This document shows positions 1 to 64,000 of a stretch of 64,000 bases of DNA, one piece after another; position 1 is the stretch's first letter, and each line of letters begins with the position of its first letter. The translations under genes were made by a program, and so were the position numbers. The notes under the pieces were generated by a model, which did no database searches, was not told where the DNA came from, and worked only from the letters and a program-made list of their open reading frames with translations. Where the stretch lies: assembly GCF_964355755.1 (NCBI RefSeq), contig NC_092671.1, positions 14,922,501 to 14,986,500 of the forward strand. The letters are read 5' to 3'. Source of the DNA: Antedon mediterranea. Lineage: Eukaryota; Echinodermata; Crinoidea; Comatulida; Antedonidae.

Positions 1-230
1 AACGAATGTTCGCAAGTTAACCGTTTTTCTTCTTTAGTTGATACTCAACTTTGGGTTGGTGAGGAATAGAATAGACTCCTCGCAGTCCAACTTTACTTTG
101 TCGTGGTTAATTGATTTAAAACAACATACCGAATATAAGTGCCGAAATGTGCTAAAATGTATTATGAGTATGTAATTGGATTGCTCATAAACAGACTGAC
201 AAACTATCACATTTTTGTAATTTTACTAAC

Positions 231-447
231 CTGATTTTGATTTTAACAATGGTAAACTTGAATGAGACCGTTTAGTTGCATAACAACTCTGACAAAAGTT
301 CATTAATGTATTTGCGGCACTTCCACAATACCAGTCTCGGGCGTCTGTAACTTGCACTTGACTTAGTAGCACTACAACGATGGTTATTACTAGGCTAGTT
401 GTTGCCACGTGTTCATGCTGTCCATCAAATAGTTTGGTCATTATAAT
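231..447 (-). CDS. Secreted Cys-peptide exon, possible divergent insulin/relaxin-family B-chain exon
   Basis: The exon starts after a good acceptor (pyrimidine-rich, ending TATAG) at 448-449, six bases before ATG 441-439. It ends at a CAG|GTTAGT donor (GT at 230-229), giving 70 codons plus one base, so a phase-1 intron follows. Residues 16-26 are strongly hydrophobic and the signal cleavage site is likely after Ala34 (TDA|RDW). The mature start reads WYCGSAANTLMNFC, then CYATKR with a dibasic site at 57-58. Insulin-superfamily genes classically have a YCG/LCG B-chain start and a phase-1 intron in the C-peptide, and the IGF-like gene at 47.6 kb has the same layout. Against this, Cys39 to Cys50 is C-x10-C and Cys39 to Cys53 is C-x13-C, while the family norm is C-x11-C. 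The A-chain exon would lie left of the window. It could be another Cys-rich secreted peptide. Confidence 0.42.
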
Positions 448-1178
448 CTATAAAAGAAAATGTTTAAAATCTTCATAACTTTTCAAACTTGTTCCTAAAT
501 TGTACCATTAAGAACGACTGCTGATTAATTAGTTAAATATCTAAAGTTTCCACTTTTGTTTATACGAACCAGCAACCAAATATATTGGAGAGATTCAATC
601 AATGGCTGAAGGAGATTGAATCAGGAAAGAGTGAAATTACACTCGTTAATTACAATACTACTATTACAACAACACCAAATTCAGCACACACAAAGAAACA
701 ATACGAAGTATATATCAATTAATGCATTTTATGAAACTCAAATTAATTCCCAATAGCAAATTAAAGTGTTTACATACATCTATTTTATGGCGCTACTATT
801 TTGTAAATGCACCTAAACCAGGCAAGTCTAATATAATGAGGATTATTGTGTATGGAGTAATCCGTCAATAAAGTAATTTCAGAAGAATCCAATATATAAA
901 TAAAACGAATAAGAAATACCAAAGTAGACATTATTTAGTATAATATATTATTGACATAGAACCACAGCTTACTATACAAATAATACAAATGATGTAGTCA
1001 TAAACATTGTATCAAGAAGTTACAGATATTTTGTTATAAGTGATTCAATAAATTTACATTTATTGATGGAAATTGTCTATAACCATAATTGTGTTTCTTG
1101 ATTTAATTTTGTTGAGTGCTCACATGTCAAAAGTTGTTCATCTTGTTTATTATGAAATTTACCGTAATGTTATTGTAG
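448..1178. other. Non-coding stretch left of 1.2 kb
   Basis: AT-rich sequence with no supported gene. It may contain a 5' UTR intron and the promoter of the minus-strand peptide gene ending at 447, but I see no convincing TATA box or first exon. Confidence 0.4.
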
Positions 1179-1320
1179 AAAGGCTCAGCAAGAAGCTTGC
1201 AATGGCAGACGCCGATACCAACTTCTTCAAAAAAGAAGGCTAGCACGTTTGATGTAATTCCAAAATTCATTATTGTTTATTGTAATGTATTGAGAAATAA
1301 AGTTGAATTGAATACACATT
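1179..1320 (+). other. Possible 3'-terminal exon or retroelement tail
   Basis: A plausible acceptor (TTATTGTAG, 1170-1178) is followed by about 70 bases richer in G+C than the surroundings, several short open frames, and AATAAA at 1296-1301. One frame ends in the peptide NFFKKEG before TAG; another gives a basic tail ending LARLM before TAA. This could be the last exon of a plus-strand gene starting left of the window. The run TTGAGAAATAAAGTTGAATTG also resembles the 3' tail of many LINEs. I cannot choose between them. Confidence 0.2.
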
Positions 1321-1440
1321 GTATTATACGGTAATGCATGTTTCTAAAATTATTGTGCCTAGAAGGTTTTCAAACCACCATATGGATTGAAATGTCAATT
1401 GATCACTTTGTCACTATATCTTCTCGATCGGTTTCTTATT

Positions 1441-2119
1441 TACCTCCGCCAAGGTGTAATCGGTAGCGTGTGTTTGTTTGTTTGTTTGTTTATTTGTTTG
1501 TTTGTTTGTTTGTTTGTTTGTTAGCAGGATTACTCAAAAAGTAATTACAAGATCTTTACCAAAATGAATAGACAGATAGATATGTGGTCAAGGACCATTC
1601 CATTTTGGGACCATTTGGGACCACAGTCCCAATTCTGGACCACTTTTTAGTATACTTTTTTAGACCTGCTAGTGTTAAAAGATAGGACAGAATTTTTCAA
1701 AAGCCGGCGAGCAGTCTTAAAGTAACAAGTAAACTGAAATTGCATTTTCTCGAGAACTACTTGTCCAAAAAACTTCATTTTTGAACAAGAGGCAAGAGTT
1801 ATAATTTGTGATTTGTAATTTTAAAACATAATTTGATTTAATGTGCACGTTTTTTGATGCGAGTAGTTTAAAAAACCTATTTCTTTTCAAATTCACTCGT
1901 TTGATTTTCGCGTTGCTGTTCTATTGTTAGTCAACTGAAGCTTTTGTTAATTGAAAGGCTTGTTACATAACCATTACACCAAACTCTCATACACATGCTT
2001 GTAATGAAATTAGCCTAAATCACAAACAGCATTAAGACACACACAAATATATATATATATATATTTTTTTTTTTACCGGAGAAATCTTATGTAGGAGAAT
2101 TTTACAGTAGGCGGAGGTA
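1441..2119. repeat. Interspersed element with 10-bp inverted ends and internal (GTTT)n
   Basis: The unit starts with TACCTCCGCC (1441-1450) and ends with its exact reverse complement GGCGGAGGTA (2110-2119). Inside are a long (GTTT)n run, the words TTAGCAGGATTACTCAAAAAG, repeated GGGACCATT phrases, and an (AT)n/(T)n tract near 2047-2076. The end is followed by TGCCCTCTCGGAGTGGCTTTC. I recall very similar GTTT-containing repeats flanked by CCTCCGCC from many marine genomes, but cannot check that here. No ORF of any size lies in it, so it is a non-autonomous dispersed repeat. Confidence 0.65.
1471..1522. repeat. (GTTT)n microsatellite
   Basis: About twelve GTTT units with one interrupting A (GTTTATTTG near 1490). 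It lies inside the interspersed element and probably belongs to the element's consensus, because similar elements elsewhere carry it at the same place. Confidence 0.85.
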
Positions 2120-2364
2120 TGCCCTCTCGGAGTGGCTTTCTAGTTTATAATGTATTAGCTTATACAATTTTGCATAAGTGTATACGTTATCGTTACATTG
2201 GGAATCACATCAACCAATGTGTTCACAATTTATAAAATTTGGGCATAATCCAGTAAGTTAATTTGAATTACTAGTACATGAATTACACCACCTTTATGAT
2301 GGCATATAAAAGAAGCATTGAAATATAACCTGATAAGTTCAAGAACAATTTGAAAGATATTTAT

Positions 2365-3167
2365 GCACCTCAAGGTAGTGTGATTAGACACAATCATCCT
2401 TGAACAATCTATACACAAGCCACATCAATTATCCTCCCTCATCCAGGTAATTTATAAATCAAGAAGATAGGATGCTTTATAAAATATTTCAAAACTGAAA
2501 TAGCTAAATTTTTAACCATCTTGAGGCCATACTAAAAATAAGTAAAAGTAAGTAATACGAATTATTTTATAAAATGAAAGTTGGCATATATTTTAAGTTT
2601 GGAAGTGAGAAACGATCTACTGTTTCTACCTGGTTAGACATACCACCACACATTAGCTGATATTATTGTTTTTAGCAACAAATTTAGTCCTACACGAACA
2701 TGATGTGTTAATACCTTGGGGTGGATCAAACTTAAAGTCCTTCTGACTTATATATATATATATATTTGCACCTCAAGGTAGTGTGATTAGACACAATCAT
2801 CCTTGATCAATCTATACACATACACAAGCAACATCAATTATCCTCCCTCATCCAGGTAATTTATAAATCAAGAAGATAGGATGCTTTATAAAATATTTCA
2901 AAACTGAAATAGCTAAATTTTAAACCATCTTGAGGCCATACTAAAAATAAGTAAAAGTAAGTAATACGAATTATTTTATAAAATGAAACTTGGCATATAT
3001 TTTAAGTTTGGAAGTGGGAAACGATCTACTGTTTCTACCTGGTTAGACATACCACCACACATTAGCTGACATTATTTTTTTTAGCAACAAATTTAGGCCT
3101 ACACGAACATGATGTGTTAATACTTTGGGGTGGATCAAACTTAAAGTCCTTCTGACTTATATATATA
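2365..3167. repeat. 403-bp tandem duplication (two copies)
   Basis: Copy 1 starts at GCACCTCAAGG (2365) and copy 2 at the same word (2768), a period of 403 bp. Both run through the words TTGAGGCCATACTAAAAATA and GGTGGATCAAACTTAAAGTC and end in an (AT)n tract. Differences are few: point changes and a short insertion near 2820 in copy 2. The near identity shows a recent duplication. Short minus-strand open frames inside are not credible genes. Confidence 0.9.
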
Positions 3168-5306
3168 TTTTAGACCCAAAGTTTAAATTAAATTTCGGGT
3201 TTATAGTCGAAACCGAAAGGAAGATGTAGGCGGGAAATGGAATACAACATACCTACGAGTATAAACTGTTATTTAAATCCATTTCGCAATTTGAAAGCCA
3301 TTGAGGAACATCGATAATGGTACATTGATGTTCTATACGACATTATAAATATTTTTATTCAATTATTGTAATTTTAGGGTAGATATGGATGGAATGTTAT
3401 AGCACTTTTGTGTGTTTGAGTCATATCAATATCATTTCATCTTGTAAAGTTGTGTTTAATGACAAGAAATACGCATTACTTTAATTGCTTGCAGGGAGCA
3501 GGTGTGATCTCAGGTAGATTTTACAGGTAAAGCACGAACCGACAATACAGTGAAGCTACGTGTGGATTGAGCTGTGTTTTGCATGCATCTATTACTTAAA
3601 GGATGGTAAACACAACGTTTGAACGCACAAAATCGATCGCTTCCTGATGTGTACTCGTCACTAACAACTTCTTCACAATAATGTAATCGCTAAATTGAAA
3701 TGTGAGAGGCATTCAGTAGACACATTTCACGGTTCAAGTTACTTCATACATATAACTTGAATTATGGCAAATTATGACTTATGAGCAACACCGTTACCAT
3801 CATTTCTCATTCCATTCAAACATTAATGATCTCAAGATTATGTGTCAAGATGATATAATATCTATTAGTTTATACATTTTTCTGGTTGATACTTTCATTT
3901 TTATACCTAAATACACCAAGTGATACTAAGACATTTTTATTGTATCAACAACTTTATTTTAACATAAACAGTGTACATTAAATCACATTGTTCCCAAGTA
4001 CAGTATGTTAAAGAAAAATGTAATTTATCTTTAAATTCTTTTAAGTTCAGACTTAGTTAGTTCCTATTCCACCAACGTTACTGATAACTGTGTCCTCTAT
4101 AGGGCCTATGGGTGAACCAACTTTCACAGAACAATAACTCAAGTCTAAAGTGGTGCTGATATGATTTACAAATACACGTGTTGTTATTTTCGGTCTAATT
4201 ACTTTTAGTGAAGGTTTGTTAAGTTTTGTATTACGGTACTAATCAATATGTAAGATTCCATTTGATGTTTGTGCATACAAGATTGTTTTGCTGATCTGAT
4301 CCATTTAGCACAAAATTTGTCTAGAATTAAAATAAGAGTTATTTGTATTCAAAATTATTATAATTCTAAAATTTGTATATTAATACTTTGAAAAGTTCAA
4401 AATCGCCAGTAACATCTGTATTTCATTATTGTCGATGGATGAATGGAATACGATAGTTCCTGCTAATATGGGTAGCGTCCGTATTCAACTCGTGTTAGTG
4501 TAAATATGATTCGAATTTACGTAAATCGAGTCGATTATTTTAAACTAATAAGTTGCACAATAACGACTCTCCAAAGGGTACGCGTTTAACACGTTCCTAA
4601 TCCTCCTAACATTAATCATAGTTAACACATGACAGTTTGAAACCAATATAACACAAAGGTTAGGAAATGTGCGTTGCGCAGTACCTTACACGTGAAGAAA
4701 TTAGTTTGTCTAAACTAATTCTGATAAACGAATTAGTTGGTTGGTCACTATTAATTTGTGCTAGATAACATAATTAAGCATACATGCACAATTGAGTGGT
4801 ACACTCGGTCGTCACTCTTCTTTGGATCTAGTTAAGGTATAAGCACAGTATCGTATATAATACATAGACGAAAACCCCGTTGAACTTTCCAGAACCGTTG
4901 AAACATGGCTTACAATAATTAGAAGGAATTGAGTGTTAATTTCCCTAATTATGATTTCAAACTGAACAAAAATAAATCAGAGACACAGTAAACGATTTTC
5001 ATCTCTAGTGCTCTTAACTAACATCGACATTACTTTCAACATTAAAGCAATTACTTAAACAAGATGAAATCTATGCTATAATGTACCATGTCATCTTGCT
5101 TGTCAATGTTATTTTTCAGAAGCGTAGATATTGTAAAAATGTATACGGCTTTCATAAATAAAATAATTAAATGGTGCTTTGTTAACCATAACAAGACGAT
5201 CTTCGGTACTAGTATTATTAGCACATCATCCTACTTTCCACAAATATACAAAGGCAAACAGTACCGAATATCTATGTAGGCCTAATAATAGAGGAACTAT
5301 TGGTTC
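3168..5306. other. Non-coding stretch, no feature recognised
   Basis: AT-rich sequence with scattered short open frames only. I find no exon with believable splice sites and protein similarity. Confidence 0.5.
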
Positions 5307-5460
5307 TAAAGCCCTATCTACACTATCAAACTTTATGTGACAAAAAAATGTGATGTACCCATATATGTCATATCACTACCATATTTGAGCATATCACTAC
5401 CATATTTGGGCACATTGCACTTTTTTGTCAAACTAATTTGATAGTATAGACAGAGCTTTA
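5307..5460. mobile_element. Hairpin MITE flanked by TA
   Basis: The left arm AAGCCCTATCTACACTATCA (from 5309) matches the reverse complement of the right end, AAGCTCTGTCTATACTATCA (ending 5458). The match continues with changes through TGTGACAAAAAAATGTGATGT and TTGACAAAAAAGTGCAATGT. TA at 5307-5308 and 5459-5460 fits a TA target duplication as in Tc1/mariner-type MITEs. The middle holds two copies of TATCACTACCATATTTG, each followed by GCA-type words. There is no coding capacity. Confidence 0.8.
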
Positions 5461-5849
5461 TATAATCAATTTTGATCTTCCAATGATCGTTGTGAGAATT
5501 TTTTCCTGTGAGTTCAGTATATCACAGATATTTAATAGACACGGATGTCCACAAACATTCAGTCTCACTTGATTCAGTGGTGACAAGATAGTGCAAGATG
5601 AGAACAAGATAATTGTATTTACCTTAGAAATACATCTTTCACTCTGAGACATTCTTATATTATCAACTCTTTGATCAGATGACATATTAACTATACAGAT
5701 ATACTACTGAAGTTGGTGCCATATTTACTATTTAACTGCTCTTTTTATAGTCATATGCAATTATTGCTTATTTACATAGCCCTTAAAATATTATCTCTTG
5801 TTTTGATAATAGTTTTTCTAATTTGTTTTCTTAATTACAGTTCATTTAG
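5461..5849. other. Non-coding stretch between MITE and LINE
   Basis: No feature recognised. The minus-strand open frame at 5458-5685 overlaps the MITE end and has no protein-like features. Confidence 0.4.
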
Positions 5850-6276
5850 GTATATTTATTCATAAAAAGACATCAAAATACAACGGCAGCCAAAAGGCTG
5901 AAAAGTAGTATTTTACAAAACTTGATAAAAATATATAAATACATTAGCCTATGTATAAAAGGTAAAACTAGTTTAAAAAAAAATAAAAAATTTACCACAT
6001 TAAAATTGGTCCACCTGTAAGTTAAAATAGTGCCAGCCTATTCAATATTCATCATTAATGAGTCGGACTAATAAAGGGACTGGTGAAGATCTAAATCTTT
6101 CTGTACGACCAAACGGGATTTCGAATAGAGGCTTACTCGCAGACCTCAGGGTTCTGCTAATGTCACGAACAGGGGGAAGAATGCTTCTAAATGTATCAGA
6201 CTTTATTATTCCTTTACCAAATTTCAGTAAGAGTTGGACTCTTCTGTTAACTAGCGATGGAAGGTCTGACAATTAG
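5850..6276 (-). mobile_element. 5'-truncated LINE (non-LTR retrotransposon) 3' end
   Basis: On the minus strand, a reverse-transcriptase-ORF C-terminus (6272-6042) is followed by an A/T-rich 3' UTR reaching about 5850, where the reverse strand reads an AATAAA-type end. The element is truncated at about 6276, as is usual for LINE copies. It runs into unrelated AT-rich sequence on both sides, and I see no clear target duplication. Confidence 0.6.
6042..6272 (-). pseudogene. LINE ORF2 C-terminal fragment
   Basis: The 76-residue frame reads LPSLVNRRVQLLLKFGKGI near its start and FGRTERFRSSPVPLLVRLIN at its end. That is the typical last part of a CR1/L2/Daphne-like reverse-transcriptase ORF: LPSL.ERR..LLL.FAKK early, then a basic R/K-T-.RY.NSPIPYLT.LLN ending. 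The catalytic reverse-transcriptase motifs are absent, lost by 5' truncation. The frame is still open with a natural stop, so the copy may be fairly young. Clade assignment is not possible from this part. Confidence 0.65.
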
Positions 6277-9200
6277 TTAGTAGTTATATTCACGTTTAAT
6301 GTTAGTGTCTAGTGAAGCTAGTTTGAAGTTTTTGAGGAAAAAAGACACCACATTCTATATTTAAGCAGTATACTTATTTACAATAATCAGTCTAATCGAA
6401 AATACATCGCTTTCTATACAAAACTATTGGCTACTCTGAACTCGCAACCTCAAATTGACAAAACACAGGGTTACTATGTTTTGGTACCACGATATTATTA
6501 TTGGAAGATCGATAGGACGGCGTGTTAACAAGCCGACAAAGAACATACTCGTTATTTACCACTTATGGTTTACAGAGATATTGAAGTATATAGTTGTGAA
6601 AAAAAAATTTCTGTTGAGTAACACAGATTTAAACATTCTATTAAAAAAAATCAGAATTCTGACATAGAAAAAAAACTCTTTTTACTAGAAGCACAAATGT
6701 TTTTCAATTACCATATCGTATAAATTCATAGCAAAAAGTATCTATACTTACGGTTCGTTAATATTCTTAGTCGACCAAATTCGTTGTTGCGGTATACACT
6801 TGTCAACAATCCTAATTTTAAGTATTGTATAGTACTAGTACCAAATCAAGTGTACTGTTTTATATACCATGTGCGTAATTTCAACTCCGCCTACACTTGT
6901 TTACATATTCCAATTTGAGTTCATTGATTGGATAATTGTCGTTGACCTAAGAATCTTAATATGTTACGTCATCAATCAGATAAACGTTTAGATGGTGAGA
7001 AAATCTAAAGATTATTGAAAGTTTTTTAATTGCTAATAAAGCAAAAAATGTATTCGTTAATATTTCCACTTATATAAACTCAATGAAACAGTATGATAAG
7101 CAGCTGTATTGCTGTCGTGGATGACATTATGTTTTCCGGCGTTTGAAAGGTTGATTAGTAAGAATTATAACTGCCAAATTAATAGATACATTTCAACAAA
7201 TAAAAAAGTGTAGATGCTAAAATTGCGCTAAAATTCTTCATCATAGTCTAGTTTGGTTTTGAAAATGCTGCGATTGTTATTAAATTTGACATAAATTGTG
7301 AATTAAATATATTATCAGTAATGATCTGTTACGCTCATATAGTATTCAAAACCATACTAAATTGGAAAACGAATGAATGTTTGCAACTTATTGAGTTGCA
7401 ATTTAATAGAGGAGGAACATAAACTTAATCTTCTCAGACATAACTGAAAGAAAAAACATAAAACATAAAAAATGTCCAAGCTTAAAGTATCGGACAGTAT
7501 CGTAAATTCAAAGCTTTATGATTGTATATAATATAGTGTAAACTACATTCAAGAAGCCCACATTATGTTACATAAAATACTACAAGGAGTAACTGTATAG
7601 CTTGAAAACTTACGTTATAGCAATTTTGTGTAGTGGTTTAGCAAATTTATTTCGTTGAATTTATAACAGGTCGAAAAAGTGTGTTGGTCGTATGTCTAAA
7701 TTCCATATACTTGACACTTTAGAAGGTTCTTACAGGATATTGAGACCAGTAATTCACACATTCATGAATATAGTTAAACGGTTATTGCAGTCCTACATGG
7801 TAAAGACCTTATAACAATTTGGTGAATTTACTGAAGTTATTGATCTGAACATACCTATGGTAGATATCGTGTGTATGGCATGTTATACAAGACAGTTAGA
7901 AATCATAGTGACGTTTTAATAATTCAATTCAAATCAAATAAAAATCTATTTCTCTTTCTCTACAAGAAACGATTCATTTTGTATTAAATTTTCTATTGTT
8001 TTTATTATTTCGTTTGTAAAGTATTTTGACTAGTAAGACCAATTGGACATATATTAAATTAAGTAAAACTTTAATGGTTTTATTCATCCTTTTGCATTAT
8101 TTTAAACCTTTAATCATTTTAAAGTAAAAATCTGCTAAATCAGGAATATACATTGGAAAAAACAATTATCTGGAAAATATTCTTTGATTGTCTGCTATAC
8201 TATCACGTGGTTTCATATAATTTTAAAAAACAATTTTTAAGACACAAGATAGAGGGATTTTGTAAAATGTTGATTTGTTTTCATCAACAAATCTATAATG
8301 ATGAGATCAATAAATATATCGAAATATTTCTACCTGTTTCATATTGTTTAATTATCTGTTTACTTAACTGGAAAATAATATTTTGGTATAATGTCTCCAG
8401 TAGTATTGGTTACAATCCTACATAAAATCGTTAATTGTTTTTGTATTATAATTTATAAACCATCTGCGTATTGTAGTTGAACTATTGGCCATAGTTATTT
8501 GGTATAATGTGTCGGTGTTTCTAATTGAACGTACCTTGTACTATACAGTTAGCAGTTATTGCATTACATTATTCGTTCATTTATTGTGGTGTGATAGGAA
8601 CGTCAGTTGAAATCTCAGATGATAATTCTTTGACAATTGGCAAGAATTCATGAATCATATTTTCAACATTTACCAAAAGAAATGCTTTATTTGCTGAACC
8701 GCTTTAGCTCTTCCTGTACTCTCTCCCCCTTTGTCCAAACGACGATCATTCTGAATTAAAACGCTCTCAACAATGTTGTTAACCGGTCAATGGTGCGTGG
8801 GAGTGTGAGAAGTTTGTATGTAACACACACCTGCCTGTCGACTAGGTTCGTCTTCCACAATGTCAACCAAAAAACATGTAACCTGTTTGAAACGCTGTTG
8901 TATACTAAACATAGCACCAACGAGTAGCGGATTTGATCAATAGTAATTAAGCTATAATCTAGTAATCATGTACTTGTAAGAAGCGTTATGACACGATGAA
9001 ATCATGACGATATCACAGAAGCGGTGCCGAACACAGAACTTTGATATGAAGACTACGTCACTCTAAGATGGAATGTCGTAGTTATTATTTTTTAAAGAAA
9101 TTTAATTGCTACTGCCTGATCGCAATTTAATGCTTCGATTACCGGCTGCGTGGCAGTTGACTATTACTGAGGCCAATAAATTGACGCAACAACTTGAAAC

Positions 9201-9680
9201 GCAATGCTGGCATAAAAACACTCCATAAAAGTTGAATAATTGGTACATACCACCTGGTAGACTTGCCCCAAGTCTGTATTTATTGTCTTTTTTTTATATT
9301 TATTTGTTTTTATTTCGACCGCGATTTTTCTCTGAAAATACAGACTTGTGAAACACGTATAGAAATCGATTTGGAGACCGCAAACATCCGATAAGAATGA
9401 CGTAGGTTATCATACCGTATTTGGCTATATGGGGCGGGCGGTATGTAAATATGGATTTCGAATCAACCAATGATCATTTTGTTTCAAAATGAAAAAGATA
9501 GAGTACGTACAGTGCTGAATGTACGATCGAGACTGAACAACTGTTGAAATATAAAATCGTGTTGCCAAGTTGTTTTGTTTATTAATTGTTTAGTCCTGGC
9601 CTAGGCCTCCTTCGTAGGGATACTCAACTCGTACGTATAACCTGCCAAATAGAACGCCAATAAAGTACATACCACCACCG
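6277..9680. other. Non-coding stretch 6.3-9.7 kb
   Basis: No credible exon seen. Open frames at 6455-6667 and 8153-8425 are low-complexity translations of AT-rich DNA. Near 7920 the phrase AATTCAATTCAAATCAAATA looks like the tail of a minus-strand retroelement, but no body can be recognised next to it. Confidence 0.4.
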
Positions 9681-9722
9681 ACCGGCACACAACAGGGCTA
9701 CACCGGCACACAACAGGGCTAC
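9681..9722. repeat. Two tandem 21-bp units
   Basis: ACCGGCACACAACAGGGCTAC occurs at 9681 and again directly at 9702. The local open frame on the minus strand (9601-9798) owes its repeated CSPVVCR words to this duplication and is not a gene. Confidence 0.85.
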
Positions 9723-12203
9723 ACCACCACACAGAATAGGACAGGGTATGGCTGGGTGGGAAATAAATTAAATTATCTCCGCATAATAAATGATCCATTC
9801 AATGTTTGATTTGCGGAGAAGCTAGCCTATCATATCAAGACGAGTTTTCATGTTCTTGGGAAAAATCCCATCAAATGTTTACCAGACTACTAGGCATATA
9901 AAATCATTTCTAGCTTTCAGAAATTGTCATCAATGTACCCAAGTGCACATTGTCTAAACGTAATATAGCGCATGCGCATCGTCTTAGATGTTGAGTCTTT
10001 GAAATTCTGAAATATGAATATTAAAACAGTGTACGAGTGAGTAGCCAATCACATACAGCTAAAACTAGTCAACCGGATAATCGTATGCACCAAGAATTCT
10101 TGGTGTCAAACCACGTGACTTGTGCGTGTTTCCCCAGACGGAGTATCCAAACTCAAGTAATACACGTATGAAACGCCATATGTGCAAAAATATTTATATT
10201 TTTACTAATATTAAGACAAAACTCCGTCTGGAGCCCAGACTAACCACCTGGTATTGATATTTCATTTCAATACTTCATGTCCCTGTGGTATACGGTACCG
10301 TACAACATTTAGACACATTTTACTTTGCGATTAAATCCTATGGAACAAAATGTATCATTCAAATAAAATGTTTGTGCTTATTAAGAAACAGTTCCATTTT
10401 AGAGTAATTTTGGTTATTTTTCACTTACACAGTTTTTAGTTAGGCCTACGTGTTAAATCGTGTGAAGTATTATTATTGATTAAATAAATGTGAAAAACCC
10501 AGTTTTATTCACTTTACATTATAAAACATAGGCCTATTTAAGTTATTTTATAATGAGGAGGTATAAATAATATAGTTAAAACACTTTATTTTATAATAAC
10601 TAGCATATTGTAAGTGGGTTTCACAAAAAGAGTTGATACCGTATGTCCTTGTTTGCAATTTGAGAAAATGCTGCATAATAACCCTCATGTTTGTTGACAT
10701 CCGATGTGCAGTAGTTCAAATTCATTTCACACCTATCTCAATCTACAGCACATTAATATAAGCCTGCTTGTTTTTGACACCTTTTTCTTCTACAAGTACG
10801 GTCGAATTTGTTTATAGGTGTTTGGACATAGGCATACCCTGCAAATATTTCAGCCATTATTTTTACTTTTTTTTCATGATTGTCTAAATACTTTACTGAT
10901 TCATTACGAGTAACACATTTCACTTTCTATACTCTCCCAATCAACAACAAATATGGATAGGCCTATAACAGTTCAGGATAGCTCAGTTTTAGTGAAAAAA
11001 ATACTTTGTAAAACAATTCTTCATAAAGACAAAAAAATTAATAGGTTTTTATCATCCAAGCCTTGCATTTAAGTTGAATGATGAACACAACACTATTAAG
11101 TAGGTACTTATGGTATATTAATTGCTGGTCAAATAATAGTGTTATTTAGTAGAACATTTTACTTATAGGTATCAATTAGAAAATATACGCGGCGTTTTCA
11201 GATAACGATTAACCGTATTATAGATTATTCAACTAGGATTGTGTTACCCCTGGCTCGATAGATGCCAACTTCCTAATGACCAATGGATGGATAGTGGTGG
11301 TGACAATTACTTTGTTCCAGTAGTGCGAATATAATGTGGGATACTACTTTAATAATAATTGTTACGATATGTGGAAATACAGTAGATAAAGGAAACACCA
11401 CCTTTTGGTGGACAACGTAGCTCAGATTAAAGCACTAACGGAGATAATTACAATTGAAAATCTTGGATTAATTGCAGCATTTCATGGAGCTGTAAAAGTA
11501 AAATATGAGAACATTATCAGCTCGTCCGTCGTTGATCAGTTGCAATAATAATGCCTATATTGTATCTGAAATAGTTGCCTATCATTAACGCTGTGAAGTT
11601 TTCATCCCTGGAGAAGTGCCGTAACATTAATGTGGAGTAAACAAACATTAAGGACACAGTACAAACGATTGAAACGTTTGAGTACAAGTCTTACGTCATT
11701 CATTGGAATATTGATCAGTAGAAACGTGATATAATAACGATTAGTTCATAAAGATCAGCTGGAACTTTGTTTTATTAATTACAGCTACTGCTCTGCCAAA
11801 TTGTTGTTAGATTAAAAAATGTCTTCAATTTTTCTCTATAGTAAAGAAATGAGAAAAATAGATTGAAGAAACAAGTGAACAAATTAGACAACCACTATAC
11901 AATATGTTCTTCTGAAAGAAGCGTCACCAATTACTTTAGACTATTTGAACTTTACCGGAAAGCGATATTTTAGAAAGAAAATTCGATACAATGAAAGAAA
12001 ATTATTATGATTGGCTGTTTGTCGTCACGTAAAACGTCGCTAACTGAACACTTGTTTTGTTGTCTGTTTTATTTGTGTACTAAACACATTGTATACAAAT
12101 AAATACATAGAAACTGGTGCATTAAAACTTCGGATTTGGTTTTGTGGAGTTTACATACCGATGTTCTAACATATACTATTAATAAATATATTACATACAT
12201 TTA
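9723..12203. other. Non-coding stretch 9.7-12.2 kb
   Basis: No supported gene. GCGCATGCGCA at 9970-9980 resembles an NRF1 site, which is often found in CpG-type animal promoters, but no first exon can be tied to it. Confidence 0.4.
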
Positions 12204-12380
12204 TATTTTATTTTATTTTATTTTATTTTATGTCTTTAGGCAATGTGGCCAAGGATTACCAATAGTGAATTAATCACTGTCCTATCAGATAGGTGGTAAT
12301 CCCCCTGATACATGGGCTATTGTGTGAACCAGTTCACCGGGGTAACCCCCTACTCTTTTTCGAATAATGAACTGGGTTCT
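12204..12380 (-). mobile_element. Retroelement 3' end with (TAAAA)n tail
   Basis: On the minus strand a unique-looking block (containing GGTTACCCCGGTGAACTGG and CCTTGGCCACATTGCC) ends in a run of TAAAA units, seen here as (TTTTA)n at 12205-12232. A non-coding body with a simple 3' repeat is typical of SINEs and CR1-like LINE tails. I do not recognise the family. Confidence 0.5.
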
Positions 12381-12409
12381 GTAAAGTAGCCTACACTACT
12401 AACTTGTAG

Positions 12410-12950
12410 AAAAATATTTTTTTTCAGCTGATTTTTTTTGTGTAATTGTAACACAGGGGGCGCTAGACAACAATCACCCATGCTTGAAAGTACACTAGAC
12501 TTACGGTTTATAGTCCTTATCCGAGAAGACTTGTTCCACCACCAGAACTAGGAGCGAGTTCGGCCTCGAACCCTTGCCGATGTTGTTGTTGGCTCTTTAG
12601 GTACGGTAAACGGCGCCCCTGCCTTAACCGCTCGGCCATATGACTCGCTCATATATATTATAGATATTGATTTGCGACTATGATAACATTATATACACCT
12701 GTAAACATTCGTCAAACAAGTCTAAAAAAAATATGCTTAAAGGAAATGAATCGTTTATGAATAATGTTAGTCGGCAGATTTAAAAAAAAAAATATTTTTT
12801 TTCGGCTGATTTTTTTTGTGTAATTGTATTCTTGTTCATTTTCTTAAAATGTTGACACACACTGTCCTTAGTGGGTGCGATACCAGCAGCGAGTTCAAAA
12901 TATAAACTAACACAGGGGGCGCTAGACAACAATCACCCATGCTTGAAATT
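12410..12950. repeat. Dispersed duplication of a short block
   Basis: The block AAATATTTTTTTTCAGCTGA ... AACACAGGGGGCGCTAGACA ... CCCATGCTTGAAA at 12412-12490 is repeated at 12785-12950. In the second copy the two halves are separated by about 80 extra bases (from ATTCTTGTTC to ATATAAACTA). The copies differ at a few bases. Either the first copy lost the middle or the second gained it. The SINE head at 12.5-12.65 kb lies between them. Confidence 0.75.
12500..12653 (-). mobile_element. tRNA-derived SINE, copy 1
   Basis: On the minus strand the head (12650-12552) reads as a tRNA. An 8-bp acceptor stem (GAGCGAGT at the 5' end, ACTCGCTC at the 3' end) encloses an A box in GGCCGAGCGGTTAAGGC and a B box in GGGTTCGAGGCC. 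The class II (Leu/Ser) look is clear. It continues into TTCTCGGATAAGGACTATAA, shared with a second copy at 36.4-36.54 kb. The shared body beyond the tRNA shows it is a SINE, not a working tRNA gene. Confidence 0.75.
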
Positions 12951-14189
12951 TCAACAAACTATCAAAAAGGTCACAACCTAAGCGTGTTCGCTCGGTTCAG
13001 GTTGTTTGATTAAAAATAATTATTTAGCCGAAGCAAGCTGAAAATTATGGTTGCCAGGCCGTTATACTATTGTTGATTTGTTTGCTATAATCTGTATTAT
13101 AAAGATTAGATTTCACGAATTGGGCTGAACATAACATACATGTTGTCCAACCATGGGCCTATAATTAGTTTGTATCTCAGAAAATAGAGGGCTTACTTTG
13201 CTTTTATCAATATTAAAGATACAGTATACAATGAGTAGGCCTACGGATCTACTCAATAAGTTATACATATCTATAAAAAATATTTATATCCAAAGGCATA
13301 ATTGACTCCTAAAAACTAGTCAGGAGGCCAAACTCAGTGATTTCAGTGTGTGGGGAGTTGTCCCGAGGGTGGTCGCATACTACGGGCGGTTCAACTGTAT
13401 AGTCAGATCATTTGGAAAAACAAAATCCTTCTTATATCATTAGATATTTAAATAATATTTCTGAGAGCGAAAGGAGGCCCTCTATAACTTGTAATACTAC
13501 AATAACCAACAACACGACGATTAAATTGGATCATGCGCAATTGTGAAATGTTTAAAATTTAGGCTAACTGAGTTCAATCTAGAGGTTAGTTAAATAAAGA
13601 ACTTTATTATTTCAATGTTTGTAATGTTGACGTCTGTCTCTAGGCTTTACTGTCACACTACTACACTGTAGTAGTTACTCAACGTTGTACGTATGAAAAG
13701 TTCCATGAGTATACAGCAGATGAAGAACATAACATGCGTTGTAAAATGGCTATTAAAGCCCATAATGCATCATTGTAGACTTGGATAAATTATACGGACT
13801 TGGAATTGGAAAATTAGATGTGTAACTATTGATCAACAGGCCAATATATAGCATACGCCGTTAATTTGCCATTAATTTAAGGATTCACGTTCACCTTTTG
13901 TGGATATAAGATCATTTCTCCACAAAATGATCGACGCAAATAGTTTTTTTTTGACCTGTGACACGCGCATTGATATGATGCGCATGCGTATGTGAAATAT
14001 TTTGCTTATGATATGCCGCCCCACGGAATCGAATCGAAACAGCTTCTCGCCACTACAGTTTGCATAATTGTATGTTCCTTTATTTAAATGGTAAGTAACA
14101 CTATATGGTAAACAATCAATATTGTGCAAATACGAACACAAACGTCAAAAGTTAGGCCTACTTATTGCAACAATGTAAAGAACATCATT
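12951..14189. other. Non-coding stretch 13.0-14.2 kb
   Basis: No supported gene. The minus-strand frame 13872-14141 shows no domain, no signal peptide and no splice context worth calling. Confidence 0.4.
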
Positions 14190-14424
14190 TTTGGGAAATG
14201 GCGATTTCATCGTCGGCGGTGACGTATACACGCCCTCTATGGGCTATGAATGCGCCGCCCGCTCTTTTTGGTTAGCCATTTTTTTTTAATCGCATTATTA
14301 ATGTCTATAAAAAAGGTTGAGATTGTTGTTCAATTTAAAAAAAAACAAGAACAGTTTTTATAAACAGCATGCCATTTTTTAGCACACACACTAGGCTACC
14401 CAATAAATCTAAATTCGTTTAGAG
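14190..14424 (+). promoter_or_regulatory. Possible promoter and 5' non-coding exon of the LRIF1-like gene
   Basis: This patch is richer in CpG than its surroundings. It carries GAAATGGCG (14195-14203, YY1-like) and TGACGTA (14220-14226, CRE-like). A consensus donor AGAG|GTAAGT sits at 14425. The first strong acceptor downstream is TTCTTCTCTTTTTGTAG (ending 15227), just ahead of the first coding exon. A spliced leader exon ending at 14424 is therefore plausible. No TATA box is needed for a housekeeping-type nuclear gene. Confidence 0.3.
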
Positions 14425-15297
14425 GTAAGTTGTATGCCGACGGCGCGCTTTGCTTTGAAGGAGGCATTAGCCGTTTTCGTAACTAGAGGCTAGGCTACGT
14501 AGGCCTCTCTCTAGCAGCCTGCTTGTTTAATTTTGTTACTATGTAGGACTACTGGCGACTGTTTGTACCAGGCCTAGGTCTCTAGCTGGCTTGATGAATA
14601 CCATTTTGCTTTCTTTGCATAACTTGTCGATTACAATATGCAAGGTTAGAAATCATGAATAGTGTTTTTATGGGTAGTGAACAGAGTGCTTTTTACCGGC
14701 TTTTTATTGTGGAATTTACGTCAGTATATACGGTATATGTATAGCGCCCTCTGTTTTATTTTGATCATCAGCCGTCGGTCGGTGGTGGGGTACGTTGTGT
14801 GGCCTCTCAGTACGTGTGCTGTATTGTGATTTTCTGATTTTAGTGCTTTGATAATGAACTGTATAAATAATTAAAAACATTACAATTTATAATGCAAAAA
14901 ATTACTGAATTTTACAGTTAAAAACAGTTTCTTACTTATATAAAATTCTTTTTTTTTTCAACACAATAATATTTAGTGAAAACTAAACAAAATGTTAAAG
15001 TTAATACAGTTGATACATCCATACAGAGGTAGTTTAAACAATTTATGAATAAATAGGGTTTTTTTAAATAAATATAAAGGACACATTTTAAATTGGATGC
15101 TTAGTTGATAAAATATTATAATGTACTGTCATTTAGACCTACTGATTCCATCAAATCAAGCCTATTAAACTTAGCCCTTGCTCTGATATGTTTTAGTTCA
15201 CCTGCACATGTTCTTCTCTTTTTGTAGTAAACCATTCAGTATCTTTTGATACAGTTTTGAAGCAAAAATTGTGCCTCTGCGCTTAAAAGTTTCTTTG

Positions 15298-15771
15298 ATG
15301 GAAAAGCGTATTAGGAAACCAACAACCAAATATCTCTTATTAACAGAGAAGACACTGAAAAAGACCCTTAAGGACAACTTCAAACATTTAGAATCTAAAA
15401 AAGACAAAATTATGGACTTGTTTTTAGATGGAGCAGATACAAATTCATTAAATATACAATTGATAAATTGGTTAAATCTCTACATGTCATATTGCAAATC
15501 CTTTGACAAATATTGCCTTTTGCTGACAAATGAAAATAAACAGCAATATAAGGAAGAGTCTTTGGTTGGTAATCAATGGCTTGCAGATGTAAAAACTGCC
15601 ATCAAGTTGTATCAAAGTCAAGAAAAAAAACCAGGAAATATTCCGGTTTTTCCCGAGAGACCAAGAGTAAAGGAACCTGAGAAGATTACTGTGGATGATA
15701 AAGCCAGTCCCGAAAAAGAAGTCTCACAATTACCTGTAGAAATGATTGATTCTAAAAATAATGATACAAAG
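15298..15771 (+). CDS. LRIF1-like gene, coding exon 1
   Basis: Encodes residues 1-158. It begins MEKRIRKPTTKYLLL and is rich in Lys and Leu, with predicted helices and WLNLYMSYCKSFDKYC in the middle. The exon with its 5' UTR probably starts at 15228. A GTG-initiated extension to 15271 is open but has no animal start codon. Confidence 0.72.
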
Positions 15772-18625
15772 GTATAGTAAATGTTAACGATTCCTTAAGA
15801 TACACTACTGTAACAAAATTAACAGTAACAGAAATTAAATTTAGAATTGCATTCAACGGCATTGCAATTTCATTTCACCACATTTTTATTTGTTCTCGGT
15901 GATAGTAAATGGTGCAGCGTTTAAAAAAAAAATAGCAATTTCGTGTCATGTTGATAACTGTTTAGGAGCAAATAATGTTTGTAGACAACAGCAACTCAAT
16001 TTGAAGGTGTTTCACAGCAGTGGTAGTAGGGAGAAAACACCCTAAATAAAATACAACCTCAGCAACGAAACAGACCTTTTTATTATGAATAATAGACCTA
16101 AACATTTATATTGCTCAAGCCTAACCAACCCAAGATTTGTTCGAACATGTTTTTGTAACCCTGTACATTATTTTAACAAATTGCATGCATGAGTGAATTT
16201 TGCTAGCCTAGCACCCTCAATTTGTTTTGGTTTTTTTTCCAGTAACAGAAAATCAACAATCTTGAATGCTGACAATTTGTGCTGTGCTTGAAACACAATT
16301 TTTTTTTCCATCTGTATTATAAGATGTTATTTATTTATAGGTTAAACAGACACCCTTGTCCTGGTTTTCTGTTTTTTAGTATTTAATGGTAAAATAAATT
16401 GTGACCTTTTTGGATTTGGTCTGGTTTTTGGAAAAGTTTCATAGACTGCAGTATGGTATTTGTCTGTTATACAGTAGTTCCTAGCGTGTTTTGACTAACA
16501 GTAACATAGACATTTTTACTAGGTTCATACTGTTTTACTCAAAATAAAATTTCAGAAATGAGTTTATTATTTTTTTCTTTCAGAAAATGAAGTCTATAGA
16601 AAAAGTTCATGTTGCCCCTCTTTCATCAAAGAGCATTCCCGCCTTGTTTGCTGTTCCATACAAAGACAAATCTAATGGGTATGCATATTTTTATATTTCA
16701 TTAATATTGTCAGCATTGTCATGTTTTTCAGTAATTTGTCTTTGGATTTATATTTCATTAATAATTGACAATTCGCAATATTGAGTAGGATGTATGCTTT
16801 ACTCTAGGTTTGATGAATTTGAGGGTATTTTGTAATTGTTGGCAATCCAGATATATTAATTCAATGGAAAAAATGGATTTTGTGTTGTTTGTCTATATGC
16901 ACATTTGCTGACATTCTATATTCTAACATCCAATTGATTAGTGATTTCACTAGTGCTATGTTCCAAAATTATAATATGGGGTGTACTGTGCTTCATTACT
17001 AATTCTTCATATAACTTGTAATGTTACTGTATGTTGTTGATATTACAATGTTTGTTTGTTTTATTTATAGGAATCCCAAAAGTATGCGATTATGTAAGAG
17101 AGTTATTTACATAAAAAATGGTATGTCATACAGCAATTATGTTCCAGTAACGCAGGCTGAAGCTGATTCCAAAAATATGTTTGGTATTGAAAGAGTTGTA
17201 AATGTACTGGATGAGAATCATAAATTTAAGCGTCATATGGTTATTAAAAACTGGGTTAACCATGTCAAGCCAGCTAAAGGAAATATTAGCCATATTATAC
17301 CACCTAAAACACATACTAATACACCTTTGGTAGTTTTGCCTGAAAAGTTTGAGGAGATTCCAGTATCTAAACAAATACCACCACAACAGTCCATTCAGAA
17401 AGATAAGTTATTTGTGCAGAGCACTGACTCTCAAGCAAAACACCCTATAAGCCTAGCTAGCCAAACCGTTTCAAATACATCTGAAATTAAAATCACTTCT
17501 GTGTTTTCATTTGCAAGCAAAAATGATTTGGTACAAAATTCAAACAATCCAACAAGTTGTAATGTCCGATCCACTGATTCAAGTGGCAGTTTATTTTTTA
17601 GAAAATCTGCAAATGACAGTTTAAAACAAGTCGTAAGAGAAGAAGTTGTAAATGCAGCTCCAACAAATAACATCCAGTCTCCTGCTTACTTAATAGGTGA
17701 CACACAAAAAACTACATCACCAAATAAAAATATTGAACACTTACTTGCAGCACATTATAGAAAAGGGAACATGATACTTCCCACAGATCATACATACATT
17801 GCTGCCACACATCAACCCATTGTAAACTTTGTTGTAGAACAGAAACCTAATTCACAGAAATATACATTGGGATCAAAACCAGCTAAGCTAGACGAAATAG
17901 TTGATAAGAATTCTAAATTGAAAAGCAAAAAGAAAAAATCAAAGAAGTATGAACACAGAAAACACAAAAGAAGTTCACCGAGAAAGAGAAAGAAAAGAGC
18001 TTATTTTCCACAAATGGAATGTTCCTCTGATTCTGAAGATTCATCACAGAGCAGCGATGCAGAATTAACTAGTCGATCAGCATCTTGCAAAATGTTAAAA
18101 GGAGTTGAGCATGCCCAAATTGAAAATAGACCAGTAAGAAAAAAGAAGATTCCAAGAATGTCATTGCCAATTGGTACAGCATTAACAGATACTGAATCTT
18201 CTTCAGAAACTGAAGAGGAATTAAAGCGTAATAGAATTGTGATAAAAGAGGAACCTATGGATCCCAGTGATGGTTACTTGAATAGTTTTTTAAAGGAACA
18301 ACAGTTAGCAATGAATTCGTTATTAAATCAATCAAATACAAATACGGATTTTCCTCTTGTAATGATAAAAAAGGAACCAGTTTCTGACACTGAAGATTCT
18401 TCAAGTTCCTCACAGATTGTTAGAATAAAAGAAGAACCAGTGTCAGAGGAAGAAGATCAGTTTACTGCGAGAACTGAATCACCACATGAGGAAGACTTAA
18501 GTGAGGTCTGCACATCAAGAGAAGATCGTGTAAAGCAATTAAAAGAACGAATTAAAGAAAAACAGACTGTCTTGGCAGCATTCAGAAAGAGACCTCGTAT
18601 TTCATTGCTTGTTAATAACATTTAA
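15298..18625 (+). CDS. LRIF1-like nuclear protein, three coding exons, 707 residues
   Basis: Coding exons 15298-15771, 16584-16678 and 17071-18625 join in frame (phases 0 and 2; donors GTATAG and GTATGC, acceptors TTTCAG and TTATAG). ATG 15298 is the first after the acceptor at 15227; the reading frame above it is closed by TGA at 15247. Features in order: helical N-terminus (1-125); AEADSKNMFGIERVVNVLD (about 219-237); PLVVL (275-279), a PxVxL motif of the kind that binds the HP1 chromoshadow domain; Lys/Arg-rich NLS (about 473-501); Ser/acidic patches; three IKxE sites (Lys582, Lys623, Lys643), two followed by PxS plus acidic residues; terminal coiled coil RVKQLKERIKEKQTVL. From memory, vertebrate LRIF1 has a similar FG-containing block, an NLS, HP1 binding and a very similar C-terminal coil used with SMCHD1. 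Homology is likely but unproven; the role in silent chromatin is inferred. Confidence 0.75.
16584..16678 (+). CDS. LRIF1-like gene, coding exon 2
   Basis: A 95-bp exon between TTTTTTCTTTCAG and GTATGC encodes KMKSIEKVHVAPLSSKSIP and onward to YKDKSNG. The last codon is split as GG|G, which fits the start of exon 3 at 17071. Confidence 0.7.
17071..18625 (+). CDS. LRIF1-like gene, coding exon 3
   Basis: A 1,555-bp terminal exon after TTTTATTTATAG. It holds the FG block, PxVxL motif, NLS, SUMO-type sites and coiled coil, and ends at TAA 18623-18625. The open frame extends upstream into the intron (from 17021), but the exon 2 to exon 3 phase match shows that the true start is internal. Confidence 0.8.
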
Positions 18626-18884
18626 AACATTGAACTTCAAAGTTCCTCGATTCCTCTGAAATAATTTGTGAATACTATGTGTTCTGTATATCGTGTGTAT
18701 ACCTGATGTGCAGTAGCTTTTTCACCATGAAGACTATGAGTATCTTATTCTTAGTTGTTTGTGATTTGTCACTTGTAAGTGTGTATAAGGATTGCTCATT
18801 GTCTAGTATTGAACGTTTTTTATGCTGTTTATTCCATCAAACGTTGTTTGTTAAAAAATTTGATCTACCAAATTCAAAAATAAT

Positions 18885-18890
18885 AATAAA
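18885..18890 (+). terminator. Polyadenylation signal AATAAA of the LRIF1-like gene
   Basis: AATAAA lies about 260 bp after the stop codon and is the first canonical signal there, giving a short 3' UTR. Confidence 0.55.
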
Positions 18891-18929
18891 GTACATAATG
18901 ATTTTATAATAATATGTTAAACGAATGGT

Positions 18930-21900
18930 AAAAGATTTTTTTTATGATAGGTGAATAATAATACTGTAATTACATCGAGGCTATTATTTTTTTTTTAAAG
19001 GTGCCTATGAGACCTTAGAAAAGATGTTAATGACTTAATCTAATTAATGAATCGTTTATTTACCTCATTGGTAGCCCAAATGACATGGTGGTAATGATAG
19101 ATGGTAATTTTGAAGAAAAACTTTATTTTATTGTCATTGTAATACTGTAATATTTTATTATTTCGAGTTTGTTTTGTTTTATTCGACACTAAATTTGAAA
19201 GTTGCACATCATCTGATAGTAATGAGAAAATATTAAAATCGTGAACAAATCTATTTTGTATTTATTGTATCACCTATTACTGTATATAAGTTAAATTGAT
19301 GTATGATTTTATATTCCACTTTATTTTAATATATTGAAGGTAGTGGGAAATGTTCAATAGATAAGGGAAAACCCCCGTTTCACCACTAACTAGATTGTTT
19401 TTTCACGCTGCTGCTCTAGCCCGCTACGTCCCATTAGGACTACTCAATCAGAAGCTAAAGCAAGCAGCAGTTATAGTTCTAAGGACGACAGTTTTGCGAA
19501 ATGGAAACTCCACTATAATTTATTGATTCCAGCTGCTACAGTAGACCCAAAAAAAGTCTGGGAAAAGAGTCTATTGTCATGATAAAATTACAAATCCTAA
19601 AGCATTTCTGGTATATTCACTGTCAGATATTCATTGAATTATTATCGAGACAGTCCAATAAAGTTTGTATTTGTAATAGGATACTTCACACTTGAAATAT
19701 CTAGGGTGATGAAGTGACCCCCAGACTTGACCTTAGCAATAAAATTAACTAAAGTGACAGAAATTATTATTATGAAGTATTTGTTACTTTAAATTACATT
19801 TTTTTTCAGGTAAAATAACTATTATGAGACAATAAAATGACATTAAAAAAAAATTGAAAAAAAAAAAGAAATATTTCTTGTTTATCTAAATGTTTTATGC
19901 CAATCTTGCTTTGATAAACAAACATGTCAATGCACTGTGTATACAGAAAGGCATAATAAATAACATAACCATCAAAGATCCGTTTTGAATATTATATGGG
20001 GAGGGGATATAAGATGCAAAACAAATGAATTTGTCTACGAAACGTGGGATCCCCGCCCACCTTTGAAAAAAAAGTTAGGGTGGAAAATATCCACGCATTG
20101 ATAACCACCAATAATAACACGTAAATATACTGATAAATATTCATAATTTCTCTGCAAGAAAATGATTGAAATAAAGTAAACAAAATGTATTTAAATTTAA
20201 ACCACTGTCAACATCAAGTAATAGTTGATATATTTACAACTTTGCTCCATTCAACTTCTTTTTTTTGTTACTACTGTATTTTAATTAATATTGCAGTGAA
20301 CCATACTTTTTTTTTTAAATTAGTTAAATGCGGCCAGTAGAAATATTATATACATTTAGTTAAGACGATAATCGCACCTCTTGCGTTACTTTGAGCCCGT
20401 TCGAACCAAATTATTTCCCCGGCTAAGTTCACTTTCACGGTCACCATAATAACAGTTACCTAACTTCGCAGGGTAGAGGCCAATAAAGTCTAATAAACAC
20501 AGATGGATGGTTGCTTTTTTTATTAAAAAGAGAACTAACCTGAGTTTAGGATTTATTGGCCTATTTAAATTGTACATAACAAGGGAACAACGTAACCTTT
20601 AATACAGCATACGGTACTGCATCGATTAATTACAAGGTGATTGTTGATAAACATTGTTTTTTGGTGAGATGAGTAGATCTTAGACAGGTCAATAAAAAGA
20701 ATTACTTTAGGCTGGATAGTGATGTCTCCTTTCATTACGTTCGATATCGTTCAATTAAAATTGAACTCTGCCAGCCTATTTTCAGAATATAGAATGTACA
20801 ACACAATGATGAATATTATAATTCTGATAGGAAAGATGTATTTATAAGGACCGTGTGGTCTTCTGTAAAATGACGGTCTTTCGGTTTTTTGTTCCAATGT
20901 CGAACCTAATATTCCAATGGGGTCCTTAAAACATACACATGTACACAATACATTACGATATTAACACCAGTACACGAGTTAAAATTAAGTTTCCCGTTTA
21001 TGAGCTCTATAATAAATTAATTAGGCCTAACTATGATCTTGAAATTTTCATTACATTTTTTATATAACCATTAAAGATCACCCCCCCCCCCCCCAGATAA
21101 AATATGAAGATTAATAAATGGATTTTGAGGGCCATTTCGCAGTTTTAATAAAGTTCTGTTTGGAAAAAAAAGAAGTAATGTTTTTGTTGTTTTAAATAGA
21201 AAAAATAAACGGTTAAATTCAACAAAACTTCCAGTCATTGACAATGTGTGTTTTTTTTTTTAATTATCTTTTTTTTTTTCAAGTAAAATATTATGTGACA
21301 GTTAAAATCGCATGTTTTAACAAAAACATAATTCTTTTTTTTCAGGAGGATGAATCTTTAAAGGCGTATTAAAAACCTTTTTTACGTTCAATGTACTTTT
21401 AAACATGATAGCATAAGAAACCACCTTCACTACGAAAATGCCCTGACAGTTCTCGTGCTTAGAATGACGTGATTCTGACGTCAATTACGTATTACTTGAG
21501 AAACTTGATAACAACATTATAAAAATCGATAAAGTTGAAGAAGTTTTTCTTTATTCATATCATCATTATCAACGTATTAAGTAAATGAAAATCAAAATAT
21601 AATTGTTGTCGACATTTTACCTTAGCCTCAAACGTCATATCAATAACATTGAAACATAAGACGTGCATGTTCTGGTTATCAATTAATTCAAATATAGGCT
21701 TGTTCAGTTGTTTTAAGAATACCGTGAGAGCTAGTGAATGAACTATTATTTGCAATTGCGATCCCGATTGGTTTACACCATCAATGAAGTTGCTATAATA
21801 CGTTCCCTTGGTTACTATACGCAAGACAAAAATATGAATGGACAGCTTGGCGACATTGTATCACTTGTAAATAGAAATTTGATCCAGCATAGTTCAAGAA

Positions 21901-22029
21901 ATTATTACACATAAATAGAACAAGATCGTATACAACAAACACTTAACCGGTGGATCTCAACATTTAGACCTATTTTAAAGACATTTTAGTTTTGTAACTT
22001 ACGTACTTTTAGAGAGGAGATTTTTTCCC
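18930..22029. other. Non-coding stretch 18.9-22.0 kb
   Basis: No supported gene. It has A- and T-homopolymers (19.8-19.87 kb, 21.25-21.29 kb) and short open frames only. The AT-rich composition with poly-A/T runs resembles old retroelement debris. Confidence 0.4.
21081..21094. repeat. C14 homopolymer
   Basis: An uninterrupted run of 14 C is unusual in DNA this AT-rich. It is a likely site of length polymorphism or sequencing error. Confidence 0.9.
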
Positions 22030-22372
22030 TTAAAGATGTATTGTCCCCCTGACAAAATTTGTGTTACATTTTTTTTGTTGAATATGCCATTTTAATGTCA
22101 CATAATAATTATTCACTTTGACCAAAAATCGGATCGAAAAAAATGTATTTACCTGAAAAAACTGTAATTTAAAGCAAAAAATTGTCAAATTGGCTGCCAG
22201 CCAATGGTTTTTAGTGAAATTTAACCATTTATTTTGTCATTTTATAAGTGAAAACATTATTATTTTTTTCTACGGAAGTGATTAACTTTATTAAGACTAC
22301 AAAATAACATATTCAAAGTCTAATTTAATTAATCTTCATTTTTCATGTTTTTGGGGGACAATATATCTTTAA
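22030..22372. mobile_element. TTAA-flanked MITE
   Basis: TTAA at 22030-22033 and 22369-22372 flanks a 335-bp unit. Its ends, AGATGTATTGTCCCCC and GGGGGACAATATATCT, form a terminal inverted repeat with one mismatch. The TTAA target is typical of piggyBac and Kolobok-type transposases, which would have moved this non-autonomous copy. The inside is AT-rich and has no ORF. Confidence 0.85.
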
Positions 22373-23286
22373 TGTAACTAAAGTTTATGTAGGCTTCCAT
22401 CCTGTTCTAATGTAGTCCTATATTCTATTATATATATTTGGCAAAACTCCATGGATGACCATTAAGTTCACACCAGACACTGGCTATAGACAGAGTCCTG
22501 GAACTTGGCAGTTTTCGTTTCGTATTTATATTTTATAAAGTTTAAATAAAACTATAATTGCAACAACTAATTATAGATAAACGTGACCTTTGTTTTTACT
22601 GTTGCCCTTACTTATTGATTATTATTATTATTAAGATAACATCATTTTATTATAGGCCCTATAGGCCTATTATTTGTTTGCCTAAATTTTAATGAAATAA
22701 TCAAAGCACCAATAAAATCAGCGCTTACAATTTGTAGGACCTCGGTTCCACCAACTTTCAAATCTAGGATCCGTCACTGATGAACAGATCTAACAACATG
22801 TGAGAGTAAATTAAGTAGAAAAAACTTACAACTATGAACAATATCAATCATTATCTCAGTCCTAACTAAAATGGTATAATTTGACAAAAATTTGATTAGA
22901 TTAGATCTACCCAATCGACTCATAAGGCCTACAGTATAACATACATATACACAAGGCGGTGGCGGACCAACCGACTCGTAAGTACCACTGGTGGTCGAAG
23001 ATAAGGGACGTCAAACAGGATGTGTTTCCTTCACAACATGTAATGTATTCTATTACATTAAATGTAATTTCAAAATAAAACCCACCTGATATGTGCTATA
23101 TGGGCTAACAATTCTATATATACTATTTTCCGTCTTTAAATCGTTTAGGCGTGTTTAATGTACATTAACGTCATTAAAGAAAATGATATCCCGAATAAGA
23201 TTTTACATAGCAACATTTCAGAAATTATTTCCTAGTTTACGGTTGTTAAATTTATTTACTACGTCATCACAAATGGCAAGTACATC
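22373..23286. other. Non-coding stretch 22.4-23.3 kb
   Basis: No supported gene. It contains an (ATT)n run near 22617-22634 and two close TAGGCCTA palindromes at about 22650-22670. Confidence 0.4.
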
Positions 23287-23398
23287 TATTTATAGACAAA
23301 TTCGCGGCGTCAACCCGAACATCTTCAATTATCTTCTCTGAGGAAGGCAGTTAAATCACCGGAGGGAACTCGATTGCATTTTGTTTCCTCGGGATAAG
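23287..23398 (+). promoter_or_regulatory. Possible TATA promoter and first non-coding exon
   Basis: TATTTATAG at 23287-23295 lies about 100 bp upstream of a near-perfect donor, GATAAG|GTAAGTACG (GT at 23399). The intervening sequence is less AT-rich than its surroundings. A second donor follows a short ATG-containing block (MAVRSTFM, 23738-23761, then GTAAGT). I could not find a convincing continuation, so no gene is called. Confidence 0.25.
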
Positions 23399-23829
23399 GT
23401 AAGTACGTGAATATTATCAAATACGGTATGGACCTAATAGTATTATTAAGACAAGTTAAGAAAAGTAATGTTTTACGAGACGATAAAAGATATAATTACT
23501 CGTTTGAAGGCACGTACCAAATTAAATTTGTCCTTTTTTGTGGCTTTTTAATTTTTACATAGATTCTATTATTATTATAATCATTGAATTAATTAACATT
23601 GTTTTTAATTTACTGTATTAATTGTTATACTTTCAATATATCAATTGTACATACCTGAACGCCCCCATACGTGAACAAAATTACAAACAAACAAACAATT
23701 TATTTGTTCAACGCTGGCGATAAATACAGTATATAAAATGGCAGTACGGTCAACGTTTATGGTAAGTAACCAGTAATGACGTGCGATGTTTAAATGTTTC
23801 TTGTACTCAGAACTGCTTGTACTTCCAAA

Positions 23830-23965
23830 TAACTGTGTAAAGGAGGACCAAACTTAAAGCCTTGGCTTAATGCGTCCTCCTCACACAATTGTATTTATTA
23901 ATTTATGTTTCTGTTCATATTGTATTGTATTGTATTGTGTGAAACAATAAACTTGAAACGTGAAA
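23830..23965 (+). mobile_element. Retroelement 3' end
   Basis: The block GGAGGACCAAACTTAAAGCC ... GCGTCCTCCTCAC is followed by repeated TTGTA units (ATTGTATTGTATTGTATTGTG), then AATAAACTTGAAACGTGAAA. Such an ending is typical of CR1/L2-like LINE 3' tails. The coding part is absent. Confidence 0.45.
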
Positions 23966-26900
23966 GATAGGAGTCAGGTAGCCTTTCTGCTTTGCCTACT
24001 CCATTCATTTAGGGCATGGGCTTTCATTGTATATGCCCGTTTAAATCTGATTATCTTTTTTTTTACTCCAACGTGGTATGATGGAACAGCACATATCTTG
24101 GAAAGGAAATACCAAATTGAGGGCCTTATTAACAGAAATCCACAAGGTGGAATCTTCAAATAATGATTAATATTTTTAAAAACAGCTTGATTATTGTCCA
24201 ATTGTATAGGCATATTTAAAGTGTAAAATATTTGTAATATAAATGTAATTATATAATTTGGAATGTATCTTATATTGCCGGGGGGAAACACAATCAAAAG
24301 ACAATTGTGTGTATATATTTACATGGATGCCCTTAAGAATAACACTGCTGCGTGCTATTTATACTTTCCCCATTTCCTATTTGTATACACTGTCTTAAAT
24401 AACACCCATTGATGTATGCATAACACAGTTCATCTTTACACGTGTATGTTTCATTCAAGCATCTAGCTCTATCGATTTACAACCGTAAATGGTTTCCGTT
24501 TCAGTTATTTACGTAAAAACGTAAAAACTTATTTAGCATTTGATGTTTAATTGCTTTCTCCGGAGAGGTAGCTACGGATCGATAGCAACACCTGGTAACA
24601 GCTATTCAAATGCAGATTGATAGAGACATGTTCGTTAATTCTTCCATTACTGTAGTAGTGAATAGATTATATTAGAAAACATAATAATCTGTTTTCTTTC
24701 TACGTGGGCGGATGTAGAACTAAGGAACCCATGAGGTTTTTTTTTAGTATAGTATCACTTTACTAGAATAAATGTAGGCATATTAAAAACTGTTTTCGTA
24801 TTACGTCATTTACGATTACATCAAATCATAGAATAAATGGAGAGTGAAGCAAAAAAAGAATAACTATTATTCAGTGACTAGGGATGATAGATGTATGATT
24901 AGTTTTTGTAGTTACTTGTGTAGAATGAAGAAAAGACAGGGGTATGCGTGGAGAGGTAAGGTTGCGACACATTTTCTGTCTATTTTCATTTTTATATCCT
25001 GTCTATATTTTTTGTCTGCTGTTCCCTCCCTTCCTGGTTTACCCTTTTCGTTTTCTTTTATAAATGCCTTTTGTTTAGACCCGCATTATTTTTACTTCGA
25101 ATTTTAATAATAAACATCGAAGATCAGGATTAGCTTGTTAAAATGGTGCATATGGTTGTGAGTGCTGCTGCATCGGGTCCCTGTTACAGGAATAACTAAA
25201 ATGTCACCACACTGCTTCCCTTCCGTTATAGCTGATTCCTTTTTAGATATTAATGGAAAGACGCGCTGAGTAGGCCTAATTTTATTAATTATTCTAATTT
25301 TGTTCAAGAGCGTTCATGAACTATGTAATCATTCAAGCGCCTATTACTAGATTAATATTAATATACGAATTATCAGCTTGTATTAACCTCTAAGACGTGC
25401 CTTAATATTGATTTAGCATTTAAGTGATAATTTTATTACGATCTAATGAACACCAAGGATATTCTTCATTCCCACCCGATACACGCTCGGTATTATGTCT
25501 AAATACAATACACACGTCTTCTAACTATCATCACATTATGGGATATTTTAAGGCGTTTTTCTGCTAGCCAGCTGTTTGCTGATTCGTTGTGCTTCGGATT
25601 TACAACCGGTATACATTGGTTTCGAATCCCATCTAATTGTTTTAGTGAGATATTAATTAGAGGGTTTGTTAAGTTAATAATAATATCATAGAGCAGGATA
25701 TCGCTGATCGATACCCAACCTACTTGACTGCAAACATGCACATTAAGATTCAGTGCGTGCACACCCATATAGATACGTATTATAGGCGTTGTAGTTATTA
25801 GAAATTGCACATAGATTTCGTTTCCTGAGGTTCTCACAAAACGAATCAACTAATGTATACTGAAGATACTATTCTATATTAGGCCTAAGTTATGAGTTGA
25901 ATTTAAAATTTAAAAATTAAAAACTCATTGTAAACTCACGAGAACAGTACCAACTTAGTCTAAAATATTTATTTTAATTAAATATTTAATGGATGATCGA
26001 TTTAATGATACTCAGTTTAATCGCATGGTTTTAACAGTACTAATAGAGATATATTTACTTATTACAGTACTCAAATAAGTTATTTTACAAAACTTCATTG
26101 GCGCCCTCTTTCTAAATGTGCGTATGTTGGATTTTGATTGGTCAGTAGTTTACTTGATGTGGCAGCCGGCGGATGCGGATGACGACCGATCATTGCTTCC
26201 TCATTCTTCGTGATATGCCGCGGCAACAGTGCTGTTTTGTCGCGGACAGTTCTGAAATCAATAATGATCATCCGATCGGTAAAACTGAGGGAGCATACAT
26301 TCCAGTGATACACGTACACACAAAATAAAATGATTGATAATCATGACATTTAATGAGTCATAATATCAAGAACCATGTGGATATGATTAATTAAACCTGT
26401 TGCTTCGTGTTTGGTAATCTAAAGGAATGTGACAAGATAGCCCTACTTCGGAACGCATTTCATCCGTAAGATCCCTAAATTAACAGTCAGTTTGAGTCTA
26501 TGTAAATCAATTTGAAGTACAATTGTTGCTCACAGACCGTATGGACAACGTGTCCACTACAAGAGTAAGTGGTACTCGTCAATAGACAAATACGGATATA
26601 TATTATATATATCAATCTTTTGCCAATACGAGCCCAACATAAAGTTTGTAATTAACTGAATGCCATACATTAGTTTAAACGTTATTGTTACGAAAGCGAA
26701 TGCTATTAATGATAATAATCTGCCCACTTTCGACGAATAGCCATTGGAAATTTCACAATTAACCATATAGGGTTCCGATTTTCAGTCGTGGGCGTTAATC
26801 GTAAATTAAAGTTATATTTATAGGCCTATAAGATGTTTTTGATGGCGTTTATTTTTATTATGCATGTGTTTTAATAAATGCGTGATATAATATTCTCATT

Positions 26901-28650
26901 TTAATGTAAACTACACAGTTCCTACTGTAAAAAAAACATTTATTGGTCTGCACAGATCGTGAATTAAAATCGCATCAAAAATAGGCCTACTTTAAATTGT
27001 AATTTGACTCGTTCCATAATTATAAAGTTGATATACTTTATAGAATACATTAACGTGCCCTATTAATTGTGATACGGGTGTTAATACGGTAAGTTTTTAT
27101 TTATTCATACAACAAGATGAAACTATTTCTGATCTAATTCGATTTTAATCTTGTCTGTGAAATGTCCTTACTCGATACCCACATGGATGATAATAATCGT
27201 AGGGTGTGTGGTGTAAAATCCGTGTGAATTAATAACCTAGATTAAAATTCCCATTTCGGCGTGTCATACTCAACACATTGGAAGCGTTACACTGAATCCT
27301 GGAATGCTAAGGAAGATATCATGACAGTACTGGCCATGGTTTTTCTTCAAGGGAAGCTTAACAGATAAGGCTCACAAAAACAAATTCCGCGTCGATAATA
27401 AATTGAGTCGTTTACCTATAAGATCACACCAAACAAAGGACACATTTCTGTGAGCTTTTAAAAAATTACGAACTTGCACTTCATATGATAAGCTTATCGA
27501 ACCAAATTGAATTAAAAGTGTATAGGCCTATTTATTTTCTTTAATAAGTTATATTGAATACTGTATATATTATAATTTACCTGATCTTTCTACTGTTCTT
27601 CTTGTTAGAATACCGTAATTAGACCTAAAACGGCCGTTATAAGGCTAGGTCGCTACGTAACTTTTACAAATTATTCATATACCCATGTATTTTGTATCCA
27701 TTATTCGTTATATACTAAATGCTGCCACACCTGTGATATATAGATGGGCATATGTTACCGTCTGTTGACATGAAACACAGCTCTGTTAGTTGCTTGTTGT
27801 TAGGCATGACACACCGCACGTGAATCGGCTGCTGAAGTGTACTAATGTCATCCACAGCACTCCGATATAGTGTACCATATTTACTGTCATATCTTTTTAC
27901 CCCAACCAACCTCTTCTCATATCTTATTTGTACAACAATTTAACATTGTCATTGTAAATTCCTTCTTTACTTGCCTATTAATCACTGAAGTATAATCATA
28001 ATATTCATACCTTCAACGCGACCATGGGTCGCTGGCAAACACATGATCCTTCAAGAAGGCTTTGTTGTTTGTTTTAGAATAAAGAAGCCTCTGATACCCG
28101 TCCGACGTGCCCAAATGAAAATGTTTATGTATGAGCCACAATTTTGTATACGTCAATACATAACGTCAATATTATTATAATGCAGTTCCATCCCTTCTCT
28201 CCTAATTAATTCCAATGAGGATATTCTATTGTCTACTGTAGATACAGTATAACAATTGAAAAAAATTATACCTGCCGTATAAACATACTACATAACTATT
28301 ACAGGTTTCCAAGAATGTTTAATAATCTAATCTAAAATTCATCAACCAGTACTAGTAGGCCTACATTAAGCGATAGATTAGTTAGCATGTTAAAACAATG
28401 TTTTCCCTGGCAGGGTGCTCGTCGTAGGGAACAAAGTATTTTGCACGAAAATTATTGCAGTACATCTGGAAAACATGAAACTTCTCAATATTAGCAAGTC
28501 AATATTGAAATTCTTTAAATTCATAAGCAGTAGGCACGTAATATCTGAAAAACGATTCTGACAAGTTGTTCAACAGAACCCCAATCAAAATGAAGTGACC
28601 AATTAACCCACAATTCTGACCTTGATATCAATGAAGATGCATCTATAGTT
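23966..28650. other. Non-coding stretch 24.0-28.65 kb
   Basis: Only short, composition-driven open frames are present; none shows a recognisable domain with splice sites. Confidence 0.4.
26140..26280. promoter_or_regulatory. CpG-rich patch, possible promoter
   Basis: GATTGGTCAG (an inverted CCAAT box) near 26138 is followed by a CpG-dense block including GCCGGCGGATGCGGATGACG and ATGCCGCGGCAAC. This is well above the local CpG level. It could be a first exon or CpG promoter in either direction. No spliced product can be built from it. Confidence 0.25.
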
Positions 28651-28654
28651 GCGG

Positions 28655-28662
28655 TATATAAG
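28655..28662 (+). promoter_or_regulatory. Possible TATA box
   Basis: GCGGTATATAAGACAG has a good TATA core, with GACCAATTAACC (a CCAAT-like box) about 60 bp upstream. No gene can be attached downstream because a retroelement tail follows at 28.79 kb. Confidence 0.25.
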
Positions 28663-28784
28663 ACAGAAGGTTCGGGTAACCAATGTGTGCATAGGAGGTC
28701 TTCCGTTTTAGAGAGGGAAAAACAACCCCGGCAGATAGAGTGTTTAATTATACTGTATACAGCTCTATTATTTCTTTATTTACA

Positions 28785-29060
28785 TCTATAATAATAAATA
28801 TAATAATAACAATAATAATAATAATAATAATTTATTGGAAACTTCACTTTTACAACAGTGGCACACTTTGATGATAAAGGTGCGTCCAAGTAAAAACATA
28901 CAAGAATAAATCAAATTATTAACTTAAAAATGAATCAAAATAAATGTAAAAATAATAGAATGTAGTGTGAAATACAAAACATAAATAAATAAAAATAAAT
29001 AAATGAAACGAACTTTAAAAAAAATATAATAAAAATGTTTAGATACACACAAAATAAATA
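28785..29060 (-). mobile_element. Retroelement 3' end with (TTA)n tail
   Basis: On the minus strand a block with GCACCTTTATCATCAAAGTG and AGTGAAGTTTCCAATAAATT runs into (TTA)n, seen here as (AAT)n at 28795-28832. This is the usual look of an L2/CR1-type 3' UTR. The upstream part (28.9-29.06 kb) is A-rich UTR-like sequence, and no reverse-transcriptase residues remain. Confidence 0.5.
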
Positions 29061-29165
29061 ATAAAATTTATTTCATGGCATGAATCAAAATGAAGAGAAC
29101 AACAAAAAAAAAATTAAAAAAAAAAAAAAAAATTAATAAATAAAAAATAAAAAAAGACTTAAATA
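29061..29165. repeat. A-rich low-complexity tract
   Basis: Runs of A up to about 16 bases and AATAAATA words; simple sequence next to the retroelement tail. Confidence 0.8.
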
Positions 29166-32100
29166 CTTAACAATGTATCAACATTAACTAAACAGAAATG
29201 GTGTAATGTAACACATTATTGTTATAATTGTATTTATTATTTTATATTAATATTCTTATCGACTTAAATGATACAGTCCGTCTGTCCGTAACGTAAAGTT
29301 GTTTTTTTTTAGAAGTAAAGACGACAACAGCAGCGAAGGTCACAAAAGTGTCCTTCCTGTAAAAGTTTTAACTTTCGGTGCATTAAAGAATATCGTATTT
29401 CTTGAATATAATCCAACATTCTCTTTATCGTAATTGATTAATTAATTTAGGGCCATTTATACTAATACGTCATAGCATCAACAAACGTCTTAAGGTGTTT
29501 GTGTAATTAAGGATGAAATGTTTAAACAGGGTTTTCAATAACTAACATTAATTCCAGACACACTCAAGAGTAAGCTGGCCATGATTCTTTTCCGACTGCT
29601 GGCCACACAGAAAAACTTTTGCTTTCTGCATTTCTTCTTTACTACCAATCAGTGAAGAGTGAAATTTACTCTTCTTTACTATCAACGTAGAAATAAGAAA
29701 TATATGGTATAATAAGAGATATTTGAATTACCGTACTGTAGAAGATACACAAAATACCTGTGCTTGAATTCGAAATCCTCGTCGCCATGTTAAACCAAAT
29801 AAAAACAGTCAGATTAGATACGGTATCATTAGAATTCAAGTCTTTTATTATTCTTTAAAAGTGTTTTATTATTTAGGCCTAAGCATTCTATGTTATCGTA
29901 CGTTCAAACTGAAAAAAAATATAAGTATACGAACCAACAACCTGTAAATTGATATGCAAATTAGCTCAATACACCTATATGCAAATGAACTTATTCACAA
30001 GTAACTGCATCTCACTACAAACCCCTAATCCGGAACACCCCTATTTAAGGGACACTCTGTTGGGTCCCGAAAGTGTCTCTGCAGTAATCACTTCGGTCTA
30101 ATCCATGAAAGCTAATCCCCTTGCTAAACTCTTGTATATCCCGTAACCACGTGATATAAATAAGGCAATTATTTTCCTGATATCCATTTGTAAGGAGATA
30201 ATTAGCCAATTGTTTGTTTCCTAAAATCCTCTTGCTAAACAAGATTACTACGTGTAAACAAGAGATTGCCCAATATCGATAGATTAAAATTCATGAAATA
30301 GCGTTGAGTTATGTAATTTTACAGTTTACAATGACTCATAGGTCCTCGTAATATTCCAATAGTTTTTAATATAATAATAATAGTTTTCAATCGAGTGTAA
30401 TTTGTTTATAGATTATTAAACCCTTTAACAGCTTGTGTGATATGCCCGCGGGTCGGAGGATCATAATTAACCCACTGTGAGATATGAATTAAGTAGGCCT
30501 CCTAAACAAGCCGACAACCAGAGAAGGCCTGTCACTGCTAACTCGGTGTTGTTGCAACAGGACCTACCTCAGTCTGACGTGCCTAATGTTCGCTTTGCAA
30601 TATAATCTGCGGTAAAAGTAAGTACCCACTAATTACGTAGTTAAGAGTTTTTTCAGTTATTTATCGAAACACTTATCCGCGTATCACTTAAGTAATTTTA
30701 TTAAGTTAAGTTGTTGTTTTTACGTGGTAAACAGAAGTTTTGCTTCAATTTTCTTCTTTGTTCTTCATAGCCTACCTGGGGCACACAGAGCGTGAGATCT
30801 TCGTGTATTAACATGTGTAGGCAATGAGTTGACAGTGAGAGGTACTTAAAAATAGGTTCTTATTTCCGAAATCTAGTCTGTTTTTGTTTTCATATTCTCA
30901 ATTAAAGTTAATTTGTAAATCAAATACTAGGGCCTATATAGGTCTATAGAGATTTTACAGAATACTGCAGTTAATTTTAATCAGAAACGTAGTTTATTTG
31001 TCGTATGATATTGCGTAGTAATTTAATATTATAATTACTCAAATTGTAGGTATCCCTACTAGTCACAGTATCCAAAAGATTGTTGAGCACGACGTCAGAT
31101 TGACGGGGTAAAAGAATACATAACCGAATCTTTTACCGGTTGTACAGATTGGAACTATACAGTATGAATCATGTTTAAGAAAAACTATAATGTTCATAAG
31201 AGGCTGCTGTGTTGTGAACTTACAAATTAGATTGTGTGTGTTATTGTTTTACGTCGGTCGGACGAAATTGTATTCAATGTTCACGCCGACTTCTCTTCAC
31301 GCGATGTCTGAATAACCAATTACGTCAACAATTGCTGTATTCATTCGCGCTTAATTTTTATCTACTGTTGTATAAATATTGTATTATTACATTTTTATTG
31401 ATCCCAAGTGCTGTATAAACTAGAACCCCATGATGATTGATATTCATTAGTAAATGTGTGTTGTAATAACTCTGCTTTACTCAATATAAATACTACTTAA
31501 TTCAGACAACTATTCTTAGAACTGAATCACCTTTGTGTCAAAAATGAATATCGTAAAAATAAAAACTCACTAAAACATTGTCGAAGGACAGTATGCAACT
31601 AAATTCAGGTAACTATTCTTAGAACTGAATTACCTTGTATCAAAATAAATATCGCAAAGTGTTACGAAAATAGTTTATTGACCGTAAATAAAACAAAACT
31701 GATAGACACGTCGTTGTTATATTCTTCTCTAACGAATGGCTTGAAGCTCTTTATATTCTATTTATAGAACATTTGTTTTTTTTTCTCTTTCGTTCGCCAT
31801 TATACAATGAATGTCAAGGTATATAACTACTAGCCCACCTTCACCTTATACTTAAAAGACCGTTTTCAAATTTGTTTTAATTTAGAATTACAAGTATACC
31901 ACCGTATTTGAGTTTTCTATTTTGTTTCGAAAAAAATGACCTTTAAAACCTTTCAATTAATATTACCGATACTGGGCGGACGGTTATAGGCCTATTTATT
32001 TGTATTTATTTTATGTTCAATCTTTCTACATAACCACAATAAGGTAAAAGGGGTACGGTATTATGAAAAGTTTTCCTCATTTTGTCGTAGGCGTTACAAA

Positions 32101-33689
32101 CAATACTAAAATACGTATATAAATTCGTTTTCATATTGAACAGTCCGTATTGAGATATTTCAAATATGAGGCTATTAGTAGTATTACTACGTTACTCGGA
32201 ATGGAACGGAAGTTGAAAATGAGAAATTATGATGTAATAGTAAAGGTCATGAATGGATTTAATATGATTCAACATAAAAAACTAACATTAATCGGGTAGA
32301 ATTATGTTCATGTCAATGGCAATGATAAAAATGTAATATCAATCATGAGAATCTGATATTGAAAAAGACAAATCCAGATTGAAAAATATACAAAAAGACA
32401 TCTAATAATGAAAGTATGCATAGGCTAAGTTGAAATAGTCCATAATTATTCCGAAATCTGTTTAAAACCATGTAAATGAAACGAGATTTGGATCGATTGT
32501 CAGTGTGAGAGTGTCAGTGTGAGAGTGTCAGTCAGTGTTTGATATAAAAATGATGTTAAATGAAACATAAGATCTACCTACTTATACTGTACACCCGTGT
32601 ATTTTTAATACCAGCAAAAGTACAATCTGTCGCAAATAATGTTGATGCCTATCTTATTTTATGAAAAACATTAGGATGATGTCTTGTTTATCGATCGCCT
32701 GTAGCAATGACAAAACATTAATATCTGATCATAACTTCAATATAGTGTCGCTGCGTCCAATTTTATTTTAATTACCCAATAAAACATTCCATAATTTTTG
32801 GGTATCGCGATTGATATCATTCACAAAATATAATCTGTGATAACAGGACAATGCTTTAGGATACAAGTGATTTTTTAACGAATTTAATGATACTTGTATC
32901 GCACCGAACATTATGCCGTGAGTTGCAAGAAGACAGCGGGCGGCAGGACAAATACGTTCCATATGGATCAGTCTTATCAACATTGGGTATCGTATTCCAA
33001 TTGAATTTTAAGAATATATTTAGCATTTATTAAAACAATAAGGTTTATTTTTGGCATATTATATTGATTCCTGTATAAAGGACTACCCGCAACGTCAACA
33101 TGTTTCAAATTACTTACAATATCTATTTTTTGTTTCTATTCAAACCTTTTAAAAAGTAATGAGATGTTTATACCATAGTGTTAGTTTTACTACGTGTGTG
33201 GTTACAGGATGGACAAGGACCAACTTATGGTTGGATTCGTTAAGGATTTTAACATTGTTGGAAGTGTCCGTTTTAATTCACCACAAAGCCAAATGGTCAA
33301 ATAATTATGAACAATTATTTAACAAGGAATTTTTATGGATTGAGAGCACAAAAAAAGATCTATAACTATAAACATATTCAATGTAATTATTTGAATTGAA
33401 TTTATTTATATCAAAAATAATTAGGCCTAAATAATATAAACAATGCGGTTTCCGGGCTAATTAGGACTTAGTTCAGATAATGTTAATTTAGTACATTTTG
33501 AAAAAATGATTGTTAATTGTGTTATATTATACTATTATGAACCTAGCGTGGGTGGTTGTAACTGCCAGCTGAATTGATAGACTTGCCATTCTACTCACAG
33601 TCTGTATTGAATTTAATTTCCCTGTTGGACACATTTCAAAATCTTCCTAATTTTGTATGTACTTGATCATATTATTAATTCAATACAAC
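29166..33689. other. Non-coding stretch 29.2-33.7 kb
   Basis: No supported gene. Between 32.50 and 32.54 kb the phrase CAGTGTGAGAGTGT is repeated two to three times. A 68-residue frame at 33159-33365 starts near a plausible acceptor but has no recognisable similarity. Confidence 0.4.
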
Positions 33690-34010
33690 TAAACATTTAT
33701 TCTTTCAATTTCAATACAGAAAAAAAGATAAATATAGACATAATTGAAAGTTAGAACAGAAAAGCACAATACAAAATATCTACATATATTTATAAACCCA
33801 AAGGCAAATAACTGACAAAATGACGATGACGATATCAGTGGAGATACATAATAAAATAACCAAAGAGCTGCATCAAAACGATCAAGTAAAACAGGCAGAA
33901 AAAGAAGCAGAGCTTTCGCGCAACACCAGCCCTTCAAGTGAAAGTGTTCGGATTTTTTTGGGGGAAATTGAGAATACATGAAGCAGACAAGCGCTGCATG
34001 GGTGGACTAG
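33690..34010 (-). mobile_element. Possible retroelement 3' UTR
   Basis: Read on the minus strand, the segment ends TTCTGTATTGAAATTGAAAG followed by AATAAAT, which is typical of non-LTR retroelement tails. The 96-residue open frame over it is hydrophobic and low in information, so it is probably not coding. Direct evidence is weak. Confidence 0.3.
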
Positions 34011-34095
34011 ATTAAAAGAAATAAAAACAAAGGAGGCACATATATACAGTCTCGGTTGGGGCGACTTTTTCTCATTCTCCCAGATTTCCTCATCT

Positions 34096-34273
34096 TTATC
34101 GTTTCAAAAATTAATTAAATCATTTTCAGTGTATCACCGGGCGGTTTGGAATTTATTTCTATGCCTGTTGTGTTTATATATATGTATATATATATAAACA
34201 CATCAGGCAAAGAACATTAATTCTAAACCGCCCGGTGATATACTGAAATTTAATTAATTAATTTGAAACGATA
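34096..34273. mobile_element. Near-perfect hairpin (foldback MITE) with TA flanks
   Basis: Left arm TCGTTTCAAAAATTAATTAA ... CAGTGTATCACCGGGCGGTT is matched by right arm AACCGCCCGGTGATATACTG ... TTAATTAATTTGAAACGA. The arms are about 80 bp each and meet at an (AT)n centre (about 34174-34198). TA dinucleotides flank both tips. RNA or single-stranded DNA from this site would fold into a long hairpin. There is no coding capacity. Confidence 0.85.
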
Positions 34274-34602
34274 TATATAAATAAAATAACAGCAGAAAAC
34301 TTGGTTATTTCATTGTTTTAATCACTACAAATTTGTTTTATATATATATATATATAAATATATTATTAGAACGATATTATTATTTTAGAAAATATTATCT
34401 CATTACGACAGTATTTACGCCAGTCGGCCAACTAGAAAAAGGCGATATGACGTTACTGTATTGAATACCGTGTCATTATCCAAATTAGAACTTGTTAGAC
34501 TTCTGCAGACCGTCCTCATGGTCGCGTGTCAAGTTAATTAAAGGTCTGTTTGTGACGTATAATGCATTCTAAAGTCAAAAGGATTCTATCTTATTGCAAC
34601 TA

Positions 34603-34765
34603 CTCTCTTATTGTAAACGAGTGAAAACGTCACTCGTTGTGGGGAGTGAAACTGTTTTCACTCTAAAAGAGCGATTTTTCACTCCCCGAGAGTGGTTAAA
34701 ATCGTCTAAAATAATACGAATAGCTGAAAGCAGTTCGCTCCTCGAGAGTGAAAAAAGAGTGACCG
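34603..34765. repeat. Left terminal region of iterated GAGTG/CACTC words
   Basis: About ten copies of GAGTG or CACTC occur within 160 bp, including GAGTGAAAACGTCACTCG and TTTTTCACTCCCCGAGAGTG. The outer 27 bp align with the right end as an inverted repeat. Confidence 0.85.
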
Positions 34766-34862
34766 CGTGAACCAATCAGAGACGCGTATGCAATTTTGGC
34801 GCAATTTTTGTGCTTGATGGGGAGACATTTTGTTTTCACCACCATCGCGTGACATCGTCATC

Positions 34863-37544
34863 ATGGAGGAGTTTCTTCAGAAATTTAGCATTAAAATGAG
34901 ACAATTAAACTGATTGAAGGTAAGAATATTGAATAAGATGATTATTTACAATACTGATAATATAGAGACATATTATATTTGAGAGGCGAGGAAGAAACAT
35001 CAGTAACAAATTTACTGTACACTTTGAAATAATAATCCTTCTAGCCTGAAGGCAGGGCGCGGTCGACCGGTCGCATCCTGTTACCCTTTACTCGCACGTA
35101 CTCGTACGGAGACCGGTCCGGCTGCAGGAGGAGGAATAAACGCAAATAGCATGACAACTTAAGGCCGCACTAGAGCTAGGCCTAGGCCTAGTTAGAAATT
35201 GTCAAAATGCCTACTACTTATAATAGGCATAGGCCTAGCATAGGCTTGTCTATTCTCCTTATGTTATGATGATATTAATTATTTAATAATATTTATTTAA
35301 TATTAATTAATAATTAATATTATTTGTTTTAGGGCCTAAATAAATTAATTGGCCACATTTTTTTATTGGCCTACTACTAGCCTGTACTACTAGCCTGGCT
35401 AAACCTAGCATAGGAAGGAAGGCCTAGCTAGCGATTTTAATTATTATATGCACGATCATGTTAGACCTTTAAATTAGTACTATTTTAAGTAAGTAGGTCT
35501 AGACCTAGGCCAAAAGTGATATGATAACAAAGCCTAGCCTTATAGATAGGCTAGGCTCTAGGCTAGATAGAGTAGTATAAGTATATATTTGTACCTCATT
35601 TAACAAATTTTATAATTATAATTAGTGTTTTCACACAAATGTTCATGCATGATTGCCAATGATGCTGCTCTGTTGCCATTGGCTGTAATGATAATATAGA
35701 AACCAACTGTACTGTAGTTGGAACTTTTAAATACAGTATTCATTGTTTCACTGAGAATGAAATAAAGTTTTAAACAACTATACTAGGCCTAGTTAAGTTA
35801 GACTACACAAATGAGTGTGTGGCAGAAGAAAAATGCTTACAAACTATTTTAGGTCTATATTAGTACTATAGTACAGTATAACACCTTTGATCTTTAAGAA
35901 TGACAGGTTGGGTTATTTATAACTCACTTTGTAAAGACTAAAGAATTTAGAGATCATCTTAATTTACCACACTGTTGATATTACTACTAGTCTTTCTCTC
36001 TGCACCTCTTTAAGGTGATCCCTTAGCTAAGTGTGTACCATATTTGGTAGTGGTCTAAACTGATAAAATGATTATACTCTAGTATAAAGAAAAGATCAAC
36101 TTGGTATAAATACCTTGAAAGCAGTTCTTATTTCCTTTTTGTCAAATACCGTATTAAATTGTTTTAATTTTGTTTTCTTAAATATAAATATTTTTTATTT
36201 AAGATTGAATGGATGAAGTATCACCCAGCTAACCGTGAAAATACTGTGCAGATAAGGACATATTTTAAGGAGACAGCCACCATGAGGTCAACGATCATTA
36301 AAACAAAAAATCCAACAATAACAAAAGTGCTTGAAATGTTTCCACGAATAAAGGACATGCCATGATTGGTAAGATATTTACAATGACAATTTAAGTGTAT
36401 GTATACTGGACCTATGATTTAGTCCTTATCCGAGAAGACTTGTTCTTCCACCAGAACAATGAAGTGACTGAGCCTTGCCAATGTTATGGCTGTGGTTTGT
36501 GGCGCCCCTGCCTTACTGCTTGGCCCCTATACACCTCTCGATATTTGATATGTAACTTAGCACAATGAAATTATTCACATATTTCCACAGATAAATCTTG
36601 ATTTTAAGATCACATATGGAGATGACATTTCAGATGGATTTTTATCTAGATGGAACGTTTTTCTTTTACTGTAAGTATGCTGGCGTGCACAGCCTAGGCG
36701 TAGTACACAGTATTACATTTTAAAAAGACGATTCTTTATCTAAATATTTACAATACCTATTCACAAGTCAAATGGCTTAAATTGAAAAGTTAGGTATATA
36801 AACTAAAAACATAGTACTGATATCTTGTATGTTTATTTACAGGTGACATATGTGCCATAAAGGTTTTAGCCCTGATGCTGCCATCTTCAAATGCACATTG
36901 TACAAAGAAAGGCAAAGGAAAATCAAAAGGAGCCAGTAGGGAAGAGTCACTTGACTACCTTATCCAACATCAACCAGTAAGTAACAAAATAGAAGGTCTT
37001 GTTTAAATAATTCTTGATTCACAAGCAGTAACAATAATTGAGTCATCTTTTGTGCCTAAATAAATTTGCTGTTAACAAGTTTTGTTTCATTCACACATAC
37101 AGTACATTTGTCAAATGTCCTATTATTAATGTCCTATTATGTTTCATCAATTGCGTAGTTTCATTTTTATTTTATGTACCTGGTTTATCAATTATTGACA
37201 TAAAGTACACAAAAATAAATGTACTTTTTATTCTCTTATTTTGATTAAACAAATAAGAACAACGATATTTCTTCTTATTTTTACAGATTGGCACCAGTGT
37301 AGACACGTTTTCCAAAAACAAGAGTGACAAGTTCACTCAACCATTTTTGTTAGCCCTTGGTCCTTCCACAAATCCGGAACAATATTTTCTTGTCTGTGAC
37401 CATTGTGCTACCGAAGCTGGTTCGGCAGTAGTGTTAGCTTTTGATTTAGTTTTTAAGTCATTTTATACTTTTAATGTTTTTTTTCCTGGCTGCCTTTACT
37501 CTTTTTATAGGATCATATATTATTTATTTTTACATAAAATGTAG
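34863..37544 (+). pseudogene. SAMD3-like multi-exon gene, disabled
   Basis: Likely exons: 34863-34919, 36204-36368, 36591-36670, 36843-36976 and 37287-37544, all with GT..AG borders. Exon 1 reads MEEFLQKFSIK, then must shift by one base to reach ETIKLIEG. Exon 2 reads IEWMKYHPANRENT ... EMFPRIKDMP, then TGA (36363-36365) where relatives have Gly, then LI. Exon 3 gives NLDFKITYGDDISDGFLSRW. Exon 4 (LALMLPSS ... ESLDYLIQHQP) is one base out of phase with exon 3. Exon 5 gives QPFLLALG ... AFDLVFKSFYTFNVFFPGCL and ends TAG 37542-37544. From memory, this pattern (FPRLLDTPG.I..DF ... F..KW ... QPYLLA.G ... AFDELFK) marks SAMD3-like proteins that occur in many copies in fish and cnidarians. The middle of the SAM-like part was not found. 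Function is unknown. Confidence 0.65.
36408..36537 (-). mobile_element. tRNA-derived SINE, copy 2, in an intron of the SAMD3-like gene
   Basis: TTTAGTCCTTATCCGAGAAG and GACTTGTTC..CCACCAGAAC match the SINE body at 12.5 kb. The tRNA-like head is present but decayed (GCGCCCCTGCCTTACTGCTTGGCCCC). It sits between splice donor 36369 and acceptor 36590, so it does not interrupt an exon. Confidence 0.7.
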
Positions 37545-37847
37545 TCTGTGACCTTAAATTAGGTCGAAAAAACGTAGAGAATGCAACTTTAAATATTACA
37601 GCCATTTAACGCAAAGGTAAAATACGTACGTAATACATTTTTTAACTTTTGTTTTACTATTGCTTGTTTGGTGTTGTGTATAAAGTCAAAGATTGCCTTA
37701 CATTTATTCCAAATTTGTATTAATCTTTGTATGCTTTAATTAAAAAATTGTCTTTCTTAATATACTTTTCTCTTGATTTTGGTTAATTTTTAAGCACTTA
37801 GTTGCCCAACATATTGTGCTATATTACATTGAACTTTATTATTAATT

Positions 37848-37853
37848 AATAAA
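37848..37853 (+). terminator. Possible polyadenylation signal of the SAMD3-like gene
   Basis: AATAAA about 300 bp after the stop at 37544 and still inside the element. The signal is common by chance in this AT-rich DNA. Confidence 0.3.
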
Positions 37854-38094
37854 TGCTACTATTTTAGTGAAATTAAAGTTTTTTCTATTTCATTTATCCT
37901 GTGTGCGTAATCTGTCATCTACAGCAGTAGTAGTAACAATTTTGCACTATGATAACAAATTAATATTTGATTTTATAATCCATCTTTGGTCGTGTTATTG
38001 TTAGAGATATTTTATACATTGAACCAGCAGATTTAAAGTACTTTTTAAGATTTCACTACAGTACTGCATTTCAAAGAAGTAAAAATACTATAAA

Positions 38095-38323
38095 AGAGTG
38101 AGCTCCCACTCCTTTTAAAGAGTGACTATCACTCTTTATCAAAAGAGTGACAATATTATTTCACTCTTTTTCCACTCTTTTCCCACTCTTTCAAAGAGTG
38201 AATAGTTCCACTTATTTCAAAGAGTGGTTTTCACTCTTTGAAGAGTGGTCCTTAATACCACTCCTCAAAAGAGTGAAAATTCACTCGAAAAGAGTGGATT
38301 TTCACTCTTTTACATTAAGAGAG
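38095..38323. repeat. Right terminal region of iterated AAAGAGTG/CACTCTTT words
   Basis: About eighteen copies of the word occur in alternating orientation within 230 bp. Local hairpins are many, for example TTTCAAAGAGTG next to CACTCTTTG. The density is higher and the copies are more uniform than at the left end. Confidence 0.9.
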
Positions 38324-38325
38324 TA

Positions 38326-41300
38326 TACGATTATTCATATTAAAACAGTAGACTTATATATACCAGTTTTGTTTGTAATTGAGTTTAATATAATTATTAT
38401 ATCGTCGGTGCACCGCGGTTATTCCGGTGTAATTAGGCTAGCCTATAATTGATTTATATATTGTTTATTAATGTATCAGAACCATAATCAATAACGATAC
38501 ATTTTGACGTTTTAAAATAAAATAGATTCGAAACATCAACGCAAAGAGTACTGATTTTTTTTCTCATTTATGGTTCACTGGATTCAAAATGTTGACTTAA
38601 CATTTTGTGACATAATGACCTGAATAGAACAAAATTAGGTCATGTTTTCAATTCAATTACTAATTTTTTAATGTCTGAGTTTACCATTCGGTCAATATCT
38701 ATATGGAATTACTAAATATTGTAGGTATTATAAACAATTTTAATTAATTAATTAATGTCTGAATAACAAATTAGAATAATAGGTTAGAATGTTGATTTTG
38801 TTACAAATTGTGTGCTGGTTGTGTTTTGATCAATCTTCAATTCGTATCTCAATTGTCCTGTTTTCCCGCGTAAAGCAGCGGTACAAGCACATTTGCAGAA
38901 AAATCAATTAATTTAAATGAAGTATAGGCCTACTTTAAGTGTTACATGAACTATTGTGTACATGTTTACATTTTCAGAAGATCATTGCTAATTGATTGAC
39001 ATCATGTGATTACAGTGTGTTCAGTAAAAATAGGATTAAGGCATCGCCTCCTCAAGCCAAGTCGATTAAAAAGAGACGGACAATTAGCCATCATTAAAAC
39101 TACCACAAAAACAACTTTGTTATTTTGTTCTCACCTTTTCACGCTAAAAACAAGAACACAACACAAACCATAGTAAAGTACAGTTAGGCTTATTTGAGTG
39201 ACGCTTTTCGGATCTTTTAAGACATTTTAAGTTTGATGTTCACGTAATATACCAAGGAGAACATTTTTAAAAGGTTTACGACCATTTGTGGTACTTCTAA
39301 AACCATGGATCTATAAATGAGATATAAAATAATAGTATTCAGTCTGAACATTAGAATGGGATCATGCGGTCAGTATTACAAAAATAGTTTTATTTGGTAC
39401 TGTAGGGGTTAGTTCTATAATTATTCTACAAACACAGAAATTTAGGATTTAAGTTTATGTATCGTACCTTAATTGATTAATTTAAGGAAACACTAATAAA
39501 CGGTGGGGAACTGAAACTCTCGCATATCAAGACATTCCTCGCACATCTTGTCGTCTGGAGAGCGCCCTCTGTTTAGATCTGAGCTATATGCCCAATTCCT
39601 TTTAACGTACAAATTTCAAAATTATTTTGCTTGTTTCTTCTGAATATTATAAAATTGTGAACTTAAACCTACAACTAGTGGACTTTCTATTAGCCTTTGG
39701 ATCAGAATTTGACAGGTTAGAACGCCGGATGAAGTTGCGGTGTAATTACGCGACAAACAAATAAAAAATATACCACATAAAACGACTTTAGTGGTTGTAT
39801 TTGGCAAGGGTTTTTACATATTTTGAATAATACTTTTTCGAATGAGAATACTTTCAGGTGTAATGATTTGGGGTGTACGTGTACATTTAAAGTGCCCAAT
39901 ACGGGTGGCCTCTTTGATCAAGTGACTTAAAACCTAAAACCTAAAACGGAAATAAAATCTATAAGCGGAATATAAAGACAGTTGTATCATACTTATAACA
40001 AAATAAATCTGTAGTCGACAAATAAATCAACAATCATTCTTTGTTGTCAGAAAAAGCTCCGTGATCTGAAACGACTTCTTTAATACCTGGAATCGATATT
40101 GTTCCGTAAATTCCGCAAATCAGTTTATACCTAGTGCAACGTACATGGCCTACACATTTGTGTTTCTATTTTATTTCCAAATTCTATTTTTTAAACAATG
40201 GAGGATTCGAACTCGTCATTCTCCAAAATAATGTCAGAATTAATATGCGCTAGTGTAAACTAAATTCTACACTGAGTACCAATTGAACCGAACTACGGAA
40301 CTTGTTATTTATTATTTCTAATTAATTTGGCAAAAAAACCTGTTCTCAAATGTCATTGGAAGATACCCATTGCCACGCCCACCCCCTTGCTGACCAATAT
40401 CTATTTTAATTGTTGAGACTCTCTCAATCTTTTCGAATTCTTCACAAATCAGATTTGACGTTTCAATGAATAGAGGTTAGTGTTAGTTTTCTCATTTTTA
40501 ATAGTTTAGAAAAAGAAGTAGTACCAAACTGTGTTTTAAACTATGAAGCTTGCATACAGACCAACAATTTATTTTTAGTATAGTGATTTATATAATAGGT
40601 GAGAGCTTTAGGTTGTTATACTATATATTAAACAATTACCGTACAGTTTATACTGGATTATTTAATCCATGCTCACTACTTATATTTTCGGAGATGTTTT
40701 AATGAGTGGACCCGCACCCCCCGAGTGTCATTGCCCTTCGTGGTTTTATCTATAACACTGTATCATGAGTGTCCATATAAATACTCGATCCCATTTATAT
40801 ATTCAAAGGGTTTAAGTTTTAGTTTTTACTCACTGCTAAACTTCTATTTAAAATGGTTATGTTTGGACTCAGTGTTCACCGCTGAATCATTTGCCTAGTC
40901 ATCCCTTGTCAAGAATATAAAGCCGTAAGACTCATTATACCGTATTGATCGATACTCAAACTGCAAACGTCGTGTACAGAGATCCTGAAATCATCTTATC
41001 AGGGAGTGAGATTATGATACATAATATCCAAATTAGTAAAAGCCAACATTAGACATCTTTTTAATTGTAATAATGTACCACATGAACATTATCAAAGAGG
41101 TAACGTTTAAAAAGTAACAAGAATTCGTGTTATATAAAGAGCCTTTTTTACACAATCTGTATCATGACTTGTTTACACGTTTTACAAAGTAGGGTCTACT
41201 TGTTTTTATGTAATAATGAAGGAATTCCATTGATTGGATAGATAATTGGCAATCGAAATTGACCATGTATTGTTCGTTTGTTCGTTTTATCTTCCACGGT

Positions 41301-44300
41301 ATTTATATGGAACAATGGTATTTGTTCTGTTTTCGTATTTTGTAACTATCTATTTCTAATGCCATGGTTTAATTGGCATGTTGTCGCGTATGTCTTATAA
41401 CACTTGACCATTACCCTTTTAATTTCGAAATATACACTGAATTTTGGTAACTGTTTCCCAATGAACAATAACAAATAACATTTAATTGAAGTCGATTTAG
41501 CATGTGATAGGCCTAATAGTTTTGGAAACAGGCATGTCAGCTTTGTGTTGTAAAAGTATCATGTTCTAAGAATTTCAAAACTGTATACTAATGTACTGAA
41601 AAGTTGAATTGATGTAGACTTTATCCTAACATTTACATCGACATTAATAACGATTTACATTACTTAACCTTAGTCTATGTCAGTGACAGCAATCGTTTGT
41701 GATTAAAAGTTTAAAATTCATACTACTTTCTTGGTCTAGACTGCACTTCTATAGAGTGATAGTGATGGATACATTTTAGATAAAAGAGGGGGAAACTTTC
41801 ATATAGCCTATTGCTTCTAAAGTCTAAAAGACTACGGACGTGAAGCTTGGTCTAGGGTTCGACGGGGGTTCGATGTTACTGGTACTGTAGGCCCAGATGA
41901 ACGTCAACAAAAAAAAGCTTTGACACAAATATGTTTTTATAATACGGATCTTATAAATATTATTATGGTTTTTTTTTTCATTTTAAAATTTAGAATTTGC
42001 ATTCATAGATTGAATTTTGAAAATTTTCTTTTTGTAATTTAAATTCGGACACGCAAACGGCATTAATACGTAGACTAATATTGTATATTAAATCATGAAT
42101 AACCCATGGATTATATAAACGTGATGCAAAGAATTAATTGATATAGTTGCTAATGACCCACTAATTACTAAGTCGTCCCCAGAAATATAAATGCTGCAGC
42201 AAGGATAGTGCCGATGGGAACGCCAGACATATTCATTAGAGTACTTGGACACAATTACGATGACCAACTCGCGTACGTACCTTGCCTAGAGGCGCTTCCT
42301 TGAACCACCAGGATAGCATGATGAGTTCAGAACACCCAAGATAAAAAGATTATGTTGTCAATAACAAATTCAAAGTCTGCAGCAGTATGACTTTAGCCTT
42401 TGAACTCATTGTCTTAGAAATACCAGGGATGCTGCTGTTTGTAAAGTAGGTGTGTAGGTGAGATGAAATTACCCCCAGGATATTTAGACTATTAGCTTTC
42501 ATAACTTGAACTTGAATTGAATCATAAACCAAAATGGATAGCAGAAAAAGAGACGAATGTCTACAAACAGGTTCACTTTTAGGTTAAAGTGTAATATAGT
42601 TAATAAACCTCCTACCTATCTCTTCGGGCCCTTTAAGGCTGCACATTTTTAATTTAAATGGTTAATATATAAAATATTATTATAGGTGAAGTATAACGAT
42701 ACCATGTCTTTTTTTAACCGATTTACGGCAGCGTAATATACATTGTAATGGAAACAAAACATGCAATCGTCATCGATGTCTCCATTAATACAGTCACTTT
42801 CATCATTATCATTGTTCATCGTCATTGTCGTCATCATTCAATAGTATTGATATTAGGAATATAATTTGCTATGTTCTACATAATTTGATTTTCTCGAATT
42901 TAACTTTTAGATAAGTAAATGTTAAATGTTAATGTACCACTTTCATTGGGTTTCCCATCATATCTCGTAAACCAAACGCCTATCTGGCAATATTTGTCCG
43001 GTAATATTTCACACTTTAACAACTAATTGCAACCACAACAGGGCCATTCATAAGTTGAATTTAGGAGAACTGTTGAAACACTTGTTGGCCATTCGACAAC
43101 ATTGCACAAATCAATTGACATGGGACGTCTACTGAGTAACCAGTCAAAGGTGAACTGTTTCACATGTTTTAACACTTGAGACAACGCCTTCACGTGCTTA
43201 CACAAATTACGTCTGTCATGTATAACATTATTATACCATTTTATATTTGTGTAAGTAAATCAAATATTTTCTTTGAATATAAAAGTGTAAATGGCCAACA
43301 TAGTATAATTATTAATTCAATTTTCATTTTTGACGTCTGTCATCACAATCATTAACATAAAAATACATCATCGACAGCTTAGTTAAACCATGGAAGAACG
43401 ATTTAAGTTAAGTTTAATATCATGATGTCTCGCCCAGCTCCTTGTCCGGGCCACCTCTACTACTATAACAACATTTAACTCTCAAAAGTATACTTTTTGT
43501 CAAAATAAGCCTTGTGAAGAATGTAACATTTGCAAGGGAAACGTAATAATATAATAACACATTGATATTAAGATAAACATCACTCTATTATTAGGGCTAC
43601 ATTAGTATACACGTAGATGAACTTTAAACTAAATATATATTTTAGTTTTGGAACGGTATGTAAGCGTAATGGTTTAATGTGTGCTCTGTGAATAGCAGGA
43701 AATGGGAGTTTAGAATGGTATTATTAAGGCAATGTGCTACTCACCAAGTTAACTTGCACATTACTCGAGGATTTCCTTAAACTGACATAAATTGGGAATA
43801 AAGAGTGATGATTCAAGTTTTAAATAAGTCATCGTACTGTTTCATTTTGAAAACAAAAAATTAAGATATACCTTAAATGGCGAACATGTAAAATTTAAGA
43901 AGAGATTACGCTTTAGTAGTAAGCACGTCAACAAAATACAAAACTGTTTATTGAACCTTATAGCCTTATACAGGCGTCATATGTGATACAATGAGACACT
44001 GTATTACCTAATCTATGATACTGTACGGTACCGAGAACCCGCTATGTTAGTACTGTTTGAATATCCAAAACTTAAAAATTAATATTATGCAATTTATAAA
44101 TGATTGCGCACGAAAATTGCTGGAGTATACATTCCTCACTTTACGCTCCATTCTCAACAACATGCTGTAACAATTCAATCGGGGGAAAGCCAGTTTACCA
44201 CCAATACTTGATAAATTAATTTGTGTCGGTTAGACGAAATGCCGATGAAATACCAACAGATCCCATGTGCCCTATTTAACCTGACTCTAAAATACATAAC

Positions 44301-46440
44301 AAACATTGACTCAAAACGGAAAATATTTGTTTCCTGAATAATTAATTTTAATAATTACTGCCCTATTAGCTTTTGTAGTTCATTAATAAAGTCCTAACTA
44401 AAGCATAGTTTCCACATACAGCTGTATATTATTGTGGTTTAATAATAATGTAATGACTACATTAAATTGAGAAGTATTCCTTCAACCTTTATGTAATAGG
44501 TCCATGCATCTTAATAAACAATTAGATATTTGTAAGCGTTTGTTTTCGCTGTTTAAAGAATTTAAAGAGGAAAAAACTTTACTACCGCATTCGGTTCGTT
44601 CATTATTTTTTTTAAGAAAGAAAAAATGTTTAATGGCTTGCCCCTCTTTATCTGTCGCATGCATTAGGCCCTGTATATATATATTTTAAGTGTAGTTGGA
44701 GGAATATCTAGGGCGAAGATTGCTTCTCTACCGCGTTGAACTATTTCGATGAATTAATTGTTTTAATTGGTTTATTTCAAGCCCAGACTGGTTTAAATTA
44801 AACAGCTGTAGGCTACTAAGGAAATACACCAGTTAAGAACTTTTTAACTTCTGTTGAATAAAGAAAGATAAGGTTTTCTTATGCAGCTTTTTGTTATATT
44901 GTCTATACTAATGATTTTAAAAATGGGAAGTTCCAAATGGGCTTTACTTAAGAGTTTTTTCTCTATCGTTAAGCCTAAAATCAATAGTGAGTTACGGGTG
45001 AATTATTTTCGGAAACATAATACCACTCACCCGTACATTGCAAACTTTCAACATTTGGACAACATGTCTAGAGAGAAATTGTTTGGATAGATGCTTGATT
45101 AAAAAAGGTTTTAGCTATAATTATTACAATATTTAGGACTCTAATAACAAAGTTACAACTTAAAAATATATCTATAAGAAATAATGCAAAATTGGAATAC
45201 CTTGCAAACTATGTAGACCCAATAAATATTCGTTTGATGCATTCAGACCTGGAATTCTAGGAAACTTTTATTACATTCATGTTCAACTACTACCTATATA
45301 TTAATTGACACTATGACATTAAATTATTATCATTTGTGATGGTCGTAATACCAAGGTGTATCTTCTTATTGACTCCAATTTGTTATTCAACAGGTTTTTT
45401 GGCAATCTGACATTTGCGTTTGATTTCTAAGGTCTATAATCACAGTTTTTGCAGACCCTATCATTCGGTAGGTTATTGCACTGCAGACCTGCTACCTACG
45501 ACTTATCGTATGCCCCCTATTCTTGATGAATGTTTCTACGAAATATGCGTATCTACTCAGGTACCGTACTGAGACCAAACGAATATATATAGAATCACTT
45601 TATGGGTGATCAACATATGGGAATAATATTATCACATAAGCCAACATGAGTTATACAAACACTTTTCTTAGAATTAGTTATTTGATACGGTAGAAACTAT
45701 AAAATCATTTCATATTTTAATTATAACGAGATATATAACCCTGGTGCCTGTTTGAGTCATAATAAACAACCTGCATATGCTCAATTACCTACCCTAAAAT
45801 TTTAAAAATAATTTTCCCTTTTAGCTATGAAATGTATTTAAACATTTTAAATTATTTCTCTTTTTCAGTCAAACCTATAATTAAAGTATAAAGTTATTGT
45901 GTGGTTTATCAAAGGTACAAACGGAATAGTGCATTATGATGGGTATGTGACCCATAACTGCTTAACCCAGCGAATATTTTCCATGGAGCTCATATTCCAA
46001 AAAAACAATTTCTTATCGTATCAAATATTATTATAATTAAACATTGTTGCAATTGCGACAGATGTGGGAGTCGCCGGTGAAAAGTGACCCAATTCCATTC
46101 GTTGGAAATTAATGATAATTAACGACATTGGTAAACGGCTGTAGATCAACCGGTGTATGTTATAAGTTACCTCTAAATTAGATCGAAACATCGAAAACCA
46201 TACTTTGTGTTTACATTAAGATTAATATTTTTGTTAATTATAACAAATGCTATTTTTTCCAAACAACCTCTTTAACGGTACTTTTTAGGCCTGCTTTTTA
46301 TATCGTGATTGTACTTCCATTTACATACCTCAGCCAAAATATAAACAAGCTGTTGTTAGATATGCGTATAATTAATTACATTAAAGTATAGGCCTATATA
46401 AATTAGATTCAATCGTTCAACGAAATAATAATTTCCTTTC
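38326..46440. other. Non-coding stretch 38.3-46.4 kb
   Basis: Eight kilobases without a supported gene, exon or recognisable element. All open frames are short, AT-driven and without family features. The GCGCCCTCT word that ends several repeats elsewhere in the window occurs at about 39560. Confidence 0.45.
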
Positions 46441-46441
46441 T

Positions 46442-46690
46442 TTATTGAGTTGATAATTCGAGATAAAACCTTGAGGGAGACAAACAATTAACAATTGCTG
46501 TGCCGATAATATTAGTACGATAACAAGTATAATATCGCTCGGTAACACTCCATCCAACATGTACAGTTATGTACCGTGCTCTCCAGAAACACGTTTGGGA
46601 ATTACAGATTTGTCCACTGTTATGTGATATAAAGACCACTAAATGAAAAATTTCCAAAATCAAAAGAGTGTTCAAAGTTTTTTTAAACAA
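46442..46690 (-). CDS. Unrecognised small open frame with hydrophobic N-terminus
   Basis: An 82-residue frame starting MFKKTLNTLLILEIFHLVVF could be a signal peptide. It is followed by a part with four Cys (QICNSQTCFWRARYITV, YYTCYRTNI, VNCLSPS). The TAA stop overlaps AATAAA on the same strand, as in some compact 3' ends. An alternative reading is a terminal exon starting after TTTTTCATTTAG at about 46649. I do not recognise the family. Chance openness in AT-rich DNA cannot be excluded. Confidence 0.2.
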   Translation of the reverse strand: MFKKTLNTLLILEIFHLVVFISHNSGQICNSQTCFWRARYITVHVGWSVTERYYTCYRTNIIGTAIVNCLSPSRFYLELSTQ

Positions 46691-47408
46691 TTATTAATCG
46701 AAGGATACCGTAACCACTGTGCGTTTCCCATACAGTTGAGTTAATATAAATCATTAAAAAGTATTTGTTGTAGTAGCTAGAACAGTTAAAGGTTAGCTTC
46801 TATTCAATAAACTTTTCATATATTTTAATACATGTATCCATGATAAAAACAATGATAATTAATATTTAAAACAAGAGTGTATTGGCCTATTTCTTTAAAT
46901 GTTCACTTTTGATTGTTATTTATAATAATTATCTATAACAATATTATATTGTTAAAGATTATTATAGTATCAATATTATAATTGTCTATATCACCGGTTT
47001 GATGTTATAAGTTAAAAAAAATGTATATATATACATATATTAATTATACATTTTCGAGAAAAAAAAAGAAGAATAGTATGCCTACATAGCCTCAAATATT
47101 AATGTTATGAACGCTTGCCATCACTTTTTAAAAAACAATATGACATACTGTACATTGAAACTGTTTGATTTATCTATGTGGAAGGTAAGACCTACTACGG
47201 CGGTGAGAAAGACGCGACATTTTATGCGGTGTATCTTTGAGGTTAATTATTTTATATAAAACATTCCTAATCGTTCAAAATCAAATTATGATACAATTCA
47301 ATGGATTGAAAACAATTGGTACTTGACGAGAGAAAAATGCCTAAGAATTGTGTCACGTTAAAAAAAAAATGTCTTGAGAAATTTTCAGATACTCACGCGA
47401 GCCTCTGA

Positions 47409-47487
47409 CCAATCAAATCACTCAGCCAATCACGTCCCTAAGCTGTGCATGCTTATTTGGTACTTCCCCTTTTGTTAGCTATATAAA
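47409..47487 (+). promoter_or_regulatory. Promoter of the IGF-like gene (two CCAAT boxes and TATA)
   Basis: CCAAT boxes at 47409-47413 and 47426-47430 precede TATATAAA at 47480-47487, placing the start of transcription near 47510. If unspliced, the leader would contain two tiny upstream frames (ATG at 47530 and at 47548, five codons each before a stop). The bases before the main ATG (CGAATTACAG at 47590) also read as an acceptor, so the leader may be spliced. Confidence 0.6.
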
Positions 47488-47598
47488 TGAAAAACTTGTA
47501 TTTGAATTAATTATTTTGTAACAAGACTTATGTGGGCACACCGGTGAATGTTATTGCATTATTAGTGGTATTATTTATTTCGAATTACAGATATTAGC

Positions 47599-47773
47599 AT
47601 GGGATTACTTACATACTTAGCTATTTTTGTGGTGCTGATTTGTGGAGTACACTTACGAAGTGTCGATTCTAGTCCAAAATATGCTCGTTACTGCGGACCA
47701 GATCTTGCAAGTGAACTACAGAGGAGATGTCGGTCGCAGGGCTACAACGGTCCACAACAAAACTCACCTTTGT
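47599..47773 (+). CDS. IGF-like gene, coding exon 1
   Basis: Encodes the signal peptide and B domain and ends TTG|T before GTAAGT (47774). The open frame runs two codons further to TAG 47779 in the intron, which should not be read as the protein end. This short form would lack the A domain. Confidence 0.85.
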
Positions 47774-49765
47774 GTAAGTAGACATATATTATACTTTAAT
47801 ATCATTTTTTACGTCTCAGAATGTTATATCGTTTCTTAACAAATGTATTGTCTGTAAATAACTGGGAAAACAGGTTGTGTTGTGTGTTAATCAGTAAAAT
47901 GTATTCTAATTTTTGTACCAAACTAAACAATTACAGATGGCTTATTTCTTATTATGTCAATAAATTTCCACTCCTTTTTAAATATATATCGTTGGGTATT
48001 AGCCAAGACCTTTGGCACCGATATTACTAACTAGTACTAGACCTACTATTTATCTTACGTGCAGTTGTTTCTAAGGGTGGGTCGAGAGCTAAGGATTGTT
48101 TTTAACGTCGAAACAATTTTTAGAATTTATTATATCATATGTTAGAATTTTTATAAAGAAGGAAAAGGAGAAATAATACAACCTGGAGAAAATGTATTTG
48201 TCCTATAAACCCGTTATCACGTCGCGTACTCTTACATTAAAATATAGAAATTCAAACCTAGTTTCTATGGTATTATGCCTATAAGACATTCATACTATAT
48301 TTCCAAGGGCATAGTTTTTAGTGATATCTCTTGCACTGGTTTACCTGACTAAAAGTTGCTACATTCATTTCTTGTTAACGATCCGTACCGAAGGATAAGT
48401 TTTTTCTTTTGTAGGTATTACCACCTTTTATTAATACCATTTCCATAATATTGTATGAGTGTATTTAATTTACTCTTTTCTTATCACCAGTATTTCAAGA
48501 CAAAAAACCTCAAATTAGTGCGTCGATACGTTCAAAGGATAGAGACATTATAGAAGCATGCTGTCATTCTCGCTGTACCGAGGCTTTTCTTGACAGCTTC
48601 TGCTTATCTTCAAATCCCGAAGATGACATTACTGTAGAGAGCGAAACTATAGAAACAACTACTATTGTTGGTAGTAAAAAACAACTAAAAACTAAAAAAC
48701 CTAAGACGACTCGAAAGTCAGGAAAGTCCGAGAAAAACAGGGACGATGAGAGCCAAACAGAAAATCCACGAAAGGATAGACAAAAAGAGAAGAACAAAAA
48801 TAAAGACAAAAACAAAAAAAATAGAGAAGAAAGAAACAAATGTGATAAGAAGACATTGAAAGATAAAAATGGAAAACCGTGTGTAAGAAAATCAAAAGAA
48901 AGGAAGGAGAAAGAGAGAAGTAGAAAAACAAGGAAAAGGAATAAGAAAAATAAACCAACAAGAAGACCAAAGAGATGGGATTCTGAAACAACTACTCTCA
49001 GCGACTTTCTGTTGAGCCAGAAATTGTTACAGGTAATTAAATTATTTTATTCATCAAATCAAATTAATTGCAACTGTAAAATTAAAAGTGAACTTTTTAA
49101 ACATCTCATAGTGTCGCTTTTCAAATGAAATGTACATTTAATAATTGCATATGAAAACAATTTTGTAGAACGTAATTTTAACAAAATTATATATAACACA
49201 TAAAACGTAATTTGAATAAAAAATAACGATACATTTTAAACTATAAATCTAAAAGTTATGACAAATTTATGATAAATGGCTTCTTACCAAACCCTAATAC
49301 ACGTCCAAGGTAGCAATTAACACATTTACATGATATATTTCCAGTTAAGCTTGAGGACCAGAATAAATAACTTTTCATTAAAAAGTCAATGTTATGTTAA
49401 GTAAAAATTGTTTTTTTTTTATATTAAAGGAAATATACGATTCTGATATCGATGATCGAAGTATAGACGATATCACAACCCAATTTGACGCTTTACCAGA
49501 AGATGATTTAAGTTCATCCTTAAGTCAAGAAGAATCGAGTAGCAATGAGGTGATACAAGAGGCACAGAGAACCGAACAATTTAGACCGCCTTTTAAACCT
49601 GTACCAGCAGATACAAGTGAGGACGCGTATAATAATAATATGTATGTGAGTACAGGTAACACGAGAAATGAACAGCCGCCTTTAGACGACGATCCTGTAG
49701 AAAAATTAAAAGAGCTAAGACATATATTTGCAGAGCTTGAGGGTGATTCAACGAGCTCATCGTAA
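47599..49765 (+). CDS. Insulin/IGF-like growth factor precursor, three coding exons, 350 residues
   Basis: Exons 47599-47773, 48491-49032 and 49430-49765 join in frame (phase 1, then phase 0). Residues 1-25 form a signal peptide. The B domain has YCGPDLASELQRRC (Cys32, Cys44, spacing C-x11-C) and RSQGYN, like insulin CGERGFF. A short C region (about 53-77) has no clear paired-basic cut on both sides, as in IGFs. The A domain IIEACCHSRCTEAFLDSFC gives Cys82, 83, 87 and 96 with canonical spacing. The tail is unusual: Lys/Arg-rich at about 118-220 with two more Cys (176, 189) and a furin-type RPKR site (217-220), then a Ser/Asp/Glu-rich end (240-350). IGFs act as secreted ligands of insulin-type receptors. 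The basic tail could bind heparan sulfate or be cut off as an E-peptide; that is inference. The phase-1 intron after the B domain is the classic family position. Confidence 0.88.
48491..49032 (+). CDS. IGF-like gene, coding exon 2
   Basis: Follows acceptor TTATCACCAG. Encodes the C region, A domain and basic tail and ends LLQ before GTAATT. The opposite-strand hydrophobic frames here (48564-48991) are shadows of the Lys/Arg-rich codons. Confidence 0.85.
49430..49765 (+). CDS. IGF-like gene, coding exon 3
   Basis: Follows a T-rich acceptor (TTTTTTATATTAAAG). Encodes EIYDSDIDDRSIDDI through to the Ser-rich end GDSTSSS, strongly acidic, with stop TAA 49763-49765. In-frame joining to exon 2 supports it, but the exon has no known domain. 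Confidence 0.75.
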   Translation, partial: EIYDSDIDDRSIDDITTQFDALPEDDLSSSLSQEESSSNEVIQEAQRTEQFRPPFKPVPADTSEDAYNNNMYVSTGNTRNEQPPLDDDPVEKLKELRHIFAELEGDSTSSS

Positions 49766-50303
49766 GCATAAGATATTACGTTGATTATTTATTAAACTCT
49801 ATAATTTATCGACACCAAGTCGGTTCTCGAATATTTGTTTATTATATTCTTTTTATAACACAATTCATACGCGCATTCACATACATTATTAATTGTATAT
49901 TTAAAAAAATGTGTATAGCAAATCTAGATTTCCTATGTGAAAGCTTCGTATGAACGTATATTATAAATACATACATTATGTAATTTTGTCTTATACCATG
50001 TTTATTTATTCATATGAATAATTTGTTTATAGTCATACATATTTTGACTGATAATATGTATATATAACTAAATGAATGTGTGTATATGTGGGTGTTGATT
50101 ATATATTATGAACATATTCACGTATAATTTATAAGTCACCGAGGGTCGTCGCATTGAACGCTTTCATACTTTACTCGAAAATGTGACTCTCAAAATGTAA
50201 ATGTATTTCGTGTAACTATAATAATAATAATTGTTTGTCTCTTAACTTAAACAATTCCTCTGATTGAGGAGAATGAGTGCAATATTTACAGTGGTCGTAG
50301 ATT
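49766..50303. other. Probable 3' UTR of the IGF-like gene, first part
   Basis: AT-rich, with no AATAAA before 50.3 kb. It may be transcribed 3' UTR if the signal at 51238 is the one used. Confidence 0.35.
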
Positions 50304-50504
50304 ACCACTGGGGTGTCATAGATACCCGGCCAGGCCTGTACCCGGCTGTGTATTAACATGTTAGAGTGTTACCACTGGGGTGTCATAGATACCCGGCCAG
50401 GCCTGTACCCGGCTGTGTATTAACATGTTAGAGTGTTACCACTGGGGTGTCATAGATACCCGGCCAGGCATTTACCCGGCTGTGTATGAACATGTTAGAG
50501 TGTT
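50304..50504. repeat. Three tandem 67-bp GC-rich units
   Basis: Units start with ACCACTGGGGTGTCATAG at 50304, 50371 and 50438. Units 1 and 2 look identical; unit 3 has a few changes (CATTTACCC for CCTGTACCC, TATGAAC for TATTAAC). Each unit has two ACCCGGC words around CCAGGCCTG, so it can form a small hairpin. It stands out by composition from the AT-rich surroundings and probably lies in the 3' UTR or just beyond the IGF-like gene. Confidence 0.95.
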
Positions 50505-52348
50505 AAATACAGTTTTTATAGTAATTATAATTTGGAATACTTAAAAAAACGGACCATTTTGTGAGACGGAATTTACTTTAAAAATTGTAAACGTCGTCTG
50601 TAACAGATGCTAAAAGTAATTATGTTTATTTTATCATTATAAAAATAATTGTGAAATTATATAGTGTACGTGTTAACTACATCTTTGACTGTTAAATCGT
50701 TCATTCCAGTCTTCGAGAAGATGGTAATTAATTATGTTAATTTATGATTTTAAGACATTGCTTTTAATATAATTATGTGTGATATTTACGATTTTCGAAT
50801 AATTTTATACCGTTTAAACTTTTGTCTTTAATGACTTTATAAAATGTTTATCGTATAAGACGTATTAATAACCATACTAGTTCATCTATATTATTTTCTA
50901 TTAAAAGCTATTAATGGACAAAATATTATTACAATATTTATGAAGAATTACAATTTTGTTTGGCTTAATTTATAATTTGATATTCTTAGTGAACGCGTGT
51001 GCCAAATGTTGTGTTTCTTATTGATAGTAATGTTGTGCTTAACACTGAATATCTTGTATGTATCTATTTTGCATGGTTAAAATGACACCCTTTCCTTTTT
51101 TACCCATTTACTATACAGTATATCACCATATCCTGTGACAACCATGCATTCCAACGCTAAGCCATATAAATGGACTAGTTTACAGTATTTTTTAAATTAA
51201 AAAAAAATTAATTACAAATTATTATTCAGCAATATAGAATAAAGTTATCTGTTAACAAATAACTGGTAATAATGTTTGTTGTTGTTTTCATGAGATTGAC
51301 GTCTGTGAAATGAATCCTGCAGAGATTTTATATCCAACAATGGTGTGGACAGAAGTGGTATATCCGATAACCTCTTTTCATTTGTTGAGAGTAATTTATC
51401 ACGTGTTCTTAGTACAGTAAACCATGGGGCAACTTCTCCATCGTTTTTTTTTATTTATCCTCATGATATCGTTATGAGAAAAATGGTTTTGCTATAAATC
51501 TCTATCTCAACAAGTGATAACATTGATGAATGCTTACACCCCGAAACATCAGTCATGTAAACATATTGTTGATACATAAATATAACTTGAAAGCAACATT
51601 ATTAAACACTATATATCACATTTCTTCGAAACTTCAAAGCAGATGTGTTGTATGGTAGCCAATCACAGATGGACGATATTGAAATACAAATTCCACAAGT
51701 CTTTTGATATGTAAATATATTATTCAAAGTCAGCAACGTCTTGACAAAGATATGAACAAAATAACGTTTCACCGTGTCGTCATAACGGATTGTTTCTTTT
51801 CTCTTTGGTTTAAAAATGGTAAGTGTTCTTTGTACTGTATATCCCACCAGTAGATTATACAGTAGATTGGATTTATACCAAACCCCATAATAACCAACCA
51901 CAGATAGGCCCATTACTACCCCTTAGTAATATTGGTTAGGCCTAAACACATTTCAGGCTACATATTCGTAGAACGTCAGACGTTGATTACTGATGAATTA
52001 CGGTACTGTACTAAACGATGTCAATTATAGAACAGCTAGATTGATACTTGATTGATGTTAATGGGTCGGTTAAAGCTAAATAGCTTATTATGACCCTTCC
52101 TTTTCTTTCTTCTTATTCACTACTACAATTATTGTATAGACGTTTGGGGAGCCGGGCACGAACAATGCTTGTTTATAATACTGTAGGCCCTATATTGAAA
52201 ATAAAACTGTAAGGACAATATTTGAGTTTGGATATTAAAGATGATGTGTTTATAAGTGTGAAAAAAGTAAATTTGCAATCAAGAGTCTTCGAATGATAAT
52301 TAAGCAATGACTTGTTGAATTGATTTAGTCTTGGAGCTTTTACAACAT
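50505..52348. other. Non-coding stretch 50.5-52.3 kb
   Basis: No gene seen; it contains the possible polyadenylation signal of the IGF-like gene. The minus-strand frame 51602-51913 shows no domain. Confidence 0.4.
51238..51243 (+). terminator. Candidate polyadenylation signal of the IGF-like gene
   Basis: The first canonical AATAAA I see downstream of the stop codon, about 1.5 kb away. Use of a variant signal closer to the stop is possible. Confidence 0.3.
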
Positions 52349-52860
52349 TTACTTTTTTATTTTTATTTCTATTTCTTTATTTCAAGCCAACAGTGTAAAA
52401 CCAATAACAGGTTGAAAATAAAATAACTAAACTATAAAATATAAGCCAATATAAATATGTACAAAAATGTAAATAAGATTATTTAAATAATTTCATTAAT
52501 AATACATTTAAATTGAGAGAAATTACAGTTAAAGATATCTAAAGAATAATTTTTTAAAAGACATGAATTGTACAATGACGAGATCTACAGAAAATACAAT
52601 TTTTACAAACATTGACACGAGAATATTTAACATGAAGAAAGGGTTTACTACGAAGATTACGAACAGAAACATTAAAATAAAACAACGAAACAAGATTACA
52701 ATCAAACTTAGAAGTAAGACATTTATACAGGAAGTGCAAATCCTGTCTTGCTCTCCTAGATGTCGGGGAAACAATAGGAGGCAGGTTGGCTGCTGGGCCG
52801 ACAAAGCGCAAGAACCTGTTATGGGTCCGATCTATTCTGGAGGCTTGGGAAGGTAGGCTA
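52349..52860 (-). mobile_element. 5'-truncated LINE 3' end
   Basis: On the minus strand a reverse-transcriptase C-terminal frame (52854-52554) is followed by an A/T-rich 3' UTR and an A-rich tail (seen as T-rich at 52350-52383). It is of the same general kind as the copy at 5.85-6.28 kb but of a different family, judging by the protein. Confidence 0.65.
52554..52854 (-). pseudogene. LINE reverse-transcriptase ORF, C-terminal part
   Basis: The frame reads IDRTHNRFLRFVG, then RRARQDLHFLYKCLTSKFDC, then FNVSVRNLRSKPFLHVKYSR, then VNVCKNCIFCR. It stops at TAA. The order (Q/H-R-FxRF, then R..D..FLYK, then FN..VR..R...F, then R.N..KN.IF.R) is the usual end of a LINE ORF2 after the reverse-transcriptase domain. 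No catalytic part remains. The open frame extends as far as the truncation point at about 52857. Confidence 0.7.
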
Positions 52861-55800
52861 TTGACAGCAATGACATTTGGTTTATTTACCTTCTCATCTC
52901 TCCAATGTGAGTATTGACGTACTTATTCCAACCAGATAATCATTAACATTACATTGTACATTACACTGCAATTATATCATGTACAAAATATACCTGAAAG
53001 ATGGAAAATCGCCATTATGACAAGCTTATACAATGTAATCAATCAATCAATCAAATACATATATACTGTCTGTACAGTAAACACCTGTTGTCTAATGGTT
53101 AAAACCTGTTGTATATATGTCGTCCAGGGAGTTAATGAGTGAAGGGGGTAGCATTATTATTATTCTATCAGCAACGTCGCATTTTGTTTATCCTCCATTG
53201 AATGACCTCCACACCTCTCGAAACGCATCAGCTCCGGATTTATGAAGTACCCTTTCTTTAACATAGCCCAACCCTACTTAGCTTAATCTAGGGCAAGTAT
53301 ACAATAATATGAGACTGGTTTATTTGACAGGTGATATTTTTTATTTTTGTGTATGGCTTTAAACAAACAGAAGATATGTTATCCTTTTGTAAGGAGCTAC
53401 AGAGATGTGAAGAACACAAAAATAACCTGGTGATATAATTTTATGCAAAAAAATAAGAAAAAAAAAGATTTGGAATATTTGGATATTGAGTTTACAGCAT
53501 TTGTTAAAATCATTAATCGTGATACAGCAAATTAACATCTTGTATCAATTTGTGGTTCAACATACCGGTACATAGTATTAATATTGAAGACATAGTGCTC
53601 AATAATAAATTAAGTAGCAATTGTGTTTAGAAATAAAGATAACCACAATATTGTTGGATACAAATATATTGCCAAGTCATCAGATGAATTCCTGTTAAAA
53701 GTCCATCAAAATAACCAATTTTTATCTAATTTAACTTGTCAAACTTTCCAATTTTTGTTCCTTCAAAGGTGTAACTCATTTCAGGATTAACCACGTTTGT
53801 CTATTTTCTATGAACAACGAACAATCTTTACGGAAACTTCAGTCAGAAAGCCCAGCAATCCATTAAAGAACTTGAACTGGATAATTGGGTACAACCGCAT
53901 ATCGACATACATAAAACGGGATTTTACATTTTTAAAATATTTTTGAGAGAGGGATACGTCTAGACAATCTGCCATGCCTTTTGCTATAAAGCTATAGCAA
54001 TAATATTAACGGTTCATTTACGAGTGTTATGCGTCGCGACAATATTATTATAGTTTTCTTGTAACTCTTTGATTGATGATGATAATAATAGGCCCTTCTT
54101 GTTTTTGTGGTTCCCATGTGTGTTGATGAGAAAAGGGCTAGGCATATTAAATGTGGAGGGAGAGCAAGCAAGTAGGCCCGTGCTATGGGAATGTTTTATC
54201 TATACCGTAGGTCCTACAGTAGCAGTAGTAAGAAAGCCGAACATTTAGAATATTGAAACAGTCAATAAATGAAATATTATAGGGATGAGAACTATACTAT
54301 ATACATATGATAGGCCTATTGATTCCATAAAGTATTAAACAATCACACGTGTGATCTGTTTCCATAATGTAAAATCGTTCTTACCCCAAACTGAAAAACA
54401 TACATCTTAAAAGTCTCTGAAGAAGATTTATATTCTTATCAATTAAATCAGTTAACTTTTTTAGAAATATAAATTAGGCCTACACCAAAGCTCTCCTTGT
54501 TTGGAGATATTATGTAAACTATGCAAGGTTGAGGAAATTATGATTTTGTGCCGTAATTTATAATAATTCTTGCAAATTCACATATAGAACTGGCTATGTC
54601 TGTACAACAAATACTAAAATGTACAGATGCCTTTTTTTTCATTTTCTGTTAACACATTATTTTTTTTCTTCAGATATTTTCCAAATTTTGATTTATGCAG
54701 TGATCATGTTTCAAATCTGAACAAACTTACATAATTGCACATAAAATGTTTCTATTCTAATTGAGTCTGAATCTAATGGAAAATACAATCACAACAGATT
54801 ATGATGTATCATTTATATATTATATATTTTGTACCTTAAACAATAAACGAGTTAAACACTACAAACTTTTGGTTTATTTTTAGAATATTAAATTAATTTA
54901 TCACACGAATATCAAGATTTCCGTAATTAAAGTTAAAAGTTCTTTATTATTAATGTAATTTTTAAAAACTTCTGGTATGTAATTTCAAATCAATTAAAAG
55001 CAAACATTGAATATTAAATAACAGCCGATCAACGACCGGACATTAATTTAAAGAATCAAGTTAAAATACAGTACATATCCACTGTTAACATTTTACATAC
55101 TAACCCTAATTTTGATACAATTACAGGTTTCTTGAATTTTTTCCTACGAAAATTAACCTGTCTAATAAAATCATCAAATATCTGGAAGTTAGCAAAGATG
55201 TTGGAAAGTGCTTATCACTGGTTTCCACACGAAATTTGTTCCAGAATATAACTGGTTTAACGATGATTCACCCTCTTGTAATTTTAGAAAACCAAAACAA
55301 GATCCCAAAACTAAGGTAAGAACAAGAAAAACATATTTTCTATATTAAAGTCTCAATTTGGCACTATCACACAGTCTCAATTTGGCACTATCAGAATGTA
55401 CTGTGCGTGTACGGTTTTATTACCGGTACCGTATTCATACCTGTTTTAGTCAACAATCGTAAATTTGTTGTTATATATACAGTAACATAATTATATTGTA
55501 ACACTTATATTTAACAATAATTGTATCATTAATTCTAGTATTATTAACTAATTCATGCATGGTTGAACTTTCATACAGATCTATTTAATTTTGAATAAGG
55601 GTGCATATCCATTTTATAAATCTTCAATACAGGTTGCTATCACACGCTTGACTGCGAATGTCCTAAACAAGGTGGTCACTGCCATCAAATGTTATGTAGT
55701 CCTAGAAAATAAACATAAGGATGAATACAAATGAAAGAAAAGAGTAGGTAAACGTTATAGTTTATGAACAGAAAAGTCGACAAAAGTATGTCACACCGGA

Positions 55801-58141
55801 GATAGGTGCCTAAACCAAAAACAGGTCATGTGTAATGAATAATAATGACATAGTACGTAAACCAATAACATTAAGTGTATTCAGTTGCACTCGCATGGTT
55901 TTTAAATACGTTAATGTGTGTTTTTTTTTAAAGATATCTACAAACTATAAATTTACAAAAACAAAATTTACAAAAACATATGCACGGTGATATTAATAGT
56001 AACGATAAAGGTCGAATGAAAAATAAACATTATTTTATCAGAATTAGCTTTAATGTACTGATTTATTCTAAAGATAGAACATACAGTAACTCATTAAATA
56101 TAGCCAAACAAAAAATATGTGTCAACAAACGTAAATAATAAAGAAGAAAAAGGTTAAATGTTAATTCAATATATAAACCAATAATATTAAACTTTAGAGT
56201 TATAGCTTTTAATAATATACCTGAACTTGTTGAAACAGCAATTTAATTTACTTCTTTAAAGCCTAGGGCTGAATTACTGTAACCCTTCAGATAAATGACG
56301 TTTAGATAATATTTAACGAGCCAAAGTAGGCTATTTTTCTCTGATAAATTTGATGTACCCGTGGGATGAAATATTTTGAAACCTACAGTATTGATCCTAA
56401 ACAGTATCTTGTCTGTTGAAAATGAGCGAGTAAATCATCAGTTTTTGACCAGATGTTGACCGCTTCTTCGATACTTTGTACAAATCCAATTAATAAGCAG
56501 AAGTAGAGTGAGTTTACAAACCCTTGTGAATTCTTTCCATGATTAATACAAACGACGGGCTCATAGCCCTACTTTTATTTTCTCTTCGTTTAATTTTATC
56601 TTCTGTATGGCATAACGTACTAAAACAAGAAGACCAGATGTAGACGCTAATAACATAATTAAAGAAATTAAATAATTTGCCTGTTGCTCATTCAAACATG
56701 AATTTGAATGAGTTTCTATGGATTTTTTTTTTAAATCATGTTGTTTAACTACATTATAGTTCCAAACGTGTGTTTTTAATTTGATACTGTAATTTCACTG
56801 TAATGTAAATAGCTTGATCTTTCGAGCATTGAATTACATCTAAAATTAATCTGAATCTGAATGTCATTTGACATGATGTTGTGAACTATCAATGTTACAA
56901 ACATAAATATACATTTCTATTATGTTTTTTTTTGTGACAAATGAGCCTAAATTAAACCGTGGCAACCTTAATACATCAGGCTGAACCTGTTCAAATGTAA
57001 GTCGAGAATTATCAATTCACCGTAACAAGACAGTCAAAATATGCCTACCTCATCATACATCGACACAGTTTTTATATACCTCGTGTCAAAAAAAATGGCA
57101 ATATTCAACCCAGTTAAGCCAACACAAGTCGACGGTAACTGCCATATCTAGCCCGCAACACGTTCCCAGGATACGCGGATTACTATTCGTTCTTTCTACA
57201 TGATATTAACGCAAAAGATATGCGCAGCTCCCGTGTCTCTTGGGACGTGGTTTCTTTTCGCGTCACTCCTTTTCCCTTGTTTGCAGCCCCTTCCATGTTC
57301 AAACATTCGATTTGATGTTTACACGTTGATTCTATTTAATCCTCAATATGAAAGGAATACGTTTGTAGTTTGTGAGTGGATCACTTTGTGTACGCTGTGG
57401 GACGTGTAAGAAATTATTCAATAAATTTGGACACGGCTAGGCGTGTTTCTTGGCCTTAATAACATGTGTAGGGCAGTATCTAATATACTACTTTGCCTGC
57501 ATATGAAATGATAACACGTCTGCGGTTTTTTTCTCTATTCATACAAAATTAATATTAAAATAAAAGTTATGAATTGTCCCATTTAAAGAGTGATTAATTA
57601 GTATTTAAAATAACGTTTTTAAAGAGGATACGTTTATTGGAAGAAATTATCTCTTTTTATCCAAACGTGCTACTGACCATTCATTATGACGTAATTGTAT
57701 TTCAATGACGTCATTTAAGTCATGCACGTAATACTTTATTCATGTGTGCTATAGTGCATGCATGCTAGTATGGTTTGGATTGTGATTAAGCACATTTAAT
57801 GACGTATAGTTGTTGATTTTACTCTATTTATAAATAATGTCTTGACATTCAATGGATTTCCAAAGTAATTATTCTTGAATAAAGATAGCCTCGATCAGTG
57901 CGTAGGCCTTTAACGTATTTGTATTGTAATGTTTTATCGTGCGCGAATCCAAGCGTGTCTGATATCGTGTGTTCGCGGATCCCGAGCGCTCATTCGTTGC
58001 CCGAGTACAGTCTCAATTAATTTAAAACGTATTGAAAACGTGATATGGCGTGATATAAGCATATAAAAAATACACATTGATAAAAATTGGCCATAGCAGA
58101 AGGAACTCAAATATATCGACATAATGAATTATAAATATTAC
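52861..58141. other. Non-coding stretch 52.9-58.1 kb
   Basis: No supported exon. A 24-bp unit (AGTCTCAATTTGGCACTATC plus CACA/AGAA) is repeated at 55349 and 55373. The region may include 3' exons or introns of the minus-strand kinase gene, but I could not identify them. Confidence 0.4.
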
Positions 58142-58244
58142 CGAATCCGAGTCTGTTAAAAGTCTGTCTAACAATCTAAATATGGTCAAGAAAGTTGGTC
58201 TTCTCTCTAGTCTTTGTTCCCAGCATTTTAACATTACGTCATAT
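58142..58244 (-). CDS. Tyrosine-kinase exon (end of kinase domain)
   Basis: A 103-bp exon lies between acceptor TTTGTTTTGTTTGCAG (58260-58245) and donor TCG|GTAATA (58141). After one base completing a split codon it encodes YDVMLKCWEQRLERRPTF and then LTIFRLLDRLLTDSDS. The CW....RP.F signature is kinase subdomain XI of protein tyrosine kinases; the Arg of RPTF anchors the C-lobe. The exon border just before the Tyr ahead of ML.CW is, as I recall, the same as in FGFR, KIT and RET-type receptors, but the sequence cannot settle the subfamily. No other kinase exon (HRD, DFG, WSFG) was found to the right, so introns must exceed 5.7 kb or the exon is isolated. Confidence 0.65.
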
Positions 58245-59034
58245 CTGCAAACAAAACAAAAGTATACCATAAGCATGACAAAACTCAATAGGTACGAACA
58301 AATTACAACAAAATAATAATCTTGTTATAAAAATAGTGGATGCAGACTTCTCACGTAGGAGAATTGCGTAACAATATTATTTATATTATCTGATAATCAT
58401 AAAAGTACCCATATTGTTTACTTGTTTGGATCAACAACAATGTCAAACTATAACTGTAGGAGATTACGGTTAGCGTAATTAAAATAGGTATATGGTTAGT
58501 TGAAACATTAGGCTGACATTTGGGGGTCATATTAATTTAGGTCCTCAATTTCCAAGATAGGAAATAGGAAAGTGGTCATGGGGCCGACATTCATTAAGAG
58601 CATGCAACATCGGTACTTTCTCTCCATTGCTCGTATGTGGGTATAGCATAGACGTAATATCAAAGGCAAGAGTTGAGAGAGATGGTAAACGAGTTACATT
58701 AGTTTGATCATAATATTTAGGCTTAATAAAGTAGAACTGACGCTATCCTAATTAAATAGAAAATTTGTTGAGAGGTGTTGGTTTTCAGGCAGTGCTCATG
58801 TGATGATTTAAAATGCGTGGGCTTGGCATATCTGCCTCTTAGACACAAATTGTTTTAATTGCATGAAACTAAAATTATAACATTTTAAGAGTAATATTAA
58901 CACACTCACTTCAACCACTTGTGTTTCTGAAGCCAATAACACGAGTAATTTGATGGCGGCGGTGCTGTAGAAATGGGCTTTTAACATTTGTATAACTTGG
59001 GTCAATTTAGTTTTATATTAGTTAGTTTGTTCAA
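58245..59034. other. Non-coding stretch, probable intron of the kinase gene
   Basis: If the kinase exon belongs to a working gene, this is intron. A short block at 58914-58968 has splice-like borders on the minus strand, but its translation does not fit a kinase domain. Confidence 0.35.
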
Positions 59035-59275
59035 ATAATAATAATAATGGATTTATAAAGCGCATAATGTTGTGAAACCTCAACATATTATTACCCCGCA
59101 CATTTTTTTTATCAAACACGTAAAGTTGTGTCTTGACCTTCCTGGTACCCATTTGTACACCTGGGTGGAAAGGTACAGTAAATTATCTTGCCTAGGATAC
59201 CAGCAATGTGCCTTGCGTTGGATTCGAACCCACCATCAGTAGTCCAACGCCCAACACACTACGCCCTAAATTGTG
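59035..59275 (-). mobile_element. tRNA-derived SINE with (ATT)n tail, second family
   Basis: On the minus strand the head shows a B box GGGTTCGAATCC (59231-59220) and an A-box-like TAGTGTGTTGG upstream. The body contains CACCCAGGTGTACAAATGGG and CGCTTTATAAATCC, and the copy ends in an ATT-type repeat (59037-59049). The body words are common in marine invertebrate SINEs, as I recall. The A-box region is degraded, so the copy is old. Confidence 0.7.
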
Positions 59276-60614
59276 TTCTATCTCAGTGCCATGTAAACTG
59301 TAGGTCGATATATTCTGTCCTTAACGTACCATTGTATTTATGTTCAACAAATTTATTACATATACTATACAGTAGGCCTACTGGTCAAACATGTAAAATA
59401 TCGTCTGGTAGTAACTAATTGCATAATGAAATTGTTTAGATTAAGATGATAGTGGAGCATCTCATTTCCGTTGGGGTGGCCTACTGCGCTTGCGCGCACT
59501 CACATTAACCTGGGGTTAATTTAACATGTATCTTTAATTTATTTCGACCCTATGGATCATAACTGTCTGTTTCTGTACGGTGTGATAGCATATTTAAGTG
59601 ACAACTTTCGTTTCCAATTTATATAATTATATACAATGATTGGCCCAAGTCATCTTTTCCTGTATTGAATGTAATATGTTTTAACATACCGCTGAAGAAG
59701 TGCAGATTTCAATTATTTCATTTCAAATACGTCATTTGAAGTGTGTTTTAGCACTCTGAAGTGTGTTCCATTGAAAACTGTCTATAATAAGAAATCAAGG
59801 GATTTAGCACAAAATGTCAAGATGCGCCTGTGTCTTTACTGATAGTGATTATTGGCTTTCTCTATTAAAACATATTACCATTATTATATTTATTCGTACA
59901 GAATAATGAAGTAAATACTGAGGCCAATAATGTTTTTGTATATCCATAGAAACAGTACAGTGATGCTCCAGAAATTCATTGCTTCTATAGCCCAAAAATA
60001 TTGATAATGCATTTTTTGACTAATTCAGATGCATTATCATTATATTTCATCCTTTGCGTAGAGAAACAAAAAATATTACTACTCAAGCAACACATTGATT
60101 ACCAATAAAATTGTTAAGATTTATTGTAATAATAATATAGATATTTGTCTAGGAGAAAAAAAGTGAGTGTGTGTTGAATGTGAGTTAAAAGTAGGAAAAA
60201 AGGGACGAATATTAGTTAAAACAAGAGCCAAGAGATTATGAGCATTGAAGATTTGAAAAATCCTTTTATCCTCCCTCTTGAAATCATCACGAATGTGAAA
60301 TTCTTAAATAATAAATGACTAATAAATTAAGAGAACACGCATTTAAGCCAATTTAAAATGTCGCAACTTATATTAAAGAGCACTGGAAAGTGTCTCACTA
60401 AATAACTGCGACATTAATACGTAAAATGCCTCATCTTTAGATTTAAAAACCTTAAACTACACACATTATTACGGATATTAGTTAAGGGCGACTTATCTTT
60501 CCGTTATGAGGCATTCATTTAAAAATCAAACCATTTAGTTTTTAATAAAGTGATATGACCTTGTCAGAAAATGTTAACATCTAGGTTTGATAATTAAAAT
60601 ATATATTACAGTAG
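59276..60614. other. Non-coding stretch 59.3-60.6 kb
   Basis: No gene recognised. CTGCGCTTGCGCGCACTC at 59484-59501 is a GC-rich NRF1-like word in otherwise AT-rich DNA. Confidence 0.4.
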
Positions 60615-60870
60615 CATAATCAATCCTAGTCAATAACCGATAATTTTCAATAATCAATCCTGGTCAATTATACTAAATCTCTCTATAATCATTCTTTGTC
60701 AATATTCAATTGTTTTCAATAATCAATTCTTAAGCTATCGTCGTCAATAATCAATTCTTGTTGATATTCAATTCCGGTCAATAATCGATTCTTTTGAATA
60801 AATTATCCTTGCCAATAATCGATCCTTGTCAATAATCAATTCTTGTCAATATTCAATCCTTGTTAATAAG
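60615..60870. repeat. Degenerate minisatellite of TCAATAATCAATTCTTG-type units
   Basis: About fifteen diverged units of roughly 15-17 bp follow one another, with words such as CAATAATCAATTCTTG, CAATATTCAATCCTTG and CAATAATCGATCCTTG. Unit length varies slightly, suggesting an old array. Confidence 0.85.
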
Positions 60871-62920
60871 TAAACAGTAGACATTGTGTGTTCTATTATC
60901 AATATACATACAGTAATTAGTAACACGTATGCTGTGCTGCTCCATAAATAGCAATCAGATTACGTGTCAATCTTGAATCTAAATGTGTGCATTGCATGAT
61001 GTCTTATGAATGTCAAAAATAACAACTTTTTCATGAACGAACATTTAAATAAACTACTGTATATTAAAAAATCTGTTATTACCGCCTATTATTTTTTTGA
61101 TTGATTCATTCATTATTGAATGTTGATGTGGACAAAAAACAAAATTATGAACAAAAAAAGATTATAATTATTGAATTAAAGAATCAGATAAAATGTATTT
61201 TTTAATTTGAAATGCGATAGAACCGAATACAGAACTTGGACCGTAATTTAAAGTATAATAACTAGGCCAATATTAACATGATTATACCCGAGTTGATACT
61301 CGGGTTGATATCCGGTCCAGACGTTTGTTACCGTATGTGTTTTTATTAAATTAAATTAAGATCATGTTTCTAATTTATATCAATATTAAATGTGCCTTAT
61401 AATTCAAGACACAATATTTATCTATCTGCTAAAAAAACATAAAGTAAAAAGAAAAGTCATCCTCAATTTAATGCATGGAACATTAAAATGAGTTGAATAA
61501 ATTAAAATATGTTTGCCATGATTAGAATCACTTACATATATGACTGTAAAGTTTACAGAAGTCATTCACTCTTATTGGTGTTTATCTTACCCTTAATAAA
61601 GTAAAGTGAACTCGAGGGACGAGTGAAGTTGATTACCCTAAATATAGTGTACTCGAGGGACGGGGTGAAGTATTATACTAGTGTGTTCTCGGCCGATTGG
61701 ATGGTGACTGTTAAATCCTCTTGATTACACCGATTTCCCGTTGTAACTGTTTTCAATTCCTTCTGATTAACTGTATTAATTCGTAGTGACACCCTGGTCA
61801 TGTTAGGGGGTTTCTGTCAATTGTTAGATAGATAAAATATTACAATAATGAATTAGGAATTTGAAGAATAGGAATGTAGACCTACTACGAGTAGTAGTAG
61901 AAAGTCAGACAATATAGTAAAGTAGGTCATGCAATAACTAAAAGTTATTATTGAACTTAATTATAAAAATCTTTATACTTTTAATGCGTTTCCACCCGCG
62001 TTTACTTCTTGCTTCGCGTTTAAACGATAATAATGTATACGACTTTTGAATGATGCACGCATTAGTTATTAATATTACTATATTAAATTTCTGTTCCAGA
62101 TCATATCGCTTGACATTTCATAAATTTTAAAATGGTATTAGTGCATCTTATTGCTTTAATTAGTACACTGTATGTATATCAAATAGATATCTGATTGTCG
62201 ATAATCATAAAGCTATCAAATCCAATACTCAATCGACACAATATCAACATTGAGAAATAACTTTCATTTTGAAGATGCATTGACTTTTTCTAGATAAAAA
62301 AATCTCTTATTTAAGTCTGCTTAGGCCTATTTACATGTAGTAGGGCTCCTCCTTTCAGACACGATAAAAAGGGGCAATATCGTGTTTTAACACAATAATC
62401 AAAAACACCTTATGATTAAGACGAAACTGTTTTGGGTCCCGAAGGTGGGATTATAATAATTGTACACAAGAAACCGTGATTTTAAAAACTTACAAACATA
62501 ACTTCCACATTTATGTTTCATAAATTTTTTTAAATATCATATCATGATAAGAAGCCCTTTAAACGTATTGTAAATCAACAAGTGCAATTAATTTGCAAAC
62601 GTTGTTAGCAATTGCTCACTTAATACGTTGAAAGGTACCGGTACAAGATCTTGCGGTAACCACCCAGGGTCCAGAATTACTTCGTTGATTTAAGGAGCCA
62701 GATGCCGATTTAAAGAAAAATACTGTAGGACCAGTGTTTTTAATCATCATGATTATAATATATATGTTTTATACATTTATTAAATGATATTGACAGAAGA
62801 TTTTACAGTATTTTATGCAAGGTAATTAACGTGTGTTGTTTACCTACCGGACATAATTAGCATTGTTGCTGTACTTTGCGATGGAAATAAAAACGTTACC
62901 AACAAGTCATGTTCTTATGT
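60871..62920. other. Non-coding stretch 60.9-62.9 kb
   Basis: No gene recognised. The phrase ACTCGAGGGACG, followed by GAGTGAAGT or GGGTGAAGT, occurs twice about 42 bp apart (61611 and 61651). Confidence 0.4.
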
Positions 62921-62971
62921 CAATATTGTAATTACGCCAATATTGTAATTACGCCAATATTGTAATTACGC
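62921..62971. repeat. Three tandem 17-bp units
   Basis: CAATATTGTAATTACGC occurs exactly at 62921, 62938 and 62955. Confidence 0.95.
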
Positions 62972-64000
62972 CAGACTATCATTAAACAATATACCAATTA
63001 ATATTATTTGCGTTGTAACTAAAGTGTTTCTCGACTGTCTACTTTCCCTTTAAACGCTAACGAGGCAATTATCAGCTAAATTCGTAATCCGGGGTGGTAC
63101 TTTTCTAATTATTTCAGTTTAAATAGAGGACGCACTGGCAATTAAAGGCATTTCGGATTAATTTAACTTCAAACCACCGGGTAGAAGGGTTATTTTCCTA
63201 CCATAGTATATCTAATTTAGTCACAATTTATATTATTATTTCATAATACTACAGTCCTTGATCAGCTAATGAGTATTGAATGTTCTAATTGGTCGTGAGT
63301 GGGGAGGGGTGTCAGACAAGGATCCAAGTTGGTATATCATGCTCAATCTGCTGCAGTATTCAATCTGTAGGCCTACTGTGATATTGTAAGAAATAGAAAA
63401 CAAGTTATACCGTACCCTACAACAATTACAGTTCATAATGTTGTATGACATAATGTAACATATACAACATCGACACAATGTCATTGGGCTATCAATTCAC
63501 CATCAATTAGTGCGGAATACAGTAGTAGCGGAAATAACCAACAAGAGAATTGGAATTTAAAAAAATACGAGTGGGCGATCTGAAGTGATCGTTTGGGTTT
63601 ATCTCTGTGCTTGTAATTTGGCTATTTGAAATAATATACCGTGATGTTAAAATATATATATATATATTAAATTAAATAATTTAATTCAACAATACAAACA
63701 TGTATATAATGTTAGTTTTATATATTATATATAGACCTAATGCATAATGGTTGATTAACTCAAACACTTTCAAATCTTAAGACTACTGTTGGTGACAGAA
63801 TTAAAGGAAATGTTATTTCCTATTAAGAAAATATCATCTGCGACTTCTATCAACTTTATCACCAGAAAACAGTAAATAACACTTAAACGATTCCAGCAAG
63901 TAGAATTTCATTAGTAGGTTCTTTGTTTTCATTAAGATTGTATACAAGAACAATGTACTTGTTTAAATTGTTTTTAATTTACTAACTCTACCATGTCCCG
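62972..64000. other. Non-coding right edge
   Basis: No gene recognised. An (AT)n tract lies near 63652-63667. The minus-strand frame 63266-63484 is Cys/Tyr-rich by chance composition and has no splice context. Confidence 0.4.

Follow-up and report, generated by a model that had tools for sequence, protein, structure and literature searches.

SAMD3-like genes occur in many copies in fish and cnidarians, and animal genome annotations treat the family as puzzling multi-copy host genes. In a 64,000-nt stretch of DNA from the crinoid Antedon mediterranea (the window, on contig C2), a remnant of one such gene lies between inverted ends lined with iterated short words, which raises the question of whether the gene belongs to the host or to a transposon and, if to a transposon, what it does there. 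We use "SAMD3-like" as a working name for the multi-exon SAM-domain gene family found here. A first-pass annotation of the window had proposed an undescribed type of DNA transposon spanning 34601-38325, with the SAMD3-like protein as its mobility factor or steady cargo. The features recognised in the present analysis are collected in the table.

Table. Features of the transposon in the window (positions are those of the window; exon numbers follow the gene model given in the text).
Feature	Position	Strand	Remark
Whole element, family A, non-autonomous	34603..38323	+	Ends identical in the C7 and C9 copies
Target duplication TA	34601-34602 and 38324-38325		Based on the 2-bp duplication seen in related insertions
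Left terminal inverted repeat, outer CTCTCTTA	34603..34627	+	Common to families A, B and C
Right terminal inverted repeat	38299..38323	-
Left subterminal array	34603..34766	.	8 GAGTG/CACTC words counted over 34601-34766
Right subterminal array	38090..38323	.	17 GAGTG/CACTC words counted over 38091-38325
SAMD3-like exon e1, initial part of the SAM domain	34863..34919	+	Frame broken relative to L011
SAMD3-like exon e7	36204..36365	+	Ends in a stop absent from L011
SAMD3-like exon e8	36593..36671	+	Borders approximate
SAMD3-like exon e9	36843..36976	+	Splice borders read from sequence
SAMD3-like C-terminal exon e10	37287..37508	+	Truncated by an internal deletion at ~37507-37509

The tips had been described as an inverted repeat flanked by TA, and we found 34601-34627 and 38299-38325 to be 93% complementary over 27 nt, with TA at the outer edge of each. 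The word arrays said to line both ends are equally evident: the left 166 nt contain 8 GAGTG/CACTC words and the right 235 nt contain 17, compared with 63 in the remaining 63,599 nt of the window (Fisher p 1.7e-34). The two arrays are thus unequal, and the right one, folded as single-stranded DNA, gave z = -11.6, with 0 of 200 shuffles folding equally well. The CCAAT box (34772-34776), the start codon and the SAMD3-like remnant (e1 and e7-e10) reported inside the element were likewise all present, and the ATG at 34863 opens a SAM-like frame.

Genome-wide searches of 354 Mb in 18 contigs returned full-length ~3.7-kb copies of the element on C7 (99.4%) and C9 (98.5%), with identical ends and unrelated flanks. 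The tip pattern TCACTCNTTTACATTAAGAGAGTA, with up to three mismatches, matched 36 times, and its reversed control did not match at all. Since two near-identical full copies share exact ends and the tip pattern so exceeds its control, we regard the element as real and beyond chance. The end arrays recurred together, and the tips pair into two families, A (the window type) and B, the latter with elements of ~1.5 to 4.8 kb plus one of 18.5 kb on C1. Of the 11 complete A/B elements (both ends found, >1.4 kb: the window copy, L009, L010, L030, L034-L039 and L041/L042), 8 are flanked by TA at left and right, the exceptions being L030 (TA/AG), L038 (TA/AC) and L039 (altered right end). L035 and L036 represent one insertion duplicated with its surroundings, because they have their flanks in common. 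No SAMD3-like match was found at loci L045-L050, which carry divergent tips.

We then joined the flanks of nine insertions and searched the genome for related uninterrupted sites. Among the best 40 of 2,802 candidates, such sites were found for four insertions (the family A copy on C9 and three B insertions), each with a single TA at the joint, as the first-pass annotation had anticipated; none was found for the other five, the window copy among them. The B insertion on C3 also has 4 nt missing near the joint relative to its four empty relatives. One B insertion sits in a repeat in which tRNA prediction (bacterial-code setting) yielded none.

A third family, C, was found through L031 on C8, a SAMD3-like locus with a CTCTCTTA tip ~0.7 kb downstream of e10 and without a GAGTG array, whose tip region had 12 further genome matches. 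Family C copies in L073 (two, one cut at the locus edge) and L074-L076 are 2.3-2.4 kb long and 91-98% identical, with ends CTCTCTTAAATTGG...GAATTTAAGAGAG and subterminal words CGATTG/CAATCG in a sparse array (4 words at one end and 1 at the other; 3 in L031). Identical dinucleotides flank 10 of 12 copies (7 TA, 2 TG and 1 CT), while one of the remaining two has AC/CA and the other an end that was not found. The e10 match is strong in L031 (1e-11 to 1e-13) and weak in the other family C copies (tblastn E 0.003 in a small set). The outer tip CTCTCTTA and the 2-bp duplication are therefore common to A, B and C, and the gene is kept at least in L031, while the subterminal word has changed. Three families with one outer tip and a recurrent SAMD3-like gene are thus present in this genome.

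From the flanking dinucleotides of A, B and C together with the empty sites it follows that the element proper is CTCTCTTA...TAAGAGAG and that its 2-bp duplication shows a strong preference for TA. TA is ruled out as part of the element by the single-TA empty sites and by flanks of the TG/TG and CT/CT type. The outer TA of the span first proposed is target duplication, and the element proper runs from 34603 to 38323. Copies with common ends, 2-bp duplications and related empty sites show mobility. With inverted repeats, a target duplication, repeated copies and empty sites (for 4 of 9 insertions, the window's not among them), we conclude that the stretch 34603-38323 is confirmed as a real cut-and-paste DNA transposon.

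Comparison of copies gave a gene model in which e1 and e2 form the SAM domain, followed by e3-e5, e7-e9 and the C-terminal e10; Pfam SAM_1 matched e2 in a relative, L054, over the cut-off (E 3.5e-6). The window copy has e1, e7, e8, e9 and a truncated e10, with normal splice borders at e7, e9 and e10. It has no counterpart of the stretch with e2-e5 in L011 (C4), and at ~37507-37509 both L011 and L021 carry extra DNA with the frame end and stop. The window copy is a broken, internally deleted derivative, and it is non-autonomous because it is without a transposase and without parts of the SAMD3-like gene.

A search with e10 returned its self match (9.8e-46) and relatives, and SAMD3-like exons matched in 10 of the 11 complete A/B elements, the exception being L034. 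A query from the tip-free locus L029 (C5) found 15 SAMD3-like loci at E <= 0.01 (20 candidates scored), and 13 of these adjoin a CTCTCTTA tip, leaving L029 and L077 (C2:32817573) tip-free; among 22 inverted repeats listed around L029, no pair carried a CTCTCTTA tip. Pfam and PDB searches recognised nothing in the exons other than the SAM exon, and SAM was the only domain recognised in the exons scanned, with no DNA-binding or recombinase-like domain. Scans of viral contigs gave 55 pattern matches for the SAMD3-like alignment and 3 for one transposase relative, none of which was confirmed. Skipping stop-containing codons and choosing frames by absence of stops, we obtained pN/pS values of 0.67 (L011), 0.64 (L021) and 0.81 (L010) for close copies, which rest on few changes, and L009 was without synonymous change; the one clearly low value, 0.25, came from one exon of an older comparison (L020).

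Larger or broken copies contain a separate transposase upstream of the SAMD3-like gene. In the 18.5-kb B element on C1 (L041/L042), a zinc-finger transposase-type frame, split by a Gypsy insertion, lies between the tips and is followed by SAMD3-like exons. This element, which is complicated by Gypsy and LINE insertions, is the only one with a transposase between paired tips, and here a SAM half-exon precedes the transposase as well (L041:2545-2646), so that gene order is not uniform. Two further copies lie in a rearranged cluster on C4, ~9-15 kb upstream of the surviving left portion of the L011 element; another on C10 (L057) is separated from a family A tip by ~30 kb. The A-like C4 copy (L054/L055) and the C10 copy are followed on the same strand by SAM or SAMD3-like exons, and the B-like C4 copy by B-type DNA identical in kind to that on C1. 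In protein the copies at C1, C4 and C10 are ~48% alike. L056, directly to the right of the C4 element, has a further 23% transposase match; in tip-free L077, e10 is accompanied by a SAM half-exon (E 0.001) and by a related zinc-finger frame (E 9e-10, 40% over 47 aa). L051-L053 are more distant transposase relatives (27-35% identity), and no SAMD3-like exon was found in the 4-4.5 kb read there. Transposase and SAMD3-like exons thus appear to adjoin on one strand at three loci, an arrangement documented in less depth than mobility. None of the transposase copies read was clearly intact, and no intact donor element was recognised among the best-scoring candidates. The first-pass annotation had missed the linked transposase.

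L051, L052, L053 and L054 have CR[LFYT]C and KHH/KQH/KFH..H before FE.KH or YEMKH; all four keep C(2)C and H(3-4)H together with the final E, and the C1 copy keeps both motifs without the E. C(2)C and H(3-4)H define the CMCT clade (PMC12730594, in excerpt). By hhalign, the transposase profile matched EnSpm-like frames of the same genome (L058-L060) with probability 97.6 and E 4e-12 over 375 columns, a bridge to EnSpm of two steps, because L058-L060 were themselves found through Transposase_21 (E 2.4e-4, just under the cut-off) and DUF4218 (one over the cut-off, the rest under). Searched directly against Pfam, the transposase frames gave no Transposase_21 match and only DUF4218 matches under the cut-off (E 0.019 for L054, 0.12 for L053 and 0.16 for L052; none for L051 or L041), and PDB profile searches with both transposase sets gave nothing credible. 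The motifs and profile match suggest a transposase of the EnSpm/CACTA-like (CMCT) clade, and because it bears marks of that known clade, "undescribed type" was too strong a term for the element. As to the SAMD3-like protein, the same linkage speaks against its being the mobility enzyme, while its presence over three families bears out the idea of a steady component.

The model that we hold with moderate confidence is a two-gene EnSpm-like transposon in which the SAMD3-like protein would be a TNPA-like accessory and the window copy would be moved in trans. Larger members of the lineage would encode a C2H2 zinc-finger transposase and, downstream on one strand, the multi-exon SAMD3-like gene. The transposase would recognise and cut at CTCTCTTA, inserting mostly at TA. 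Because, apart from the transposase, it is the SAMD3-like gene that recurs most regularly, we infer that it supplies the TNPA-like function: its protein would bind the iterated subterminal words, GAGTG in A/B and CGATTG in C, and may polymerise along the arrays through its SAM domain; it would bring the ends together or regulate them, much as TNPA does in En/Spm. The window copy, which retains its ends, would be moved by proteins supplied in trans, and recent movement of this sort is indicated by how nearly identical the three family A copies are. The likeness to TNPA would be one of working, not of homology, and the predicted binding rests on a fixed tip, changed words and a constant gene. 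In CACTA elements, TNPA and TNP1 bind less conserved subterminal words, and words and binding proteins have been argued to diverge together (PMC2613891, in excerpt); joint divergence of this kind in the crinoid lineage would be expected to give a family like C, with tip and gene kept but other words.

The main rival to this model retains the same transposon and transposase but denies the SAMD3-like protein any binding to the ends. The protein would instead be a constant passenger or have a regulatory role, such as that of a chromatin or anti-silencing factor that aids persistence. Genes of this kind are known from DNA transposons: TET/JBP dioxygenases thought to counter silencing are encoded by fungal EnSpm, ESTA, Plavaka and other elements (PMC12730594, in excerpt), and the SAM domain as sole recognised domain of the exons scanned, none of them DNA-binding, would fit a role of this kind. 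We nevertheless consider it less likely, as the gene is repeatedly found together with the arrays in A and B, and in C the words change while the outer tip does not.

A different reading, which we judge improbable, treats the zinc-finger transposase as a neighbour or as a nested element of another sort, with the tips moved by some other enzyme (e.g., one that is Tc1/mariner-like) and the SAMD3-like gene captured once. The TA preference does resemble Tc1/mariner, and paired tips enclose a transposase in a single case, an element crowded with other insertions. Against this, a transposase precedes SAM/SAMD3-like exons of its own strand at each of C1, C4 and C10, in copies only ~48% alike in protein, the B-type transposase on C4 leads into the same B-type DNA as on C1, the gene is present in three diverged families, and TG and CT duplications misfit a strict TA element. 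That the SAMD3-like protein is itself the recombinase is scarcely credible: although no other coding remnant was recognised in the complete A and C copies read, no recombinase-like domain was matched in its scanned exons, and a separate transposase with catalytic-type motifs, linked to the gene, speaks against it.

The two-gene model would give the SAMD3-like gene family a concrete identity, and it suggests that a multi-copy SAMD3-like gene of animals can be a transposon helper and not an ordinary host gene. More tentatively, and with something short of an even chance, we propose a distinct, TA-preferring EnSpm-like lineage in animals in which the SAMD3-like protein would be the subunit that binds the end arrays and the word would switch from one family to another around an unchanged cleavage tip. 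L029 on C5 and other tip-free copies would then be candidates for domestication, and the many SAMD3-like genes of fish and cnidarians would be transposon accessory genes. Three families in one genome make the joint evolution of end words and end-binding protein testable, and a search rule for other genomes follows the layout seen here: a CTCTCTTA-type tip and a 2-bp duplication beside a SAMD3-like C-terminal exon. In the titles and listed abstracts of the open-licence PMC articles searched, we found no report of a SAMD3 or SAM-domain gene paired with a transposon, of these termini or of the word switch; the transposase itself falls in a known clade.

Within the CMCT clade, target duplications are 2-5 bp (PMC12730594, in excerpt), a range that includes the 2 bp found here. 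Termini of the clade are 5'-CA..TG-3' "in most cases", thus common rather than required (same excerpt), whereas ours are CT..AG. Among fungal members described there, ESTA has a TA duplication and PlavakaA a 2-bp duplication. Both resemble the present lineage in CMCT-type motifs, and PlavakaA also in the length of its duplication; TA is the duplication here in A and B and in 7 of 12 family C copies, with TG in two and CT in one. ESTA differs in that its hosts are fungi and not animals, and a SAMD3-like gene is not mentioned for it in the excerpted text of PMC12730594; PlavakaA differs in its TGT..ACA termini. Tc1/mariner elements share with ours the preference for TA, but they are strict in it, and the TG/TG flanks of two family C copies and CT/CT of one rule out strict membership; the linked transposase is also of another clade, and the present ends carry word arrays. 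The closest parallel in design is with EnSpm/CACTA (En/Spm, Tam1 and soybean Tgmt*). CACTA proper has CAC.. termini, a 3-bp duplication and TNPA or TNP1 as second gene, as opposed to CTCTCTTA tips, 2 bp and a SAMD3-like gene here; these tips, the 2-bp duplication and the lack of Transposase_21 or DUF4218 over the cut-off rule out strict membership. Both have an outer repeat that is conserved, subterminal words that are less so and occur in either orientation, deletion derivatives and, as we would read the crinoid elements, two protein functions, a TNPD/TNP2-type transposase and a TNPA/TNP1-type end-binding protein. The crinoid lineage would thus pair two genes in the manner of TNPD and TNPA, with a second protein that is unrelated.

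Elsewhere on C5, the minus strand of 10515000-10524900 (L029) holds a SAMD3-like gene whose exons are open, and the tip common to the element families was absent from the 9.9 kb read there, making this gene a candidate domesticated copy. At C4:12353500-12379500 (L054, L055, L011 and L056), two transposase copies and two SAMD3-like exon sets lie in a cluster together with additional frames. The short element on C3 contains no gene and is a MITE-like derivative. Further short tip matches are present elsewhere in the genome.

No SAMD3-like match was observed at the four loci with divergent tips (L046 to L049). Flanking DNA is common to L046 and L047, and likewise to L048 and L049; these insertions therefore probably preceded the local duplications, judging from the shared flanks. 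The family B insertion L035 (C9:17163500) lies inside a high-copy repeat, of which a genome search returned many uninterrupted copies; ARAGORN, under its bacterial-code setting, found no tRNA in the surrounding repeat.

Coordinates of additional frames, short elements and divergent tips
Feature	Position	Strand	Description
Open frame, 536 aa	window 17015-18625	+	rich in serine and lysine
Frame, C4 cluster	L055:2104-3856
Frame, C4 cluster	L011:1799-2412
Element, ~0.24 kb	L018:429-672 (C3:25876428-25876671)		tips at both ends, CA/TA flanks
Second SAM-like half-exon	L041:2545-2646		upstream of transposase, C1 family B element
Frame with FPKLKNAGGFE...YLRPIQ	L041:4229-4543		upstream of transposase, C1 family B element
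L046, L047	C5:20.95M, 20.99M		divergent tips, CTCTTTTAA type
L048, L049	C9:15.47M, 15.54M		divergent tips, CTCTTTTAA type

The serine- and lysine-rich frame is perhaps part of a host gene. The region upstream of the C1 transposase that holds the half-exon and the FPKLKNAGGFE...YLRPIQ frame, and part of which also occurs in the complete element L034, possibly contains a further gene, with a possible likeness to the N-terminal part of G2/M-phase E3 ligase-like proteins.
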